From Pseudomonas benzenivorans (GTDB lineage: Bacteria; Pseudomonadota; Gammaproteobacteria; Pseudomonadales; Pseudomonadaceae), in assembly GCF_900100495.1 (NCBI RefSeq), contig NZ_FNCT01000001.1:248001-312000 (forward strand): a stretch of DNA of 64,000 bases, read 5' to 3'. The position numbers and the translations under genes were made by a program. Shown in pieces: positions 1 to 64,000 of this stretch. Positions within the stretch are counted from its first letter, which is position 1. Each line of letters opens with the position of its first letter. A model generated the notes under the pieces. It ran no database searches. It was given only the letters and a program-made list of their open reading frames with translations, and was not told the DNA's origin.

Positions 1-1
1 G

Positions 2-886
2 ATCCTGGTCGAGGATGAGCAGGACTTTTCGGGGGAACCGGCCAGCTACGGCTTCAAGGATCCGGCCGGCTCGCAGGTCGGCGGCGGCGACGCCACGGTG
101 TGGAGCGACTTCCGCCTGTCGGCGCAGGGTTTCAACCGCATGCTGCTGGTCAACCGCGGCCTGAATGCCTACCGGCTCGGGCGGATGATCCGCCGCCTGC
201 TGGAGATCGAGACCTACCGCATGCTGGCCTCGCTGGGCCTGCCGGCCGCCCAGGAGCTGGCCGCCACCCTGCAGGAGCTGGATCGCCAGCTGATTCGCGT
301 CGCCGAACGCAATGCTGGCGCCGACAACAGCGAGGCCAAGGCGCTGCTGGACTCGCTCACCGAGCTGTCGGCGCGGCTGATGCGCTGCTCGGCGACCTGC
401 CGGCCGCGTTTCAGCGCCACCGCGGCCTATGCGCAGATCGTCTTCGAGCGCATCGGCGAGCTGCGCGAGAGCCATGTCGGCGGCAGCCAGCGGCTCGGCG
501 TGTTCATCGAGCGGCGCTTCAAACCCAGCGTGCGTTACTGCGCCGCCACCGAACAGCGCCTCGACCGGCTGGCCGGTGGCATCGCCAACCTCGGCGAGCT
601 GCTGCAGGCCAAGGCGCAGGTGGAGGTGGAAGAACAGAACTCGAAGATCCTCGAGAGCCTGAACGCGCGCAGCAATACCCAGCTGAAGATCCAGAAGGCG
701 GTGGAGGGTTTCTCGCTGATCGCCATCAGCTACTACCTGATCGGCCTGCTCAAGATGACCCTGGAGGGCCTCGGCGCGCTGGGCTCGCCGCTGTCCGGCA
801 AGGTGCTGTTCGCCCTGCTGGCGCCGCTGTTCGTGCTCACCCTGGTGCTGATGGCCAGGCGCCTGAAGCAGGCAGCGCAGCACTGA
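2..886 (+). CDS. DUF3422 family membrane protein, C-terminal part
   Basis: The frame is open from the left edge of the window, so the start is missing; about 294 codons are visible. The sequence resembles the C-terminal half of the DUF3422 family, whose function is unknown: a long helical body followed by two membrane segments near the C-terminus (around the ISYYLIGLLKM and VLFALLAPLFVLTLVLM stretches), then a basic tail. A helical coiled-coil-like region rich in Glu and Gln comes just before the membrane segments. The family name is from memory of its general pattern; the role is not known. It is followed by about 170 bases before the next gene and appears to be transcribed separately. Confidence 0.75.
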   Translation: MLVEDEQDFSGEPASYGFKDPAGSQVGGGDATVWSDFRLSAQGFNRMLLVNRGLNAYRLGRMIRRLLEIETYRMLASLGLPAAQELAATLQELDRQLIRVAERNAGADNSEAKALLDSLTELSARLMRCSATCRPRFSATAAYAQIVFERIGELRESHVGGSQRLGVFIERRFKPSVRYCAATEQRLDRLAGGIANLGELLQAKAQVEVEEQNSKILESLNARSNTQLKIQKAVEGFSLIAISYYLIGLLKMTLEGLGALGSPLSGKVLFALLAPLFVLTLVLMARRLKQAAQH

Positions 887-1060
887 GCCGCCCGGCTGCC
901 GCTCTCGTTGGACGATTCGTTTAGGGAATGATCAGCAGAGGATTAGTCGTTTGAAAGGGGCTTTGCGGCTCGCCAGAATGTTTCGCATGAGTCACCGGAA
1001 TAGGTCTCCGTCAGGGGATCCCGGTCAGATCGATCAGGCGAAGCAAGGAGTCGAACCCCC

Positions 1061-2488
1061 ATGAGTGTGCAAGCGGCGGCCAACCGAGAAGCGTGGGTCC
1101 ACCCGGACGAAATCCGCGCGCAGTTTTCCCGCGCCATGTCGGCCATGTACCAGGCCGAGGTACCGCTCTACGGCGAGTTGCTGGAGCTGGTCGGCGAGGT
1201 CAACCGGCAGGCCCTGGCGCAGGACGGCGAGCTGGCCGAGCGGCTGCGCCTGACCGGGGAAATCCAGCGCCTGGACATGGAGCGGCACGGCGCCATCCGC
1301 CTGGGCAGCGCCACTGAGCTGGCGACCATGCGCCGCCTGTTCGCAGTGCTGGGCATGTCCCCGGTGGGCTACTACGACCTGTCCTGCGCCGGCGTGCCGG
1401 TGCATGCCACCGCCTTCCGGGCGATCCACGAGGGCTCGTTGCAGCACTGTCCGTTCCGCGTGTTCACCTCGCTGCTGCGCCTCGAGCTGATCGAGGATGC
1501 GCCGCTGCGTGAACTGGCGAGCGACATCCTCGGGCGGCGTTCGATCTTCACGGCGCGGGCGCTCGAGCTGATCGAGCGCTTCGAGCAGGCCGGCGGCCTG
1601 GATCGGGGCGAGGCGGGCGAATTCATCGAGCAGGCCCTGGAGACCTTCCGCTGGCATCGTGAAGCGACGGTCGGCGCCGCGCTGTACCGGCAGTTGAGCG
1701 CACAGCACCGGCTGATCGCCGACGTGGTGGCGTTCAAGGGCCCGCACATCAATCACCTGACCCCGCGCAGCCTCGATATCGACGCGGTGCAGGCCGGCAT
1801 GCCGCGCCGCGGCATCGACCCCAAGGCGATCGTCGAAGGCCCGCCCGCGCGGCGTTGTCCGATCCTGCTGCGCCAGACCAGCTTCAAGGCCCTGCATGAG
1901 CAGGTGCTGTTCGTCGAGGACAATGGCGAGCGCGCTCTGGGCAGCCATTCGGCCCGTTTCGGCGAGATCGAGCAGCGCGGCGCGGCCCTGACTGCCAAGG
2001 GCCGGGCGCTGTATGACCGGCTGTTGGACGGTGCGCGCCAGGCTAGCGCCGGCGCCTCGCCCGAACAGGCCAATGCGGCCTATCGGCAGGCGCTGGTGGC
2101 GCAGTTCGGCGAATTTCCGGACGACTACGCCAGCCTGCGCCGCCAGGGCCTGGCCTATTTCCGCTACTTCGTCAGTCCGGCCGGGCTGACCGCCAAGGCC
2201 CGCGGCGAGCTGGCCGGCGACCTGGAAACGCTGCTGGCGGCCGGGCATGTCTGTTGCGAGCCGCTGGTCTACGAGGATTTCCTGCCGGTCAGCGCGGCGG
2301 GCATCTTCCAGTCCAACCTCGGCGACGCCGCGCGCGACAGCTACGCCCATTCGGCCAATCAGGACGCCTTCGAGCGCGACCTGGGCGCGCCGGTGTACGA
2401 CGAGCTGGCGCTGTACGCCGACACCCAGCGACGCTCGCTGGCGCAGTGCGCTGAGCAGCTTGGCCGGCCGGGGCTGCTCGGCGACTGA
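1061..2488 (+). CDS. hglS: 2-oxoadipate dioxygenase/decarboxylase (DUF1338, HglS type)
   Basis: A 475-residue protein of the DUF1338/VOC-fold family. In P. putida HglS converts 2-oxoadipate to D-2-hydroxyglutarate with loss of CO2, using non-haem Fe(II), late in D-lysine and 2-aminoadipate catabolism. Residues His76 and Arg80 (in the ERHGAIR stretch), His232 (in KGPHINHLTPR) and Glu302 or Glu304 (in RFGEIEQRG) fit the spacing of the metal- and substrate-binding residues I recall for HglS (His70, Arg74, His226, Glu294). An AGGAG sequence precedes the ATG by about ten bases. A TPP enzyme follows 86 bases downstream on the same strand and an amino-acid importer lies beyond, which supports an amino-acid catabolic role. 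Cytosolic. The assignment is by family plus residues; substrate is inferred. Confidence 0.82.
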   Translation: MSVQAAANREAWVHPDEIRAQFSRAMSAMYQAEVPLYGELLELVGEVNRQALAQDGELAERLRLTGEIQRLDMERHGAIRLGSATELATMRRLFAVLGMSPVGYYDLSCAGVPVHATAFRAIHEGSLQHCPFRVFTSLLRLELIEDAPLRELASDILGRRSIFTARALELIERFEQAGGLDRGEAGEFIEQALETFRWHREATVGAALYRQLSAQHRLIADVVAFKGPHINHLTPRSLDIDAVQAGMPRRGIDPKAIVEGPPARRCPILLRQTSFKALHEQVLFVEDNGERALGSHSARFGEIEQRGAALTAKGRALYDRLLDGARQASAGASPEQANAAYRQALVAQFGEFPDDYASLRRQGLAYFRYFVSPAGLTAKARGELAGDLETLLAAGHVCCEPLVYEDFLPVSAAGIFQSNLGDAARDSYAHSANQDAFERDLGAPVYDELALYADTQRRSLAQCAEQLGRPGLLGD

Positions 2489-2574
2489 CGGCGGCGCCCG
2501 TCATTTCCGCTTGTTCGATGTCTTCAGTCATCTGCCGCCAGGCGTGAGCCTGGCCGTGTTCGAGGAGTCGCATC

Positions 2575-4257
2575 ATGGATAACAGCAAGGGGGCCCGCAG
2601 CGGCGGGCAGATTCTGGTCGATGCCTTGCGCATCAATGGCGTCGAGCGCGCGTTCTGCGTGCCCGGCGAGAGTTACCTGGCGGTGCTCGATGCGCTGTAC
2701 GATGCCCGCGAGGCGATTGACCTGGTGGTCTGTCGCCAGGAGGGCGGCGCGGCCTACATGGCCGAGGCCTACGGCAAGCTGACCGGCAAGCCGGGGATCT
2801 GCTTCGTCACGCGCGGCCCGGGCGCCACCAACGCGGCGGTCGGAGTGCATACGGCCTTCCAGGATTCCACGCCGATGATCCTGTTCATCGGTCAGGTGGC
2901 CCGCGACCAGATGGAGCGCGAGGCCTTCCAGGAGGTCGACTACCGGCGCATGTTCGGCGCGCTGGCCAAGTGGGTGGTGCAGGTGGATGACGCCCGGCGC
3001 CTGCCCGAGTTGCTCAGCCAGGCCTTCCACCGTGCCGTCAACGGTCGCCCGGGGCCGGTGGTGGTGGCCCTGCCGGAAGACATGCTGACCGATCGCGTCG
3101 AGGTGGCCGATGCCGGACCTTGCCGGCGGATCGAACCGAGCCCGGCGGCGGCCGACCTGCAGGCCATGAGCGAGTTGCTGGATCGGGCCCGACGGCCCCT
3201 GTTGATCCTCGGCGGCGGTGGCTGGAGCGCGGCGGCGGTCGCCGACATCCAGCGTTTCGCCGAGCGCCGGCAGTTGCCGGTGGCGGCCTCGTTCCGTTGC
3301 CAGGACCTGTTCGACAACCGGCATCCGAACTACGCCGGCGACCTGGGCCTGGCGGCGGGTCCCAAGCTGACCGAGGCGGTGCGCGATGCCGACCTGTTGC
3401 TGGTAGTCGGCGCGCGCATGGGCGAGATCACCTCCGGCGGCTACGGCCTGCTGGAGATCCCGGTGCCGCGGCAGAAGCTGGTGCACATCCACGCCGGTAT
3501 CGAGGAACTGGGGCGCGTCTACCAGCCGACCCTGGCGATCAACAGTGGCATGCCGTCCTTCGCCGCGCTGGCCGCCACGCTCGAACCCAGCAGCAATCCG
3601 CTGCACGCCGACTGGACTGGCGAGTTGAACGCCCACTATCAGGCCCATCTGGACTGCCCGGCCTCGCCGGGACCGGTGCAGCTGGGCGAGATCATGGCCT
3701 GGCTGCGCGAGCGTCTGCCTGAGGATGCCATCCTCAGCAACGGCGCCGGCAACTATGCGGTCTGGGTCCAGCGCTTCTACCAGTACCGGCGCTTCCGCAC
3801 CCAGTTGGGACCGACCAATGGTTCGATGGGCTACGGCGTGCCGGCCGGCATCGCCGCCAAGCTGAGTGCCCCGCAGCGCATGGTGGTGGCCTTCGCCGGC
3901 GATGGCTGCTTCATGATGAATGGCCAGGAGCTGGCCACCGCGGCCCAGTACGGCGCCAACCTGATCGTCATCGTGGTGAACAACGGCATGTACGGCACCA
4001 TCCGCATGCACCAGGAGCGCCACTACCCCGGGCGGGTCTGCGGCACCTCGCTGCACAATCCGGACTTCGCCGCCCTGGCGCGGGCCTACGGCGTGCACGG
4101 CGAAGTGGTGGCGGCCACCGAGGAGTTCCCGGCGGCCTTCGAGCGCGCCGCCCGGGCCGGCACACCGGCGCTGATCGAGATTCGCCTGGATCCCGAAGCG
4201 CTGACCCCGCGGCAGAGCCTCAGCCAGATCCGCCAGCAGGCCCTGGCGCAATCCTGA
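2575..4257 (+). CDS. Thiamine diphosphate-dependent enzyme, acetolactate-synthase-like
   Basis: A 560-residue protein with the three-domain layout of the acetohydroxyacid synthase/pyruvate oxidase/benzoylformate decarboxylase superfamily. The N-terminal PYR domain has the catalytic glutamate in CRQEGGAAYMAE. The middle domain is a Rossmann-like fold. The C-terminal PP domain has a GDG...NN diphosphate/magnesium motif (GDGCFMMNGQEL to VVNNGMYG). No regulatory small subunit is adjacent, unlike ilvB/ilvN, so ordinary branched-chain biosynthesis is unlikely. Its position directly downstream of hglS suggests a keto-acid decarboxylation or carboligation step in the same catabolic block, but the substrate cannot be read from sequence. 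A GC-rich hairpin and then a MITE-like repeat follow it. Confidence 0.8.
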   Translation: MDNSKGARSGGQILVDALRINGVERAFCVPGESYLAVLDALYDAREAIDLVVCRQEGGAAYMAEAYGKLTGKPGICFVTRGPGATNAAVGVHTAFQDSTPMILFIGQVARDQMEREAFQEVDYRRMFGALAKWVVQVDDARRLPELLSQAFHRAVNGRPGPVVVALPEDMLTDRVEVADAGPCRRIEPSPAAADLQAMSELLDRARRPLLILGGGGWSAAAVADIQRFAERRQLPVAASFRCQDLFDNRHPNYAGDLGLAAGPKLTEAVRDADLLLVVGARMGEITSGGYGLLEIPVPRQKLVHIHAGIEELGRVYQPTLAINSGMPSFAALAATLEPSSNPLHADWTGELNAHYQAHLDCPASPGPVQLGEIMAWLRERLPEDAILSNGAGNYAVWVQRFYQYRRFRTQLGPTNGSMGYGVPAGIAAKLSAPQRMVVAFAGDGCFMMNGQELATAAQYGANLIVIVVNNGMYGTIRMHQERHYPGRVCGTSLHNPDFAALARAYGVHGEVVAATEEFPAAFERAARAGTPALIEIRLDPEALTPRQSLSQIRQQALAQS

Positions 4258-4268
4258 CTGCTATCGAA

Positions 4269-4291
4269 GGCGGGCGCGCCCAGCGCCCGCC
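4269..4291 (+). terminator. GC-rich hairpin after the TPP enzyme gene
   Basis: Nine-base perfect stem (GGCGGGCGC paired with GCGCCCGCC) with a five-base loop, twelve bases after the stop codon at 4257. There is no good T-tract, so it may be a weak terminator or an mRNA 3'-end protecting hairpin. Confidence 0.5.
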
Positions 4292-4293
4292 CT

Positions 4294-4453
4294 TAGCAGG
4301 CCGTTTAAAAAAGTAGCGAGCGAAGGCTAGGCAAGGCGAAATCAGCCGAAAAAGCGCAGTTTACGTGTTGTAAATGAGCATTTTGAGACGCCGCGTCCCG
4401 GGCTGATTTCAACGCCGCATAGCCGAGTGCAGTAGTTTTTCAACGGCCTGCTA
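4294..4453. repeat. MITE-like palindromic element, copy 1
   Basis: About 160 bases bounded by imperfect terminal inverted repeats: TAGCAGGCCGTTTAAAAAAG on the left and, read on the other strand, TAGCAGGCCGTTGAAAAAC on the right. The inside shares a conserved core (around GTTGTA.ATGAGCATTTTGAG) with a second copy at 15662-15808, which is in the opposite orientation. It carries no open reading frame for a transposase. The right-hand CTA of the element is the stop codon of the lrp-type gene read on the minus strand. Similar short elements are common in Pseudomonas; the exact family name is not known to me. Confidence 0.8.
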
Positions 4454-4912
4454 GAGCTTCTGTCCGCGATCCAGCTTGCAGGACAGGATGATCGAGGTGG
4501 TGGTCTTCTCCACGCCATCCACCGCGCCTATCTCATCGAGCAATTCATCCAGGCGTTCCGGCGATTCCGCTCGCAGCCAGGCGACGAAATCGAACTCGCC
4601 GCTCACCGTGCACAGCTGCTGCACCTCCGCCATGCTGCTCAGCCGGCGCAGCACCTCCTTGCCCGAGCGTGGCTGCAGGGTGATGCCGACATAGGCCTGC
4701 AGGCCGCCATCCAGCACGCGCTGGCCGAGGCGCAGGCCGTAGCCGGTGATGACCTTGTTCTTCTCCAGGCGGGCGATCCGCGAGATCACCGTGGTCCGGG
4801 CGATGCCCAGCTTGCGCGCCAGCATGGCCACGCTTTCCCGCGCATTGAGTTGCAGCGCGGCGATCAGCTGGCGATCGATCTCGTCGAGACGGAGGGAGGA
4901 AAGCTCGGACAT
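4451..4912 (-). CDS. Lrp/AsnC family transcriptional regulator
   Basis: A 153-residue protein of typical Lrp length. Residues about 8-60 form the winged helix-turn-helix (LDEIDRQLIAALQLNARES, then LARKLGIARTTVISRIARLE). Residues about 70-150 form the RAM/AsnC effector-binding domain (YVGITLQPRSG, VSGEFDFVAWL). Such regulators sense amino acids and control their transport and breakdown. It is divergent in orientation from hglS and the TPP gene and lies upstream, on the same strand, of the amino-acid ABC importer, so it probably controls one or both. Its TAG stop lies within the end of the MITE-like repeat, meaning that insertion has probably reset the C-terminus. Confidence 0.88.
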   Translation of the reverse strand: MSELSSLRLDEIDRQLIAALQLNARESVAMLARKLGIARTTVISRIARLEKNKVITGYGLRLGQRVLDGGLQAYVGITLQPRSGKEVLRRLSSMAEVQQLCTVSGEFDFVAWLRAESPERLDELLDEIGAVDGVEKTTTSIILSCKLDRGQKL

Positions 4913-5020
4913 CGAGGAACTACCAGGCAGGAGGGATGAAAAAGGTGCCGCATCTTAGCAAAACGTCGCCCGGCAAACCTCGCGGCAGCCGGGCATAGGC
5001 GCGATGGGTGTGGCTCCGCT

Positions 5021-5118
5021 GTAGGGTGCGCCATGCGCAGCCCCCTGGCGCACACGGAGCACCCTACGTGGGCCCGGTGCGCACAGCCTGGGCGGCCCCG
5101 CTCACCCTACGTGGGCTT
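5021..5118. repeat. GTAGGGTG-type palindromic repeat
   Basis: GTAGGGTGCGCCATGCGC at 5021 is mirrored by GCACCCTACGTGGGC around 5059-5073 and again by a second CACCCTACGTGGGC at 5103-5116. It lies between the lrp-type gene and the importer permease gene. It belongs with the similar repeats near 45.2 and 46.2 kb. Confidence 0.6.
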
Positions 5119-5135
5119 AGCACAGCCGGCGTGGA

Positions 5136-5825
5136 CTAACGACCCTGGCAAGCATCCACCCGCAGGCGCCGCTCGAGCAGGCGGAAGCCCTGTACCAGCA
5201 CGTAGGCGGCCAGTAGGTAGAACACCCCGGCGGCGAAGAAGATCTCCACCGGCTGGTAGGTGCGGGCGATGATGGTGCGCGACATGCCGGTCAGCTCCAG
5301 CAGGGTGATGGTGCTGGCCAGGGCGCTGGCCTTGAGCATCAGGATCACCTCGTTGCTGTAGGCCGGCAGGCCGATCCGTGTCGCCCGCGGCAGGATGATG
5401 TGCAGCAGCGCCTGGGCGCGCGACATGCCCAGGGCCCGTGCCGCCTCGATCTCACCCGGCGGGATGGCCTGGATCGCACCGCGCAGGATCTCGGCGATAT
5501 AGGCGGCGGTGTGCAGGGTCAGGGTGATGATCGCGCACCAGTAGGGGTCGCGCAGGTAGGGCCAGAGCGGGCCCTGGCGCACCGCGTCGAACTGCGCCAG
5601 GCCGTAGTAGACGAGGAACAGCTGGACCAGCAGCGGGGTGCCGCGGAAGAAGAAGATGTAGGCGTAGGGCAGGCTGCGCAACCACCACTGCCGTGACGAG
5701 CGGGCGATGCCCAGGGGGATCGCCAGGATCAGCCCGGCGATCACCGCGATGGCCACCAGCTCCAGGGTCAGCCAGGCGCCCTCGGCGATCCGCGGCAGCC
5801 ACTTGAAGATCAATTCCCAGTTCAT
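5136..5825 (-). CDS. Polar amino acid ABC transporter permease (HisM-like)
   Basis: A 229-residue inner-membrane permease of the His/Glu/Gln/Arg/opine family. It starts MNWELIFKWLPRIAEGAWLTL and has about five membrane segments, with the EAA loop for the ATPase contact around EIEAARALGMSRAQAL. The start ATG overlaps the TGA of the upstream HisQ-like gene (ATGA), showing translational coupling. It forms a heterodimeric channel with the adjacent permease, energised by the ATPase at 7342-8115 and fed by the binding protein at 6575-7327. The substrate is probably a basic amino acid (lysine, arginine, ornithine or histidine), inferred from family resemblance and the lysine-related neighbours. It is the last gene of the operon. 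Confidence 0.88.
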   Translation of the reverse strand: MNWELIFKWLPRIAEGAWLTLELVAIAVIAGLILAIPLGIARSSRQWWLRSLPYAYIFFFRGTPLLVQLFLVYYGLAQFDAVRQGPLWPYLRDPYWCAIITLTLHTAAYIAEILRGAIQAIPPGEIEAARALGMSRAQALLHIILPRATRIGLPAYSNEVILMLKASALASTITLLELTGMSRTIIARTYQPVEIFFAAGVFYLLAAYVLVQGFRLLERRLRVDACQGR

Positions 5826-6517
5826 GCGGCGCTCCTGACGAATCCGAGGCTGGCGCGCTTCTCGAGGAAGTGCAGGCCGAGCATGGCGAGTACGGTGAGC
5901 CCCAGGTAGATGAAGGCGGCCACCAGGAAGAAGGTGAAGGGCTCCTTGCTCGAGGTCACGGCGATCTGCGAGCGGCGCATGATTTCCTCCAGGCCGATCA
6001 CCGAGATCAGCGCGGTGTCCTTCATCAGGATCATGAACAGGTTGCCCAGCCCCGGCAGGGCGATGCGCCACATCTGCGGCAGGATCAGCCGGCGGAAGAT
6101 CCGCAGCTTGGACAGGCCGAGCGCCTGCCCGGCCTCGCGGTGGCCCTTGGGGATGGCCAGGATCGCGCCGCGGAACACCTCGGTGGCATAGGCGCCGAAG
6201 CACAGGCCGAGGGCGATGGTGCCGGCGGCGAAGGCGCTGAGTTCCAGGCTTGCCACGCCGAGCAGGTCGGCCAGGCTGCGCAGCAGGCTGACGCTGCCGA
6301 AGTAGATCAGCAGCACCCAGAGCAGCTCGGGCACGCCGCGCACCAGGGTCGAATAGCTGCCGCCCAGCCATTGCAGCGGCTTGTACGGCGAAGTCTTGGC
6401 CAGCGCGCCGAGCAGGCCGAGCACCAGGCCCAGGCTCAGCGCCGAGAGCGCCAGCTTGATGGTCATCAGGGTGCCGGCGGCCAGCGCCGGACCGAATCCG
6501 TAGAGATCGAGAGTCAT
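5822..6517 (-). CDS. Polar amino acid ABC transporter permease (HisQ-like)
   Basis: A 231-residue permease starting MTLDLYGFGPALAAGTLMTI. I chose this start over the longer frame beginning at 6544 because the shorter start matches the usual HisQ/AotQ N-terminus. Several membrane segments are visible and the EAA loop is at GHREAGQALGLSKLRIF. It pairs with the HisM-like permease, whose start codon it overlaps by four bases. The binding-protein gene lies 57 bases upstream, so all four importer genes read as one minus-strand operon. Confidence 0.88.
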   Translation of the reverse strand: MTLDLYGFGPALAAGTLMTIKLALSALSLGLVLGLLGALAKTSPYKPLQWLGGSYSTLVRGVPELLWVLLIYFGSVSLLRSLADLLGVASLELSAFAAGTIALGLCFGAYATEVFRGAILAIPKGHREAGQALGLSKLRIFRRLILPQMWRIALPGLGNLFMILMKDTALISVIGLEEIMRRSQIAVTSSKEPFTFFLVAAFIYLGLTVLAMLGLHFLEKRASLGFVRSAA

Positions 6518-6574
6518 GGTTCGTACCACCGCAGGGACAGGCACGACGCGACGGCGCCGTGCCCGTCAGGCCGA

Positions 6575-7327
6575 TCAGTAGATGCTGAAGGGGAAGTACT
6601 TGGCGTTGATCTTCTGGTAGGTGCCGTCGGCGACGATCTGCTGCAGCGCGCCGTTGAGCTTCTCGCGCAGCGGGTCGCCCTTGCGCACGGCGATGCCGAT
6701 CTTGTCGTTGTCGAACACCGGCTCGCCCTTGAACTCGAAGCCCTTGCCGGCATCGCTCTTCAGCCATTCCCAGTTGACGAAGGTGTCGGCCAGCACGCCG
6801 TCCAGGCGGCCCGAGGTCAGGTCGAGGTAGGCGTTCTCCTGGGTGTCGTAGAGCTTGATGTCGACCACATCGCCCAGGTTGTCCTCCAGCCAGGTGCCGG
6901 CGATGGTCGCGCGCTGGGCTCCGATCACCTTGCCTTTCAGGCTGGCCTCGTCGGTCTTGAAGTCGGCACCCTTGGGGGCGATGAATTGCAGCTTGTTGGT
7001 GTAGTAGGGGGCGGTGAAATCGACCGCCTGCTGGCGCTCCTCGGTGATCGACATCGAGGCCACCAGGAAGTCGAATTTCCGGGCGTTCAGCGCCGGGATG
7101 ATGCCGTCCCAGTCGGAGGTGACCACTTCGCACTCGGCCTGCAGCTTGGCGCACAGGGCCTGGGCGACTTCCACGTCGAAGCCGCCGACCTGGCCGCTGG
7201 CGTCGATCAGGTTGAAGGGCGGGTAAGCACCCTCGGTGCCGATTTTCAGCTTGTCGGCGGCGACTACGCTGCTGGCGAAAGCCAGGGTCGCGGCGGTGGT
7301 CAGCAGGATCTTCTTGTACTTATGCAT
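6575..7327 (-). CDS. Periplasmic amino-acid-binding protein of the ABC importer
   Basis: A 250-residue solute-binding protein (SBP_bac_3 family). The N-terminus MHKYKKILLTTAATLAFASS followed by VVAADKLKIGTEGAYPPFN is a Sec signal peptide with cleavage likely after AxA near residue 23. The mature protein has the amino-acid-binding pattern: GAYPPFN, GFDVEVAQALC, WDGIIPAL, and FDFLVASMSITEERQQ. This is closest in feel to the HisJ/ArgT/AotJ group that binds lysine, arginine, ornithine or histidine; the exact ligand is inferred. It lies 14 bases downstream of the ATPase gene. Confidence 0.88.
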   Translation of the reverse strand: MHKYKKILLTTAATLAFASSVVAADKLKIGTEGAYPPFNLIDASGQVGGFDVEVAQALCAKLQAECEVVTSDWDGIIPALNARKFDFLVASMSITEERQQAVDFTAPYYTNKLQFIAPKGADFKTDEASLKGKVIGAQRATIAGTWLEDNLGDVVDIKLYDTQENAYLDLTSGRLDGVLADTFVNWEWLKSDAGKGFEFKGEPVFDNDKIGIAVRKGDPLREKLNGALQQIVADGTYQKINAKYFPFSIY

Positions 7328-7341
7328 GCGATGACACTCCG

Positions 7342-8115
7342 TTAGTGATTGCTGGACATGAACTGTTTGCAGCGTGCCGAGCCCGGGTTGTCGAACACCT
7401 GCGCGGGCGGCCCCTGTTCTTCGACCAGGCCCTGGTGGAGGAATACCACCTCGCTGGAGACCTGGCGGGCGAAGTTCATTTCGTGGGTGACCAACAGCAT
7501 GGTGCGGCCTTCCTCGGCCAGCGCGCGGATCACGTTGAGCACCTCCTGGACCATTTCCGGGTCGAGGGCCGAGGTCGGCTCGTCGAACAGGATCACCTTG
7601 GGTTCCATGCACAGGGTGCGGGCGATGGCCGCGCGCTGCTGCTGGCCGCCGGACAGCTGGTTGGGGTAGACGTGGCGCTTGTCGGCGATGCCGACCTTGG
7701 CCAGCAGCGCCTCGGCCCGCTCGGTGGCCTCGGCCTTGCTCAGGCCGAGCACGCGGCGCGGCGCCTCGATGATGTTGTCGAGCACGCTCATGTGCGGCCA
7801 CAGGTTGAAGTTCTGGAAGACGAAACCGATCTCGCTGCGCAGGCGGTTGATCTGCTTGCTGTCGGCGGCGACCAGCTCGCCGTTGCTCGCGGCCTTCAGC
7901 TTGAGCTGTTCGCCGGCCACCAGGATCTGCCCCTGGTGCGGGTTTTCCAGCAGGTTGATGCAACGCAGGAAGGTCGACTTGCCGGAGCCGGAGGAGCCGA
8001 GGATGGAGATCACATCGCCGTCGCGCGCGGTGAGGGAGATGCCCTTGAGCACCTCATGCGCGCCGTAACGTTTGTGCAGGTCGCGGATTTCCAGTGCAGG
8101 TGGGGAGCCAGTCAT
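7342..8115 (-). CDS. Amino acid ABC transporter ATP-binding protein (HisP-like)
   Basis: A 257-residue ATPase. Walker A is GSSGSGKST, the signature is LSGGQQQR, Walker B is VILFDEPTSALDP, and the switch histidine is in LLVTHEMNFA. The start MTGSPPALEIRDLHKRYG at 8115 is preferred over an upstream in-frame ATG at 8166 because a GAGGTG ribosome site lies just before it and the family N-terminus begins here. It is the first gene of the four-gene importer operon transcribed leftward. Cytoplasmic face of the inner membrane. Confidence 0.9.
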   Translation of the reverse strand: MTGSPPALEIRDLHKRYGAHEVLKGISLTARDGDVISILGSSGSGKSTFLRCINLLENPHQGQILVAGEQLKLKAASNGELVAADSKQINRLRSEIGFVFQNFNLWPHMSVLDNIIEAPRRVLGLSKAEATERAEALLAKVGIADKRHVYPNQLSGGQQQRAAIARTLCMEPKVILFDEPTSALDPEMVQEVLNVIRALAEEGRTMLLVTHEMNFARQVSSEVVFLHQGLVEEQGPPAQVFDNPGSARCKQFMSSNH

Positions 8116-8437
8116 TGAAGCACCTCTTATTTTTCTTTTTTCGCGAAGCGGATACTGCCGGGTCACGCCGATCGCTGCTGCCGGTTATGCGTCGCAGGCG
8201 TTCAGCATTGCGTCAGCCTGGCCAGTCGCCAGGTGTTCCCGGCGCGCGCCGGGGTAGCGTCAATCCTCGATGGGCACCGCGTCCGCGCGTATCCATCCAG
8301 CGAAAATAAGGGCTCGCAGCATCGCGCAAGCGACTCGACTTGACGTCTGAGCGAGCCGCTGCAGGCTCGCAGGCGGCTGCTCGCGGTTCAGCTGCCAGTG
8401 GCGCGCGGCGAACGGGTCGCCGCACGCCAGGTCCAAC
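8116..8437. other. Intergenic region upstream of the importer operon
   Basis: About 320 bases between the importer operon and the saccharopine-dehydrogenase-like gene. It should hold the minus-strand promoter of the importer operon. I see no convincing open reading frame, RNA gene or clear operator. Confidence 0.4.
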
Positions 8438-9535
8438 TCAGGCGGCTTCCTGGGTTTCGTCGGCGTGTTCTTCGTAGGCCAGGCCGAAGCGGTTGGCAAG
8501 GAAGTCGTCGAGGGACACCTGCTCCTGGCTGATGAAGCCGGACTGCGGCAGGCGCTTGGCGCGGAACAGATCCAGCGCGGCGCAGATGCCGGCGGCGGTG
8601 GTGATCTGGATCGCGCTGGTCAGGCGGCCGTTCTGCTCGGCGGCGAAGATCTTGCGGCTGAACACCTGCTGCACCAGCTTGCCGCCCTTCATGCCGTTGA
8701 CGGTGACGAACACCAGCACCACGTCCTGCATGGTGCTGGGCACCGCGCCGCGCAGAATGTCCTTGAGCTTTTCCTGCTGGCCGGACAGGCGCAGGTCTTC
8801 CAGGAGGAACTTCATCAGGTCACGGTGACCCGGGTAGCGCACGGTCTTGTAGTCGAGCACCTCGACCTTGCCTTCGAGGGTCTCGCACAGCGTGCCGAGG
8901 CCGCCGGAGGTGTTGAACGCCTCGTACTCGACGCCGTCCAGGGAGAAGTGTTCCAGGCCTTCGAGCGGCTGGACCATCTGCAGCTTGCCGTTGCGGATGG
9001 CTTCGCAGGGGTGGCAGTACTCGTTGACCAGGCCGTCGACGCTCCAGGTCAGGTTGTACTTCAGCGCGTTGGTGGGGAACTCCGGCAGGGCGCCGACGCG
9101 CATCTTCACTTCGCGGACGCTGTCGAAATCGCGGGCCAGGGAGTGCGCGGCGATGCCGATGAAGCCCGGCGCCAGGCCGCACTGCGGCATGAAGGCGGTC
9201 TTGGCGTCCTTGGCCAGCTCCATGATGGTCTTGGTCGCGTGCACGTCTTCGGTCAGGTCGAAGTAGTGGGTGCCGGTGTTCTTCGCCGCCTGGGCGACGG
9301 TGATGGCCATATGGTAGGGCAGGGCGTTGAGCACCGCATCCTGGCCTTGCATCACTGCTTCCAGGGCGCTGCGGTCGGCCGAGTCGAGTTGGCGGGTGGC
9401 GATGCCGAGGGCGGCGATGGCCTTCAGCGAATTCGCGTCGCGATCGGCAACCAGCACCTGGTAGTCACCGGTGTTGTGCAGCAGTTGAGCGATGGTGTAG
9501 CCGATGTGGCCGGCGCCGAGCAGGAGGACGTTCAT
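8438..9535 (-). CDS. Saccharopine dehydrogenase family protein (lysine 6-dehydrogenase-like)
   Basis: A 365-residue NAD(P)-binding protein. The N-terminus MNVLLLGAGHIGYTIAQLL is a Rossmann GxGxxG motif, followed by the saccharopine dehydrogenase NADP domain and its C-terminal domain (CGLAPGFIGIAAHSLA). The ATG at 9535 is chosen because GGAG lies about nine bases upstream; a TTG further upstream would include that ribosome site. The size and layout fit L-lysine 6-dehydrogenases and related saccharopine reductases. Divergence from lysine decarboxylase LdcA across a 254-base region supports a lysine or cadaverine-related role. A carboxynorspermidine-synthase-like activity is a less likely alternative. 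Confidence 0.78.
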   Translation of the reverse strand: MNVLLLGAGHIGYTIAQLLHNTGDYQVLVADRDANSLKAIAALGIATRQLDSADRSALEAVMQGQDAVLNALPYHMAITVAQAAKNTGTHYFDLTEDVHATKTIMELAKDAKTAFMPQCGLAPGFIGIAAHSLARDFDSVREVKMRVGALPEFPTNALKYNLTWSVDGLVNEYCHPCEAIRNGKLQMVQPLEGLEHFSLDGVEYEAFNTSGGLGTLCETLEGKVEVLDYKTVRYPGHRDLMKFLLEDLRLSGQQEKLKDILRGAVPSTMQDVVLVFVTVNGMKGGKLVQQVFSRKIFAAEQNGRLTSAIQITTAAGICAALDLFRAKRLPQSGFISQEQVSLDDFLANRFGLAYEEHADETQEAA

Positions 9536-9789
9536 TGTTGTTTTCTCCAAGGGTTCGTTTCAGACCGGGCCAGTCTAAAGAGCAGCTTGTTCGACAATAA
9601 GGCGCAAAAACCATCATTAAGATGAAAAAACGCTCCAGTTAGACGTGCCTGATGTGCATTTAGTCGAGTTCATGGCGTCGCAACTCGAGGCGGCAGGCAC
9701 GTCTCGATCTTTTCTGTCGCGTTCTGCGGCGCAGCTTATACGCTGAAGGAAGCAGCAGGCATGTGTCTGCCATGCCCAAGGACAGCGCC

Positions 9790-12048
9790 ATGTACAAAGA
9801 CCTGAAGTTCCCCATCCTGATCGTGCACCGCGATATCAAGGCCGATACCGTGGCCGGCGACCGGGTGCGCGCGATCGCCCACGAGCTGGAGCAGGAGGGC
9901 TTCAGCATCCTCTCCACCGCCAGTTCCGCCGAGGGCCGCATCGTCGCCTCGACCCACCACGGCCTGGCCTGCATCCTGGTGGCGGCCGAAGGGGCGGGGG
10001 AGAACAAACACCTGCTGCAGGACATGGTCGAGCTGATCCGCATCGCCCGGGTCCGGGCGCCGCAGCTGCCGATCTTCGCCCTCGGCGAGCAGGTCACCAT
10101 CGAGAACGCGCCGGCCGAGGCCATGGCCGACCTCAATCAGTTGCGCGGCATCCTCTACCTGTTCGAGGACACCGTGCCGTTCCTCGCCCGCCAGGTGGCG
10201 CGGGCCGCGCGCAACTACCTGGACGGCCTGCTGCCGCCGTTCTTCCGCGCCCTGGTGCAACACACTGCGCAGTCCAACTATTCCTGGCACACGCCGGGGC
10301 ATGGCGGCGGCGTGGCCTATCGCAAGAGTCCGGTCGGCCAGGCCTTCCACCAGTTCTTCGGCGAGAACACCCTGCGCTCCGACCTGTCGGTATCGGTACC
10401 GGAGCTGGGCTCGCTGCTCGATCACACCGGCCCCCTGGCCGAAGCCGAGGCCCGCGCCGCGCGCAACTTCGGCGCCGATCACACCTTCTTCGTGATCAAC
10501 GGCACCTCGACGGCGAACAAGATCGTCTGGCAGGCGATGGTGGCCCGCGACGACCTGGTGCTGGTGGACCGCAACTGCCACAAGTCGGTGCTCCACTCGA
10601 TCATCATCAGCGGCGCCATCCCGCTGTACCTGTGCCCGGAGCGCAACGAGCTGGGCATCATCGGGCCGATTCCGCTGAGCGAGTTTTCCCGCGCGTCGAT
10701 CCAGGCCAAGATCGCCGCCAGTCCGCTGGCCCAGGCGCGCGCGGCGAGCGAGGTCAAGCTGGCGGTGGTGACCAACTCGACCTACGACGGCCTGTGCTAC
10801 AACGCCGAGCTGATCAAGCAGACCCTCGGCGACAGCGTCGAGGTGCTGCATTTCGACGAGGCCTGGTACGCCTATGCGGCCTTCCATGAGTTCTATGCCG
10901 GCCGCTATGGCATGGGCACGGCGCGCGAGGCCGGCGGCCCGCTGGTGTTCAGCACCCATTCCACGCACAAGCTGCTGGCGGCGTTCAGCCAGGCGTCGAT
11001 GATCCATGTGCAGGATGGCGGCCTGCGCCAGCTGGACCGCGACCGCTTCAACGAAGCCTTCATGATGCACATCTCCACCTCGCCGCAGTACGGCATCATC
11101 GCCTCGCTGGACGTCGCCTCGGCGATGATGGAAGGCCCGGCCGGGCGTTCGCTGATCCAGGAAACCTTCGACGAAGCCCTGCGTTTCCGCCGGGCCCTGG
11201 CCAATCTGCGACAGAACCTGAGCGCCGACGACTGGTGGTTCAGCATCTGGCAACCGCCGCAGGCCGAGGGGGCCGACGAGGTCAGTACCGAGCACTGGCT
11301 GCTGCAGCCGCAAGCCGATTGGCACGGCTTTGGCGAGGTGGCCGCGGACTATGTGCTGCTCGACCCGATCAAGGTCACCCTGGTGATGCCGGGCCTGACT
11401 GCCGGCGGCAAGCTGGACGAGCGCGGGATTCCCGCGGCGGTGGTCAGCAAGTTCCTCTGGGAGCGCGGCCTGGTGGTGGAGAAGACCGGCTTGTATTCCT
11501 TCCTGGTGCTGTTCTCCATGGGCATCACCAAGGGCAAGTGGAGCACCCTGCTCACCGAGTTGCTGGAGTTCAAGCGCAGTTATGACGTCAACCTGCCGCT
11601 GAGCAGCGCCTTGCCCTCCATCGCCAAGGCCGGCGCTGCCCGCTACAGCGGCATGGGCCTGCGCGATCTGTGCGATGAGCTGCATGCCTGCTACCGCGAC
11701 AACGCCACGGCCAAGGCGCTCAAGCGCATGTACACGGTACTTCCGGAGATCGTCATGAAGCCGGCCGATGCCTACGACCAGCTGGTGCGCGGCGAGGTCG
11801 AAGCGGTGCCTATCGACCGACTCGAAGGGCGTATCGCCGCGGTGATGCTGGTGCCTTATCCGCCGGGCATTCCGCTGATCATGCCGGGCGAGCGCTTCAC
11901 CCCGGCGACCCGCTCGATCGTCGATTACCTGGCGTTCGCCCGTACCTTCGACCGCAGCTTCCCGGGGTTCGACGCGGATGTGCACGGTTTGCAGCGGCAT
12001 GCGGGGGCGAACGGCAGCCCCTATACGGTCGACTGCATCAAGACCTGA
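9790..12048 (+). CDS. ldcA: Lysine decarboxylase LdcA (Orn/Lys/Arg decarboxylase, fold type I)
   Basis: A 752-residue PLP enzyme that decarboxylates lysine to cadaverine. It has an N-terminal wing domain (MYKDLKFPILIVHRDIKADT), the core PLP domain and a C-terminal domain. The PLP lysine is Lys394 in STHSTHKLLAAF, preceded by the HFDEAWYAYAAFHEF segment that supplies PLP contacts. The length matches the P. aeruginosa LdcA I recall (751 residues). I chose the ATG at 9790 over 9763 because AAGGA precedes it and its N-terminus matches the family. In PAO1 the same gene sits near the same crotonase/nudC neighbours. Confidence 0.88.
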   Translation: MYKDLKFPILIVHRDIKADTVAGDRVRAIAHELEQEGFSILSTASSAEGRIVASTHHGLACILVAAEGAGENKHLLQDMVELIRIARVRAPQLPIFALGEQVTIENAPAEAMADLNQLRGILYLFEDTVPFLARQVARAARNYLDGLLPPFFRALVQHTAQSNYSWHTPGHGGGVAYRKSPVGQAFHQFFGENTLRSDLSVSVPELGSLLDHTGPLAEAEARAARNFGADHTFFVINGTSTANKIVWQAMVARDDLVLVDRNCHKSVLHSIIISGAIPLYLCPERNELGIIGPIPLSEFSRASIQAKIAASPLAQARAASEVKLAVVTNSTYDGLCYNAELIKQTLGDSVEVLHFDEAWYAYAAFHEFYAGRYGMGTAREAGGPLVFSTHSTHKLLAAFSQASMIHVQDGGLRQLDRDRFNEAFMMHISTSPQYGIIASLDVASAMMEGPAGRSLIQETFDEALRFRRALANLRQNLSADDWWFSIWQPPQAEGADEVSTEHWLLQPQADWHGFGEVAADYVLLDPIKVTLVMPGLTAGGKLDERGIPAAVVSKFLWERGLVVEKTGLYSFLVLFSMGITKGKWSTLLTELLEFKRSYDVNLPLSSALPSIAKAGAARYSGMGLRDLCDELHACYRDNATAKALKRMYTVLPEIVMKPADAYDQLVRGEVEAVPIDRLEGRIAAVMLVPYPPGIPLIMPGERFTPATRSIVDYLAFARTFDRSFPGFDADVHGLQRHAGANGSPYTVDCIKT

Positions 12049-12160
12049 GGGCGTCCTTGCGGGTTGCCTGCTATCCCAGGCAGATCAAACGCTTAACGGC
12101 GAGACTGAAGCTTTTGCTTAACGAAAGCTCATGACGTGCCGTGCGTCACAGTGGTCGGCA

Positions 12161-12188
12161 TCGACATTTATGGCACGCTTGTTATAGT
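12161..12188 (+). promoter_or_regulatory. Putative sigma-70 promoter for the crotonase gene
   Basis: TCGACA (12161-12166) and TATAGT (12183-12188) with a 16-base spacer, about 67 bases before the GTG start of the crotonase gene. Confidence 0.45.
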
Positions 12189-12254
12189 TGCCCGGTTTTA
12201 TGCAAAAAACATCTCTATGCGCGTCTGCGCCGTCTGCTGCCGAGGATGACTGCC

Positions 12255-13067
12255 GTGTCCGACTACAAAGCCTTTCGTGTCGAGTTGGCAGATAAGATCG
12301 CCCATGTGCTGATCAACCGCCCGGAAAAGGTCAACGCCATGAGCGCCGAGTTCTGGACGGAGATCATCGAGATCTTCCGCTGGGTGGAGGCCACCGACGA
12401 GGTGCGCGTGGTGGTGCTGTCGGGCGCCGGCAAGCACTTCTCCTCGGGCATCGACCTGATGCTGCTGGCCCAGGTCGGCAGTCAACTGGGTCCGGACGTC
12501 GGCCGCAATGCCGACAAGCTGCGGCGCAAGGTCCTCGAGTTGCAGGCCTCGTTCAATGCCGTGGACACCTGCCGCAAACCGGTGCTGGCGGCGATCCAGG
12601 GCTATTGCCTGGGAGGCGCCATCGACCTGATCTCGGCCTGCGACATGCGCTACTCGACCGTTGACGCACAGTTCTCGATCAAGGAAATCGACATGGGCAT
12701 GGCCGCCGACGTCGGCACCCTGCAGCGCCTGCCGCGGATCATCGGTGACGGCATGATGCGCGAACTGGCCTTCACCGGGCGGACCATCGACGGCGAAGAG
12801 GCGCGCCGCATCGGCCTGGTCAACCGGACCTTCGGCGATGCCAGCGCATTGCTCGACGGGGTGATGGGCATTGCCCGCGAGATCGCCGCGAAGTCGCCGA
12901 TCGCGGTGCGCGGCACCAAGGAAATGATCCGTTATATGCGCGACCATCGGGTGGATGACGGCCTCGAGTACATCGCCACCTGGAATGCCGCCATGCTGCA
13001 GTCGGTCGACCTGCGGGTCGCCATGGCCGCGCACATGAGCAAGCAGAAGCCGGAGTTCGCCGACTGA
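12255..13067 (+). CDS. Crotonase family protein, dienoyl-CoA isomerase-like
   Basis: About 270 residues. The motif SGAGKHFSSGIDLM and the block ISACDMRYS...IKEIDMGMAADVGTLQ closely follow mammalian ECH1 (delta3,5-delta2,4-dienoyl-CoA isomerase), keeping the acidic residues at the ACD, KE and EID positions used by that enzyme. It therefore probably isomerises dienoyl-CoA in beta-oxidation of unsaturated fatty acids, rather than acting as a plain enoyl-CoA hydratase. I chose GTG at 12255 because GAGG lies nine bases upstream; ATG at 12246 is also possible but the GAGG would abut it. It corresponds by position to PAO1 PA1821 as I recall. Cytosolic. Confidence 0.83.
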   Translation: MSDYKAFRVELADKIAHVLINRPEKVNAMSAEFWTEIIEIFRWVEATDEVRVVVLSGAGKHFSSGIDLMLLAQVGSQLGPDVGRNADKLRRKVLELQASFNAVDTCRKPVLAAIQGYCLGGAIDLISACDMRYSTVDAQFSIKEIDMGMAADVGTLQRLPRIIGDGMMRELAFTGRTIDGEEARRIGLVNRTFGDASALLDGVMGIAREIAAKSPIAVRGTKEMIRYMRDHRVDDGLEYIATWNAAMLQSVDLRVAMAAHMSKQKPEFAD

Positions 13068-13108
13068 TGCAACTGTCTTCTCTATCGGCGCGGGAGGCGC
13101 ACTAGCGC

Positions 13109-14788
13109 ATGGTTTCTGGAGCCTCGTCCCTTAGTCTGGTGCGCAACGAACTCTTCACCACCATGGAGGAGGCCGAGTCTAGCCTCGAGCACTTCATCGC
13201 CGAGCGGCATAACGGCAGCCTGCTGCAGCAGGCGGTGGAAAGCCTCCAGCAGGTGCGCGGTACGCTCAAGCTGATCGAGCTGGCGGGCGCCGAATTGCTG
13301 GCCCAGCACGTGCTCGACCAGGCCACCGACATTCCCGCCGGTGCCGGCGAGGAGCGCGACGCGCAGCTCTCGGCGTTGAGCAACGCCTTGCACGTGCTGC
13401 GCCGTTATCTGGAAAGCGTCGATGCGCACCGCCAGGAAATGCCGGAACTGCTGTTGCCGGCGATCAACGACCTGCGCCAGGCGGGCGGCCAGCCCGCGCT
13501 TCCCGAGAGCTTCTTCTTCAGCGTGCGCCTGGATCAGGCACGCCCGCGCAGCACGCCGGCCACCCTGGATGCCGCCGCCAAGGAAAGCGAGGGGCGGCGC
13601 TTGCGGCACATGTACCAAGTCGGCTTGCTCGGTTTCATCCGCGAACAGAACGCGCTGGCCAGCCTGAGGTTGATGGGCCGCGCCATGGGCCGGCTGGACA
13701 GCTTGTATGCCAATGAGCCGCGTGGACGCCTGTGCTGGATCGCCGCGGCGGCACTGGAGGCGCAGACCGATGGCCAGTTGCTGGCACGCAAGGCGCGCAA
13801 GCAACTGTTCTCGCGGATCGACCGCGAACTCAAGCAGGTACTCGGCAACGACCAGTACGAGGCGCCACGCAGCCTGCTCAAGGAATTGCTCTACCTGGTG
13901 GCGCTGTCCGACAGTCGCGGTCCATTGGCGACGCCGCTGCGCGAGACCTTCGGCCTGACCCCATTGCCGTTCACCGATCACATGCTGGAGGAGGAGTACC
14001 GGCGACTGTCCGGCCCCGGGCAGTCGGTGATGCGCTCGCTGAGTTCGGCGATTCGCGAGGAGCTGGCCAGCGTCAAGGACATGCTCGACCTGATCGAGCG
14101 CGGCACCGTGCAGGTGGAGAGTCTCGGCAATCTGCACGCCCTGCTCGGCAAGCTGAGCAAGACCCTCGGCATGGTCGGCCTCAGCTCGGCGGGCAATTCG
14201 CTGAGTGCGCAGTTGCAGACGGTCGCCGGCTGGAGCGAGGAACGCCTGCCGCAGTCGCAGGAGCTGCTCAAGCTGGCCGACGCCGTGCTGTACGTCGAAG
14301 GCATGGTCGCCAACCTGGAGCGGGGCGACCGCCGTGACGGCGGCCCGGCGCAAGCGCAGCCGGGCCAGGAAGCCGAATCCTTCGCCCAGCACCAGCTCTA
14401 CGAAGCCCGCATCGTCGTGGTCGACGAAGCCCAGGCCGGTTTGGCGCTGGCCAAGCGTGCGATCACCGCGTACCTGGAAGCCAACGGCGACCGCATGCAC
14501 CTGTCCAACGTGCCGTTCAGCCTGCAGGCGGTACGCGGTGGGCTGTGGTTTCTCGGGCAGGAGAGGGCGGCCTTGCTGGTTGGTGCCTGTGCCGAGTACA
14601 TCCAGAAGCAGATGTTCGAGGCGCCGCAGATGCCGTCCGAACAGATGCTGGAAACCCTCGCCGATGCGCTGAGCAGTCTCGAGTACTACCTGGAAGCCGG
14701 CGCCGTGCTGCGTCCGGAAACCCAGCCGAGCGTGCTCGACCTCGCCGCAGAAAGTGTGCGGGCTCTTGGCCTGCCGGTGGCGGCCTAA
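13109..14788 (+). CDS. Helical scaffold protein resembling the N-terminus of ChpA
   Basis: A 559-residue, almost wholly helical cytosolic protein. Its opening region (around ESLQQVRGTLKLIELAGAELL) resembles the repeated Hpt-like bundles at the N-terminus of the Pseudomonas chemosensory kinase ChpA. A second similar bundle may lie further on (KLSKTLGMVGLSSAGNSL). I see no histidine-kinase catalytic core, response-regulator domain or phosphorylatable-histidine motif, so it may be a docking or scaffold protein. Its stop (TAA at 14786-14788) directly abuts the nudC ATG, so the two are co-translated. The function is unknown. By position it fits PAO1 PA1822. Confidence 0.7.
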   Translation: MVSGASSLSLVRNELFTTMEEAESSLEHFIAERHNGSLLQQAVESLQQVRGTLKLIELAGAELLAQHVLDQATDIPAGAGEERDAQLSALSNALHVLRRYLESVDAHRQEMPELLLPAINDLRQAGGQPALPESFFFSVRLDQARPRSTPATLDAAAKESEGRRLRHMYQVGLLGFIREQNALASLRLMGRAMGRLDSLYANEPRGRLCWIAAAALEAQTDGQLLARKARKQLFSRIDRELKQVLGNDQYEAPRSLLKELLYLVALSDSRGPLATPLRETFGLTPLPFTDHMLEEEYRRLSGPGQSVMRSLSSAIREELASVKDMLDLIERGTVQVESLGNLHALLGKLSKTLGMVGLSSAGNSLSAQLQTVAGWSEERLPQSQELLKLADAVLYVEGMVANLERGDRRDGGPAQAQPGQEAESFAQHQLYEARIVVVDEAQAGLALAKRAITAYLEANGDRMHLSNVPFSLQAVRGGLWFLGQERAALLVGACAEYIQKQMFEAPQMPSEQMLETLADALSSLEYYLEAGAVLRPETQPSVLDLAAESVRALGLPVAA

Positions 14789-15619
14789 ATGACCCGGCGT
14801 TGGCAGCCCGCCTTGCTCGACAGCCAGCAGTCCGGCGGTTGGGCGCTGGCGCATTGCAAGCAGCATTTCCTGGCGGATAGCAACGGGGTGCTGTTTCCCC
14901 GCGAGTGGCTGAAGAAGCAGGACCTGCCGATCCTCGCCGAGCACGGCATCGGCCATTTCGACGGCGATGCGATCTACCTGCTGGAGTTGCAGCAGCCTGT
15001 CGACGTCCCGGGATGTGCCTGGCAAAGCCTGCGCCAGTTCATGCTGCAGGGCGATGCCGACATCTTCCGGCTGGTCGGCTACGCCACGCAGATCGGCACC
15101 TGGGCGCGCCAGCACCGCTTCTGCGGCAGTTGCGGCGGGCCGATGCAGCCCCTCGCCGGTGAGCGCGCCATGCATTGCCCGCGCTGCGAGTCGCACCATT
15201 ATCCGCGGCTGTCGCCGAGCATGATCGTACTGGTCACGCGCGGCGACGAGATCCTCCTGGCGCGTTCGCCGCGCTTCGTCAGCGGCGTCTACAGCACCCT
15301 GGCCGGCTTCGTCGAGGCCGGTGAGTCAGTCGAGCAGTGCGTGGTGCGCGAGGTGCACGAGGAAGTCGGCGTCGAGGTGCGGAACCTGCAATATCTCGGC
15401 AGCCAGGGCTGGCCCTTTCCGCATTCGTTGATGCTCGGTTTCCATGCCGAATACGCGTCCGGCGATATCGTCATGCAGGTCGATGAGATCGAGGATGCCC
15501 AGTGGTTCAGCGTGCACCGACTGCCGCCCCTGCCGGCGCCGCGCTCGATCGCCCGCTACCTGATCGATGTCTACGTGGCGCGCCGGCTGGGGCTGCCGGA
15601 GCCGTCGCTGTTGGGATAG
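14789..15619 (+). CDS. nudC: NAD(+)/NADH pyrophosphatase, NAD-cap RNA decapping hydrolase NudC
   Basis: A 276-residue Nudix enzyme. The zinc-ribbon has CGSCGG and CPRC cysteine pairs. The Nudix box is [20 protein letters not shown] followed by VGV, and an [14 protein letters not shown] stretch downstream is the NudC SQPWPFPxS signature. It hydrolyses NADH to NMNH and AMP and removes NAD caps from RNA. It begins immediately after the stop of the scaffold gene with no intergenic base. Cytosolic. Confidence 0.93.
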
Positions 15620-15661
15620 TCGCGCACAGGTCGCTCCTTGAGGTCCACGGCCGGCAATACC

Positions 15662-15808
15662 TAGCAGGCCGTTGAAAAACTACCTGCGTTGCCGATGCGT
15701 CGTTAAAAACAGGCTCAAAATGCTCATGTACAACTCGTACACTCCGCCTTTTTCGCCTGTTTTTGCCTAGCCTCGGCTGCCTCGCCTACGTTTTTCAACG
15801 GCCTGCTA
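15662..15808. repeat. MITE-like palindromic element, copy 2
   Basis: A 147-base element with perfect 19-base terminal inverted repeats (TAGCAGGCCGTTGAAAAAC). Internally it is related, in reverse orientation, to the copy at 4294-4453. No coding capacity. It lies 42 bases after nudC and directly abuts a second kind of repeat. Confidence 0.88.
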
Positions 15809-15894
15809 GGGTGGAATCCCCGCAGGGGGCTTGCGCCGTTAACCGCGAAATACCGCTGGTGAACGACGGATTACGCTTCGCTAATCCGGCCTAC
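15807..15894. repeat. GTAGGGTGGA-type repeat next to the MITE-like element
   Basis: TAGGGTGGAATCCCCGCAGG at the left and GGATTACGCTTCGCTAATCC near the right, ending CTAC. It shares the pattern TAGGGTGGAATC, CGCAGG, CGCCGTT.ACCGCGA and GGATTACG with the longer element at 46253-46382. Its final CTA is the stop codon of the leftward TSUP permease gene. Confidence 0.7.
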
Positions 15895-16676
15895 GCCTGG
15901 CCGAACCAGTGCTGCCAGGCTAGCCGCGCGGTCAGCGCCAAGACCACCAGGATGAACACCGGGCGGATAAACTTCGAGCCGCCCTTGATCGCCGTCCGTG
16001 CCCCCAGGAAGGCGCCGACCATCAGCGCCATGCCCATGCAGATCCCCAGTAACCAGGCCACCTGCCCGCTGATGATGAAAATCGACAGGGCGCAGACGTT
16101 GCTGACGAAGTTCATGCTGCGGGCCACTCCGCTGGCGCGCAGCAGGTCGAGCGGGTAGAGCAGCAGGCTGCTGACCGTCCAGAACGCCCCGGTACCTGGT
16201 CCCGCAACGCCGTCGTAGAAGCCCAGGCTGATGCTTTGCGGCCACTGGCGGTAGCGTGGAATGGGCGCGTCCGGGTTGAGCGGGGCGTCCGGCGTGCGGC
16301 CGAACAGCAGGTAGAGACCGCAGGCGAAGACCACGGCCGGCAGCATCTGGTTGAGCCACTCCGCGGGCAGCCACTGGGCAATCGCGGCGCCGAGAAAAGC
16401 GCCGACAGCGGTTCCGCTCAACGCATTGCGCCACTGCGAGGGCGAGAACAGCCTGCGCCGGTAAAAGGTGTAGCTGGCGGTGGCGGCACCGAAGGTGGCG
16501 CAGAGCTTGTTGGTGCCGAGCACCAGGTGCGGCGGCAGGCCTGCGGTGAGCAATGCCGGGATGGTGAGCAGCCCGCCGCCACCGGCGATGGCGTCGATAA
16601 AACCGGCGAGGAAGGCAACCAGGGCGAGAATGGCCAGCGTTGCCGGGTCAACGGCAAGCTCGAAGGGGAAGGGCAT
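15891..16676 (-). CDS. TSUP (TauE/SafE) family membrane permease
   Basis: A 261-residue protein with about eight membrane segments and two half-repeats beginning AFLAGFIDAIAGGGGLLTIP, the TauE/SafE signature with glycine-rich first loop. The family exports or imports sulfite, sulfoacetate or other organosulfur anions; the substrate here is not determinable. Inner membrane. Its stop codon comes from the flanking repeat. It diverges from the small membrane protein at 16777. Confidence 0.85.
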   Translation of the reverse strand: MPFPFELAVDPATLAILALVAFLAGFIDAIAGGGGLLTIPALLTAGLPPHLVLGTNKLCATFGAATASYTFYRRRLFSPSQWRNALSGTAVGAFLGAAIAQWLPAEWLNQMLPAVVFACGLYLLFGRTPDAPLNPDAPIPRYRQWPQSISLGFYDGVAGPGTGAFWTVSSLLLYPLDLLRASGVARSMNFVSNVCALSIFIISGQVAWLLGICMGMALMVGAFLGARTAIKGGSKFIRPVFILVVLALTARLAWQHWFGQA

Positions 16677-16776
16677 GAAAAAGACGACCTATGTCAGATT
16701 GCGCAGCGATCCTGCTGTTCGGGGGCGAGGCAGCTGCGCATAATGCCGGCATTTTCACGCGGAAGGAATTGACTCG

Positions 16777-17424
16777 ATGCAGTATGACGCTCTGGCATGG
16801 GCGACGGCGTTGCTGGCACTGCTGGCAGTGTTGGTCGCGGCGCGCATCCTGTTCGGCGGCCAGTGGTTGCTCGGCTGGTTGCGCGGCACCTGTGGCCTGG
16901 CATTTCTCGGGCTGGCCGGGCTGGTCGGCCTGGTGGCCTATGACCTGTCCAGCTATGCGCCGCTGCCGCAGGACAAGCCGCTGCTGACCTTGAGCTTCAA
17001 GGCCGATGGGCCGTTGTACCGGGTCAACCTGCTCGAGGGCGGCCGGGAGCGCAGCGTTACCCTGGAAGGCGATCTATGGCAGCTGGACGCGCGCCTGTTG
17101 CAGTGGAAGGGGCTGGCGGCACTGATCGGCTTGCGGCCGGGCTATCGTCTGGAAAAACTCACCGGACGTTTCCTCGCCATCGAACAGCAGACCCTGGCCC
17201 AGCATGCGCGGGCCGAACTGGCGCACAGCCCCTATGGCGTCGACCTGTGGCGCTGGCTGCGCCAGGGCCAGCACGACCTGTTGATGTTCGATGCGCAGGC
17301 GCGCCGCGTCACCTACCTGCCGATCGCCGACGATGCGGTGTACGCCGTCAGCCTGACGCCGACCGGCCTGCTCGCGCAGCCGATGAACCAGGCGGCCAAG
17401 CAGGCGCTGCAGGACTGGCAGTAG
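16777..17424 (+). CDS. Conserved membrane-anchored protein of unknown function
   Basis: A 215-residue protein with two N-terminal membrane helices (AWATALLALLAVLVAARILF and WLRGTCGLAFLGLAGLVGLV) followed by a soluble beta-rich region that should face the periplasm. It is often labelled a multidrug efflux pump component in Pseudomonas genomes, but nothing in the sequence supports transport. It ends at a bidirectional terminator shared with the SDR gene. Confidence 0.7.
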   Translation: MQYDALAWATALLALLAVLVAARILFGGQWLLGWLRGTCGLAFLGLAGLVGLVAYDLSSYAPLPQDKPLLTLSFKADGPLYRVNLLEGGRERSVTLEGDLWQLDARLLQWKGLAALIGLRPGYRLEKLTGRFLAIEQQTLAQHARAELAHSPYGVDLWRWLRQGQHDLLMFDAQARRVTYLPIADDAVYAVSLTPTGLLAQPMNQAAKQALQDWQ

Positions 17425-17505
17425 AACAAGGTGAGTCCAGGCGGCGATCCGCTACAACCCACCTGATGGGTCCTGATGGGCTCGCCTCCTGGGACTCGTG
17501 AAAGT

Positions 17506-17531
17506 AAAAAGGGACCCGCAGGTCCCTTTTT
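17506..17531. terminator. Bidirectional intrinsic terminator
   Basis: Perfect 11-base stem AAAAAGGGACC / GGTCCCTTTTT with loop CGCA, with A and T tracts at each side. It lies between the convergent genes ending at 17424 and 17549. Confidence 0.9.
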
Positions 17532-17548
17532 CGTGTCACCACCCTTCG

Positions 17549-18316
17549 TCAGGACAGGAAGCCGCCGTCGACGTTCAGCGATACGCCGGTGGTGTAGCTG
17601 GAGGCGTCGCTGGCCAGATAGAGCACGGCACCGGCCATCTCGCTCGGATCGGCCACACGCTTGAGCGGGATCTGCGCCAGGGCGGTATTCAGGATGGCGT
17701 CGTTCTTCACCAGCGCCGAGGCGAACTTGGTGTCGGTCAGGCCCGGCAGCAAGGCGTTGCAGCGGATGCCGAACTGCGCGCACTCCTTGGCGAAGACCTT
17801 GGTCATGTTGATCACCGCGGCCTTGGTCACCGAGTAGATGCCCTGGAAGATGCCGGGGGAGATGCCGTTGATCGAGGCGACATTGATGATGCTGCCGCCG
17901 CCGTGCTCGCGCATCAGCTTGCCGGCTTCGATGGACATGAAGAAGTAGCCGCGGATGTTCACGTCGACGGTCTTCTGGAAGGCCGACAGGTCGGTGTCCA
18001 GCACGTTGCAGAACTGCGGGTTGGTGGCGGCGTTGTTGACCAGGATGTCCAGGCGGCCGAACTGCTCGCGGATCTGCGCGAACACATTGCTGATCTGCTC
18101 CATCTCGCCGATGTGGCAGGCGATCGCCGTGGCCTTGCCGCCCTCGGCGATGATCGCGTCGGCGACCCCCTGGCAGCCTTCGAGCTTGCGACTCGAGACG
18201 ATCACATGGGCACCCTGCTGGGCCAACAGCTTGGCGATGGCCTCGCCGATGCCACGGCTGGCGCCGGAAACGAAAGCGATCTTGCCGTCGAGGTCGAACA
18301 GATGGGTCTTGGACAT
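17549..18316 (-). CDS. SDR family oxidoreductase
   Basis: A 255-residue classical short-chain dehydrogenase. The cofactor loop is SGASRGIG, the NNAATNP motif follows strand 4, the catalytic Ser is in VASINGISPG and the Tyr-Lys pair in YSVTKAAV. The acidic/positive pattern after the glycine loop (SSRKLEG) hints at NADP preference. It is 37 bases downstream of the phosphotransferase-family gene on the same strand, so likely co-transcribed. The substrate is unknown; acyl-CoA or polyol metabolism is possible given the neighbours. Confidence 0.87.
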   Translation of the reverse strand: MSKTHLFDLDGKIAFVSGASRGIGEAIAKLLAQQGAHVIVSSRKLEGCQGVADAIIAEGGKATAIACHIGEMEQISNVFAQIREQFGRLDILVNNAATNPQFCNVLDTDLSAFQKTVDVNIRGYFFMSIEAGKLMREHGGGSIINVASINGISPGIFQGIYSVTKAAVINMTKVFAKECAQFGIRCNALLPGLTDTKFASALVKNDAILNTALAQIPLKRVADPSEMAGAVLYLASDASSYTTGVSLNVDGGFLS

Positions 18317-18353
18317 GGGCTTTTCCTTTCTGGTTGAAGGCCTGTTCGGCCGA

Positions 18354-19421
18354 TTACAACTGCGATTTGGCGATGACCTGCAGGCTCATCTGCTCCAGCA
18401 GCTTGTTCATCTGCACGAACTGCGCGAAGCGTTTGTCCTGGGTCTGGCCGTGGTAATAGCGGTAGTAGATCTGCTGCACGATGCCGGCCAGGCGGAACAG
18501 GCCGTAGCAGTAGTAGAAGTCGATGCTGGCGATCTGGATGCCGGCACGCTCGGCGTAGTAGTCGGCGAACTCCTGGCGGGTCAGCATGCCAGGCGCGTTG
18601 CTCGGCTGGCGGCGCATCAGTTGCACCGGTGGCGGGTCGCCGGCCTCGATCCAGTAGGCGAGGGTATTGCCCAGGTCCATCAGCGGGTCGCCGATGGTGG
18701 TCAGTTCCCAGTCCAGCACGCCGATGATCTGCATCGGGTTGTGCGGGTCGAGGATCACGTTGTCGAAGCGGTAGTCGTTGTGCACGATGCCCGGCTTGGG
18801 GTGGTCGGCCGGCATCTTGTCCCTCAGCCAGGCCTTGACCGGCTCCCACAGCGGAGCATCGGGGGTCAGGGCCTTCTCGTAGCGATCGCTCCAGCCGCCG
18901 ATCTGGCGCTGCACGTAGCCTTCCGGCTTGCCCAGGTCGCCGAGGCCGCAGGCCTGGTAATCGACGTTGTGCAGTTCGACCAGCTTGTCGATGAAGCTCT
19001 TGCACAGGGCGCGGGTCTGCTCGGGGCTGAAGTTCAGTTCGGTCGGCATGTCCGAGCGCAGGATGATGCCGTTGACCCGCTGCATGACGTAGAACTCGAC
19101 GCCGATCACCGACTCGTCGGTGCAGTGCAGGTAGGCCTTGGGGCAGTAGGGGAAGGCCTCGTAGAGCTGGTTGAGGATGCGGTACTCGCGGCCCATGTCA
19201 TGCGCGGACTTGGCCTTGTGGCCAAACGGCGGGCGGCGCAGGACGAATTCCTTTTCCGGATATTCGAGCAGGTAGGTCAGGTTCGAGGCGCCGCCGGGGA
19301 ACTGGCTGATGCGCAGCTCGCCGCTCAGGCCGGGAATATGCGCCTTGAGATACGGGTCGATGATCGCCGCGTCGAGCTCTTCGCCTGCGCGGATGCGGGT
19401 GGACTGGTCAGTAAGCGCCAT
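18354..19421 (-). CDS. Phosphotransferase family protein (ACAD10/11 kinase-like)
   Basis: A 355-residue aminoglycoside phosphotransferase-fold kinase. It shows FVLRRPPFG (nucleotide-binding lysine replaced in part by Arg pairs as in this subfamily), the catalytic HNDYRFDN loop and the metal-binding LDWELTTIGDP motif. It resembles the N-terminal domain of mammalian ACAD10/ACAD11, which phosphorylates hydroxyacyl-CoA. With an SDR downstream and SCP2 gene nearby it suggests handling of unusual fatty acyl groups, which is an inference. Confidence 0.83.
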   Translation of the reverse strand: MALTDQSTRIRAGEELDAAIIDPYLKAHIPGLSGELRISQFPGGASNLTYLLEYPEKEFVLRRPPFGHKAKSAHDMGREYRILNQLYEAFPYCPKAYLHCTDESVIGVEFYVMQRVNGIILRSDMPTELNFSPEQTRALCKSFIDKLVELHNVDYQACGLGDLGKPEGYVQRQIGGWSDRYEKALTPDAPLWEPVKAWLRDKMPADHPKPGIVHNDYRFDNVILDPHNPMQIIGVLDWELTTIGDPLMDLGNTLAYWIEAGDPPPVQLMRRQPSNAPGMLTRQEFADYYAERAGIQIASIDFYYCYGLFRLAGIVQQIYYRYYHGQTQDKRFAQFVQMNKLLEQMSLQVIAKSQL

Positions 19422-19572
19422 GCTTATCCCTTCTACTTATGATGGGTGCCCGAGATTATTGGCTAATCTAATGCTGCACCCTGGCCGTCACAAGCAATAC
19501 GCGCCGTTATAGGCAGGCGTGTTGCCGCACAATCAAGCTGCCTGATTCGTGGTTCAGGCTAGACGACAGGCG

Positions 19573-19602
19573 AAAAAAAACCGGAGTCCAAGGACTCCGG
19601 TT
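19573..19602 (-). terminator. Intrinsic terminator of the SCP2 gene
   Basis: Stem CCGGAGTCC / GGACTCCGG (19581-19600, extended by AA/TT) followed, on the minus strand, by a run of T (the A-run at 19573-19580). It lies 28 bases beyond the SCP2 stop. Confidence 0.85.
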
Positions 19603-19629
19603 CTGCGCTTCTACGATCAGCCTAGACGC

Positions 19630-19941
19630 TTAAACCGGGAACAGTTCGCCCAGTTTCATCGCCAGCATCATGTCGCCTTCGGCGCGCAGCTTGCCGGCCA
19701 TGAAGGCCTGCATGCCGTCGGTTTCGCCGCTGGTGATGCCTTTCAGGGTGTCGCTGTTCATGATCAGGGTCACGTTGGCGTTCGGGTTGTCGCCTTGTTC
19801 GACGGTGCAGGTGCCGTCCTTGACAATCAGGGCGTAGTTTTCGCCGTCTTCGATGTTGAACTGGAACACCAGGTCCAGGCCCGCAGCGGCAGCGGCGTTG
19901 AACTTGGACTGCATGGTTTTGACGATGTCAGCAACGCTCAT
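19630..19941 (-). CDS. SCP2 sterol-binding domain protein
   Basis: A 103-residue stand-alone SCP2 domain: lipid-binding pocket sequences VFQFNIEDGENYALIVKDG and MNSDTLKGITSGETDGM...FMAGKLRAEGDMM are the family signature. It binds acyl chains or sterol-like lipids in the cytosol. It has its own terminator. It probably works with the adjacent phosphotransferase/SDR pair on lipid substrates, an inference from position. Confidence 0.88.
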   Translation of the reverse strand: MSVADIVKTMQSKFNAAAAAGLDLVFQFNIEDGENYALIVKDGTCTVEQGDNPNANVTLIMNSDTLKGITSGETDGMQAFMAGKLRAEGDMMLAMKLGELFPV

Positions 19942-20000
19942 GGTTTCTTCCTTTGTTTTCAGGTTTTTCTCGCGCCCTTGCGGGTGCAGTGGGCCGGTAC

Positions 20001-20711
20001 TCAGCGAAAGGTGATGAGTTCCGGCGCCCTCAACAGCTGCAGATGCACATGGCTGTTGAAGGAAGCCAGGCTCACCTGCTTGCCGCGGAACTTCAGGCAG
20101 CTCAGTGAGGTGTTGACGATTTGCCAGTTCAGCTCGAAGGCCTTGTCCGCCGGCACGCCGGTGATCAGGTGCAGCAGCGCGGTGATGGTGCCGCCGGAGG
20201 TGAACACGGCAATGTTCTGTTTGCTCTCGGCCTGCTCCAGCAGACGCGTCAGGCCGCCCTGGACCTGCTCGACGAAGGCCTGCCAGCTCTGCAAGTCCGC
20301 TTGGTCGTGCTCGCCGGAAATCCAGCGGCCGATCAGCCGGGCGAACAGGCGCTGGAACTCGGCACGGTTTTGCGCGGCATTGCGCAGCACATGCAAGGCT
20401 TCGGGTTCTTCCGGGAGCAAGCCGGGGAGCAGGGCGCGGATCACCGCATCGGCGTCGAATTCATTGAAGGCAGCATCGATTTCCAGGGCGGGAATCTGCA
20501 GGCCGGCGTTATGCAATTGGTTCAAGGCAGCCTTGGCGGTGTGCTGCTGGCGGCGCAGGTCGCCGCTCAGGCTGCGATCGATGCGGATACCGAGTTGCGC
20601 CAGGTGTGCGCCCAGCACTTCGGCCTGGCGAATACCGACGGGCGATAGCACATCGTAGTCGTCGGCGCCGAAGGAGGCCTGGCCATGTCGAATCAGGTAA
20701 ATGCTGCCCAC
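20001..20711 (-). CDS. Histidine phosphatase family protein
   Basis: About 236 residues of the phosphoglycerate-mutase-like branch. The catalytic motif LIRHGQASFG lies near the N-terminus, with the second histidine-region around AVFTSGGTITALL. I chose the GTG at 20711 because the family begins a few residues before RHG; longer starts add an unlike N-terminus. The substrate is unknown. It faces sohB head to head. Confidence 0.78.
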   Translation of the reverse strand: MGSIYLIRHGQASFGADDYDVLSPVGIRQAEVLGAHLAQLGIRIDRSLSGDLRRQQHTAKAALNQLHNAGLQIPALEIDAAFNEFDADAVIRALLPGLLPEEPEALHVLRNAAQNRAEFQRLFARLIGRWISGEHDQADLQSWQAFVEQVQGGLTRLLEQAESKQNIAVFTSGGTITALLHLITGVPADKAFELNWQIVNTSLSCLKFRGKQVSLASFNSHVHLQLLRAPELITFR

Positions 20712-20922
20712 GTCCGCTGCGATCCCGGTCCGGTGAAGGTTTTCGCGAGGGTATGAGGATCGCTGGGGCCTGTCAACGAAAAAACATACGCTTGTTTGAA
20801 TCCGTCGCCGGCGATTGCCGTGCAAGCCTGGCTGCTGGCCGCCAACCCGGGCCGCCGGTATGCTTGCTCGCTACGAGCGGCGCTCAAGACTGGGCGCAGG
20901 CATGAAAAACAAGGGGGAATGC

Positions 20923-21942
20923 GTGGAGTTCTTTGCTGAGTACGCGAGCTTTCTGGCCAAGACGGTCACCCTGGTGGTCGCCATTCTGGTCCTGCTGGTG
21001 GCGGCTTCTGTGGTACGCAGCAAGGGCCGGCGGCCGGCCGGGCACTTGCAGGTGAACAAGCTCAATGACTTCTACAAGCAGCTGCGCCAGCGCCTCGAGC
21101 ACTCGGTGCTGGACAAGGATCAGCTCAAGGCCACGCACAAGGCCGAGGCCAAGGCGGCCAAGCAGGCGAAGAAAGCCGGTATCCACAAGCCGCGGGTGTT
21201 CGTGCTGGATTTCGACGGCGACATCAAGGCCTCGGCAACCGACCATCTGCGCCACGAAATCACCGCCTTGCTCAGCCTGGCCACGCCGCAGGACGAGGTG
21301 GTGCTGCGCCTGGAAAGCGGCGGCGGGATGGTCCACAGCTATGGCCTGGCTTCCTCGCAACTGGCGCGGATTCGTCAGGCCGGCGTGCCCTTGACCGTCT
21401 GCATCGACAAGGTGGCGGCCAGCGGCGGCTACATGATGGCCTGCATCGGCGACAAAGTGATTGCCGCGCCCTTTGCCGTACTCGGCTCGATCGGTGTGGT
21501 CGCACAGCTGCCCAACGTGCACCGCCTGCTGAAAAAGCACGACATCGACTTCGAGGTGCACACGGCAGGCGAATACAAGCGCACCCTGACGATATTCGGG
21601 GAGAACACCGAGAAGGGCCGGGAGAAGTTCCAGCAGGACCTGGAAACCATCCACGAACTGTTCAAGAACTTCGTCGCCCGCTATCGGCCCAACCTGAACA
21701 TCGATGAAATCGCTACGGGCGAGGTTTGGCTGGGGCTTTCGGCCCTGGAGAAGCGCCTGGTCGACGAACTCCGGACCAGCGACGAATACCTCGCCGAGCG
21801 AGCCCTGAAGGCCGAGCTGTTCCATCTGCACTACGTCGAGAAGAAAACCCTGCAGGAGCGTGTCGGTTTGGCGGCCAGCGTGGCGCTGGATCGCTTCACC
21901 CTGAACTGGCTGAGTCGTCTCAACCAGCAGCGCTTCTGGTAA
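20923..21942 (+). CDS. sohB: Protease SohB, inner-membrane serine peptidase (S49)
   Basis: A 339-residue S49 peptidase. It begins MEFFAEYASFLAKTVTLVVA, an N-terminal membrane anchor like E. coli SohB. The GTG start at 20923 is preferred because AGGGGGAA lies just before it. The nucleophile is the serine of AASGGYMMA and the general-base lysine is in AGEYKRT. The active site should face the periplasm. It is followed 26 bases later by the quinone oxidoreductase-like gene. Confidence 0.9.
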   Translation: MEFFAEYASFLAKTVTLVVAILVLLVAASVVRSKGRRPAGHLQVNKLNDFYKQLRQRLEHSVLDKDQLKATHKAEAKAAKQAKKAGIHKPRVFVLDFDGDIKASATDHLRHEITALLSLATPQDEVVLRLESGGGMVHSYGLASSQLARIRQAGVPLTVCIDKVAASGGYMMACIGDKVIAAPFAVLGSIGVVAQLPNVHRLLKKHDIDFEVHTAGEYKRTLTIFGENTEKGREKFQQDLETIHELFKNFVARYRPNLNIDEIATGEVWLGLSALEKRLVDELRTSDEYLAERALKAELFHLHYVEKKTLQERVGLAASVALDRFTLNWLSRLNQQRFW

Positions 21943-21968
21943 TCAGCGTTCTGTCACAGGAGAGGGAA

Positions 21969-22961
21969 ATGACTAGGTTCATCGCACTGCAGGCGCGCGA
22001 AAACGCGACCGGTGAATTCGAACAAGCGCTTGTCGAGCGCGATATCGATGAGTTGCCGGCCGGCGAGTTACTGATTCGGGTCCGTTATTCCTCGCTGAAC
22101 TACAAGGATGCCCTCTCCGCCAGCGGCAATCGCGGTGTGACCAAGCACTTCCCGCATACCCCGGGCATCGATGCGGCCGGGGTAGTCGAGGCGTCCAGTG
22201 TCGCCGAGTTCAGCGTCGGCGATGAGGTGATCGTCACCGGCTATGACCTGGGCATGAATACCGCAGGCGGTTTCGCCCAGTACATTCGCATCCCGGCCAG
22301 CTGGGCGCTGAAGCGCCCGCAGGGCTTGTCGCTGCGCGAGGCGATGGTGCTTGGCACCGCGGGGCTTACCGCGGCGCTGTGCGTCGACAAGCTCGAGCAG
22401 GCCGGGGTGACGCCAGATGCCGGACCGATCCTGGTGACCGGCGCCACCGGCGGGGTGGGCAGCATCGCCGTGGCCCTGCTGGCCAAGCTCGGTTATCGGG
22501 TGGCGGCGTCCACCGGCAAGGCGCAGCAGGGCGAGTTCCTCAAGAGCCTGGGCGCCCAGCAGATCGTCCTGCGCAGCGAGTTGCTGGAGGGTAGTGAGCG
22601 GCCACTGCTCAAGGAGCAATGGGCCGGCGCGGTGGATACGGTGGGCGGCGACATTCTGTTCAACGTGGTCAAGTCGCTGCGCTATGGCGGCAGTGCGGCC
22701 TGTTGCGGCTTGACCGCCGGGGTCGCCTTCAAGGGCAGCGTGCTGCCGTTCATCCTGCGCGGGGTCAACCTGCTCGGGGTCGACTCGGTCGAGTTGCCAT
22801 TGGTGGTCAAGGCATCCATGTGGGACAAGCTGTCGCTGCAATGGAAACTCGACGGCCTGGACAAGCTGGTCAGCGAAGTCGGCCTGGTGCAACTGCCGGA
22901 GGCGATCGCCCAGATACTCGCCGGCAGGCTGGTGGGGCGGGTGCTGGTGCGAGTGGATTGA
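21969..22961 (+). CDS. YhdH/AcuI family NADPH-dependent reductase
   Basis: A 330-residue medium-chain dehydrogenase/reductase. The cofactor loop is VTGATGGVGSIAV and the motif SLNYKDALSASG is typical of YhdH/YhfP/AcuI proteins. AcuI reduces acryloyl-CoA to propionyl-CoA, a likely activity here but not proven. The ATG has a strong ribosome site AGGAGAGGGAA. It ends at a strong terminator shared with the leftward thioesterase gene. Confidence 0.85.
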   Translation: MTRFIALQARENATGEFEQALVERDIDELPAGELLIRVRYSSLNYKDALSASGNRGVTKHFPHTPGIDAAGVVEASSVAEFSVGDEVIVTGYDLGMNTAGGFAQYIRIPASWALKRPQGLSLREAMVLGTAGLTAALCVDKLEQAGVTPDAGPILVTGATGGVGSIAVALLAKLGYRVAASTGKAQQGEFLKSLGAQQIVLRSELLEGSERPLLKEQWAGAVDTVGGDILFNVVKSLRYGGSAACCGLTAGVAFKGSVLPFILRGVNLLGVDSVELPLVVKASMWDKLSLQWKLDGLDKLVSEVGLVQLPEAIAQILAGRLVGRVLVRVD

Positions 22962-22985
22962 ATCCGCCGCCGCTCCCGTTTTGAT

Positions 22986-23010
22986 GACGGCCCGGTTCTG
23001 CCGGGCCGTC
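22986..23010. terminator. Bidirectional terminator hairpin
   Basis: Perfect ten-base stem GACGGCCCGG / CCGGGCCGTC with loop TTCTG between convergent genes ending at 22961 and 23016. Confidence 0.8.
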
Positions 23011-23015
23011 GCGTT

Positions 23016-23453
23016 TCAGGCGCGGCTGACGTACATGGTTATCTCCGCGCGCAGCACAGGCTTGTCGCCGACATAGGCCATGACCGGCACCTTCACATCA
23101 CCCAGGCTGCTCCAGTCCAGCGCGCTGCCGTCGGCGACCGCGCGGATGTCGCCGTCGGCCTTGGCCAGGTACTCCACGCTCATGCCGCGTGGAATCCAGC
23201 GGCAGCCTGCCGGGATCGAGGCGTCGGTCATGGTGCCGGCAGCCAGTTCGGCGGCGTTGCACAGGGCGATGGCGTGCACGGTGCCGATGTGGTTGAGCAC
23301 CTCGCGGCGCTTGGCGAAGCTGACTTCGGCATAGCCCGGGCGCAATTCGACGATTTGTGGGGCAATGCTGGCGAAATAGGGCGCGACCTGGCCGATCATG
23401 GCGCTGAACTGGGCCGCTCCTGCTTGCTGGAACATCTGCAACATCTGACTCAT
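23016..23453 (-). CDS. Hot-dog fold thioesterase-like protein (DUF4442)
   Basis: A 145-residue single hot-dog domain (LRPGYAEVSFAKRREVLNHIGTVHAIA...). The HxxxxH-like NHIGTVHAIALCNAAEL region is characteristic of DUF4442 and PaaI-like proteins. It probably hydrolyses or binds acyl-CoA. Divergent from the TetR gene across 112 bases containing the TetR operator, so it is the probable regulated target. A good AGGAG ribosome site is present. Confidence 0.83.
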   Translation of the reverse strand: MSQMLQMFQQAGAAQFSAMIGQVAPYFASIAPQIVELRPGYAEVSFAKRREVLNHIGTVHAIALCNAAELAAGTMTDASIPAGCRWIPRGMSVEYLAKADGDIRAVADGSALDWSSLGDVKVPVMAYVGDKPVLRAEITMYVSRA

Positions 23454-23514
23454 GGGGTTCTCCTGGGCAGCATGGGAATTGAAGATGAGCGCGCGCCAGG
23501 GCAGTATACGAAGA

Positions 23515-23543
23515 CTAGAAATAAATTCTAGAAAAATATTCTA
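23515..23543. promoter_or_regulatory. Overlapping TetR-type operator
   Basis: CTAGAAATAAATTCTAG is a perfect inverted repeat (TAGAA N5 TTCTA). It continues into a second overlapping one: TTCTAGAA at 23526-23533 then TTCTA at 23539-23543, giving half-sites spaced regularly. AT-rich, in the divergent space between the thioesterase and the TetR gene. Confidence 0.7.
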
Positions 23544-23565
23544 TTTATTCGCTCCAGGGAATCGC

Positions 23566-24144
23566 ATGAGCCGTGCTTCGCGCAAAGACGACATCCTCCA
23601 GGCAGCGCTGGCGTGTTTCACCGAGGTCGGCGTTGACGCCACCACCATCGAAATGATCCGCGACCGCTCCGGTGCCAGCATCGGCAGCCTGTATCACCAC
23701 TTCGGCAACAAGGAGCGCATCATCGCCGCACTCTATCTGGCCGGAACCGGGCAGTACGCTGCGTTGTTGGAGCAGGGCTTCGCCGCAGCCGACAGTGCCG
23801 AAGCCTGCATCAAACTGCTGGTGACCAGTTACATCGACTGGGTGGCGGCCAATCCGGATTGGGCACGTTTCATCCTGCACAGTCGTGGCCGGGTGGAGGC
23901 AAGCGAGTTGGGCGAGCAACTGCACGAGGCCAATCGCCTGCACTATGGGCGAATTCACCAGGAGCTGGCCGGTTATCGTGCGCAGGGGCTGTTCAAGGCG
24001 ATGCCGAGCGATTGCTTCGCCTCGGTGATCATCGGTCCGAGCCACGACTTCGCGCGTAATTGGCTGGCTGGACGCACGCACACCCAGCTGGCCGACTGCC
24101 GCGAGCTGTTGGCCCAGGTGGCATGGGACAGCGTGAAGGCCTGA
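23566..24144 (+). CDS. TetR family transcriptional regulator
   Basis: A 192-residue repressor. The helix-turn-helix is SRKDDILQAALACFTEVG...GASIGSLYHHFGNKE (residues about 3-50). The remaining helical domain should bind an acyl or similar ligand. The ATG at 23566 is the family start and has AGGGA upstream; a long in-frame extension to 23452 is not part of the gene. It is divergent from the hot-dog thioesterase gene with a clear operator between, so it probably represses both. Confidence 0.88.
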   Translation: MSRASRKDDILQAALACFTEVGVDATTIEMIRDRSGASIGSLYHHFGNKERIIAALYLAGTGQYAALLEQGFAAADSAEACIKLLVTSYIDWVAANPDWARFILHSRGRVEASELGEQLHEANRLHYGRIHQELAGYRAQGLFKAMPSDCFASVIIGPSHDFARNWLAGRTHTQLADCRELLAQVAWDSVKA

Positions 24145-24150
24145 AACGAA

Positions 24151-24173
24151 CCAGCCCCGCGGTGCGGGGCTGG
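24151..24173. terminator. Hairpin between TetR and DUF934 genes
   Basis: Perfect stem CCAGCCCCGC / GCGGGGCTGG with loop GGT between convergent genes. T-tracts are weak, so termination efficiency is uncertain. Confidence 0.65.
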
Positions 24174-24184
24174 TGGGGCGAGAA

Positions 24185-24682
24185 TCAGCTGCGGCGGCGG
24201 AACAGCGGTTGCGGCTGGTCGGTCGCGGCCTGGTAGACCTCGTCGAAGTCGTTGAGGCTGGCCAGGGCGTCGTACGGATCGCGGTCCGGGCGAATGGCGT
24301 AGGCGTCGAAGCCGCAGCGCTTCATGAAGAACAGCTGGTCGCGCAGCACGTCGCCGATTGCCCGCACCTCACCACGGTAGCCGTAGCGCTCGCGCAGCAG
24401 GCGTGCGCTGGAGTAGTGGCGGCCGTCGGTGAAGCTGGGGAAGTTCAGCGCGATCACCTGGAAGTGGCCGAGGTCGTCGGCGATTTCTTCGACTTCCTCG
24501 TCGGCGTCCAGCCACACGCCCAGGCCGCCGTCGCGGGCCTTGAGGGCGTGGCTGTGCTCGCGCCAGAGCGCCAGCGGGACGATCAGGTCGGCGCAGTTGG
24601 ACAGGCCTTCCAGGGTCGCGTCCTTGGCCAGCAGGTGCCAGGTTTCGTCGATGACTTGGTCGTTCTTAATGATTCGCTGCAT
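24185..24682 (-). CDS. DUF934 protein of the sulfite reductase operon
   Basis: A 165-residue DUF934 protein (VPLALWREH, LALNFPSF-like IALNFPSFTDGRHYSSARLLRE). It is the standard partner gene of cysI in Pseudomonas and is thought to assist sulfite reduction in cysteine synthesis; the biochemical role is not settled. Its start overlaps the cysI stop by 17 bases, so translation is coupled. The N-terminus begins MQRIIKNDQVIDETWH. Confidence 0.9.
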   Translation of the reverse strand: MQRIIKNDQVIDETWHLLAKDATLEGLSNCADLIVPLALWREHSHALKARDGGLGVWLDADEEVEEIADDLGHFQVIALNFPSFTDGRHYSSARLLRERYGYRGEVRAIGDVLRDQLFFMKRCGFDAYAIRPDRDPYDALASLNDFDEVYQAATDQPQPLFRRRS

Positions 24683-26324
24683 AGACGCGCTCCTTGAAGG
24701 GGTCGATGCCGATACGGCGGTAGGTGTCGATGAAACGCTCGTCTTCGGTGCGCTGTTCGACGTAGACCTTGATGACCTTTTCGATGACATCGGCCATGTC
24801 TTCCTGGGCGAAGGACGGGCCGAGGATCTTGCCCAGGCTGGCGTCGCGGCTGGCGCTGCCGCCGAGGGAGACCTGGTAGAACTCCTCGCCCTTCTTGTCG
24901 ACCCCGAGAATGCCGATATGGCCGACGTGGTGATGGCCGCAGGCGTTCATGCAGCCAGAGATGTTCAGATCGACTTCGCCGATGTCGAACAGATAGTCGA
25001 GGTCATCGAAGCGGCGCTGGATGGCTTCGGCGATCGGGATCGACTTGGCGTTGGCCAGGGAGCAGAAATCGCCGCCCGGGCAGCAGATGATGTCGGTCAA
25101 CAGGCCGATGTTCGGCGTGGCGAAGCCGTGCTCGCGCAGCTCGCCCCAGAGCTGGAACAGCTGCGCCTGCTCGACGTCGGCGAGGATCATGTTCTGTTCG
25201 TGGGAGTTGCGCACTTCGCCGAAGCTGTAGCGCTCGGCCAGGTCGGCAATCGCCTCGAGCTGCTTGTCGGTGACATCGCCGGGCGCCACGCCGGTGGGCT
25301 TGAGCGACAGGGTCACGGCGACGTAGCCGGGCTTCTTGTGCGCCGCGGTGTTGCGGGCGCGCCAGCGGGCAAAGCCCGGGTGCTGGGCATCCAGGGCGGC
25401 GAGGGCGGCGCTCTGGTCCTGCAGCGGCTGGTAGGCCGGGTCGACGAAGAACTGCGCGACGCGTTGCACTTCGGCCTCGGTGAGGGTGGTCGGACCGTCC
25501 TTCAGGTGCGCCCACTCGGCTTCGACTTTTTCCGCGAAGACTTCCGGGGTCAGCGCCTTGACCAGGATCTTGATCCGCGCCTTGAACTTGTTGTCGCGAC
25601 GGCCATAGCGGTTGTAAACGCGCAGGATGGCGTCGAGGTAGCTGAGCAGGTGCTGCCAGGGCAGGAATTCATTGATGAAGCTGCCGACGATCGGGGTACG
25701 ACCGAGCCCCCCGCCGACGGAGACGCGGAAACCCAGCTCGCCCGCGTCGTTGCTGACCGCTTCCAGGCCGATGTCATGCACTTCGATGGCCGCCCGGTCG
25801 CTGACCGCGCCGTTCACCGCGATCTTGAACTTGCGCGGCAGGAAGGCGAATTCCGGGTGGAAGGTCGACCACTGGCGGATGATTTCGCACCAGGGGCGTG
25901 GGTCGATCAGCTCGTCGGCGGCGACGCCGGCGAACTGGTCGGTGGTGGTATTGCGGATGCAGTTGCCGCTGGTCTGGATCGCATGCATCTGCACGGTGGC
26001 CAGTTCGCCGAGGATATCCGGAATGTCTTCCAGTTCAGGCCAGTTGAACTGGACGTTCTGCCGGGTGCTGATATGCGCGTAACCCTTGTCGTAGTCGCGG
26101 GCGATCTGCGCCAGCTTGCGCACCTGCTTGGAGGACAGCAGGCCGTAGGGGACGGCGATGCGCAGCATCGGCGCAAAGCGCTGAATGTACAGGCCATTCT
26201 GCAGGCGCAGTGGGCGGAATTCCTCGCCACTCAGCTCGCCAGCCAGGTAGCGGCGGGTTTGATCACGGAACTGCTTCACGCGGTTCTCGATGATGTGTTG
26301 ATCGTACTGGTCGTATACGTACAT
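24666..26324 (-). CDS. cysI: Sulfite reductase haemoprotein subunit CysI
   Basis: A 552-residue nitrite/sulfite reductase. The siroheme and [4Fe-4S] cysteines are in CCPGGDFC and in GCMNACGHHHVG. The two ferredoxin-like half-domains are visible (HISTRQNVQFNWPELEDIP near the N-terminus). It reduces sulfite to sulfide for cysteine synthesis. Cytosolic. A good promoter lies about 110 bases upstream. The gene order with DUF934 matches PAO1 PA1837-PA1838 as I recall. Confidence 0.93.
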   Translation of the reverse strand: MYVYDQYDQHIIENRVKQFRDQTRRYLAGELSGEEFRPLRLQNGLYIQRFAPMLRIAVPYGLLSSKQVRKLAQIARDYDKGYAHISTRQNVQFNWPELEDIPDILGELATVQMHAIQTSGNCIRNTTTDQFAGVAADELIDPRPWCEIIRQWSTFHPEFAFLPRKFKIAVNGAVSDRAAIEVHDIGLEAVSNDAGELGFRVSVGGGLGRTPIVGSFINEFLPWQHLLSYLDAILRVYNRYGRRDNKFKARIKILVKALTPEVFAEKVEAEWAHLKDGPTTLTEAEVQRVAQFFVDPAYQPLQDQSAALAALDAQHPGFARWRARNTAAHKKPGYVAVTLSLKPTGVAPGDVTDKQLEAIADLAERYSFGEVRNSHEQNMILADVEQAQLFQLWGELREHGFATPNIGLLTDIICCPGGDFCSLANAKSIPIAEAIQRRFDDLDYLFDIGEVDLNISGCMNACGHHHVGHIGILGVDKKGEEFYQVSLGGSASRDASLGKILGPSFAQEDMADVIEKVIKVYVEQRTEDERFIDTYRRIGIDPFKERVYAANH

Positions 26325-26435
26325 GAAGGGTCCTGTTTTCAGGCTGCTTACAGCAAATCTGCGCGCACGGCCGCGCACCCCTAGCGGAGCCGAGGGAAGA
26401 TACCAGCTCAGGGTTATGCGCAAAAGTGAAGTTTT

Positions 26436-26463
26436 AGTATATGGACAGAACGTTGAGTGCTAA
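26436..26463 (-). promoter_or_regulatory. Putative sigma-70 promoter of cysI
   Basis: On the minus strand TTAGCA (26463-26458) and TATACT (26441-26436) with a 16-base spacer, roughly 110 bases upstream of the cysI start. Confidence 0.45.
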
Positions 26464-26559
26464 GCAGCGGCGAGAGCATAACCTCAATGCTTGAGCAATA
26501 GTCCACCCTGGTCTTAACTGCTGAATCGAACATCCATAAACATAATAAAGGGGTCGTCA

Positions 26560-26673
26560 ATGACCGAGCATTCCGCACCCGATAGCCGCGACAGCGTCGT
26601 CGACGCCTGGGCGATTCTGATCCTAATTCTGCTGGCGGTAGCCACGGCGGTGTTCTGGGTTAGCCAGCAATAG
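26560..26673 (+). CDS. Small conserved single-pass membrane protein
   Basis: A 37-residue protein starting MTEHSAPDSRDSVVDAW, followed by one hydrophobic helix (about residues 17-34) ending at a TAG stop. AAAGGGG precedes the ATG. The polar N-terminal half and single helix resemble small peptides seen near cysI in Pseudomonas. The role is unknown. A strong intrinsic terminator follows within 50 bases, showing that it is a real transcript end. It is too short for usual ORF calling. Confidence 0.75.
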   Translation: MTEHSAPDSRDSVVDAWAILILILLAVATAVFWVSQQ

Positions 26674-26696
26674 CACTGGTCCAGGTAGGTAGAAAG

Positions 26697-26720
26697 AAGC
26701 CGGCGCGAGCCGGCTTTTTT
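26697..26720 (+). terminator. Intrinsic terminator of the small membrane gene
   Basis: Stem AAGCCGGC / GCCGGCTT with loop GCGA followed by a T-run to 26720. Confidence 0.92.
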
Positions 26721-26795
26721 ATGCGTGGGCGGATGGATGGCGGCAAGTTGCCATTGCTTGCGCCCTATACTGCGCGCGCTATTGGGGGAGTTCGC

Positions 26796-27908
26796 GTGAT
26801 CAGGTTAGGTATCCGTGTTGTCGTGGCCCTGTGCTTTTCCGCACTGGGCGTCTTTGTGCAGGCATCGCCTGCGGGCAAGGTCGGCTCAGCAGCGCATGCC
26901 GCCTCGGTGGTGTTTCTCAACCCCGGTTACTCCACAGAGCCGTTCTGGGTCGGTTACAGCGATTTCATGCAGGCTGCAGCCGATGATCTTGGTTTGCGGC
27001 TACGCGTCGTCTATGGCGAGCGCGACGCCCAGCACCTGCTGGACAATGCCCGGCAGGTGCTGGCAAGCCCGCAGCCGCCGGACTACCTGGTGTTCGTCAA
27101 TGAGATGTATACGGGGCCCGAGTTGCTGCGGTTGTTCGCCAATAGCCCGATCAAGCTGTTTTCCCTGCATAGCACCTTGACGCCCGAACAGCAGCGGATC
27201 GTCGGCGGTACCCGCGAGCAGTACCGCAACTGGATCGGCAGCCTGGTGCCGAATGACCAGGAGGCCGGCTATCTGATGGCCAAGGCGCTGATCGCCAAGT
27301 TGAGGGGGCAAGCCGGCGAGATGCTGGCCTTTTCCGGAGTGCGCCACACGCCGTCGGCGACCTTGCGTGAGGCGGGACTGAGGATGGCCCTGGCAGAGCA
27401 TCCGGAGGTCAAGTTGCAGCAGTTGGTGTACGGCGAATGGGCGCGGCAGCGCGCCTACGAGCAGGCACAGGCGCTGCTGCCACGCTATCCCGAGGTGCGC
27501 CTGGTCTGGTCGGCGAACGACGAGATGGCCTTTGGCGCCATGCGCGCGGCACAGGAGCTGGGCCGGGGGCCCGGCCAGGACCTGAGTTTTTCCGCGCTGA
27601 ATAACTCGCAAGAGGTTCTGCAGGCCCGCATGGCGGGCCAGTTATGCGTGTTGGTCGGCGGGCATTTCACCCTCGGCGGCTGGGCCATGGTGATGCTGCA
27701 TGACTACCACGCCGGCAAGGACTTCGCGGCGCGTGGCGGCAAGGATCGGGTCGATGCGCTGTTCACGCTGCTCGACGCCCGGCAGGCGGAGCGCTTGGCG
27801 AAGCGTCTGCGTGTGCCCGGCTATGGGCTCGACTTCCGTCGTTTCAGTGCGGCTTACCGACCGGCCATGAAGGACTACCGTTTCTCCATCGAGCCGCTGT
27901 TGCGGTGA
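26796..27908 (+). CDS. Orphan periplasmic sugar-type binding protein
   Basis: A 370-residue periplasmic binding protein of the sugar/LacI-like class (peripla_BP_4 fold): VVFLNPGYSTEPFW, VFVNEMYTGPELLRLF, VGGTREQYRNWIG. The signal peptide is IRLGIRVVVALCFSALGVF then QASPAG. I chose the GTG at 26796 because GGGGGAG is just before it and the signal peptide then follows directly. No permease or ATPase is adjacent, so it may be a sensory binding protein rather than a transporter component. It stops two bases before the convergent DUF2970 gene stop. Confidence 0.75.
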   Translation: MIRLGIRVVVALCFSALGVFVQASPAGKVGSAAHAASVVFLNPGYSTEPFWVGYSDFMQAAADDLGLRLRVVYGERDAQHLLDNARQVLASPQPPDYLVFVNEMYTGPELLRLFANSPIKLFSLHSTLTPEQQRIVGGTREQYRNWIGSLVPNDQEAGYLMAKALIAKLRGQAGEMLAFSGVRHTPSATLREAGLRMALAEHPEVKLQQLVYGEWARQRAYEQAQALLPRYPEVRLVWSANDEMAFGAMRAAQELGRGPGQDLSFSALNNSQEVLQARMAGQLCVLVGGHFTLGGWAMVMLHDYHAGKDFAARGGKDRVDALFTLLDARQAERLAKRLRVPGYGLDFRRFSAAYRPAMKDYRFSIEPLLR

Positions 27909-27909
27909 T

Positions 27910-28134
27910 TCAAACGCCGGCCAGGCGCAGGATCAGCTTTACCACGGCAAAAAGCAGCAGCACGAACACCAGGGTGAACAGTACGCCGAGGATGATGAAG
28001 TGGCTGGGTTTGCCGCGGGAGAAATCACGCCCACGCTTCTTGCCACTCTGCACGCCAAAGGCGGCGGCCAGCACGCTCTGCAGCATCTCCCACAGGGTCA
28101 GTGGCTTGTCGTCGTTGTCTTTCTTGTCGTCCAT
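27910..28134 (-). CDS. DUF2970 domain protein
   Basis: A 74-residue membrane protein: an N-terminal charged segment (MDDKKDNDDKPLTLWEMLQS), a small basic linker, and one C-terminal membrane helix (FIILGVLFTLVFVLLLFAVV). The layout matches DUF2970, of unknown function, common in Pseudomonas. AAGGAG lies six bases upstream of the ATG at 28134. Confidence 0.8.
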   Translation of the reverse strand: MDDKKDNDDKPLTLWEMLQSVLAAAFGVQSGKKRGRDFSRGKPSHFIILGVLFTLVFVLLLFAVVKLILRLAGV

Positions 28135-28163
28135 ACGCGTCTCCTTGGGCACAGCATAGGCGG

Positions 28164-29489
28164 TTACAGCTGGATCTGCGTCCAGCCGCGGCGCTGCCAC
28201 ATCACCGCGAATATCATCGACGCGAGCCCACGCTGGAGTATTTGCAGGCTCCAGATAGCCAGCAAACCATAGCCCAGTATCGGTCCGAGCAGATACGCCA
28301 GCGGCAGGAAGAACAGCCACTGGTTACCCAGGCTGACCAGCATCACCGTGCGGCTGGCACCGGCGCCGAGCAACGCCTGGGTGAGCACCAGGGCCGTGGC
28401 GTCCAGCACCATGCCCAGCCCGGTCAGGCGCAGCGGCCAACTGCCCAGCTCGATCAGCGCCGGATCGTTGACGAACAAGCGCAAGATGAGCTCCGGACAG
28501 AGCCAGAACGGGGTGCCGAGCAACGCCAGGCCGACAGCCGCGACCTTGACCACCTCCCAACCCCAGCGATGGGCCGCCTCGAAGTCCTTGATCCCCATGC
28601 TGTGGCTGACCAGGGTGGTGGCGGCCATGCCCAGGCCGATGGCCGGCAGGATCAGGAACAGCGCCAGGTTGATCAGCACATGGGCTGCCGCCAGTTCAGC
28701 CGTGCCGATCTGGCCGATGATCCAGAACAGCGTGGTAATCCCGGTGGCGAAGAAGAACTGTTGCAGCGAGTTGGGCAGCGACAGGCGCAGCAGGCTGCGT
28801 ACCTCGATTTCGCTCGGGCGGCGGCTGAGGAAGCCTTGCTGGCTGGCGTTGCGCCAGGTCTGCATGGCATAGATCAGCGAGCCGAGGTACAGCGCCAGGG
28901 TGGTGCCCAGCCCGGCGCCTGGCGCGCCCATCTCCGGCAAGCCGAACAGGCCATGGATCAGCGAAAAGCTGATCAGCACATTGGCCACATGCATGATCAC
29001 CAGGGTGCGCATATACACCCCGGAGCGATGGCTGCCGTTCCAGTAGCCGCGAAAGGCAAAGTTCAGCCCGACCGCGAAAATCGCCAGGACTCGCCATTCG
29101 AAGTAGTCGGTGCCGATACGCAGTACCTCGGGGTCGGCCGACAGCACGCGGATGATCGGCTGGGCGAACAGCCAGCAGCATAAGGTCAGCGGCAGGGCGA
29201 TGGCCAAGGCGATCAGTATTCCGGCATTCAGTGGTGCGGCCATCTCGTCCTGACGGCCCTCGCCCCGGCGCCGCGCGACCAGGGCTTGCACCCCGGCGCC
29301 GAGCCCCATGACCAGGGCGATGGCCATGAAGTTGGCGTAGCTGCCGATACCGACGCCGGCCAGGGCCTTCTCACCGAGATGGCCGACCATGGCCGCATCC
29401 ACCAGGTTGAGCAGGCTCTGGCTGAGCATGCCGCCGATGATGGGTAAGCCGAGGGTGAGGATATGCCGCAGGCGCTGGGGCTCGATCAT
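28164..29489 (-). CDS. MATE family multidrug/sodium antiporter
   Basis: A 441-residue protein with 12 membrane segments and the two MATE half-repeats, starting MIEPQRLRHILTLGLPIIGG. Motifs include LVDAAMVGHLG near the first segments and a matching second-half region. It exports cationic drugs in exchange for Na+ or H+. Inner membrane. The precise substrate is unknown. The start at 29489 is chosen because it begins the conserved first helix. Confidence 0.87.
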   Translation of the reverse strand: MIEPQRLRHILTLGLPIIGGMLSQSLLNLVDAAMVGHLGEKALAGVGIGSYANFMAIALVMGLGAGVQALVARRRGEGRQDEMAAPLNAGILIALAIALPLTLCCWLFAQPIIRVLSADPEVLRIGTDYFEWRVLAIFAVGLNFAFRGYWNGSHRSGVYMRTLVIMHVANVLISFSLIHGLFGLPEMGAPGAGLGTTLALYLGSLIYAMQTWRNASQQGFLSRRPSEIEVRSLLRLSLPNSLQQFFFATGITTLFWIIGQIGTAELAAAHVLINLALFLILPAIGLGMAATTLVSHSMGIKDFEAAHRWGWEVVKVAAVGLALLGTPFWLCPELILRLFVNDPALIELGSWPLRLTGLGMVLDATALVLTQALLGAGASRTVMLVSLGNQWLFFLPLAYLLGPILGYGLLAIWSLQILQRGLASMIFAVMWQRRGWTQIQL

Positions 29490-29584
29490 GCAGGGTTCGC
29501 TGTTGACGGATAGACCCGGCAGGCGCGAGCCACTGCCGGAGGGGCTGCATCTTAACCTGTCGGTTGGTGGCTGGGAGAGGCGGG

Positions 29585-30052
29585 CTACTCCAGCACCGGT
29601 TCGCAGCGGACCTCGGTCTTCACCGAATTGGCGATGAAACAGGCTTCGTGGGCCCGATGGTGCAGGGCATGCAACTGCTCGGCGTCCGGCTGGCGCTCGC
29701 CGCCGAAACAGACCCGCGGGCGCAAGAGTACCTCGGTCATGGCCAGGCGGCCCTCGGCATTCTTGGCCATCACGCCCAGCGCCTGGTCCTGGTAGTAGTC
29801 GACCTGGAAGCCCTGCTGGGCGGCCAGCGACAGGAACCACAGCATATGGCAGCTCGACAGCGAGGCGACGAAGGCCTCCTCGGGATCGACGGCGCTGGCG
29901 TCCGACCAGGGTAACGGCACTACCTGGGGCGAGGAGGAGGCCGGCACCTCCAGGCCACCGTCGAAGCGCCAGAGATGGGCGCGGCTGTAGCGGTTGTCGA
30001 GGAAACTCTGCTCGCCGCGTTGCCAGAGGATTTCGGCGCTGTGCTGGGCCAT
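29585..30052 (-). CDS. OsmC family peroxiredoxin-like protein
   Basis: A 155-residue OsmC/Ohr-fold protein. The two redox cysteines are in SLSSCHMLWFLSLAA and in RPRVCFGGER. The order and spacing match thiol-dependent peroxidases of the OsmC group. Probably protects against organic hydroperoxides. It lies between the MATE and RlmN-like genes on the same strand. Confidence 0.87.
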   Translation of the reverse strand: MAQHSAEILWQRGEQSFLDNRYSRAHLWRFDGGLEVPASSSPQVVPLPWSDASAVDPEEAFVASLSSCHMLWFLSLAAQQGFQVDYYQDQALGVMAKNAEGRLAMTEVLLRPRVCFGGERQPDAEQLHALHHRAHEACFIANSVKTEVRCEPVLE

Positions 30053-30114
30053 GGCGTGCTCCTTGCTGGTAGGGAGCGGGCAGTGTGCGCGAGCGCGCGG
30101 GGATTGTGTAGGCG

Positions 30115-31155
30115 TCAGCGCGGCGGGAGATGCAGGCGCCGGGTGTTGACCGGCTCGACCGCCCGCGCGCGCAGCTGGCCGCAGCCACCGTCGATGTCCT
30201 GCCCGGCGGAGTTGCGCACCTTGGTCAGTACGCCGCGGCTGTGCAAGTAGCGCACCATCTGCACGATGCGTTCGCCGTCGGGGCGCTGGTAGTCGTCGGC
30301 TTCCAGGCTGTTGTAGGGGATCAGGTTGAGCACCGCGAACTTGCCCTTGAACAGCCGCAGGATGCCGTCCATCTCGGCCTGGCTGTCGTTGATGCCCTTG
30401 AGCAGGGTCCACTGGTACTGGATCGGGTAATCGACGGCGCGGGCATAGGCCTCGCCCAGCTCCATCAGCTCCTCCGGGTCGATGCGCGGCGCGCGCGGCA
30501 GCAGGCGCTGGCGCAGTTCGGCGTCGGTGGTGTGCAGCGACAGCGCCAGCGCCGGCTTGATCCGCTGTTGGGGCAGACGCTCGAATACCCGGGGATCGCC
30601 GACCGTGGAGAACACCAGGTTCTTGTGACCGATGCCGCCTTCGCTGCCGAGCAGGTCGATGGCCACGAGCACGTTGTCGAGGTTGTGCGCCGGCTCGCCC
30701 ATGCCCATGAACACGACTTTCTTGACCTTGCGAAAGCGCCGGGCCAGGGCCACCTGGGCGACTATCTCGGCACTGCTCAGCTGGCGCAGCAGGCCGCTCT
30801 TGCCGGTCATGCAGAACAGGCAACCCACCGCGCAGCCAACCTGGCTGGAGACGCACAGGCCATCGCGCGGCAGCAGCACGCTTTCGACCATCTGCCCGTC
30901 GTGCAGCTCGACCAGCAGCCGCGCCGAACCGTCGGCGGCCGGATGCTCCGAGCGCAGGCGCACCAGGCCGTCGAGCGCCTCGCTCAGCGTGGGCAGGGCA
31001 TCGCGTACGGCGAGCGGCAGGAAGTTCTCGCTGCGCTGGTTGCGCGTGCCGGTGTCCAGCGGCTTGCCCTGCAGCCAGGCACGGGTGATCCGCCCGATGT
31101 GCTGGGGCTTGCCACCGAGGTCGGCGAGGCGTTGTTGGAAATCGTGAAGGCGCAT
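30115..31155 (-). CDS. Radical-SAM RNA methyltransferase, RlmN/Cfr family
   Basis: A 346-residue radical-SAM methylase. The [4Fe-4S] motif is C108-AVG-C112-LF-C115. A candidate mono-methylated cysteine is in the QDIDGGCGQ stretch, matching the RlmN C-terminal cysteine, and Cys101 (CVSSQVGC) fits the other functional site. These features predict C2-methylation of an adenosine in 23S rRNA or tRNA. In Pseudomonas a separate canonical rlmN usually exists elsewhere, so this looks like a paralogue, corresponding to PAO1 PA1839 as I recall; whether it acts at A2503, A37 or another site is open. Confidence 0.82.
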   Translation of the reverse strand: MRLHDFQQRLADLGGKPQHIGRITRAWLQGKPLDTGTRNQRSENFLPLAVRDALPTLSEALDGLVRLRSEHPAADGSARLLVELHDGQMVESVLLPRDGLCVSSQVGCAVGCLFCMTGKSGLLRQLSSAEIVAQVALARRFRKVKKVVFMGMGEPAHNLDNVLVAIDLLGSEGGIGHKNLVFSTVGDPRVFERLPQQRIKPALALSLHTTDAELRQRLLPRAPRIDPEELMELGEAYARAVDYPIQYQWTLLKGINDSQAEMDGILRLFKGKFAVLNLIPYNSLEADDYQRPDGERIVQMVRYLHSRGVLTKVRNSAGQDIDGGCGQLRARAVEPVNTRRLHLPPR

Positions 31156-31238
31156 GGGGCGCGGATGCTACCACGCGGGGCCTGGGCCGCGAAGGGTCGT
31201 CGCTGCGGCGGGCCCTGGGCCCGCCGGGCGACCGAGCG

Positions 31239-31847
31239 TTACTGCGCCTCCACCCGGATGGCGAGCGCCGTCGACAGGCGGATCACTACTTGGCGGCCGA
31301 GGTACTCGGGCTTGAGTTGCACGTCGGGCCGCACCGCGACCGTCTTGTGGCTGCCGTCGGCAAACTCCAGGGTGGCCGTGTGCTGGGCGGTGTCGAAGGC
31401 CTTGACCACTGCAGTCACTTCCAGAGTGTCGGCCAGCAGCATACCGGGCTTGGCTCCGGCCGGCGCTGTGGCGAGCAGGCCGGCCGCGCCATGCTGGGTC
31501 GCCTCACCCGGTTCACCCAGGAACACCAGTTGCTCCAGGGCAATGGTCGCGTAGACCTTGTCGCCGACCTTCAGCTGGGGGAAGTTGATCATCTCCGGGC
31601 CTGCCTGCACCGCGCGGCGATGGCCGGCCTCATCCTCGAGGGTGAAGCTGCGCTTGTCGTAGTCGATGGCAGTGACGACCGCGCTGATCTTCTCGACCAC
31701 GGTACTCACCCCGCCGGGTACGCCCTCCACGGTGATCTGGCTGGTGCTGACGTCGCCCTCCAGTGGTTCGTCCGGCGCCTGGCTGCTGCAGGCGGTCAAC
31801 AGGGTGGCACCGAGTGCCAACAGGCTCAGGCTCTTGAATGCGGGCAT
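31239..31847 (-). CDS. Lipoprotein of unknown function
   Basis: A 202-residue protein. MPAFKSLSLLALGATLLTAC is a lipoprotein signal peptide with lipobox LTAC at residues 17-20, so it should be anchored to the inner or outer membrane. The mature part is beta-rich with two related segments (SAVVTAIDYDKRSFTLEDEAG and TAVVKAFDTAQHTATLEFAD). The repetition suggests two OB-like or YXWGXW-like domains. AAGGAG precedes the start. No function is assigned. Confidence 0.72.
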   Translation of the reverse strand: MPAFKSLSLLALGATLLTACSSQAPDEPLEGDVSTSQITVEGVPGGVSTVVEKISAVVTAIDYDKRSFTLEDEAGHRRAVQAGPEMINFPQLKVGDKVYATIALEQLVFLGEPGEATQHGAAGLLATAPAGAKPGMLLADTLEVTAVVKAFDTAQHTATLEFADGSHKTVAVRPDVQLKPEYLGRQVVIRLSTALAIRVEAQ

Positions 31848-32124
31848 AGACTCACTCCTTTTGATGGATACGACCGGTGTTGCGGGGTTGTTCAATGGCT
31901 GCGCCACCGCGCGGGAGCAGGCGAATGACTCGGCGGCTCTGGTCGAGGTGGATTTCGTCCCCTGTGTAGGGCCAAAAGGGGCTCCGATCACCGGGTCAAG
32001 GTTGCGAGAGCTGGCCGAGCTGGCAGGCCGTCCGGCGGCTAGCTAAGGGTAGCTGGCAATGCGCCTGCCCGCCTGTGGGAGGCTGTGCTATGGTCGCGCC
32101 CGAAATACAGCTTGGGAACACGCG

Positions 32125-32427
32125 ATGAAATTCATACACCAACGTGAGCACCTGAACGAAGACGACATCGTCGTCATCGAATGCTCGCAGACCTGCAATA
32201 TCCGCCTGATGAACGACGCGAATTTTCGCAGCTTCAAGAATGGCGGCAGGCACACCTACCACGGCGGCGCTTTCGATACCTTCCCTGCGAAGATCAGCGT
32301 GCCGAGCAGCGGCTTCTGGAATATCACCATCGACACCGTGACCCGCAAGGCGATCAGCGTTACGCGCAAGCCGACGCTGAAACACTCGATCAAGATCATC
32401 CGCCGCTCTAATTCACGGTTGAGCTGA
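32125..32427 (+). CDS. DUF1883 domain protein
   Basis: A 100-residue protein beginning MKFIHQREHLNEDDIVVIEC. The pattern NIRLMNDANFRSFKNGG and the WNITIDT stretch fit DUF1883, a small beta-sheet domain found in bacterial stress or TIR-associated proteins. It has lower GC than the neighbours. It has no clear operon partner. The function is unknown. Confidence 0.72.
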   Translation: MKFIHQREHLNEDDIVVIECSQTCNIRLMNDANFRSFKNGGRHTYHGGAFDTFPAKISVPSSGFWNITIDTVTRKAISVTRKPTLKHSIKIIRRSNSRLS

Positions 32428-32520
32428 GGGATTTTCCCGCTGTCCGCCGTGGCGTGGCGCAGGCGCTACTGGGTCTGACCCCCGTCAGTCCGGGCTTAGC
32501 GAGCATCCGCGCAGCAACGG

Positions 32521-33465
32521 CTACTCGTTCGGTGCAACCTGCTGTTGACGAGAGGGCATGAGCGGGCTGAGCGGATAAGTCAGCAGAGCCAGGCTATCGT
32601 GCTCGCCGGGCTGCTCGGCGCTGGCCGGCACGCCCACAGCGCCAGGCTCGACGTGGCCAGCGCGGGGCAGGCGGAAAGTACCGAACAGCTGATCCCATAG
32701 CGGTAGCGCGGTGCCGAAATTCAGCGCTTCGTCGAGCTTGACGCTGTGGTGCCAGCGATGCAGCTCGGCGCTGCCGATCAGGTAGTTCAGCCAGCCCAGG
32801 GTGCCGCGGGTATTGGCGTGGGTGGCGAAGGACTGGGTCTGCGAAAACAGCGCCGCCAGGGCGATGGCTGTCGGCTCGAAGCCGAGCAGCCAGAGCGGCA
32901 GAATGTGCAGCGGCTTGCGCAGTACCAGGTCCAGTGGATGGGTGGTGAAGTTGTTGGTCACGTTCAACACGCTGGGGCGGTGATGCACGAAGTGCACGCG
33001 CCACAGCCAGCCGCCGCGATGCTCGAGGCGGTGCAGCCAGTAGTCGCCGAATTCGCCAAGCAGCGCCGCCGCCGGCACGGCAATCCACAGCGGCAGGCTC
33101 GCGGCGGGGCCATCCGCTTGCGCGTTCAGCAGCATCACCAGGACGCGGATCAGTACATCGACCAGCGCATCGGCGGCAACCAGCGCGAGCATGAACAGCG
33201 CGTCGCGCTTGCGGTCGCGGCGTTGCGCTCGCCAATCCAGGCGGTGCGGCGAGCGCCATTCGCAAAGGGCAAACCAGGTCAGGGCCAGTAGCAAACCGCC
33301 CAGCAGCAGGACGAAGCTGCTCCAGCCGGCGAGCAGCGCCAGCGCCGCCCAACTGGCTACCAGCACCAGGGCACCGAGGTGCGCCCAGTTCAGGGCATTG
33401 CGTTGCGGGTTGTTGCCGGCGCGTAAGCGCGCCGAATGTTGCGGCCTGTACATGCGGGCTGTCAT
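32521..33465 (-). CDS. Sterol desaturase/fatty acid hydroxylase family membrane enzyme
   Basis: A 314-residue inner-membrane protein of the FA_hydroxylase family. The eight-histidine di-iron clusters are visible as HRLEHR, HFVHH and HRWHHS, in the expected order. Several membrane helices surround them. It probably hydroxylates or desaturates a lipid; substrate unknown. I tentatively use the ATG at 33465; 33453 is the alternative. It diverges from the Crp/Fnr regulator over 64 bases. Confidence 0.82.
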   Translation of the reverse strand: MTARMYRPQHSARLRAGNNPQRNALNWAHLGALVLVASWAALALLAGWSSFVLLLGGLLLALTWFALCEWRSPHRLDWRAQRRDRKRDALFMLALVAADALVDVLIRVLVMLLNAQADGPAASLPLWIAVPAAALLGEFGDYWLHRLEHRGGWLWRVHFVHHRPSVLNVTNNFTTHPLDLVLRKPLHILPLWLLGFEPTAIALAALFSQTQSFATHANTRGTLGWLNYLIGSAELHRWHHSVKLDEALNFGTALPLWDQLFGTFRLPRAGHVEPGAVGVPASAEQPGEHDSLALLTYPLSPLMPSRQQQVAPNE

Positions 33466-33529
33466 CCAGAACGAGGGGGTGCTAGCTTCACGCCTCCGTT
33501 CCTGTCTGCGCATTAACCTCGGTTTATCG

Positions 33530-34141
33530 ATGACCTCCGATTCTTTGTACGACTGCCTGGCCTGCGCACCGCAGCTGCCCGGCATGCTCGATCAGCATCC
33601 GCAGCTGGCCGAACTGTGGCAGGAGCTGCCGCGCCAGAGCTACGTCCCCAACCAGCAACTGCTGGCGCCGCGCCAACTCGTTGACCGCAGCTGGTTCATC
33701 GTCAGCGGGCTGGTGCGCGTGGTGCATCTGTCCGAGCAGGGGCTGGAACGCAATGCGGCGTTCCATGCCGAAGGTAGCTGGGTTGGCTGGGGCACGCCGC
33801 CCTATGCCACCCCCAGTCCGGTGGCGATCGTGGCGCTGGAGCCGACGGTCGCGCTGGAACTGCGCTATGACGTTTTGCGCCGCTGGCAAAGTGACCTGCC
33901 GGTGGTCCAGGAAATCCTCAGCGATGCCATTCGCGCGGTACTGGAGCGTAGCGCCCAGCGTGAAGCCGAACTCCTGCTGCTGGACGCCGGCGAGCGCTAC
34001 AAGCTGTTCCTGCAGCAGCGCGCAGCCCTGGTGCCGCGCATCCCGCTACATCATGTCGCCAGCTACCTGGGCATCACCAATGTGGCGCTGTCACGCATTC
34101 GCGCCCGCATGGGGCTGGTGCAGGCGCGGCGCAGCAAGTGA
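33530..34141 (+). CDS. Crp/Fnr family transcriptional regulator
   Basis: A 203-residue regulator with an N-terminal cyclic-nucleotide-binding-like beta-barrel (SWFIVSGLVRVVHLSEQGLE) and a C-terminal winged helix with VASYLGITNVALSRIRARMG as recognition helix. The cysteines for an Fnr iron-sulfur cluster (typical spacing near the N-terminus) are not present in full (only DCLACAPQL), so it is not a canonical ANR/FNR. It diverges from the sterol-desaturase gene and may control it. Confidence 0.85.
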   Translation: MTSDSLYDCLACAPQLPGMLDQHPQLAELWQELPRQSYVPNQQLLAPRQLVDRSWFIVSGLVRVVHLSEQGLERNAAFHAEGSWVGWGTPPYATPSPVAIVALEPTVALELRYDVLRRWQSDLPVVQEILSDAIRAVLERSAQREAELLLLDAGERYKLFLQQRAALVPRIPLHHVASYLGITNVALSRIRARMGLVQARRSK

Positions 34142-34231
34142 TGCTGCCGCGCGTCGGCGCGAGTCTGCGCTGGCGTATCGCCAGGCTACCCGCCGGCCAC
34201 GGCTGGGAGGGCGTGCGGCGTGACGAATCGC

Positions 34232-35008
34232 TCAGTCAAGGATGCCCTTGGCACGCAGCGCTTGCATGACCAGTTGCTGGCGCACAGGCAAGTCGGCCGT
34301 GCTCCGGGTATCCAGGTTGAGGGCGAACAACCACAGATCATCGGCGGTCTGCACATAGCCGACATACCAGCCGACCTGCGGAGTGCTGCCTGCGGCCCAG
34401 CCGGTTTTGCCGTACAGCCGATAGCTCGGCGTCTTCTCGGCCAGCATGATCGCCCGCAGTGTGTCATAGCCGCTGGTCTTGAACGGCAGCTGACGCTCAG
34501 CCACCCGTTTGAGAAACGCCACCTGCTGCTCTGCACTGATGGTCAGCGTGCCATCCAGCCAGAAGCGGACGCCATCAAACGGCTGGTGCAGCTGGCCAAA
34601 GCCTGCTTGGCGGATATAGGTCGGGTATTTTTCCGCGCCTACGCGCCGCGCCAATTGCTGATAACACCACACGCAACTGACCTTGAACGCATGTTCCAGT
34701 GTCTGGTCGCGATTCCATTCGGCGATTTCATACTGCGTGCCATCCCAGGTGAAAACCCCATCCTTGCCGGCAATTGCTCGTTCCTCCAGGGCAATCAGGG
34801 TGTTCAGCACCTTGAAGGTCGAGGCTGCGGTAAACGCCTGCCGTGCCCGCGTCTGGTTGTGCACGAAACGTCGGCCGGTCTTGGCCGATTCGATCAGCAG
34901 CGTGCCGTCGATTCCGCTTGCTTCAAACAACCGGGCGATGGCGGCGTCCTCGGCGTGGGCCAGGGCGGGGCAGCAGAGCAGGGCAATCGCCAACAGCAGT
35001 TTGGGCAT
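34232..35008 (-). CDS. Class D beta-lactamase, LCR-1-like
   Basis: A 258-residue secreted enzyme (signal peptide [19 protein letters not shown]). Catalytic features: S63-T-F-K66 (nucleophile and carbamylated Lys), S111-C-V113, the third box which in many class D enzymes is YGN but is FGQ here (137-139), KTG at 201-203 and WYVG at 214-217. The overall sequence strongly resembles the LCR-1/NPS-1 plasmid beta-lactamases I recall. Here it has no mobile elements directly alongside and is apparently chromosomal. Periplasmic. It should hydrolyse penicillins; spectrum is unknown. Confidence 0.88.
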
Positions 35009-35177
35009 GGGAAGTCCGGGCTGGGGTAATGAGCGCGCGGGGAGGCTGGAAGTCAGAGGGGAGTGGATCGCCCTCGGCATTCTAGACATCCGCCGTGCTC
35101 TGGAAATAGGGCGTTTTCCACGCCAGGGGCGATAGTCGCCTAAGTGAGGCTATGCCAATGTTTGGGGTGAAAACAAC

Positions 35178-35201
35178 AAGGCCCGTCGATTGACGGGCCT
35201 T
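35178..35201. terminator. Intrinsic terminator flanking the metH remnant
   Basis: Perfect ten-base stem AAGGCCCGTC / GACGGGCCTT with loop GATT at the 3' side of the metH fragment. Such a hairpin would be expected after the original metH on the minus strand. Confidence 0.75.
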
Positions 35202-35219
35202 GTGCTAGAGCGAAGCAGC

Positions 35220-35460
35220 TCAGTCATCGTAACCCAGGTTCGGCGCCAGCCAGCGCTCGCTCAGCGCCAGTTCCTGGCCCTTGCGCGCGGTGTAGTTCTG
35301 CATCTGGTCCTTGTCGACGGCGAAGTGCTGCGCCTGCGGGGGGGCGAAGTACCAGCCGCTGACACCCTGCGGGTCGAGCAACTGGAACGGCGTGCCTTTC
35401 TCGGTGTGGTCCGGGCAGGCCGGGGAGCCGGGGGCGGGGCGGATGCCCTGGTAGGGCAGT
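35220..35460 (-). pseudogene. metH: Fragment of the metH 3' end
   Basis: The minus-strand reading gives a peptide ending [20 protein letters not shown], almost identical to the last residues of the intact MetH at 46399-50109 ([20 protein letters not shown]). Homology extends back through PACPDHTEK and GIRPAPG. Relative to MetH, about 23 residues between LLDP and VSGWYF, and three residues before DKDQ, are deleted in frame. Homology stops near 35450. It corresponds only to the last part of the activation domain, so it cannot be functional methionine synthase. Confidence 0.85.
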
Positions 35461-35700
35461 TGGTGGCAGAAGCAGCAGGTGCTGACTACGCTGAGGAAAC
35501 GATTTTCGGGGGGGAGCCCGATAGCCCGTGATTTCTGGAGTGCCTGCGAGGTTTTTTGTTCGGACGTCCCGCCAGAAGGGACATGTACATTCCAAGCGCG
35601 GCTGCTAAGCGCATCCGTTGGCAGCCCACGGCAAGAGCGTTGACTGATCGGCACAAGTGACCTGCTACCTCTGAAAACTTCCGCCTAGTGGGAGCTTTAT

Positions 35701-38325
35701 ATGGTGATGTCGGTTTTGCCCCGCGATCAATATCGGGCGCTGGGGCTCTCCACTCTGGCCTTCACGCTGTGCTTCGCGGTCTGGACGATCTTTTCCATCC
35801 TCGGCCTGCAGCTCAAGGACGACTTCGGCCTGAGCGACACCCAGCTCGGCCTGCTGATGGCCACGCCGGTGCTGACCGGCTCGATCTCGCGGATATTCCT
35901 CGGTGTCTGGACCGACCGCTACGGCGGTCGCTGGGTATTCGGCCTGTTGATGCTGGTGTCCGCGCTGTGCGTCTGGCTGCTGACCCTGGCGAGCAGCTAC
36001 CCCATGCTGCTGCTCGCCGCGCTGGGCATCGGCCTGGCCGGTGGCGCCTTTATCGTCGGCGCCGCCTACACCTCGGCCTGGTTCGAGCAGGAACGCCAGG
36101 GCACGGTGCTGGGCATCTTCGGCGCCGGCAACGTCGGCGCCGCCATCACCAACTTCGCCGCCCCCTTTCTGTTGCTGGCCCTCGGCTGGCAAGGTGCGGC
36201 GCGGGTCTATGCCGCCGTGCTGGCGATCATGGGCGTGGTCTTCCTGCTGCTGGCCCAGACCGACCCGCAGAGCCGCGCGCGCAAAGTCCCGCCGCCCCTG
36301 ATGGAGCAACTGGCGCCGCTGGGCGAGCTGCGGGTCTGGCGTTTCTCGCTGTATTACTTCTTCGTCTTCGGCGCCTTCGTCGCCCTGGCGCTGTGGCTGC
36401 CGCACTACCTGATCGAGGTCTACGGCCTGGGCATCGCCGCCGCCGGCATGGTCGCGGCGGCGTACACCATTCCCGCCTCGCTGTTCCGCATCCTCGGCGG
36501 CTGGCTGTCCGACCGCTATGGCGCGCGGCGGGTGATGTACTGGACGCTGGGCGCCTCGGTGATCTGCACCTTCCTGCTCAGCTATCCGCCGACCCGCTAC
36601 ACGGTGAGCGGCGTGCGCGACGAGATCAGCTTCTCCCTGGAACTCGGGCTGGTCGGCTTCGTGCTGCTGACCATGGTGCTGGGCTTCTTCATGTCGTTGG
36701 GCAAGGCGGCGGTGTTCAAGCACATTCCGGCCTACTACCCCGAGCATGTCGGCGCGGTGGGCGGCGTGGTCGGCATGGTCGGCGGCCTGGGCGGCTTCTT
36801 CCTGCCGCTGACCTTCGGCATGCTCAACGACGTGGTCGGCGTCTGGCAGAGCGCTTTCATGCTGCTGTTCCTGGTCTCCGCCGGCGCCCTGGCCTGGATG
36901 CACCACGCGATCCGCATGGCCGAGCGGGTGGAATGGGCCGCCCGGCAGGAAACCACCGACCTGCCGGAACTCGCCACCCCGAGCGGGTTCGTGCTGCGCG
37001 ACTGGCGTCCGGAAGAGGCCAGCTTCTGGGAAACCGAGGGCAAGCGCATCGCCACGCGCAACCTGTGGATCTCGATCCCCAACCTGCTGCTCGGCTTCGC
37101 CATCTGGATGGTCTGGTCGGTGGTGGTGGCCAAGCTGCCGCTGGTGGGCTTCGACTACACGCCCAACCAGTTGTTCTGGCTGGCCGCGTTGCCCGGCCTG
37201 TCCGGGGCGACCTTGCGGATCTTCTACAGCTTCATGGTGCCGATCTTCGGTGGACGGCGCTGGACCGCGCTGTCCACCGGCTCGCTGCTGCTGCCCGCGC
37301 TGTGGATCGGCTTCGCCGTGCAGGACCCGCAAACGCCTTACCTGGTGATGCTGATCCTCGCCCTGCTGTGCGGCCTGGGCGGCGGCAACTTCTCGTCGAG
37401 CATGGCGAACATTTCGTTCTTCTTCCCGAAGAGCGCCAAGGGCAGCGCCATGGGCCTCAACGCCGGGCTGGGCAATCTGGGCGTCAGCGTCATGCAGTTC
37501 CTGGTGCCGCTGGTGATTACCGTCGGCGCCCTGGGCGGCGAGCCCCGGCAAACCGCCACGGGACAGCAGCTGTGGCTGCAGAATGCCGGTTTCGTCTGGG
37601 TGCCCTTGATCATCATCGCCACCCTGGCTGCCTGGTTCGGCATGAACGACATCGCCAGCGCCAAGTCGTCGATCAAGGACCAGCTGATCATCTTCAAGCG
37701 CAAGCACACCTGGCTGATGAGCGTGCTTTACACCGGCACCTTCGGCAGTTTCATCGGCTTCTCGGCGGCCTTCCCGCTGCTGGCCGGCAACCTGTTCCCG
37801 GATGTCGACGTGCTCAGGTTCGCCTTCCTCGGCCCGCTGGTGGGGGCCCTGAGCCGGGCCTTCTCCGGCAGCCTGGCCGACCGCTTCGGCGGCGCCAGGG
37901 TCAGCCTCTGGGTCTTCCTGGCGATGGCGTTGTGCGTATTCGGCGTGCTGCTGTTCCTCGACAGCCGCAGCTTCTGGGGCTTCTTCGCCATGTTCCTGCT
38001 GCTGTTCTTCTTCTCCGGGGTCGGCAATGCCAGTACCACGCAGATGATCCCGGCGATCTTCCGTCAGCAGACCCCACTGCTGAACCCGGGCCTGTCGCCC
38101 GCCGAACAGCAGCTGCAGAGCGACAAGGAGTCCGCCGCCGCGGTCGGCTTCATCTCGGCGGTGGCCGCCTACGGCGCCTTCTTCATTCCCAAGGCCTATG
38201 GCAGCTCCATCGCCCTGAGCGGCAGCGCCGCGCCGGCGCTGTACGGCTTCACCCTGTTCTACGGGATCTGCATCGCCCTGACCTGGTTCTACTACACCCG
38301 CCGCAACGCGGAGGTGCCTTGCTGA
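35701..38325 (+). CDS. narK: Fused nitrate transporter NarK (NarK1-NarK2 type)
   Basis: An 874-residue membrane protein made of two complete MFS nitrate/nitrite porters in tandem. The first half (about residues 1-430) has the nitrate signature GAGNVGAAITNF and resembles NarK1-type nitrate/proton symporters. After a linker around 435-470 comes a second MFS domain with GLGNLGVSVMQF, resembling NarK2-type nitrate/nitrite antiporters. Fused forms are known in Paracoccus and some other denitrifiers, whereas PAO1 has two separate genes. It feeds nitrate to and removes nitrite from NarGHI. GGGAG precedes the start. First gene of the nar operon. Confidence 0.92.
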   Translation: MVMSVLPRDQYRALGLSTLAFTLCFAVWTIFSILGLQLKDDFGLSDTQLGLLMATPVLTGSISRIFLGVWTDRYGGRWVFGLLMLVSALCVWLLTLASSYPMLLLAALGIGLAGGAFIVGAAYTSAWFEQERQGTVLGIFGAGNVGAAITNFAAPFLLLALGWQGAARVYAAVLAIMGVVFLLLAQTDPQSRARKVPPPLMEQLAPLGELRVWRFSLYYFFVFGAFVALALWLPHYLIEVYGLGIAAAGMVAAAYTIPASLFRILGGWLSDRYGARRVMYWTLGASVICTFLLSYPPTRYTVSGVRDEISFSLELGLVGFVLLTMVLGFFMSLGKAAVFKHIPAYYPEHVGAVGGVVGMVGGLGGFFLPLTFGMLNDVVGVWQSAFMLLFLVSAGALAWMHHAIRMAERVEWAARQETTDLPELATPSGFVLRDWRPEEASFWETEGKRIATRNLWISIPNLLLGFAIWMVWSVVVAKLPLVGFDYTPNQLFWLAALPGLSGATLRIFYSFMVPIFGGRRWTALSTGSLLLPALWIGFAVQDPQTPYLVMLILALLCGLGGGNFSSSMANISFFFPKSAKGSAMGLNAGLGNLGVSVMQFLVPLVITVGALGGEPRQTATGQQLWLQNAGFVWVPLIIIATLAAWFGMNDIASAKSSIKDQLIIFKRKHTWLMSVLYTGTFGSFIGFSAAFPLLAGNLFPDVDVLRFAFLGPLVGALSRAFSGSLADRFGGARVSLWVFLAMALCVFGVLLFLDSRSFWGFFAMFLLLFFFSGVGNASTTQMIPAIFRQQTPLLNPGLSPAEQQLQSDKESAAAVGFISAVAAYGAFFIPKAYGSSIALSGSAAPALYGFTLFYGICIALTWFYYTRRNAEVPC

Positions 38326-38378
38326 CGTGACCGCCAGCGCCGGGGCGGCCTGATGCCCCGTTCACGAGGAGAAAAACA

Positions 38379-41300
38379 ATGAGTCACTTCATCGACCGCC
38401 TCAGATACCTGGTCAAGCGCCCGCCGGATTTCGCCGACGGCCATGGCGAGACGCGCGACGAGAGCCGCGACTGGGAAGACGGCTACCGCCAGCGCTGGCA
38501 GTACGACAAGATCGCCCGCTCCACCCACGGGGTGAACTGCACCGGCTCGTGCAGCTGGAAGATCTACGTCAAGAATGGCCTGGTGACCTGGGAAACCCAG
38601 CAGACCGATTATCCGCGTACCCGGCCCGACCTGCCCAACCACGAACCGCGCGGCTGTCCGCGCGGCGCCAGCTACTCCTGGTACCTGTACAGCGCCAACC
38701 GCCTCAAGTACCCGCTGATTCGCAAGCCGCTGATGCAGATCTGGCGCGCCGCGCTGCAACAGCACAAGGATCCGGTGGATGCCTGGGCCAGCATCGTCGA
38801 GGACCCGGCCAAGACCAGGCAGTACAAGCACGACCGCGGCCTGGGCGGCTTCGTGCGCGCCGACTGGGACGAGATGCAGACGCTGATCGCCGCGGCCAAC
38901 GTCTACACCGCCAAGCAGTACGGCCCGGACCGCATCGCCGGTTTCTCGCCGATTCCGGCCATGTCGATGGTTTCCTACGCCTCCGGTACCCGCTACCTGT
39001 CGCTGATCGGCGGCGTGTGCCTGTCCTTCTACGACTGGTACTGCGATCTGCCGCCCTCCAGCCCGCAGACCTGGGGCGAGCAGACCGACGTGCCGGAATC
39101 GGCCGACTGGTACAACTCCAACTACATCATCGCCTGGGGTTCCAACGTGCCGCAGACCCGCAGCCCGGACGCGCACTTCTTCACCGAGGTGCGCTACAAG
39201 GGCACCAAGACGGTGGCCATCACCCCGGACTATGCGGAAGTTTCCAAGCTCTGCGACGAGTGGCTCAGCCCCAAGCAGGGCACCGACTCGGCCCTGGCCA
39301 TCGCCATGGGCCATGTGATCTTCAAGGAATTCCACCTGGAGAAACCCAGCGCCTACTTCACCGACTACGTGCGGCGCTACACCGACATGCCGATCCTGGT
39401 GGAACTGGAAACCCGCGCCGACGGCAGCCTGGTGCCCGGCAAGCAGCTGCGCGCCAGCGACTTCACCGCCAACCTGGGCCAGGACAACAATCCAGCCTGG
39501 AAGACCGTGGCCTGGGACGAAGCCGGCGAGCGCCTGGTGGTGCCGCGCGGCTCCATCGGTTTCCGCTGGGGCGAGGAGGGCCACTGGAACCTGGAGCCGG
39601 TGGACGGCGAGGGCAGGGCGGTCTGCCTGGCGCTGTCGCTGCTCGGTCGCCACGACGAGGTGGCGCGGGTCGGCTTTCCCTATTTCGGCGGCATCGAACA
39701 CGTCCATTTCCCGCACCTGAAGGTGCGCGACGTGCTCTATCACCACCTGCCGGCCAAGCGCCTGCAACTGGCCGACGGCCGCCAGGTGCTGGCGGTGACG
39801 GTGTTCGACCTGCTGGCCGCCAACCACGGCATCGATCGCGGCCTGCAGGCCACGGTCGGCGGCAGCGGCGAGGATGACGGCGCCAGCGGCTACGACCAGC
39901 TCAAGCCCTATACCCCGGCCTGGCAGGAAGTCATCACCGGGGTGCCGGCCGCTCAGCTGACCCGCCTGGCCCGGGAGTTCGCCAGCAACGCGGACAAGAC
40001 CCGCGGGCGCTCGATGATCATCGTCGGCGCCGGGGTCAACCACTGGTACCACATGGACATGACCTACCGCGGCCTGATCAACCTGCTGATCATGTGCGGC
40101 TGCGTCGGCCAGAGCGGCGGCGGCTGGTCGCACTATGTCGGCCAGGAAAAACTGCGCCCGCAGACCGGCTGGACGCCGCTGGCTTTCGCCCTCGACTGGC
40201 ACCGCCCACCAAGGCACATGAACGGTACCTCGTTCTTCTACAACCACTCCAGCCAGTGGCGTTTCGAGAAGCTCAAGGTCAGCGAGATCCTCTCGCCGCT
40301 GGCGCCGCCGGAGAAGTACCGCGGCAGCCTGATCGACTTCAACGTGCGCGCCGAACGCATGGGCTGGCTGCCGTCGGCCCCGCAGTTCGACCGCAACCCG
40401 CTGCGCCTGGCCGCCGAGGCCGAGGCCGCCGGCAAGAGCACCGCCGAGCATGTGGTCGAGCAGCTGAAGAGCGGCGCCCTGCGCTTCGCCGCCGAGGATC
40501 CGGACAATCCGCGCAACTTCCCGCGCAACCTGTTCGTCTGGCGCTCCAACCTGCTGGGCAGCTCCGGCAAGGGCCATGAATATATGCTCCGCTACCTGCT
40601 CGGCACCCGCCACGATCTGCTCGGCAACGACCTGGGCAAGACCGGCGAGGCCAAGCCCGAGGAAGTGCTCTGGCGCGACGAGCCTGGCGAAGGCAAGCTC
40701 GACCTGCTGGTGACCCTGGACTTCCGCATGTCCACCACCTGCCTGTATTCCGACATCGTGCTGCCCACCGCCACCTGGTACGAGAAGGACGACCTCAACA
40801 CCTCGGACATGCACCCCTTCATCCACCCGCTGACCGCCGCCACCGACCCGGCCTGGGAGGCGCGCAGCGACTGGGACATCTACGACGGCATCGCCAAGGC
40901 CTTCGCCCGGGTCTGTGTCGGCCACCTGGGCGAGGAGACCGACCTGGTCAGCCTGCCGCTGCAACACGACAGCCCCGCCGAGCTGGCCCAGCCCGAGGTG
41001 CGCGACTGGAAGCGCGGCGAGTGCGAGCCGATTCCCGGCAAGACCATGCCGGCGCTGATCGAGGTCAAGCGCAACTACCCGCAAACCTACGAGCGCTTCA
41101 GCTCGGTGGGGCCGCTGCTGGAGACCATCGGCAACGGCGGCAAGGGCATCGCCTGGAACACCGAGGCAGAAGTCGAGCTGCTCGGCAAGCTCAACTACCG
41201 CAAGCTGGACGGCGCGGCCAAGGGCCGGCCGCGCATCGCCTCGGCCATCGATGCGGCCGAGATGATCCTCACCCTGGCGCCGGAAACCAACGGCCAGGTG

Positions 41301-42149
41301 GCGGTCAAGGCCTGGGCGGCGCTGTCGAAGATCACCGGCCGCGACCACAGCCACCTGGCGCTGCCCAAGGAGGACGAGAAGATCCGCTTCCGCGACCTGG
41401 TCGCCCAGCCGCGCAAGATCATCTCCAGCCCGACCTGGTCGGGACTGGAGGACGAGCACGTGTCCTACAACGCCTGCTACACCAACGTCCACGAACTGAT
41501 TCCCTGGCGTACCCTCAGCGGCCGCCAGCAGCTGTACCAGGATCACCCCTGGATGCGCGACTTCGGCGAGAGCCTGATGGTCTACCGCCCGCCGATCGAC
41601 ACCAAGGCGCCGGCCAGCGTGGCCGATCACAAGGCCATCGGCAACGGCAACCCGGAAATCCTCCTCAACTGGATCACCCCGCACCAGAAATGGGGCATCC
41701 ACTCCACCTACAGCGACAACCTGCTGATGCAGACCCTGTCGCGCGGCGGGCCCATCGTCTGGCTGTCGGAAACCGACGCCAAGAGCATCGGCGTCGAGGA
41801 CAACGACTGGATCGAGCTGTACAACGCCAACGGCGCGGTCGCCGCGCGGGCGGTGGTCAGCCAGCGGGTCAAGGTCGGCATGGTGATGATGTACCACGCC
41901 CAGGAGCGCATCCTCAACACCCCCGGCAGCGAGGTCTCCGGCACCCGCGGCGGCATCCACAACTCGGTGACGCGGGTCTGCCCCAAGCCCACCCATATGA
42001 TCGGCGGCTACGCGCAGCTGTCCTACGGCTTCAACTACTACGGCACCGTCGGCTCCAACCGCGACGAGTTCGTCATCGTACGCAAGATGAAGAACATCGA
42101 CTGGCTGGATGGCGAAGGCAACGACTACGCGCAGGAGGCCGTGAAATGA
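38379..42149 (+). CDS. narG: Respiratory nitrate reductase alpha subunit NarG
   Basis: A 1256-residue molybdopterin oxidoreductase. His50, Cys54, Cys58 and Cys93 coordinate the FS0 [4Fe-4S] cluster as in E. coli NarG, and the Mo-ligand aspartate is probably Asp223 in YDWYCDLP. It reduces nitrate to nitrite at the cytoplasmic side of the inner membrane with quinol electrons from NarHI. No twin-arginine export peptide is visible, as expected for the Nar type. The stop overlaps the narH start (ATGA). Confidence 0.97.
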   Translation: MSHFIDRLRYLVKRPPDFADGHGETRDESRDWEDGYRQRWQYDKIARSTHGVNCTGSCSWKIYVKNGLVTWETQQTDYPRTRPDLPNHEPRGCPRGASYSWYLYSANRLKYPLIRKPLMQIWRAALQQHKDPVDAWASIVEDPAKTRQYKHDRGLGGFVRADWDEMQTLIAAANVYTAKQYGPDRIAGFSPIPAMSMVSYASGTRYLSLIGGVCLSFYDWYCDLPPSSPQTWGEQTDVPESADWYNSNYIIAWGSNVPQTRSPDAHFFTEVRYKGTKTVAITPDYAEVSKLCDEWLSPKQGTDSALAIAMGHVIFKEFHLEKPSAYFTDYVRRYTDMPILVELETRADGSLVPGKQLRASDFTANLGQDNNPAWKTVAWDEAGERLVVPRGSIGFRWGEEGHWNLEPVDGEGRAVCLALSLLGRHDEVARVGFPYFGGIEHVHFPHLKVRDVLYHHLPAKRLQLADGRQVLAVTVFDLLAANHGIDRGLQATVGGSGEDDGASGYDQLKPYTPAWQEVITGVPAAQLTRLAREFASNADKTRGRSMIIVGAGVNHWYHMDMTYRGLINLLIMCGCVGQSGGGWSHYVGQEKLRPQTGWTPLAFALDWHRPPRHMNGTSFFYNHSSQWRFEKLKVSEILSPLAPPEKYRGSLIDFNVRAERMGWLPSAPQFDRNPLRLAAEAEAAGKSTAEHVVEQLKSGALRFAAEDPDNPRNFPRNLFVWRSNLLGSSGKGHEYMLRYLLGTRHDLLGNDLGKTGEAKPEEVLWRDEPGEGKLDLLVTLDFRMSTTCLYSDIVLPTATWYEKDDLNTSDMHPFIHPLTAATDPAWEARSDWDIYDGIAKAFARVCVGHLGEETDLVSLPLQHDSPAELAQPEVRDWKRGECEPIPGKTMPALIEVKRNYPQTYERFSSVGPLLETIGNGGKGIAWNTEAEVELLGKLNYRKLDGAAKGRPRIASAIDAAEMILTLAPETNGQVAVKAWAALSKITGRDHSHLALPKEDEKIRFRDLVAQPRKIISSPTWSGLEDEHVSYNACYTNVHELIPWRTLSGRQQLYQDHPWMRDFGESLMVYRPPIDTKAPASVADHKAIGNGNPEILLNWITPHQKWGIHSTYSDNLLMQTLSRGGPIVWLSETDAKSIGVEDNDWIELYNANGAVAARAVVSQRVKVGMVMMYHAQERILNTPGSEVSGTRGGIHNSVTRVCPKPTHMIGGYAQLSYGFNYYGTVGSNRDEFVIVRKMKNIDWLDGEGNDYAQEAVK

Positions 42150-43702
42150 AGATCCGCTCGCAAGTCGGCATGGTGATGAACCTCGACAAATGCATCGGTT
42201 GCCACACCTGTTCGGTGACCTGCAAGAACGTCTGGACCAGCCGCGAAGGCATCGAGTACGCCTGGTACAACAACGTCGAAACCAAACCCGGCATCGGCTA
42301 CCCCAAGGAGTGGGCCAACCAGAAGAAGTGGCGCGGCGGCTGGGTGCGCAACGCCGACGGCTCGATCAACCCGCGCATCGGAGGCAAGTGGCGGGTGCTG
42401 GCGAACATCTTCGCCAACCCCGACCTGCCGGAGATCGACGATTACTACGAACCCTTCAGCTTCGACTATCAGAACCTGCACAGCGCCAAGGGCGGCGAGC
42501 ACCAGCCGGTGGCGCGGCCGCGTTCGCTGATCTCCGGGGAGCGGATGAAGAAGATCGAATGGGGGCCGAACTGGGAGGAAATCCTCGGCACCGAGTTCGC
42601 CAAGCGGCGCAAGGACGTCAACTTCGAGCAGATCGAGGCGGACATCTACGGCCAGTTCGAAAACACCTTCATGATGTACCTGCCGCGCCTGTGCGAGCAC
42701 TGCCTGAACCCGAGCTGCGTGGCGTCCTGCCCGAGCGGGGCGATCTACAAGCGCGAGGAGGACGGCATCGTGCTGATCGACCAGGACAAGTGCCGCGGCT
42801 GGCGCATGTGCATCAGCGGCTGTCCGTACAAGAAGATCTACTTCAACTGGAAGAGCGGCAAGTCGGAGAAGTGCATCTTCTGCTATCCGCGCATCGAGTC
42901 GGGCCAGCCGACGGTCTGTTCCGAGACCTGCGTGGGGCGCATCCGCTACCTCGGCGTGCTGCTCTACGACGCCGACCGCATCGCCGAGGTGGCCGCCTCG
43001 GCGGACGAGCGCGACCTCTACCATCGTCAGTGCGAGATCTTCCTCGACCCGAACGATCCGGCGGTCATCGCCCAGGCGCGCAGGGACGGTGTGCCCGACA
43101 ACGTGATCAGCGCGGCCCAGGCCTCGCCGGTCTACAAGCTGGCCATGGACTGGAAACTGGCGCTGCCGCTGCACCCGGAGTTCCGCACCCTGCCGATGGT
43201 CTGGTACGTGCCGCCGCTGTCACCGATCCAGTCCGCCGCCGAGGCCGGGCACATCGAGTTCGACGGCGTGCTGCCGAAGATCGAATCGCTGCGCATTCCG
43301 GTGCGCTACCTGGCCAACATGCTCACCGCCGGCGAAGAGGAGCCGGTGATCCTCGCCCTCAAGCGCCTGATGGCGATGCGCGTGTACATGCGCGGCAAGC
43401 ACGTGGACGGCACTCTCGACACCCAGGTGCTGGATCAGGTCGGCCTCAGCCAGAACCAGGTCGAGGAGATGTACCGCTACCTGGCCATCGCCAACTACGA
43501 GGACCGCTTCGTGATCCCCACCGGTCACCGTGAAATGGCCCGCGATGCCTACCCCGAGCGCAACGGCTGCGGCTTCAGCTTCGGCAACGGCTGCCAGGGC
43601 GGCAACAACCAGGCCAGCCTGTTCGGCGGCCGCAAGCAGACCACCACCCTGGTCAAACCGGTAGAAACCTTCGACCCGCTGGAGGACATGCGCCATGACT
43701 AG
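42146..43702 (+). CDS. narH: Respiratory nitrate reductase beta subunit NarH
   Basis: A 518-residue iron-sulfur subunit. Four cysteine groups are visible: CIGCHTCSVTC near residue 16, CEHCLNPSCVASC, CRGWRMCISGC and CIFCYPR...CSETC. In one of these a Trp-containing CRGWRMC indicates the [3Fe-4S] cluster as in other NarH. It transfers electrons from NarI haems to NarG. The ATG overlaps the narG stop; the stop overlaps the narJ start by eight bases. Confidence 0.97.
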   Translation: MKIRSQVGMVMNLDKCIGCHTCSVTCKNVWTSREGIEYAWYNNVETKPGIGYPKEWANQKKWRGGWVRNADGSINPRIGGKWRVLANIFANPDLPEIDDYYEPFSFDYQNLHSAKGGEHQPVARPRSLISGERMKKIEWGPNWEEILGTEFAKRRKDVNFEQIEADIYGQFENTFMMYLPRLCEHCLNPSCVASCPSGAIYKREEDGIVLIDQDKCRGWRMCISGCPYKKIYFNWKSGKSEKCIFCYPRIESGQPTVCSETCVGRIRYLGVLLYDADRIAEVAASADERDLYHRQCEIFLDPNDPAVIAQARRDGVPDNVISAAQASPVYKLAMDWKLALPLHPEFRTLPMVWYVPPLSPIQSAAEAGHIEFDGVLPKIESLRIPVRYLANMLTAGEEEPVILALKRLMAMRVYMRGKHVDGTLDTQVLDQVGLSQNQVEEMYRYLAIANYEDRFVIPTGHREMARDAYPERNGCGFSFGNGCQGGNNQASLFGGRKQTTTLVKPVETFDPLEDMRHD

Positions 43703-44465
43703 TCCAGCCACCGAGCCAACCATGGGCTTGCGCAGCCTGCGGGCGCTGGCGCGCCTGCTCGACTATCCGAGCGCCGAGCTGCAGGCGGCCGCCGCCGAAC
43801 TGGCGGCCATCCTGCAGGCCGAAACACGCCTGGATGCCCGGCTGCGGGCGCGTTTCGGCACCTGGTGCCGGAGCCTGGCCGCGACCGAGCTGCTCGATCT
43901 GCAGGCCAGCTATGTCGAGCTGTTCGACCGCGGGCGCGCCACCTCGCTGTTGCTGTTCGAGCATGTGCACGGCGAAACCCGCGCCCGTGGCCAGGCAATG
44001 GTCGATCTGCTCGCCGAGTACCAGGCCGCCGGCTTCCAGCTCGACGCCCGCGAGCTGCCGGACTACCTGCCGCTGTTCCTCGAATACCTGTCGACCCGCA
44101 GCGACGACGAAGTCGGTCGCTGGCTGGGCGAGATCAGCCATATCCTCGCCCTGCTCACCGCGCGCCTGGAGGCGCGCGACGCCGAGCATGCCCTGGTGCC
44201 TCATGCGTTGTTGGCGCTGATCGGCGCCACCGCGCAGATCGACCAGCACCGCCCGAGCGTCGCCGAGGAGCAACCGGATCACACCCCGCAGGCGCTGGAT
44301 GCGATCTGGGAGGAGGAGGTCGTGCGCTTCTCCGCGGAGTCCGACCAGGACTGCGCGCTGCAGTCCGCCGAGGGCCGGCGCCTGGCCGAACGCAAGTATG
44401 AGCCGGTGCCCCAGGTCGTCACCCTCATGCCGTCCACCCCGTCGCCGCTGACCGACAGTCAATGA
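43695..44465 (+). CDS. narJ: Nitrate reductase molybdenum cofactor assembly chaperone NarJ
   Basis: A 256-residue all-helical TorD-type chaperone. The LLDYPSAEL and LPDYLPLFLEYLS motifs are characteristic. It binds apo-NarG for cofactor insertion and membrane attachment and is not part of the final enzyme. The start overlaps narH; narI follows 13 bases later. Confidence 0.94.
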   Translation: MTSPATEPTMGLRSLRALARLLDYPSAELQAAAAELAAILQAETRLDARLRARFGTWCRSLAATELLDLQASYVELFDRGRATSLLLFEHVHGETRARGQAMVDLLAEYQAAGFQLDARELPDYLPLFLEYLSTRSDDEVGRWLGEISHILALLTARLEARDAEHALVPHALLALIGATAQIDQHRPSVAEEQPDHTPQALDAIWEEEVVRFSAESDQDCALQSAEGRRLAERKYEPVPQVVTLMPSTPSPLTDSQ

Positions 44466-44478
44466 ACGGAGACCCGCC

Positions 44479-45162
44479 ATGTTCTTCGAATACCTGCAGC
44501 ACCTGATCTACGGCTACTACCCCTATCTGGCCGGCACCGTGTTCCTGGTCGGCAGCCTGTTGCGCTTCGACCACGGCCAGTACACCTGGAAGGCCCACTC
44601 CAGCCAGATCCTGTCGAAGAAGAACATGCGACTGGCCAGCAACCTGTTCCACGTCGGCATCCTGGTGATCTTCTTCGGCCACCTGTTCGGCATGCTGACG
44701 CCGCACTGGGTCTACGCCCCCTTCATCTCGGCCGGCAACAAGCAACTGCTGGCGATCATCATCGGCGGCATCGCCGGGGCCATGTGCATCGTCGGCGGGG
44801 CCATGCTGCTGTATCGGCGCATGACCAACCCCAGGGTCAAGGCCTCGTCCGCGACGATGGACAACGTGATTCTCGCCCTGATCCTGTTCCAGGCCTGTCT
44901 GGGGATGATCACCATCATCTTTTCCCTCGGCCACCTGGAGGGCGACGTGATGCTCACCCTGGCCTCCTGGGCGCAGGCCATCGTGTTCTTCAGCGGCGGC
45001 GCGGCCAACTATCTCGAGGAGGTCTCGTGGATCTACAAGATCCATATCTTCGTCGGCCTGACCATCATCCTGCTGTTCCCCTTCAGCCGCCTGGTGCATG
45101 TCTGGAGCATCCCGCTGGGCTATCTGGGGCGTAATTACCAGATCGTGCGCAAGCGCGGATAA
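44479..45162 (+). CDS. narI: Respiratory nitrate reductase gamma subunit NarI
   Basis: A 227-residue b-type cytochrome with five membrane helices. His58, His68, His189 and His207 keep the E. coli haem-ligand spacing (56, 66, 187, 205) exactly, shifted by two. It oxidises quinol and anchors NarGH to the inner membrane. It is followed by a spacer containing a palindromic repeat and the ppiC gene. Confidence 0.96.
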   Translation: MFFEYLQHLIYGYYPYLAGTVFLVGSLLRFDHGQYTWKAHSSQILSKKNMRLASNLFHVGILVIFFGHLFGMLTPHWVYAPFISAGNKQLLAIIIGGIAGAMCIVGGAMLLYRRMTNPRVKASSATMDNVILALILFQACLGMITIIFSLGHLEGDVMLTLASWAQAIVFFSGGAANYLEEVSWIYKIHIFVGLTIILLFPFSRLVHVWSIPLGYLGRNYQIVRKRG

Positions 45163-45186
45163 GCGCGACAGACGGAGTGTGGATGA

Positions 45187-45248
45187 CGCTTGCTCCATCC
45201 ACCATGACTCCATGCGGTGGATCGGTAAGGCGCGATCCACCCTACGCA
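45187..45248. repeat. Inverted repeat of the GTGGATC/CCACCCTAC type
   Basis: CTCCATCCACC at 45191 and GCGGTGGATCGG are mirrored, and GCGATCCACCCTACGC ends the block. It lies between narI and ppiC and shares the CCACCCTAC motif with the repeats near 46 kb. Confidence 0.5.
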
Positions 45249-45269
45249 TACCGTTCAGGAGGTTGTGCC

Positions 45270-46088
45270 ATGGAAATGATCGCAGTCGAGAATCTGCAGG
45301 ACACGCCAGCCCCGGTCATCCGCGTGGGCACGGTGGAGTTCGGCGAAGCCGCCATCGCCCGGGAAACGCCGTTCCACCCGGCGGGCTCCCTGGCCGAAGC
45401 ACAGCTGCAGGCCGCCCGCGCCCTGGTGGTGCGCGAGCTGCTCAGCCAGCGCGCCGCAATGCTCGGCCTGCCACCTGTGGTGGACGCCGAGGGCAAGGAG
45501 AACGACCAGGCCATGGCCGCGCTGCTGGAACGGGAACTGCTGGTGCCGGAACCGGACGAGGCGGCCTGCCGGCGCTTCTTCGAGACTCACCGGCAGCGCT
45601 TTTCCGAGCCGACCGGGCTGCGGGTCAGGCATATCTTGCTGGCCGCGCCGCCCGACGATGCCAGGGCCCGCGATGCCCAGTACCGCCTCGGGCAGAAACT
45701 GCTGCGCCAGCTGGCCGATGCCCCCGAGCGCTTCACCGAACTGGCCCAGCGTCATTCGGCCTGCCCGTCGAAGGAGCAGGGCGGCGAGCTGGGCTGGTTG
45801 AGCCCCGGCCAGACCGTGGCCGAGCTGGACCGGGCGCTGCAGCACTTGCCCGTCGGGCTGCACGAACGGCCGCTGGCCTCGCGCTACGGCTGGCATGTCA
45901 TCCGCATCGATCAGCGCAGCGAGGGGCGCTTGCTGCCCTATGCGCAGGTGGCCGAGCGGGTGCAGCACAGTCTGCGCGAGCAGTCCACGCGCCGTGCCCT
46001 GCGGCATTACCTGCTGGCGCTGGAGGCGGAGATAGGCGTCGAAGGACTGCGTCTGGACGCAGACGCGGACGGCAGCCTGATGCGCTGA
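45270..46088 (+). CDS. PpiC-type parvulin peptidyl-prolyl isomerase
   Basis: A 272-residue protein with a parvulin rotamase domain in the middle (LRVRHILLAAPPDDARARDA...SKEQGGELGWLSPGQTV...GWHVIRI). The N-terminus is NifM-like. The ATG at 45270 is preferred because AGGAGG lies eight bases upstream. PAO1 carries a similar gene (PA3871) immediately after narI, so it is a standard companion, probably aiding nitrate reductase maturation. No signal peptide is visible, so cytosolic. Confidence 0.88.
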   Translation: MEMIAVENLQDTPAPVIRVGTVEFGEAAIARETPFHPAGSLAEAQLQAARALVVRELLSQRAAMLGLPPVVDAEGKENDQAMAALLERELLVPEPDEAACRRFFETHRQRFSEPTGLRVRHILLAAPPDDARARDAQYRLGQKLLRQLADAPERFTELAQRHSACPSKEQGGELGWLSPGQTVAELDRALQHLPVGLHERPLASRYGWHVIRIDQRSEGRLLPYAQVAERVQHSLREQSTRRALRHYLLALEAEIGVEGLRLDADADGSLMR

Positions 46089-46173
46089 GTCGACTGCGGG
46101 CCAGTGTCTGCAGTCGATCGCAATGGTGGATGAAAAAGCGTCATCCACCCTGCGCAGTTGAGTATCAGATGAT

Positions 46174-46229
46174 GGTGCGCACAGCGCACCCTACGTGCTT
46201 CGCTCTCCGTAGGGTGCGCTGTGCGCACC
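46174..46229. repeat. 22-base perfect inverted repeat
   Basis: Perfect 22-base arms (46174-46195 and 46208-46229) beginning GGTGCGCACAGCGCACCC, with a 12-base loop TGCTTCGCTCTC. It lies between ppiC and metH, which converge. Confidence 0.85.
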
Positions 46230-46398
46230 TGATGTTCGTCGCTTGGTAGCCCGGTAGGGTGGAATCGCCGCAGGCGCTTCCGCCGTTTACCGCGAGAGGC
46301 GGGATAGTAGGCTTTCAGCCAATGCCCGGGGCTGGCGCGGTAAACGGCGGATTACGCCGCTGCGCGGCTAATCCACCCTACTACCTGATGTTCGTCGC

Positions 46399-46405
<7 letters not shown>
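46227..46405. repeat. GTAGGGTGGA element flanked by 23-base direct repeats
   Basis: An element of about 130 bases (46253-46382) starts GGTAGGGTGGAATCGCCGCA and ends GCTAATCCACCCTACT, with internal 15-base perfect inverted repeats CCGCCGTTTACCGCG / CGCGGTAAACGGCGG. It is flanked by direct copies of ACCTGATGTTCGTCGCTT(G/A)GTAG at 46227-46249 and 46383-46405. The right copy contains the metH stop codon. It resembles the shorter copy at 15807-15894. Confidence 0.8.
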
Positions 46406-50109
<3,704 letters not shown>

Positions 50110-50244
50110 GGGAACTACCTGGGTATGCCGGAAACGGGAGGTCGGGGATGATAGCAAACCTGCGCGGTTTCGGAGCGGACCGCGCTTTTGCATGAATTAT
50201 GCTCATGTTGCCGTGAGCAACACGCTTTCCCAGGAAGATGGGTG

Positions 50245-50775
50245 CTATCCGAGATCGAACGCGGCGGCGCCTTTCCGTTCCTGCGCTATCTGGCGGCTCT
50301 GAGCGTGGAAGTGCTTGTAGACCCAGCGTCGACAGTTTTGGCACGGCGCGTTGTAAACGACTCCGGTGCCTTGCGCGTTCCAGTTGAAAGGTACGAGGAC
50401 CCATTCGGCGATACGGTGCTTCAGCTGTTCCTTCAGGAAAAAATACATTTTCGGTTCTGCGCAGTTCATGGCTCCGCGGCCATGGATATCGAAGCCTTTC
50501 TGGTGGATCTGTTCGTGCGAAAACTCTTCCGCTTGAAGAAAGACCTGAATCGCATGGGTGATCCGTTGTTGGGCAGCAGCTTTATCGATCGCCATCGTGG
50601 AACAGAGCGAACTGGTCAATTCGCGGTAGCCCAGTGCACCGGATAAGAATGCATGGTGTTCCCCCGTCGGGATATGGATGGCTACGACGCACACGGCGTC
50701 CGAATTGCGGGCCTTCTCGTTCTCCTCGAATTTCTGTGTCGCCAACTCCGCAGCTTGGTCGTAGAGGCTGGTCAT
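50245..50775 (-). CDS. Putative deaminase-fold zinc protein of unknown role
   Basis: A 176-residue protein starting MTSLYDQAAELATQKF with GGGAGA upstream. It shows the two signatures of the cytidine deaminase superfamily: C105-A-E107 followed by PKM and a helix, and P144-C145-QN-C148 followed by a helix. A predicted beta-hairpin (AVCVVAIHIPTGEHHAF) precedes them and a strand (EWVLVPFNW) sits between, matching the fold order. The CAEPK form resembles polymorphic-toxin deaminases. No signal peptide. Sampled GC is near 50-57%, below neighbouring genes. No immunity-like gene is adjacent. Lies between metH and cti, where PAO1 has tse1/tsi1 as I recall. Activity is inferred from motifs only. Confidence 0.7.
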   Translation of the reverse strand: MTSLYDQAAELATQKFEENEKARNSDAVCVVAIHIPTGEHHAFLSGALGYRELTSSLCSTMAIDKAAAQQRITHAIQVFLQAEEFSHEQIHQKGFDIHGRGAMNCAEPKMYFFLKEQLKHRIAEWVLVPFNWNAQGTGVVYNAPCQNCRRWVYKHFHAQSRQIAQERKGAAAFDLG

Positions 50776-50860
50776 TTGGGCATCTCCCTGCGTTATCCGA
50801 TTTCTTCTTCCGGCTGAACTGCCGTTAGGATAGACAACCTTTCCCGGCCCAGAGATCGTC

Positions 50861-53137
50861 ATGTCGTATCGCGTATTCGCCAGTGCCTTTCTTTTTTTGT
50901 GTGGCGCTGCGCATGCCGAGCCGATTTCCTACACCCGCGACATACAACCGATCTTCACCCAGAATTGTGTGGCCTGCCATGCCTGCTACGACTCGCCATG
51001 CCAGCTCAACCTGGGCAGCGGCGAAGGCGCCGCGCGGGGGGCCAACCAGCAGCCGGTGTACGACGGCACGCGCACCCAGGCCGCGGCAACCACGCGCTTG
51101 TATCTCGATGCCCACGGCAGCGACGCCTGGCGGCGCAAGGACTTCTTCTCGGTGCTCGAGCCGCAAGGCAGCCAGGCCGCGTTGATGGCGCGGATGCTCG
51201 AGCTGGGCCACGACCGGCCATTCGCCGCCAACGCCAAGCTGCCGGATGACCTGGAGATCGGCATCAAGCGCTCCAACCAGTGCCCGCTGCCGGATGAGTT
51301 CGCCACCTTCGCGCGAAAGAACCCGCGAGCCGGCATGCCCTTCGCCGTCACCGGGCTCAGCGATGCGGATTACCAGACCCTGCAACGTTGGCTGGAGGAG
51401 GGTGCGCCAGTCGACCGGCAGGCGCTGCAAGCCAGCAAGGTCGAGGCCAAGCAGGTTGCCGCCTGGGAGCAGTTGCTGAATGCGCCAGGTGCGCGTGAAA
51501 ACCTGGTGGCGCGCTGGCTGTATGAGCATCTGTTCCTCGCCCACCTGTACTTCGAAGGCGGCGAGCCTGGGCATTTCTTCCAGGTGCTGCGCTCGCGCAC
51601 CCCCAGTGGCCAGGCGGTCGACCCGATCGCCACGCGGCGGCCCAATGACGATCCCGGCAGTACCTTCTATTACCGTCTGGCACCGATCCAGGGCGTGATC
51701 GTGCACAAGACCCACATCACCTATCCGCTCAGCCAACGCAAGCTGGCACGGGTCAAGGAACTGTTCTTCGCCAGCGCCTGGCAGGCGGAGGCGGTGCCCG
51801 GCTACGGCGCCCAACGGCGTGCCAACCCATTCGAGACCTTCGCGGCGATCCCGGTGCAGGCGCGCTACCAGTTCATGCTGGATAACGCCGAGTACTTCGT
51901 GCGCACCTTCATTCGAGGTCCGGTTTGCCGCGGGCAGATCGCCACCGACGTGATCCGCGACAATTTCTGGGTGCTGTTCCAGGATCCACGCCACGACCTG
52001 TATGTGACCGATGCCGAGTACCGCGCCGCGGCGACCCCGCTGCTGGCCATGCCCGGCCAGTTCGACGACATCGGCGACCTGTTCGGCCTGTGGCGCAGAT
52101 ACCGCAACAAGCGCAACGCCTATGAGGCGCTGCGCATGGACAGCTATGCCGAGGCCGCGGCGCCCAGTTGGTCGCATATCTGGGCCGGCAACGACAACGC
52201 CCTGCTGACGATCTTCCGCCAGCACGACAGCGCCTCGGTGCGCAAGGGCCTGATCGGCGAGATCCCGCAGACCCTCTGGTGGATGGACTACCCGCTGCTG
52301 GAACGCACCTACTACCAGTTGGTGGTGAACTTCGACGTGTATGGCAACGTCTCCCATCAGGCGCAGACACGGCTGTACTTCGACCTGATCCGTAACGGTG
52401 CCGAGGTCAATTTCCTCCGCCTGATGCCGGCAGAGGTACGCGAGGGCTACCTGAGCGACTGGTACCAGCACAGCGGCAAGCTGAAGCTGTGGCTGGACTA
52501 CCAGGGCATCGACAGCCAGAGTCCGACGGCCCTGCAACTGCCTGGCCGCGATCACAAACGCAGCTTTGCCGAGGCGTTGTTGCGCCGCTATGACACGCTC
52601 AACGCTCGCCCCGATCCGATCAACCGCTGCAACGGCACGCACTGCTACAGAGACGGTTTGCCGGCCGAACTGCAGCGGGCCGAACAGGGCCTGAGCCGCC
52701 TGGCGAGCAAACCGGCCAGCGCGCTCAGGGTGATCGAGCAGTTGCCGGAGGCGACCCTGCTGCGCGTCGAGCTGGCCGATGGCAGGCGCGAGGTCTACAG
52801 CCTGCTGCGCAATCGCGCGCACAGCAACGTGGCCTTCCTCCTCGGCGAGCACCTGCGCTACCAGCCGGCACTGGATAGCCTGACGGTCTATCCGGGCGTG
52901 CTCAGCAGCTATCCGAACTTCATCTTCAGCCTCGGCGCCGACGAAGTGCCGGCATTCGTCGCTGCCTTGGAGCGGGCGCGGGATGCCGGGACCTTCGAGA
53001 AGGTCGTCGAGCGTTGGGGCATTCGCCGCACCCATCCCGAGTTCTGGCGGCATTTCCATGACCTATCGGCGTATATCCGGGAAACCGAGCCGATCGAGGC
53101 GGGGGTACTGGATATGAACCGATATCAGAACCTGTGA
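50861..53137 (+). CDS. cti: Fatty acid cis/trans isomerase Cti
   Basis: A 758-residue periplasmic c-type cytochrome-like enzyme. The signal peptide is [19 protein letters not shown]. The haem c motif CVACH is at residues 36-40 just after it. It converts cis-unsaturated membrane fatty acids to trans forms during solvent or heat stress in Pseudomonas, without ATP or new synthesis. It faces the deaminase-fold gene head to head over 85 bases and precedes nfuA, as in PAO1. Confidence 0.92.
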
Positions 53138-53258
53138 CCGCTTTGATTGCGCGGTCGGCAGGCATGGTTTTGTTGAAAACAATTCCTACCAAATTACTGT
53201 GACTTTGCCCGGCCTGACCGAGTGGCGTACACTGCGCCCATGTTTGCGAGGAGTTGCC

Positions 53259-53843
53259 ATGAGCACCATCACCATTACCGACGCTGCCCACGACTATCTG
53301 GCTGATCTGCTGAGCAAGCAGAACACCGCGGGCATCGGCATCCGTATCTTCATCACCCAACCCGGCACCCAGTACGCCGAAACCTGCATCGCCTATTGTA
53401 AGCCGGGCGAGCAGAAGGCCGAAGACACGGCCCTGGCCCTGGCCAGCTTCACCGCCTGGATCGACGCGCTCAGCGAACCGTTCCTGGAGGACGCCCTGGT
53501 CGACTACGCGACCGATCGCATGGGCGGCCAGCTGACCATCAAGGCGCCGAACGCCAAGGTGCCGATGGTCAACGAGGACAGCCCGCTCAACGAGCGCATC
53601 AACTATTACCTGCAAACCGAGATCAATCCGGGACTGGCCAGCCACGGCGGCCAGGTCAGCCTGATCGAAGTGGTCGAGGACGGTATCGCCGTGCTGCAAT
53701 TCGGCGGCGGTTGCCAGGGCTGCGGCCAGGCGGATGTGACCCTCAAGGAAGGCATCGAGCGCACCCTGCTCGAACGCATCCCCGAACTCAAGGGCGTGCG
53801 CGATGTGACCGATCACAGCAACAAGGAAAACGCCTACTACTGA
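53259..53843 (+). CDS. nfuA: Iron-sulfur cluster carrier NfuA
   Basis: A 194-residue protein with an N-terminal degenerate A-type domain and C-terminal NifU-like domain with C152-QG-C155 (GGGCQGCGQ). It carries and delivers [4Fe-4S] clusters to apo-proteins in stress. AGGAG precedes the ATG at 53259. Ends at a strong terminator. Confidence 0.94.
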
Positions 53844-53870
53844 GGCGCGTTCCGTTTTTGATCCTGCAAG

Positions 53871-53897
53871 AGGTGGCCCGGTGGCCACCTTTTTTTC
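53871..53897 (+). terminator. Intrinsic terminator of nfuA
   Basis: Stem AGGTGGCC / GGCCACCT with loop CGGT followed by seven T residues, 27 bases after the nfuA stop. Confidence 0.93.
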
Positions 53898-54067
53898 TGG
53901 CTGTGACCCAGTTGCGTGGTGCTTCGAGTGCGGGTGGTTGCTCTGCCGTGCCGCCTGCAGATTACTGATCTCGGCCTAGCTAAACCCCGCCCACGCCAGG
54001 CCCCAGCGGTGGGAGCGCAGCGCGACTGGCGCACCCGGCAAGCGCCCTGCGAGCCAGCGGCCCAGCG

Positions 54068-55237
54068 TCAGCGGGCAAACGCCAGCCGGCGCAGCGGCAG
54101 CACGATCAGCAACACCAGCCCCAGCAGCGGCAGCATGCCCAGGTTCACCGCCCCCCAGCCGAACGTGCCGATCAGCGCGCCGGAGGCGAATGAGCCGACT
54201 GCGGCGACCGTGCCGTTGCCCAGTTCCATCATGCCCTGGGCATTGCCACGCTCGGCTTCGCTATGGCCGGCGGCGAGCAAGGTGGTGCCGGCGACCAGCA
54301 TCAGGTTCCAGCCCAGGCCGAGGAGAAAGGAGCTGGCCAGGAAGTGCCCCTGGCCCAGGCCGCTGAGGGCAATGCTGGCGCTGACCAGCAGGATCAGGCT
54401 GCCGAGCACGGCGACGTTCAGGCTGCCCAGGCGGTCCACCAGGGGCCCGGCGACGAAGGCCGGGAGGAACATCCCGAGCATATGCCACTGGATCACCTGG
54501 GCGCCGGCTTCCAGCGACAGCCCGCAGGACTGCATGGCCAGGGGCGTGGCGTTCATCACCAGGATCATCAGGCCGTGGCCGACGGCGGTGGTGGCGATGG
54601 CCGCGCGCAACAGCGGACGGCGGAGCAACATCGTCATCGCCGCCAGGCCGCCACTGGCAGGCGCCGGCAGGGCCCCTTCGCGCAAGCGTGCCATCAGCAC
54701 TACGGCGCAGCAAGCCAGCCCGGCGATCAGCAGGTAGGCGCCGACGAAGGGGGTACCCAGGGCGTTCTGCGACCACAGCGCCAGCGTCGGGGCGAGCAGC
54801 GCGGCGAGCACCCCGCCGCCGATCACGTAGGCCGTGGCGCGGCCCTTGTGCGCCTCATCCACGGCTTCCAGGGCGGCGAAGCGGTAGTACATCGCCGAGG
54901 CCTGGTAAGCCCCGAGCGGCAGTGCGCCGAGGCAGAGAATGGCGAAGTCGCCGAGCCACACGCCGAGCGCGCTGAGCAGGCCGCCGGCCACCCCGCAGCT
55001 GGCGCCCAGCATCAGCCCCGGCCGGCGGCTATGGCGCTGCATGAACAGCGACAGCGGCTGCACCGCCAGCAGGTTACCCAGCACCAGCAACGCCAGCGGC
55101 AGAGTGGCCAGGACGTTCAGCGGCGCCAATTGCAGCCCCACCAGGGCGGTGAGGGTGATGCCGATCATCGAGCAACTCCAGTACAGCGCCTGGCCGGCGA
55201 ACAGCAACGCGATCGACTTATTGCGCAACAGCAGCAT
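54068..55237 (-). CDS. MFS transporter
   Basis: A 389-residue protein with 12 predicted membrane segments beginning NKSIALLFAGQALYWSCSMI. It is a major facilitator of unknown substrate, with no clear drug-pump motif (a degenerate loop is near RHSRRPGLMLG). It lies at the end of a four-gene minus-strand group, 19 bases after the HPP gene. By position it corresponds to PAO1 PA1848 as I recall. Substrate could be an anion or small metabolite related to the HPP protein, which is an inference. Confidence 0.83.
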   Translation of the reverse strand: MLLLRNKSIALLFAGQALYWSCSMIGITLTALVGLQLAPLNVLATLPLALLVLGNLLAVQPLSLFMQRHSRRPGLMLGASCGVAGGLLSALGVWLGDFAILCLGALPLGAYQASAMYYRFAALEAVDEAHKGRATAYVIGGGVLAALLAPTLALWSQNALGTPFVGAYLLIAGLACCAVVLMARLREGALPAPASGGLAAMTMLLRRPLLRAAIATTAVGHGLMILVMNATPLAMQSCGLSLEAGAQVIQWHMLGMFLPAFVAGPLVDRLGSLNVAVLGSLILLVSASIALSGLGQGHFLASSFLLGLGWNLMLVAGTTLLAAGHSEAERGNAQGMMELGNGTVAAVGSFASGALIGTFGWGAVNLGMLPLLGLVLLIVLPLRRLAFAR

Positions 55238-55256
55238 GCCGGTGTCCTCGTTGGGC

Positions 55257-55766
55257 TTACCAGTACTTGGGGTAGCGGCCGGTACGGGTGGCGTTGTTGT
55301 ACAGCAGCGCCACCACTACCAGCACCAGCGCTCCGATCAGCGTGGGAAAGAGCAGGAAGCCCCAGCCCGGCTGGGCGAGGAAGATGATCACCGGATTCGA
55401 GCCGGCCGGCGGATGTACGCTACGGGTCAGCATCATCAGGGCGATCGCGCTGCCCACCGCCAAGGCCAGCGACCACCACTGCGGGCCTACTCCGTGGAGC
55501 AGCAGCAGGCCGACCAGGCTGCTCAGCAGGTGACCGAGCAGGACGTTGCGCGGTTGCGAGAACGGCAGGTCGGGAAAGCCGAACACCAGCACGCAGGAGG
55601 CACCGAAGGAGCCCAGCAGCAGGCTGAGGGACAACAGGTCGCCGGCATTGGCGACACTGGCGATGGCCAACACCCCGCCCAGCCAGGCGAGTCCGACCTG
55701 CTTGAGTGTTGGGCGGGGCGGCAAGGCGATGGCGTCGCCCTGGAGTTTGCGCAGAAAGCTCAGCAT
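55257..55766 (-). CDS. HPP family membrane protein
   Basis: A 169-residue membrane protein with about five helices and the signature SVHPPAGSNPV. Cyanobacterial and chloroplast HPP proteins transport nitrite, and similar activity is conceivable. It lies ten bases after DUF1272 and 19 before the MFS gene, so co-transcribed. Confidence 0.86.
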   Translation of the reverse strand: MLSFLRKLQGDAIALPPRPTLKQVGLAWLGGVLAIASVANAGDLLSLSLLLGSFGASCVLVFGFPDLPFSQPRNVLLGHLLSSLVGLLLLHGVGPQWWSLALAVGSAIALMMLTRSVHPPAGSNPVIIFLAQPGWGFLLFPTLIGALVLVVVALLYNNATRTGRYPKYW

Positions 55767-55776
55767 GGCGGTCTCC

Positions 55777-56010
55777 TCAGGAGCAGGGCTTGAAGATACG
55801 GTCGGTGGCGGCGGGGCAGCGCTCCAGCTTGGCGGCCGGGCGGATCGGCCGCCTGACCAGCTCGCCGCCGCAGTTCGGGCAACTGCCGTGCAGCAGTTGG
55901 TCGTTGCAGGCGCGGCAGAAGGTGCACTCGAACGAACAGATCAACGCCTCGCGGGAGTCGGCGGGCAGATCGCGGTCGCAGCATTCGCAGTTGGGGCGTA
56001 GCTCCAGCAT
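55777..56010 (-). CDS. DUF1272 zinc-ribbon protein
   Basis: A 77-residue protein rich in cysteine: CECCDRD, CSFECTFCRAC and CPNCGG. It matches DUF1272, a small probable zinc-binding protein of unknown function, ending RPIRPAAKLERCPAATDR. It sits in an operon with the GlxA regulator upstream and HPP downstream. Confidence 0.88.
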   Translation of the reverse strand: MLELRPNCECCDRDLPADSREALICSFECTFCRACNDQLLHGSCPNCGGELVRRPIRPAAKLERCPAATDRIFKPCS

Positions 56011-56047
56011 TGCTCACTTCCTGATGGGTGGGTGGGGCGCCGAGGTG

Positions 56048-57043
56048 TCAGGCGAAGCGCTCGGCATATTCCTGCGGGCTGACCGCCAGGTGCTTGTGGA
56101 AGGTGCGGCGCAGGTTTTCCGGATGGCCGAAACCGGTCAGGCGCGCCACCGTGCCGATCGAGGCCTGGGCGTCCTGCAGCAGGCTGCGTGCGGCCTCCAG
56201 GCGGATGCGCTCGACATAGCGGCCCGGCCCCATGCCCAGTTCCTGGACGAACACCCGCGACAAGGTGCGCGGGGTCATCCGCGCCTGGGCGGCCAGCGCC
56301 TCGAGCGACAGGTCGTCGCCGAGGTGCGCCGGAAGCCACTCGAGCAGGGCGGCCAGGCGCGGCACGCGACTCGGCTCCGGGCTGAGCAGGGCGCTGAACT
56401 GCGCCTGGCCGCCGGGCCGGCGGAGGAACATCACCAGCCGGCGGGCGACCGCCAGGGCCATGGCGCGGCCGAGATCGGCCTCGACCAGGGCCAGGGCCAG
56501 GTCGATGCCGGCGGTGACCCCGGCCGAGGTGAAGATGTGCGCATTGCCGCCGGTGTCGTGCGGGTCATAGGTGTGCAGGCGGTCGCCGAGCACCTCGACC
56601 TGCGGATAGCCCTGGCGCAGGGTTTCCACGTCGGCCCAGTGGGTGGTGGCGCGACGGCCGTCGAGCAAGCCGGCGGCGGCCAGGATCAGGGCGCCGGAAC
56701 AGACCGAACCGAGACGGCGAACCTGTGGTTCTGCGCTGCATAGCCAGGCCAGCAGCTCCGGGTTGCGGCACTGGGCCTGCTCGCCCACGCCGCCGGGTAC
56801 CAGCAGGGTATCGATCTGCGCGAGGTCGACAGCGCTCCAGGCCTGCTCGGCCACCAGCTGGAAGCCGGCCGAGGTGGCGATGGCGCCAGCCTGCTGGCCC
56901 AGCAGCACCAGACGGTAGAAGGCCGGCATGCCCTGGCGTTGGCGCTCGACATTGGCCGAGGCGAAGACCTGCAACGGGCCGGTCACGTCCAGGCTCATGA
57001 CGTCGGGATAAAGCAGGCAGGCAATGGTTTTCAGCGCATCCAT
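56048..57043 (-). CDS. GlxA family AraC-type regulator with a DJ-1/PfpI domain
   Basis: A 331-residue regulator. The N-terminal DJ-1/PfpI-like domain includes LLVPGGVGEQAQ and LGSVCSGALILAAAGLLDG, with the cysteine in the nucleophile-elbow position. The C-terminal AraC HTH domain has LEALAAQARMTPRTLSRVF and the second helix pair GTVARLTGFGHPENLRRTF. It is the first gene of the DUF1272/HPP/MFS group and most likely controls it. Confidence 0.88.
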   Translation of the reverse strand: MDALKTIACLLYPDVMSLDVTGPLQVFASANVERQRQGMPAFYRLVLLGQQAGAIATSAGFQLVAEQAWSAVDLAQIDTLLVPGGVGEQAQCRNPELLAWLCSAEPQVRRLGSVCSGALILAAAGLLDGRRATTHWADVETLRQGYPQVEVLGDRLHTYDPHDTGGNAHIFTSAGVTAGIDLALALVEADLGRAMALAVARRLVMFLRRPGGQAQFSALLSPEPSRVPRLAALLEWLPAHLGDDLSLEALAAQARMTPRTLSRVFVQELGMGPGRYVERIRLEAARSLLQDAQASIGTVARLTGFGHPENLRRTFHKHLAVSPQEYAERFA

Positions 57044-57207
57044 GGGGGAGAAGTCTCGATGAGCGATGGATGCAGTCTGCGCTCGGAGAAAGCATGGCAA
57101 CAAGGACAATAAGCCCACAGATATTGCCAATAGATCCCCTGCCGGGGCGCAGGGGATCGTAGCAAGGGCCGCGCAGCCGGTTGGCGGCGCCCTTCAGGCT
57201 GGAGGTA

Positions 57208-57477
57208 TTACTCCGGCATGCTCCAGGGGGCCAGGTCGAAACCGCGCTGACGCAGTTCGTCGCGGGACTTCTTCAGGACCTGGGCCAGTTGTTGCGGGTC
57301 GCTGTAAACGCTGCTGGTCAGCTGGGTGCGGCCGAGCAGGCGAGTGCTGGTGCGGTCGATGACCGTCAGGCTCAGTTCGTCAGTACCGTTTTGCGGCGCC
57401 CAGGCGACGCATTGAAATGGTTGAAAGGCGCGGTCGGCGATCAGCAGTGCTTCGTTAAAACGCAGCGGGGCGTTCAT
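57208..57477 (-). CDS. Small conserved protein, possibly DUF3509
   Basis: An 89-residue protein with a short helix, a beta-hairpin (LSLTVIDRTSTRLLGRTQL) and a helical end with SDPQQLAQVLKKSRDELRQRG. This pattern resembles DUF3509-type Pseudomonas proteins, but I only tentatively place it there. The function is unknown. Confidence 0.65.
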   Translation of the reverse strand: MNAPLRFNEALLIADRAFQPFQCVAWAPQNGTDELSLTVIDRTSTRLLGRTQLTSSVYSDPQQLAQVLKKSRDELRQRGFDLAPWSMPE

Positions 57478-57734
57478 GGGGTCGGTTTCTCCGAGGTGAT
57501 CCCAGGTGATAAACGGCTGGCAGCGCGGGGCGCTGGCTGGCCTGTCATAGGTGTTGATGATGGGAGTTGACCGTCAAGTCACATGAGTGTTCGGAAAAGG
57601 TGCAATTTGTAGAAGAAAGTGTCGCAAAAATGGTTGGTGGCAGATTGTGGGCGTTACAAGGGCCGCATGCCGTGGGCCTGCGTGACGGCTTTTGTGGCGC
57701 TGTGAACGGTGGCCCGCGCCGTCTACCGGGGCGC

Positions 57735-58577
57735 TCAATCCCTGCCCGGTTTGCCGGGGCAGGCCGCTAACAGTTGCTGCAGGTAGCCTGCGACATAGTT
57801 CTGGAAGCGCCGGTCGTCCCAATAGGCCAGATGGCTCAACGGCGTATAGCGCGCGTACCAGGGGCCGACCGGCATGGCGCGGTCTTCGGCGACCACCGCG
57901 GCATAGCTCGGCAACGGCCGCAGCGGATAGCCGAGGAGGTCGGCCGGTGCATACAGGTTGAGCCAGCGGGCTTGTTGGCGTACCGGCTCGCTCAGGCAAT
58001 GGCCGGGGAAGCGGATCGGCACCACCGGGTCGCAGGCAAAGGTGAATAGCGGAATGTTGCAACCGAAGGTGATGAGCCCGGCCAGGGTTTCCAGGGCGAG
58101 AAACGGATCGTGCGGGCAACTCGGGGTCTGGTTGATGCCCTGTTGATCCCAGGTGAAGTTGGAGAAGATGTGCCCGCCCAGCGAGTGCGCCAGCACCACC
58201 AGCGGCGTATCGCCATCGACCTTGGCGCGCAGGGCATTGAGGCCGGCGCGCAGGCACTGGTGCACTTCTTCGTAGGTGGTGTCGTAGGCCTCGCTGACCT
58301 TTCGGTAGCCACTGGCATCACCGAGAAACAGCGTGACCAGGCGGCGCATCCAGCGCCAGCGCACCGGCTGATCATCCAACCGCTCGAGGTAGGCAACCTG
58401 GCGCTTATCCAGCACGCTGGCCCAGTACAGGCTCTGGAAGGCCACCTGCTCGGCGTCGACACCCAGGCGTCGGCGCAGGCCAGCGATCAGGCTTTGCGCG
58501 AAGGCATGCTGGCCTTCGCCGTCGCGGCAGTCGGGCTGGGTGCCGATGCCGTGGATGATGGCGACCGCTAGTTTCAT
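57735..58577 (-). CDS. Alpha/beta hydrolase-like (lipase-like) protein
   Basis: A 280-residue protein. IHGIGTQPD provides an oxyanion-hole motif near the N-terminus and VVLAHSLGGHIFSN is a nucleophile elbow (GHSLGG type with A replacing G). A later Asp/His would complete the triad. Cytosolic or loosely membrane-associated; no signal peptide visible. Substrate unknown. It precedes a patatin gene on the same strand by 68 bases, suggesting shared lipid metabolism. Confidence 0.72.
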   Translation of the reverse strand: MKLAVAIIHGIGTQPDCRDGEGQHAFAQSLIAGLRRRLGVDAEQVAFQSLYWASVLDKRQVAYLERLDDQPVRWRWMRRLVTLFLGDASGYRKVSEAYDTTYEEVHQCLRAGLNALRAKVDGDTPLVVLAHSLGGHIFSNFTWDQQGINQTPSCPHDPFLALETLAGLITFGCNIPLFTFACDPVVPIRFPGHCLSEPVRQQARWLNLYAPADLLGYPLRPLPSYAAVVAEDRAMPVGPWYARYTPLSHLAYWDDRRFQNYVAGYLQQLLAACPGKPGRD

Positions 58578-58645
58578 GGGCGTCCTTGCGTGGTTGGGCG
58601 CCGACTAACCTAGCGGTTCGCTAGGACCGCTGCAATCGCTTGCCA

Positions 58646-59725
58646 TCACAGCGCCAGCATTCGCTCGGCCAAGCGGCCGTTGCCGACCAGTTCGAGGAAC
58701 TCGTCGCCGAGTCGGCGGCTTTCGTCCATGGCGATGCGCCAATAGCGCTCGCGCCCGGCATCATCGCCCAGATAGCGGCTGAAATCCTTGCGGTCCGGCA
58801 GCTTGCCGTGGGGCAGGCGCGCCAGGTAGTCGCGCGACGGGGCGAGCAGCAGCACGTCCTGCAAACGCCCGGCATCGCCGCGGCGCCAGGGCATGCCCTT
58901 GTCGAACCAGCCGGGAATCACCCTGTCGGTGAAGTGCGGGTAGAGCACGATGTCGTCGCCGCTGTAGGGCAGATCCAGGTGGTAATCGAGCAGCCCGCCG
59001 TCCCGGTAGGTGCCGGGGCCGGCCCCCGGGATATTGCGCACGCCCTCCATGACCATCGGGATCGAGCCGGAAGCGAGCAGGGCATGCCGCAGGTTGGCCT
59101 GGTCCAGCGCCAGGTAGCGCGAGGGGAAGTCCTTCAGTTCGGCCAGAGGCGGCGCCCGGCGCGCATCGTGCAGGATCAGCCGCTCGAAGTGCCGGGCCAA
59201 ACGCGGCCGCCCGAGCAGGTTGCTGCCGATCACCGAAGACAGGCCCAGGCCCAGCGCGGCGCGGTGGTCATGCTGCAGCAGGCCGCGGCTCTTCACCACG
59301 ACGATATTCAGCCGGTAGTGCGGGTTGCTCAGGACGTCGGCGTCCTGGCCGTCCAGCAACTGGTCGAGCATCCGCCGGCAACTGCGCGAGACCTCGGCCA
59401 TGCTCACGCCCTTGGCGAAGCGTTGCGCGGTATAGAGTTCGCCCAGGCGGCGAATGCCTTGGACGGCATCCGCCAGGCAGGCGCTGGCGAAGCGCCAGGA
59501 ACCGATCGAGGCGCCGATCAGCGAGCGCTCGCGCGGCGCCTGTGGCAGCCACTCGCCGAACAGGGCCAGGTCCAGGCCCTGGATGCCCAGCGCTTTCGGT
59601 CCGCCGGCGGCGCCGGGCAAAATACCCACGTCGGCCGCTTGCAAACCGCGCTCGCGGATACGCGCCAAGGCCCGCGAGCCGGCCTTGATCGTCAGCGCCG
59701 GGGACTTGATTCGAATAGCGCTCAT
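58646..59725 (-). CDS. Patatin-like phospholipase
   Basis: A 359-residue protein with the patatin features: glycine-rich oxyanion hole PGAAGGPKALG, nucleophile G-A-S-I-G in SLIGASIGSWRFA, and catalytic aspartate in DGG of YRDGGLLD. It should hydrolyse acyl-ester bonds of phospholipids. Start at 59725 with GGAG eight bases upstream. Adjacent to the lipase-like gene and divergent from the PepSY-TCS operon. Confidence 0.86.
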   Translation of the reverse strand: MSAIRIKSPALTIKAGSRALARIRERGLQAADVGILPGAAGGPKALGIQGLDLALFGEWLPQAPRERSLIGASIGSWRFASACLADAVQGIRRLGELYTAQRFAKGVSMAEVSRSCRRMLDQLLDGQDADVLSNPHYRLNIVVVKSRGLLQHDHRAALGLGLSSVIGSNLLGRPRLARHFERLILHDARRAPPLAELKDFPSRYLALDQANLRHALLASGSIPMVMEGVRNIPGAGPGTYRDGGLLDYHLDLPYSGDDIVLYPHFTDRVIPGWFDKGMPWRRGDAGRLQDVLLLAPSRDYLARLPHGKLPDRKDFSRYLGDDAGRERYWRIAMDESRRLGDEFLELVGNGRLAERMLAL

Positions 59726-59920
59726 GCGGGTCTCCATCACCGAGAGGGCGATTATAGAGGGTAAGGCCGGCCGGCCAAGGCACTTCACCGGGTGAATGAT
59801 GCGGACGCGATCTGCCTGGCAGGGTGGATGAGCCGGCAAGACGCGAGCGGATTCAGCTTGGATTAAGTCGCTCGCAGTAGTCTGGCCCCGTCGAAAACAC
59901 ATCCCCCAAGGAGATTGCAC

Positions 59921-60229
59921 ATGAAAGCACTGACCGCGTTGTTCGCCGTTGCCACCCTGACCGCCGCTGCCGGTATCGCCCAAGCGCGTGACCTCGGCCC
60001 GGACGAAGCCTTGAAGCTGCGCGATGCCGGCACCATCCAGCCGTTCGACAAGCTCAATGCGGCGATACTGGCCCAGCACCCGGACGGCAAGATCGAGGAA
60101 ACCGAGCTGGAAGAAGAATACGGCCGCTATATTTACCAGGTCGAAATGCGCGACGCGCAAGGTCTGCAATGGGACATCGAACTGGACGCGACCAATGGCC
60201 AGGTCCTCAAGAACCAGCAGGACGACTGA
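59921..60229 (+). CDS. Periplasmic PepSY domain protein 1
   Basis: A 102-residue protein: signal peptide MKALTALFAVATLTAAAGIA plus QA, then one PepSY domain (DEALKLRDAGTIQPFDKL ... WDIELDATNGQVLKNQQDD). AAGGAG eight bases before the ATG. The stop and the next start share one base (TGATG). PepSY domains often modulate periplasmic proteases or sensing proteins; here it probably feeds into the downstream two-component system. Confidence 0.88.
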   Translation: MKALTALFAVATLTAAAGIAQARDLGPDEALKLRDAGTIQPFDKLNAAILAQHPDGKIEETELEEEYGRYIYQVEMRDAQGLQWDIELDATNGQVLKNQQDD

Positions 60230-60543
60230 TGAGCGTCGCTCGCGGGTATCGCCCGCTGCCCGCCCTGTTCCTGGTTGCGCTGGCCTGTGCCGCCAGTGCC
60301 CGGGACCTGGGGCATGACGAGGCCCTGCGGCTGCGCCGCGAGGGGGTGATCCTGCCCCTCGAAAGCCTGATGCGTCCGGCCATGCAGCGGTACCCCGGCG
60401 CCACCTTGCTCGAGGCCGAACTGGAAGAGGAGGACGAGGTCTTCGTCTACGAAGTGGAGCTATTGACCGAGCAAGGCACGGTTCGCGAACTGGAGTTGGA
60501 CGCCCGTGACGGGCGCATCCTGAAGGACGAGGAAGACGACTGA
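60229..60543 (+). CDS. Periplasmic PepSY domain protein 2
   Basis: A 104-residue protein with an N-terminal signal peptide (SVARGYRPLPALFLVALAC) and a PepSY domain very similar to its upstream neighbour (DEALRLRREGVILPLESL ... ELELDARDGRILKDEEDD). The pair probably arose by tandem duplication. The response-regulator start follows its stop with no gap. Confidence 0.85.
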   Translation: MSVARGYRPLPALFLVALACAASARDLGHDEALRLRREGVILPLESLMRPAMQRYPGATLLEAELEEEDEVFVYEVELLTEQGTVRELELDARDGRILKDEEDD

Positions 60544-61212
60544 ATGCGCCTGCTGTTGGTGGAAGACCACGTACCCCTGGCCGACGAATTGCTCGCCGGC
60601 CTGGCGCGTCAAGGTTACGCGGTGGATTGGCTGGCGGACGGCCGCGACGCCGCGTACCAGGGCGCCAGCGAGCCCTACGACCTGATCATTCTCGACCTAG
60701 GTTTGCCAGGCAAGCCCGGTCTGCAGGTGCTGCAGGAATGGCGTGCGGGCGGGCTGGTCACCCCAGTACTGATCCTCACCGCGCGCGGCTCCTGGGCCGA
60801 GCGCATCGAAGGGCTGAAGGCCGGCGCCGACGATTACCTGAGCAAGCCCTTTCACCCGGAAGAGCTGCAACTGCGCATCCAGGCGCTGCTGCGGCGGGCC
60901 CGCGGCCTGGCCAACCAGCCGCATCTGCACGCGGCCGGCTGGCAACTTGACGAAGGCCGGCAGTGCGTCAGCCGCGACGATACGACGGTCGAGCTGACCG
61001 CCGCGGAGTTTCGCCTGCTCCGCTATTTCATGCTGCACCCGGGGCAGATCCTGTCGAAAAGCCATCTGGCCGAGCACCTGTACGATGGCGAAAACGAGCG
61101 CGACTCGAATGTCATCGAGGTGCACGTCAACCACCTTCGGCGCAAGCTGGGGCGCACGGTGATCGAAACCCGCCGCGGCCAGGGTTATCGCTTCAGCGGA
61201 GACGCCGGTTGA
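60544..61212 (+). CDS. OmpR/PhoP family response regulator
   Basis: A 222-residue protein. The receiver domain has phosphoacceptor Asp51 in [10 protein letters not shown] and lysine in LSKPFHPE; the C-terminal winged helix has [13 protein letters not shown]...[16 protein letters not shown]. It begins directly after the PepSY2 stop and its stop overlaps the kinase start, so the four genes form one unit. Confidence 0.92.
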
Positions 61213-62537
61213 AGTCCATCCAGGGGCGCCTGAGCCTGGGCCTGGTCGGCGTCTTGCTGGCGGTCGGCCTGCTCCTGGCGCAGACCAGCCTGTGGTTGTT
61301 CGACCACAGCCTGCGCCGCTACCTGCAAGACGCCCTGCGGGATGAGGCGGAAACCCTGCTGGTTGCTCTGGTACGCGGCCCGCAGGGCATCCAGCTGGAC
61401 GAGCAGCGGCTCAGTGCGGCCTTTCAGCGACCGTACTCCGGCCTGTATTTTCGCATCGATTTTGCCGAGCGGAGCTGGCGCTCGCGCTCGCTCTGGGATC
61501 ATGAGCTGCAACGGGCTCCGGCGTCGGGCTTGCAAAGCGATCTGGACGACGGCCCGCAGGGCCAGGTGCTGCTGACCTATCGCGGCGATTTTCAGCGCTT
61601 TGGCCAGCAGCTGTCGATTCAGGTGGCCCAGGACTACACCCCGCTGCTGCAGAGTTTTCGCCGGGTGCAGCAGGTCGGTTGGGGCGTGGGGCTGGGCGGC
61701 CTGGCATTGATCCTGTTGCTCCAGCGCCTGACCGTCAGCCGGGCGCTGCGCCCGCTGGAGCAGGCGCGCCGGCAGATCGTCCAACTGCAGCAGGGCCAGC
61801 GGGTGAAGCTGGACACCCAGGTGCCGCAGGAACTGGAGCCGCTGGTGGCACAGATCAACCACCTGCTGGCGCACACCGAAGACACCCTGAAACGCTCGCG
61901 CAATGCCCTCGGCAACCTTGGCCATGCGTTGAAGACCCCGCTGGCGGTGCTGGTCAGCCTGGCCTCGCGCGCCGAGCTGCAGGATTTCCCGGAACTGCGC
62001 GCCAGCCTGCTCGAGCAATTGCAGCAGATCGAGCAGCGCCTGGCGCGCGAGTTGGGGCGTGCACGCCTGGCCGGGGACGCCTTGCCTGGCGCGCATTTCG
62101 ACTGCGCCGAGGAGTTGCCGGGGCTGTTCGCCACCCTGCAGGTGATCCACGGCCGGGAGCTGCGTCTGGCCTGGCAGGCGCCGCCGGGTCTGCGCCTGCC
62201 CTGGGATCGCGAGGACGTGCTGGAACTGCTCGGCAACCTGCTGGACAACGCCTGCAAGTGGGCCCACAGCCGGGTGCAGCTGAGTGTCGAGCGCACGGCC
62301 GAGACCTACCTGCTCAAGGTCGATGACGACGGCCCCGGCATCGCCGCCGAACGCCGCGCAGAGGTGCTCAAGCGCGGCAGCCGCCTGGATGAGCAGGTCG
62401 CCGGACACGGCCTGGGCCTGGGCATCGTGCGCGACATCGTCGAGGCCTGGGGCGGGCGCCTGGAGTTGCAGGGCAGCGCGCTGGGCGGCTTGTGCGTGCG
62501 CATCGAGCTACCGCCGCGGGCACTGCGCAAGCTTTAG
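61209..62537 (+). CDS. Sensor histidine kinase of the PepSY operon
   Basis: About 442 residues, starting at a TTG that overlaps the response-regulator stop (TTGA); GGAGA lies seven bases upstream. An N-terminal membrane helix, a periplasmic domain of about 130 residues ([20 protein letters not shown]...), a second membrane helix, HAMP-like linker, dimerisation domain with H239 in [13 protein letters not shown], and a HATPase domain with DDGPGIA and HGLGLGIV. The organisation resembles the P. aeruginosa BqsRS/CarRS-type systems that also have small PepSY-like neighbours, as I recall, but signal identity is not determinable. Confidence 0.88.
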
Positions 62538-62580
62538 CAGGGGCTGCAAGCTACCTGCGCTGGGATGGTGTGCTGCACTG

Positions 62581-62698
62581 TTTTTTCCCGATTGGGAAAA
62601 AAAGCTGTCATGTTTCGATCTTTAGCTATATTTTTCCCTATCGGGAAAATTTCTCTCCCGAGACTGTTCTCAAACCATTTTTTTACGGATCGGGAAAA
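62581..62698 (+). promoter_or_regulatory. hipBA promoter region with three operator palindromes
   Basis: Site 1 is TTTTTTCCC-GATT-GGGAAAAAA (62581-62602), site 2 TTTTTCCC-TATC-GGGAAAA (62631-62649) and site 3 TTTTACG-GATC-GGGAAAA (62681-62698). The first two are perfect; the third is imperfect and overlaps the hipB ribosome site and start codon. A likely -10 (TATATT, 62627-62632) lies between sites 1 and 2. Such spacing suits cooperative repression by HipB. Confidence 0.8.
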
Positions 62699-62934
62699 TG
62701 AACGCCAGCGGTACTTTTTCCTCCGTCGCCGAGTTGGGCACGCTGATCCGCCAAGCCAGGAAAGCCCAGGCACTGCGGCTTCAGGACGCCGCCGGACTGT
62801 GCGGCGTGAGCATGCGCTTTCTCAGCGAGCTGGAAAACGGCCGGGAAAGCTGCTCCATGGGGCGGGTGCTGCAAGTGTGCCAGACCCTGGGCATCGACCT
62901 GTCGGCCACCAGCCGCGGCGGAGCCGAGCCTTGA
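62698..62934 (+). CDS. hipB: HipB-like antitoxin and transcriptional autorepressor
   Basis: A 78-residue XRE/Cro-type protein with helix-turn-helix LRLQDAAGLCGVSMRFLSELE at about residues 26-46. It should bind and restrain the downstream HipA kinase and repress the operon at the upstream palindromes. Its ribosome site lies within operator site 3. Its stop overlaps the hipA start (TTGA). Confidence 0.9.
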   Translation: MNASGTFSSVAELGTLIRQARKAQALRLQDAAGLCGVSMRFLSELENGRESCSMGRVLQVCQTLGIDLSATSRGGAEP

Positions 62935-64000
62935 GCGAACGGCTGAATGTCTGGCGCGGCGACGCGCGGGTCGGCGAGCTCTGGCTGGGTGGCGATGGCC
63001 GCTCCATGGGCTTCGCCTACTGCGCGCCAGCGCCGGCCCTGGCCATCTCCAACAGCCTGCCGCTGGCCGCCTCGCCGTTTCCCGAAGAGGCAGGCAGGGC
63101 CCACAACTGGTTTGCCAACTTGCTGCCCGAGGAGGGTTCCCGCCAGGAGCTGGTGCGCCGCCTGGGCGTGGTCGACGAAGATTTCGCCCTGCTGGCCGCG
63201 ATTGGCGGCGATTGTGCCGGCGCCTTGCGGCTATTAGCGCCTGGCGCCGAGGAAGAGCCGGCTGGCAGGCTGCCGGTGGCCATCGACCAATTGGCGCGCT
63301 GGGCCGAAGGCAAGGAGCGCTATGCACTGTTCCAGCCCGGCCGCGCGACTGCGGCGCGCCTGTCGCTGGCCGGAGCGCAGGACAAGGTGCCGGTGTTGAT
63401 CGAAGACGAGCGGATGTACCTGCCGCAGGGCCGCTTGGCCTCGTCGCACCTGATCAAGTTCGCCGGCAATGCCTCGCTGATCCTCAACGAACTCTATATG
63501 AACCGCCTGGCCAGGGCCGTCGGCCTGCCGGTGCCGGAGTGCCGTATCGGCCGGGCGGGGAAGGGACTGTACCTGGCCGTCAGCCGTTACGACCGCGCCC
63601 AGGGCGCAGCCGATGGCGGGATGGTCCGCCTGCACCAGGAGGACATGTGTCAGGCCCTGGGCGTGCCGCGCCGGTTGAAATACCAGGAGGAGGGCGGCCC
63701 CGGGCTCGGCCAGTGCGCGGCGCTGCTGCGCAAGGTCACCCGCGCGCCTGCCCTGCAGGTGCGGCAACTGCTGCATTGGCAGATCTTCAACGTGCTGGCC
63801 GGCAACAGCGACGGCCACGCGAAAAACCTCTCGCTGCTGCAGGATCCGAGCGGCCGCTGGAGCCTGTCGCCGGCCTACGACCTGGTCTGCACCATGGTCC
63901 TGCGTTTCAGCCCCAACCTCGGCTTCGCGGTCGGCGGCAACTACCATCCCCAGGAACTGCGCAGGAAAGACTGGGAAGGACTGGCCCAGGACATGACCCT
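62931..64000 (+). CDS. hipA: HipA-like serine/threonine kinase toxin, partial
   Basis: A 356-codon fragment read from a TTG start with GGAG eight bases upstream; the end is cut off by the window. It has the HipA N-terminal domain (LNVWRGDARVGELWLGGDGR), the phosphate-loop-like SLAGAQDKVPV, HLIKF, NELYMNRLA, RYDRA, and the catalytic N-S-D294-GHAKN motif with metal-binding SPAYDL. In E. coli HipA phosphorylates glutamyl-tRNA synthetase and causes persistence; its target here is unknown. No internal stop is seen, so it appears intact to the edge. Confidence 0.92.
   Translation, partial: MSERLNVWRGDARVGELWLGGDGRSMGFAYCAPAPALAISNSLPLAASPFPEEAGRAHNWFANLLPEEGSRQELVRRLGVVDEDFALLAAIGGDCAGALRLLAPGAEEEPAGRLPVAIDQLARWAEGKERYALFQPGRATAARLSLAGAQDKVPVLIEDERMYLPQGRLASSHLIKFAGNASLILNELYMNRLARAVGLPVPECRIGRAGKGLYLAVSRYDRAQGAADGGMVRLHQEDMCQALGVPRRLKYQEEGGPGLGQCAALLRKVTRAPALQVRQLLHWQIFNVLAGNSDGHAKNLSLLQDPSGRWSLSPAYDLVCTMVLRFSPNLGFAVGGNYHPQELRRKDWEGLAQDMT

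Follow-up and report, generated by a model that had tools for sequence, protein, structure and literature searches.

The window, that is the whole 64,000-nucleotide stretch of Pseudomonas benzenivorans DNA analysed here, harbours a deaminase-like gene between metH and cti (Table 1). The gene, whose product is referred to as P0001, is an open frame with an ATG start, and this start is common to its relatives. The lower GC content noted in the original prediction was confirmed: the deaminase-like gene has 55.9%, metH 65.6% and cti 65.0%, and the same is seen in GC3 (0.68 against 0.93 and 0.84). No immunity-type gene was found beside the P0001 gene, in agreement with the first reading, as the same-strand ORFs of at least 40 aa within 400 bp are only metH and cti shadows. 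A promoter scan of positions 50000-51000 did not detect any sigma-70-like site. Upstream of metH, at window positions 50190-50209, lies the block GCATGAATTATGCTCATGTT, in which CATGAA is kept in 11/11 and TCATGTT in 10/11 aligned relatives. We take this block to resemble a MetR-type operator. The deaminase-like gene sits beyond it as seen from metH.

Table 1. Features of the metH-cti locus (positions in the window).
Feature	Position	Strand	Remarks
Deaminase-like gene P0001	50245..50775	-	176 aa; in clade A, one of four in an unnamed family
Shine-Dalgarno-like AGGGAG	50784..50789	-	8-base spacer to ATG; read from sequence
Codons C105-A106-E107	50455..50463	-	Predicted zinc ligand and catalytic glutamate; start of helix 106-117 (model)
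Codons P144-C145-Q-N-C148 (PCQNC, 144-148)	50332..50346	-	Predicted zinc ligands; start of helix 146-155 (model)
metH, cobalamin-dependent methionine synthase	46399..50109	-	Left border, 135 bp gap; Pfam Met_synt_B12, S-methyl_trans, others
cti, fatty acid cis/trans isomerase	50861..53137	+	Right border, divergent, 85 bp gap; Pfam CTI E 1.4e-289

The metH-cti interval is a variable site, common to the P0001 gene and, in a relative, to tse1/tsi1. Of 35 relatives of the same genus that matched metH, the loci of 29 were read, and the contents of the interval differed among them, as anticipated for a site of variable genes. In 23 of the 29, the starts of metH and cti are just 152-293 bp apart. One relative (G013, locus L043) possesses the order metH-tse1-tsi1-cti, with Tsi1 matched by Pfam (E 1.5e-48) and Tse1 by a PDB entry (E 1.2e-52), which supports, for a relative, the position that the original prediction gave for this pair in PAO1. 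The pair occupies the same chromosomal site as the P0001 gene; Tse1 is an amidase accompanied by an immunity gene, and no sequence relation to P0001 is claimed. Three relatives (L019, L020, L042) have an acyltransferase adjoining metH and no cti within about 11 kb; these acyltransferases are 69-78% identical, and PF01757 was tested on that of L042. Two further relatives have neither acyltransferase nor cti by metH.

P0001 does not belong convincingly to any Pfam, NCBIfam or PADLOC family (best Pfam E 0.1), and its single PHROGs match is of unknown function (E 0.07). A protein search recruited 11 out of 39 candidates, and then, using the alignment, 38 out of 1059 (P0001 counted), here named clade A. 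The CAE and PCxxC motifs on which the original prediction was based are present, and C105, A106, E107, P108, K109, P144, C145, N147, C148 and R149 are invariant in all 38 rows including P0001, so that the conservation check proposed for C105, E107, C145 and C148 came out positive. The clade-A proteins are standalone, with 175-193 aa in the 38 rows, a size to be read within the length window of the protein search (0.55-1.75 times the query), and six-frame genome matches are likewise short (open frames of 190-276 aa). In the openly readable part of the literature searched, no published description of the clade-A family was found.

A second search, seeded with two remote relatives, recruited 32 out of 2223 and revealed clades B and C. 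The first motif differs by clade, being CAEPK in A, mostly NCAES in B, CAEAH in C and CAEA in D, and the second motif is PCxNCR in clade A and PCxNCQ in clade D. CAEPK had been regarded as a form seen in toxin deaminases; this did not hold when the family clades, not toxin families, were compared, since CAEPK is the mark of clade A, and CAEA is what clade D, the clade with the type VI link, carries. CAE and both cysteines of PCxxC are invariant across 14 rows from the four clades, in line with the zinc site of the superfamily (CxE or HxE with PCxxC). The alignments of clade A and of clades B plus C match each other (hhalign probability 97.5, E 6.7e-12). Clade D, with a profile of three rows of which two are near-identical, matches clade A with a score of 51.8 (P 1.2e-7), against 24.5 for the best of 60 shuffles. 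In a tree of 55 rows (of 60, P0044 was left out as near-duplicate and P0058 as partial, besides P0060, P0036 and P0031), all clades were supported (A 94/91, B 100/98, C 100/97, D 99/95), as was the separation of A+B from C+D (95/89).

The AlphaFold2 model of P0001 (pLDDT 92.5) has a deaminase-like alpha/beta fold, as the original prediction required, and its best match in VIA-align is blasticidin S deaminase. For the two clades modelled, A and B, the best structural matches come from blasticidin S deaminase and from cytidine deaminases that act on free nucleosides. Both predicted models show an alpha/beta core in which the helix following strand 2 opens with CxE and the one following strand 3 with PCxxC. 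P0001 thus resembles blasticidin S deaminase and tetrameric cytidine deaminase in the register of CAE and PCxxC and in the order of helices and strands up to the PCxxC helix, and to this point the fold order that had been proposed stands. Beyond it the proposal fails, as strands 4 and 5 are missing: in the predicted models of clades A and B no strand of at least three residues follows the PCxxC helix. The five-strand core, as worded in the accessible text of PMC7901873, is therefore absent from the P0001 family as predicted. P0001 also differs from blasticidin S and cytidine deaminases in that a 60-residue, three-helix linker separates strand 2 from the CAE helix of the model, and in its shorter tail. 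The tail after the second cysteine is helical in the model; its length has a median of 27 residues (range 18-42 over 38 rows), while ten cytidine deaminases have 39-49.

None of the 38 clade-A members reached the curated cut-off of tetrameric cytidine deaminase or Pfam dCMP_cyt_deam; the best NCBIfam cytidine deaminase matches were NF009076 (E 0.059, 1/38) and NF004064 (E 0.081, 5/38), and PF00383 matched one member of the 38 (E 0.2). Alignment A4 scored 27.0 against cytidine deaminases (probability 13.5%); the shuffle controls covered just two comparisons, alignment A2 against cytidine deaminases and clade D against A2. PDB searches by sequence alone returned nothing relevant, and Foldseek gave no match in a viral library at E ≤0.001. 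Stray NCBIfam matches to single members, the best to a beta-lactamase model (E 1.6e-4), were put down to chance. Deaminase-type chemistry is the best-supported part of our reading, and our prediction for P0001 is a zinc deaminase of the cytidine/blasticidin-S type. That P0001 is instead a zinc-binding accessory or structural protein, devoid of deaminase activity and kept for another role, appears very improbable: it would fit the lack of strands 4 and 5 in both models and the remote row P0060, which has no first cysteine, but the catalytic glutamate and the three cysteines are invariant throughout clade A.

The family is sporadic in its occurrence. The clade-A profile found one of 398 genomes of the genus, namely that of the window, and one remote match; a genome of the same genus (G331) carries a clade-B protein with 99% identity to one labelled Pseudomonas sp., in keeping with the genus Pseudomonas. 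Among 369 genomes of the class the same profile found the window's own genome only, and among 197 genomes of the family of Dyella choica it found Dyella choica and one remote match. In a draw of again 398 genomes of the genus, a four-clade profile matched 5 (E up to 0.01), and among 398 genomes of the phylum a three-clade profile matched 2. Since the gene is this rare, the housekeeping role offered in the original prediction is unlikely and was discarded.

Plasmid and phage origins were also considered. The relative in Eleftheria terrae, on a 784 kb plasmid record, was the sole plasmid match, and a plasmid gene was rejected; one query each of clades B, C and D had no match among plasmid records. 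In Eleftheria terrae (L005, 7675-11745) the relative comes after a DUF1266 gene and two same-strand ORFs without Pfam match above cut-off. Small same-strand ORFs (56-95 aa) within 400 bp downstream of the relatives in L002, L005 and L004 were judged to have arisen by chance, next to or across other genes. A phage gene was rejected as well, as no relative of P0001 was found in 50,697 phage records or by pattern scans of viral contigs. The latter result also speaks against a deaminase of nucleic acids inside the producer, acting for example on phage or plasmid DNA or RNA, which would correspond to the defence-like option raised earlier. P0001 has no PADLOC match, the 38 clade-A members gave matches to three unrelated PADLOC families with one member each, and the pI of P0001 is 7.1; the defence option therefore lacks support, and we consider a nucleic-acid deaminase of this kind quite improbable.

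For a type VI cargo protein, its own genome should carry type VI genes, and that of P0001 does: VipB, Hcp, a ClpV-type ATPase and a type VI FHA protein are encoded on the same contig, at a distance of about 180-192 kb. VipB was found in 5/5 tested genomes holding a family member, all of them carriers. Clade-D genes are located between clpV and vgrG in 3/3 Pseudomonadaceae genomes (G1033, G133, G114), and that of G133 adjoins a vgrG 5' remnant. No relatives of VgrG, ClpV or Hcp were found near five loci of clades A-C.

The clpV-vgrG slots contain further genes. Neighbouring ORFs in the slots of G1033 and G114 are separated by about 45 to 127 bp, which leaves no room for a further gene. A 171 aa ORF with GHGS and AACEVG motifs is present in the slots of G1033 (L068, 6081-6596) and G133 (L078, 838-1353); by these motifs it looks like a caspase, and neither copy has a Pfam match, nor the G133 copy a PDB match. 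The slot of G114 (L082, 10245-10676) possesses two deaminase-like genes, as a 143 aa ORF of HAE/PCxxC type (PF00383 E 3.8e-4, below cut-off) stands next to the CAE-type gene. Either ORF, of 171 aa or 143 aa, adjoins a clade-D gene and could in principle be its partner. The order in G133 (L078, 2119-3171, and L081) is a 5' fragment of vgrG, then an OTT_1508-like deaminase gene (E 1.4e-9), then a full vgrG, which looks like a recombination scar of a cargo slot. A fourth remote relative, a CAE/PCDNC ORF in G362 (L080, 1354-1875), is found between two integrase-like ORFs, as read from translations. The tssH on a 91 kb plasmid record of Pseudomonas aeruginosa (NZ_CP137515.1, 23413-25959) shares 89% identity with the ClpV of G1033.

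The slot of clade D is that of Tsd2 (PA14_33980), which the accessible text of PMC9846239 describes as a candidate deaminase effector of the H3 type VI system, encoded between clpV3 and vgrG3. According to the same text, Tsd2 has CxE and PCxxCR motifs, blasticidin S deaminase as best match and no immunity gene, and it was proposed to act on eukaryotes because of this lack. The likeness to our family is one of slot and motif descriptions only: the PCxNCR of clade A is as stated for Tsd2, clade D has PCxNCQ, and the P0001 gene lies at metH-cti instead, outside any clpV-vgrG slot. In a pull-down reported in the accessible part of PMC10442045, PA14_33980 did not bind VgrG3.

The polymorphic toxin deaminases (YwqJ, SCP1.201, BURPS668_1122 and others) have an N-terminal trafficking domain and an adjacent immunity gene, whereas the clade-A proteins are standalone and the window has no immunity-type neighbour of P0001, and no match to their Pfam families was found in P0001 or clade A. 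SsdA and DddA are, like the P0001 candidate, deaminase-type and type VI-linked. DddA is the C-terminal toxin domain of a large protein with an immunity partner. SsdA, in the accessible text of PMC7901873, is likewise the C-terminal toxin domain of a large protein, with an immunity partner and a five-strand core. Unlike these domains, P0001 is a lone protein.

The original prediction left open whether P0001 is a toxin. The type VI link of its remote relatives in clade D shifts the balance to an exported enzyme, without settling the matter. We tentatively favour a deaminase that travels as type VI cargo and has no immunity gene over an intracellular deaminase of small molecules. P0001 would leave the cell as a small cargo of the type VI secretion system of its host genome, and would deaminate a cytosine-type substrate inside a recipient cell. 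As no immunity gene accompanies it, the producer presumably needs no protection from loss of that substrate, which would fit a non-bacterial target, for example a soil eukaryote as proposed for Tsd2, or a substrate absent from the producer. We infer the zinc binding, activity, substrate, export and target cell assigned to P0001 here. Export is a reasoned bet: clade D, the genome's type VI genes and the metH-cti site argue for it, and against it stand the five clade A-C loci, with no type VI core gene found nearby, and the negative pull-down of PA14_33980 with VgrG3 (PMC10442045, accessible part).

Nearly as likely, and still a tentative reading, is a solitary, intracellular deaminase, probably gained by horizontal transfer, that would act on a small free molecule such as an antibiotic of the nucleoside type or a modified nucleoside, much as blasticidin S deaminase does. 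The structural matches of two clades to blasticidin S deaminase and to deaminases of free nucleosides are consistent with it, as is the pairing of CxE with PCxxC found in these enzymes. The same applies to the window without immunity gene, to clades A-C without nearby type VI core gene, and to the sporadic occurrence with one carrier, Eleftheria terrae, from soil. However, clade D lies within type VI clusters, the site of P0001 holds tse1/tsi1 in a relative, and no biosynthetic or nucleoside-uptake gene was recognised adjoining P0001 or its relatives on a non-systematic reading of the neighbours.

A wider version of the type VI cargo reading is rather unlikely as a whole. In it, the four clades would be minimal deaminases without the lost strands 4 and 5, their entire zinc site sitting on a shortened core; they would have spread as solitary genes and be exported by type VI systems into neighbouring eukaryotes, never needing immunity, and P0001 would have taken the tse1 slot.

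If active, P0001 would be a deaminase working without the last two strands of the core, which bears on the minimal size of deaminases and on base-editing enzymes. The protein also connects the orphan at the tse1 site with Tsd2, a type VI candidate that is published yet uncharacterised. About 55 further database proteins of the family offer a test set for immunity-free deaminases as a type VI theme.
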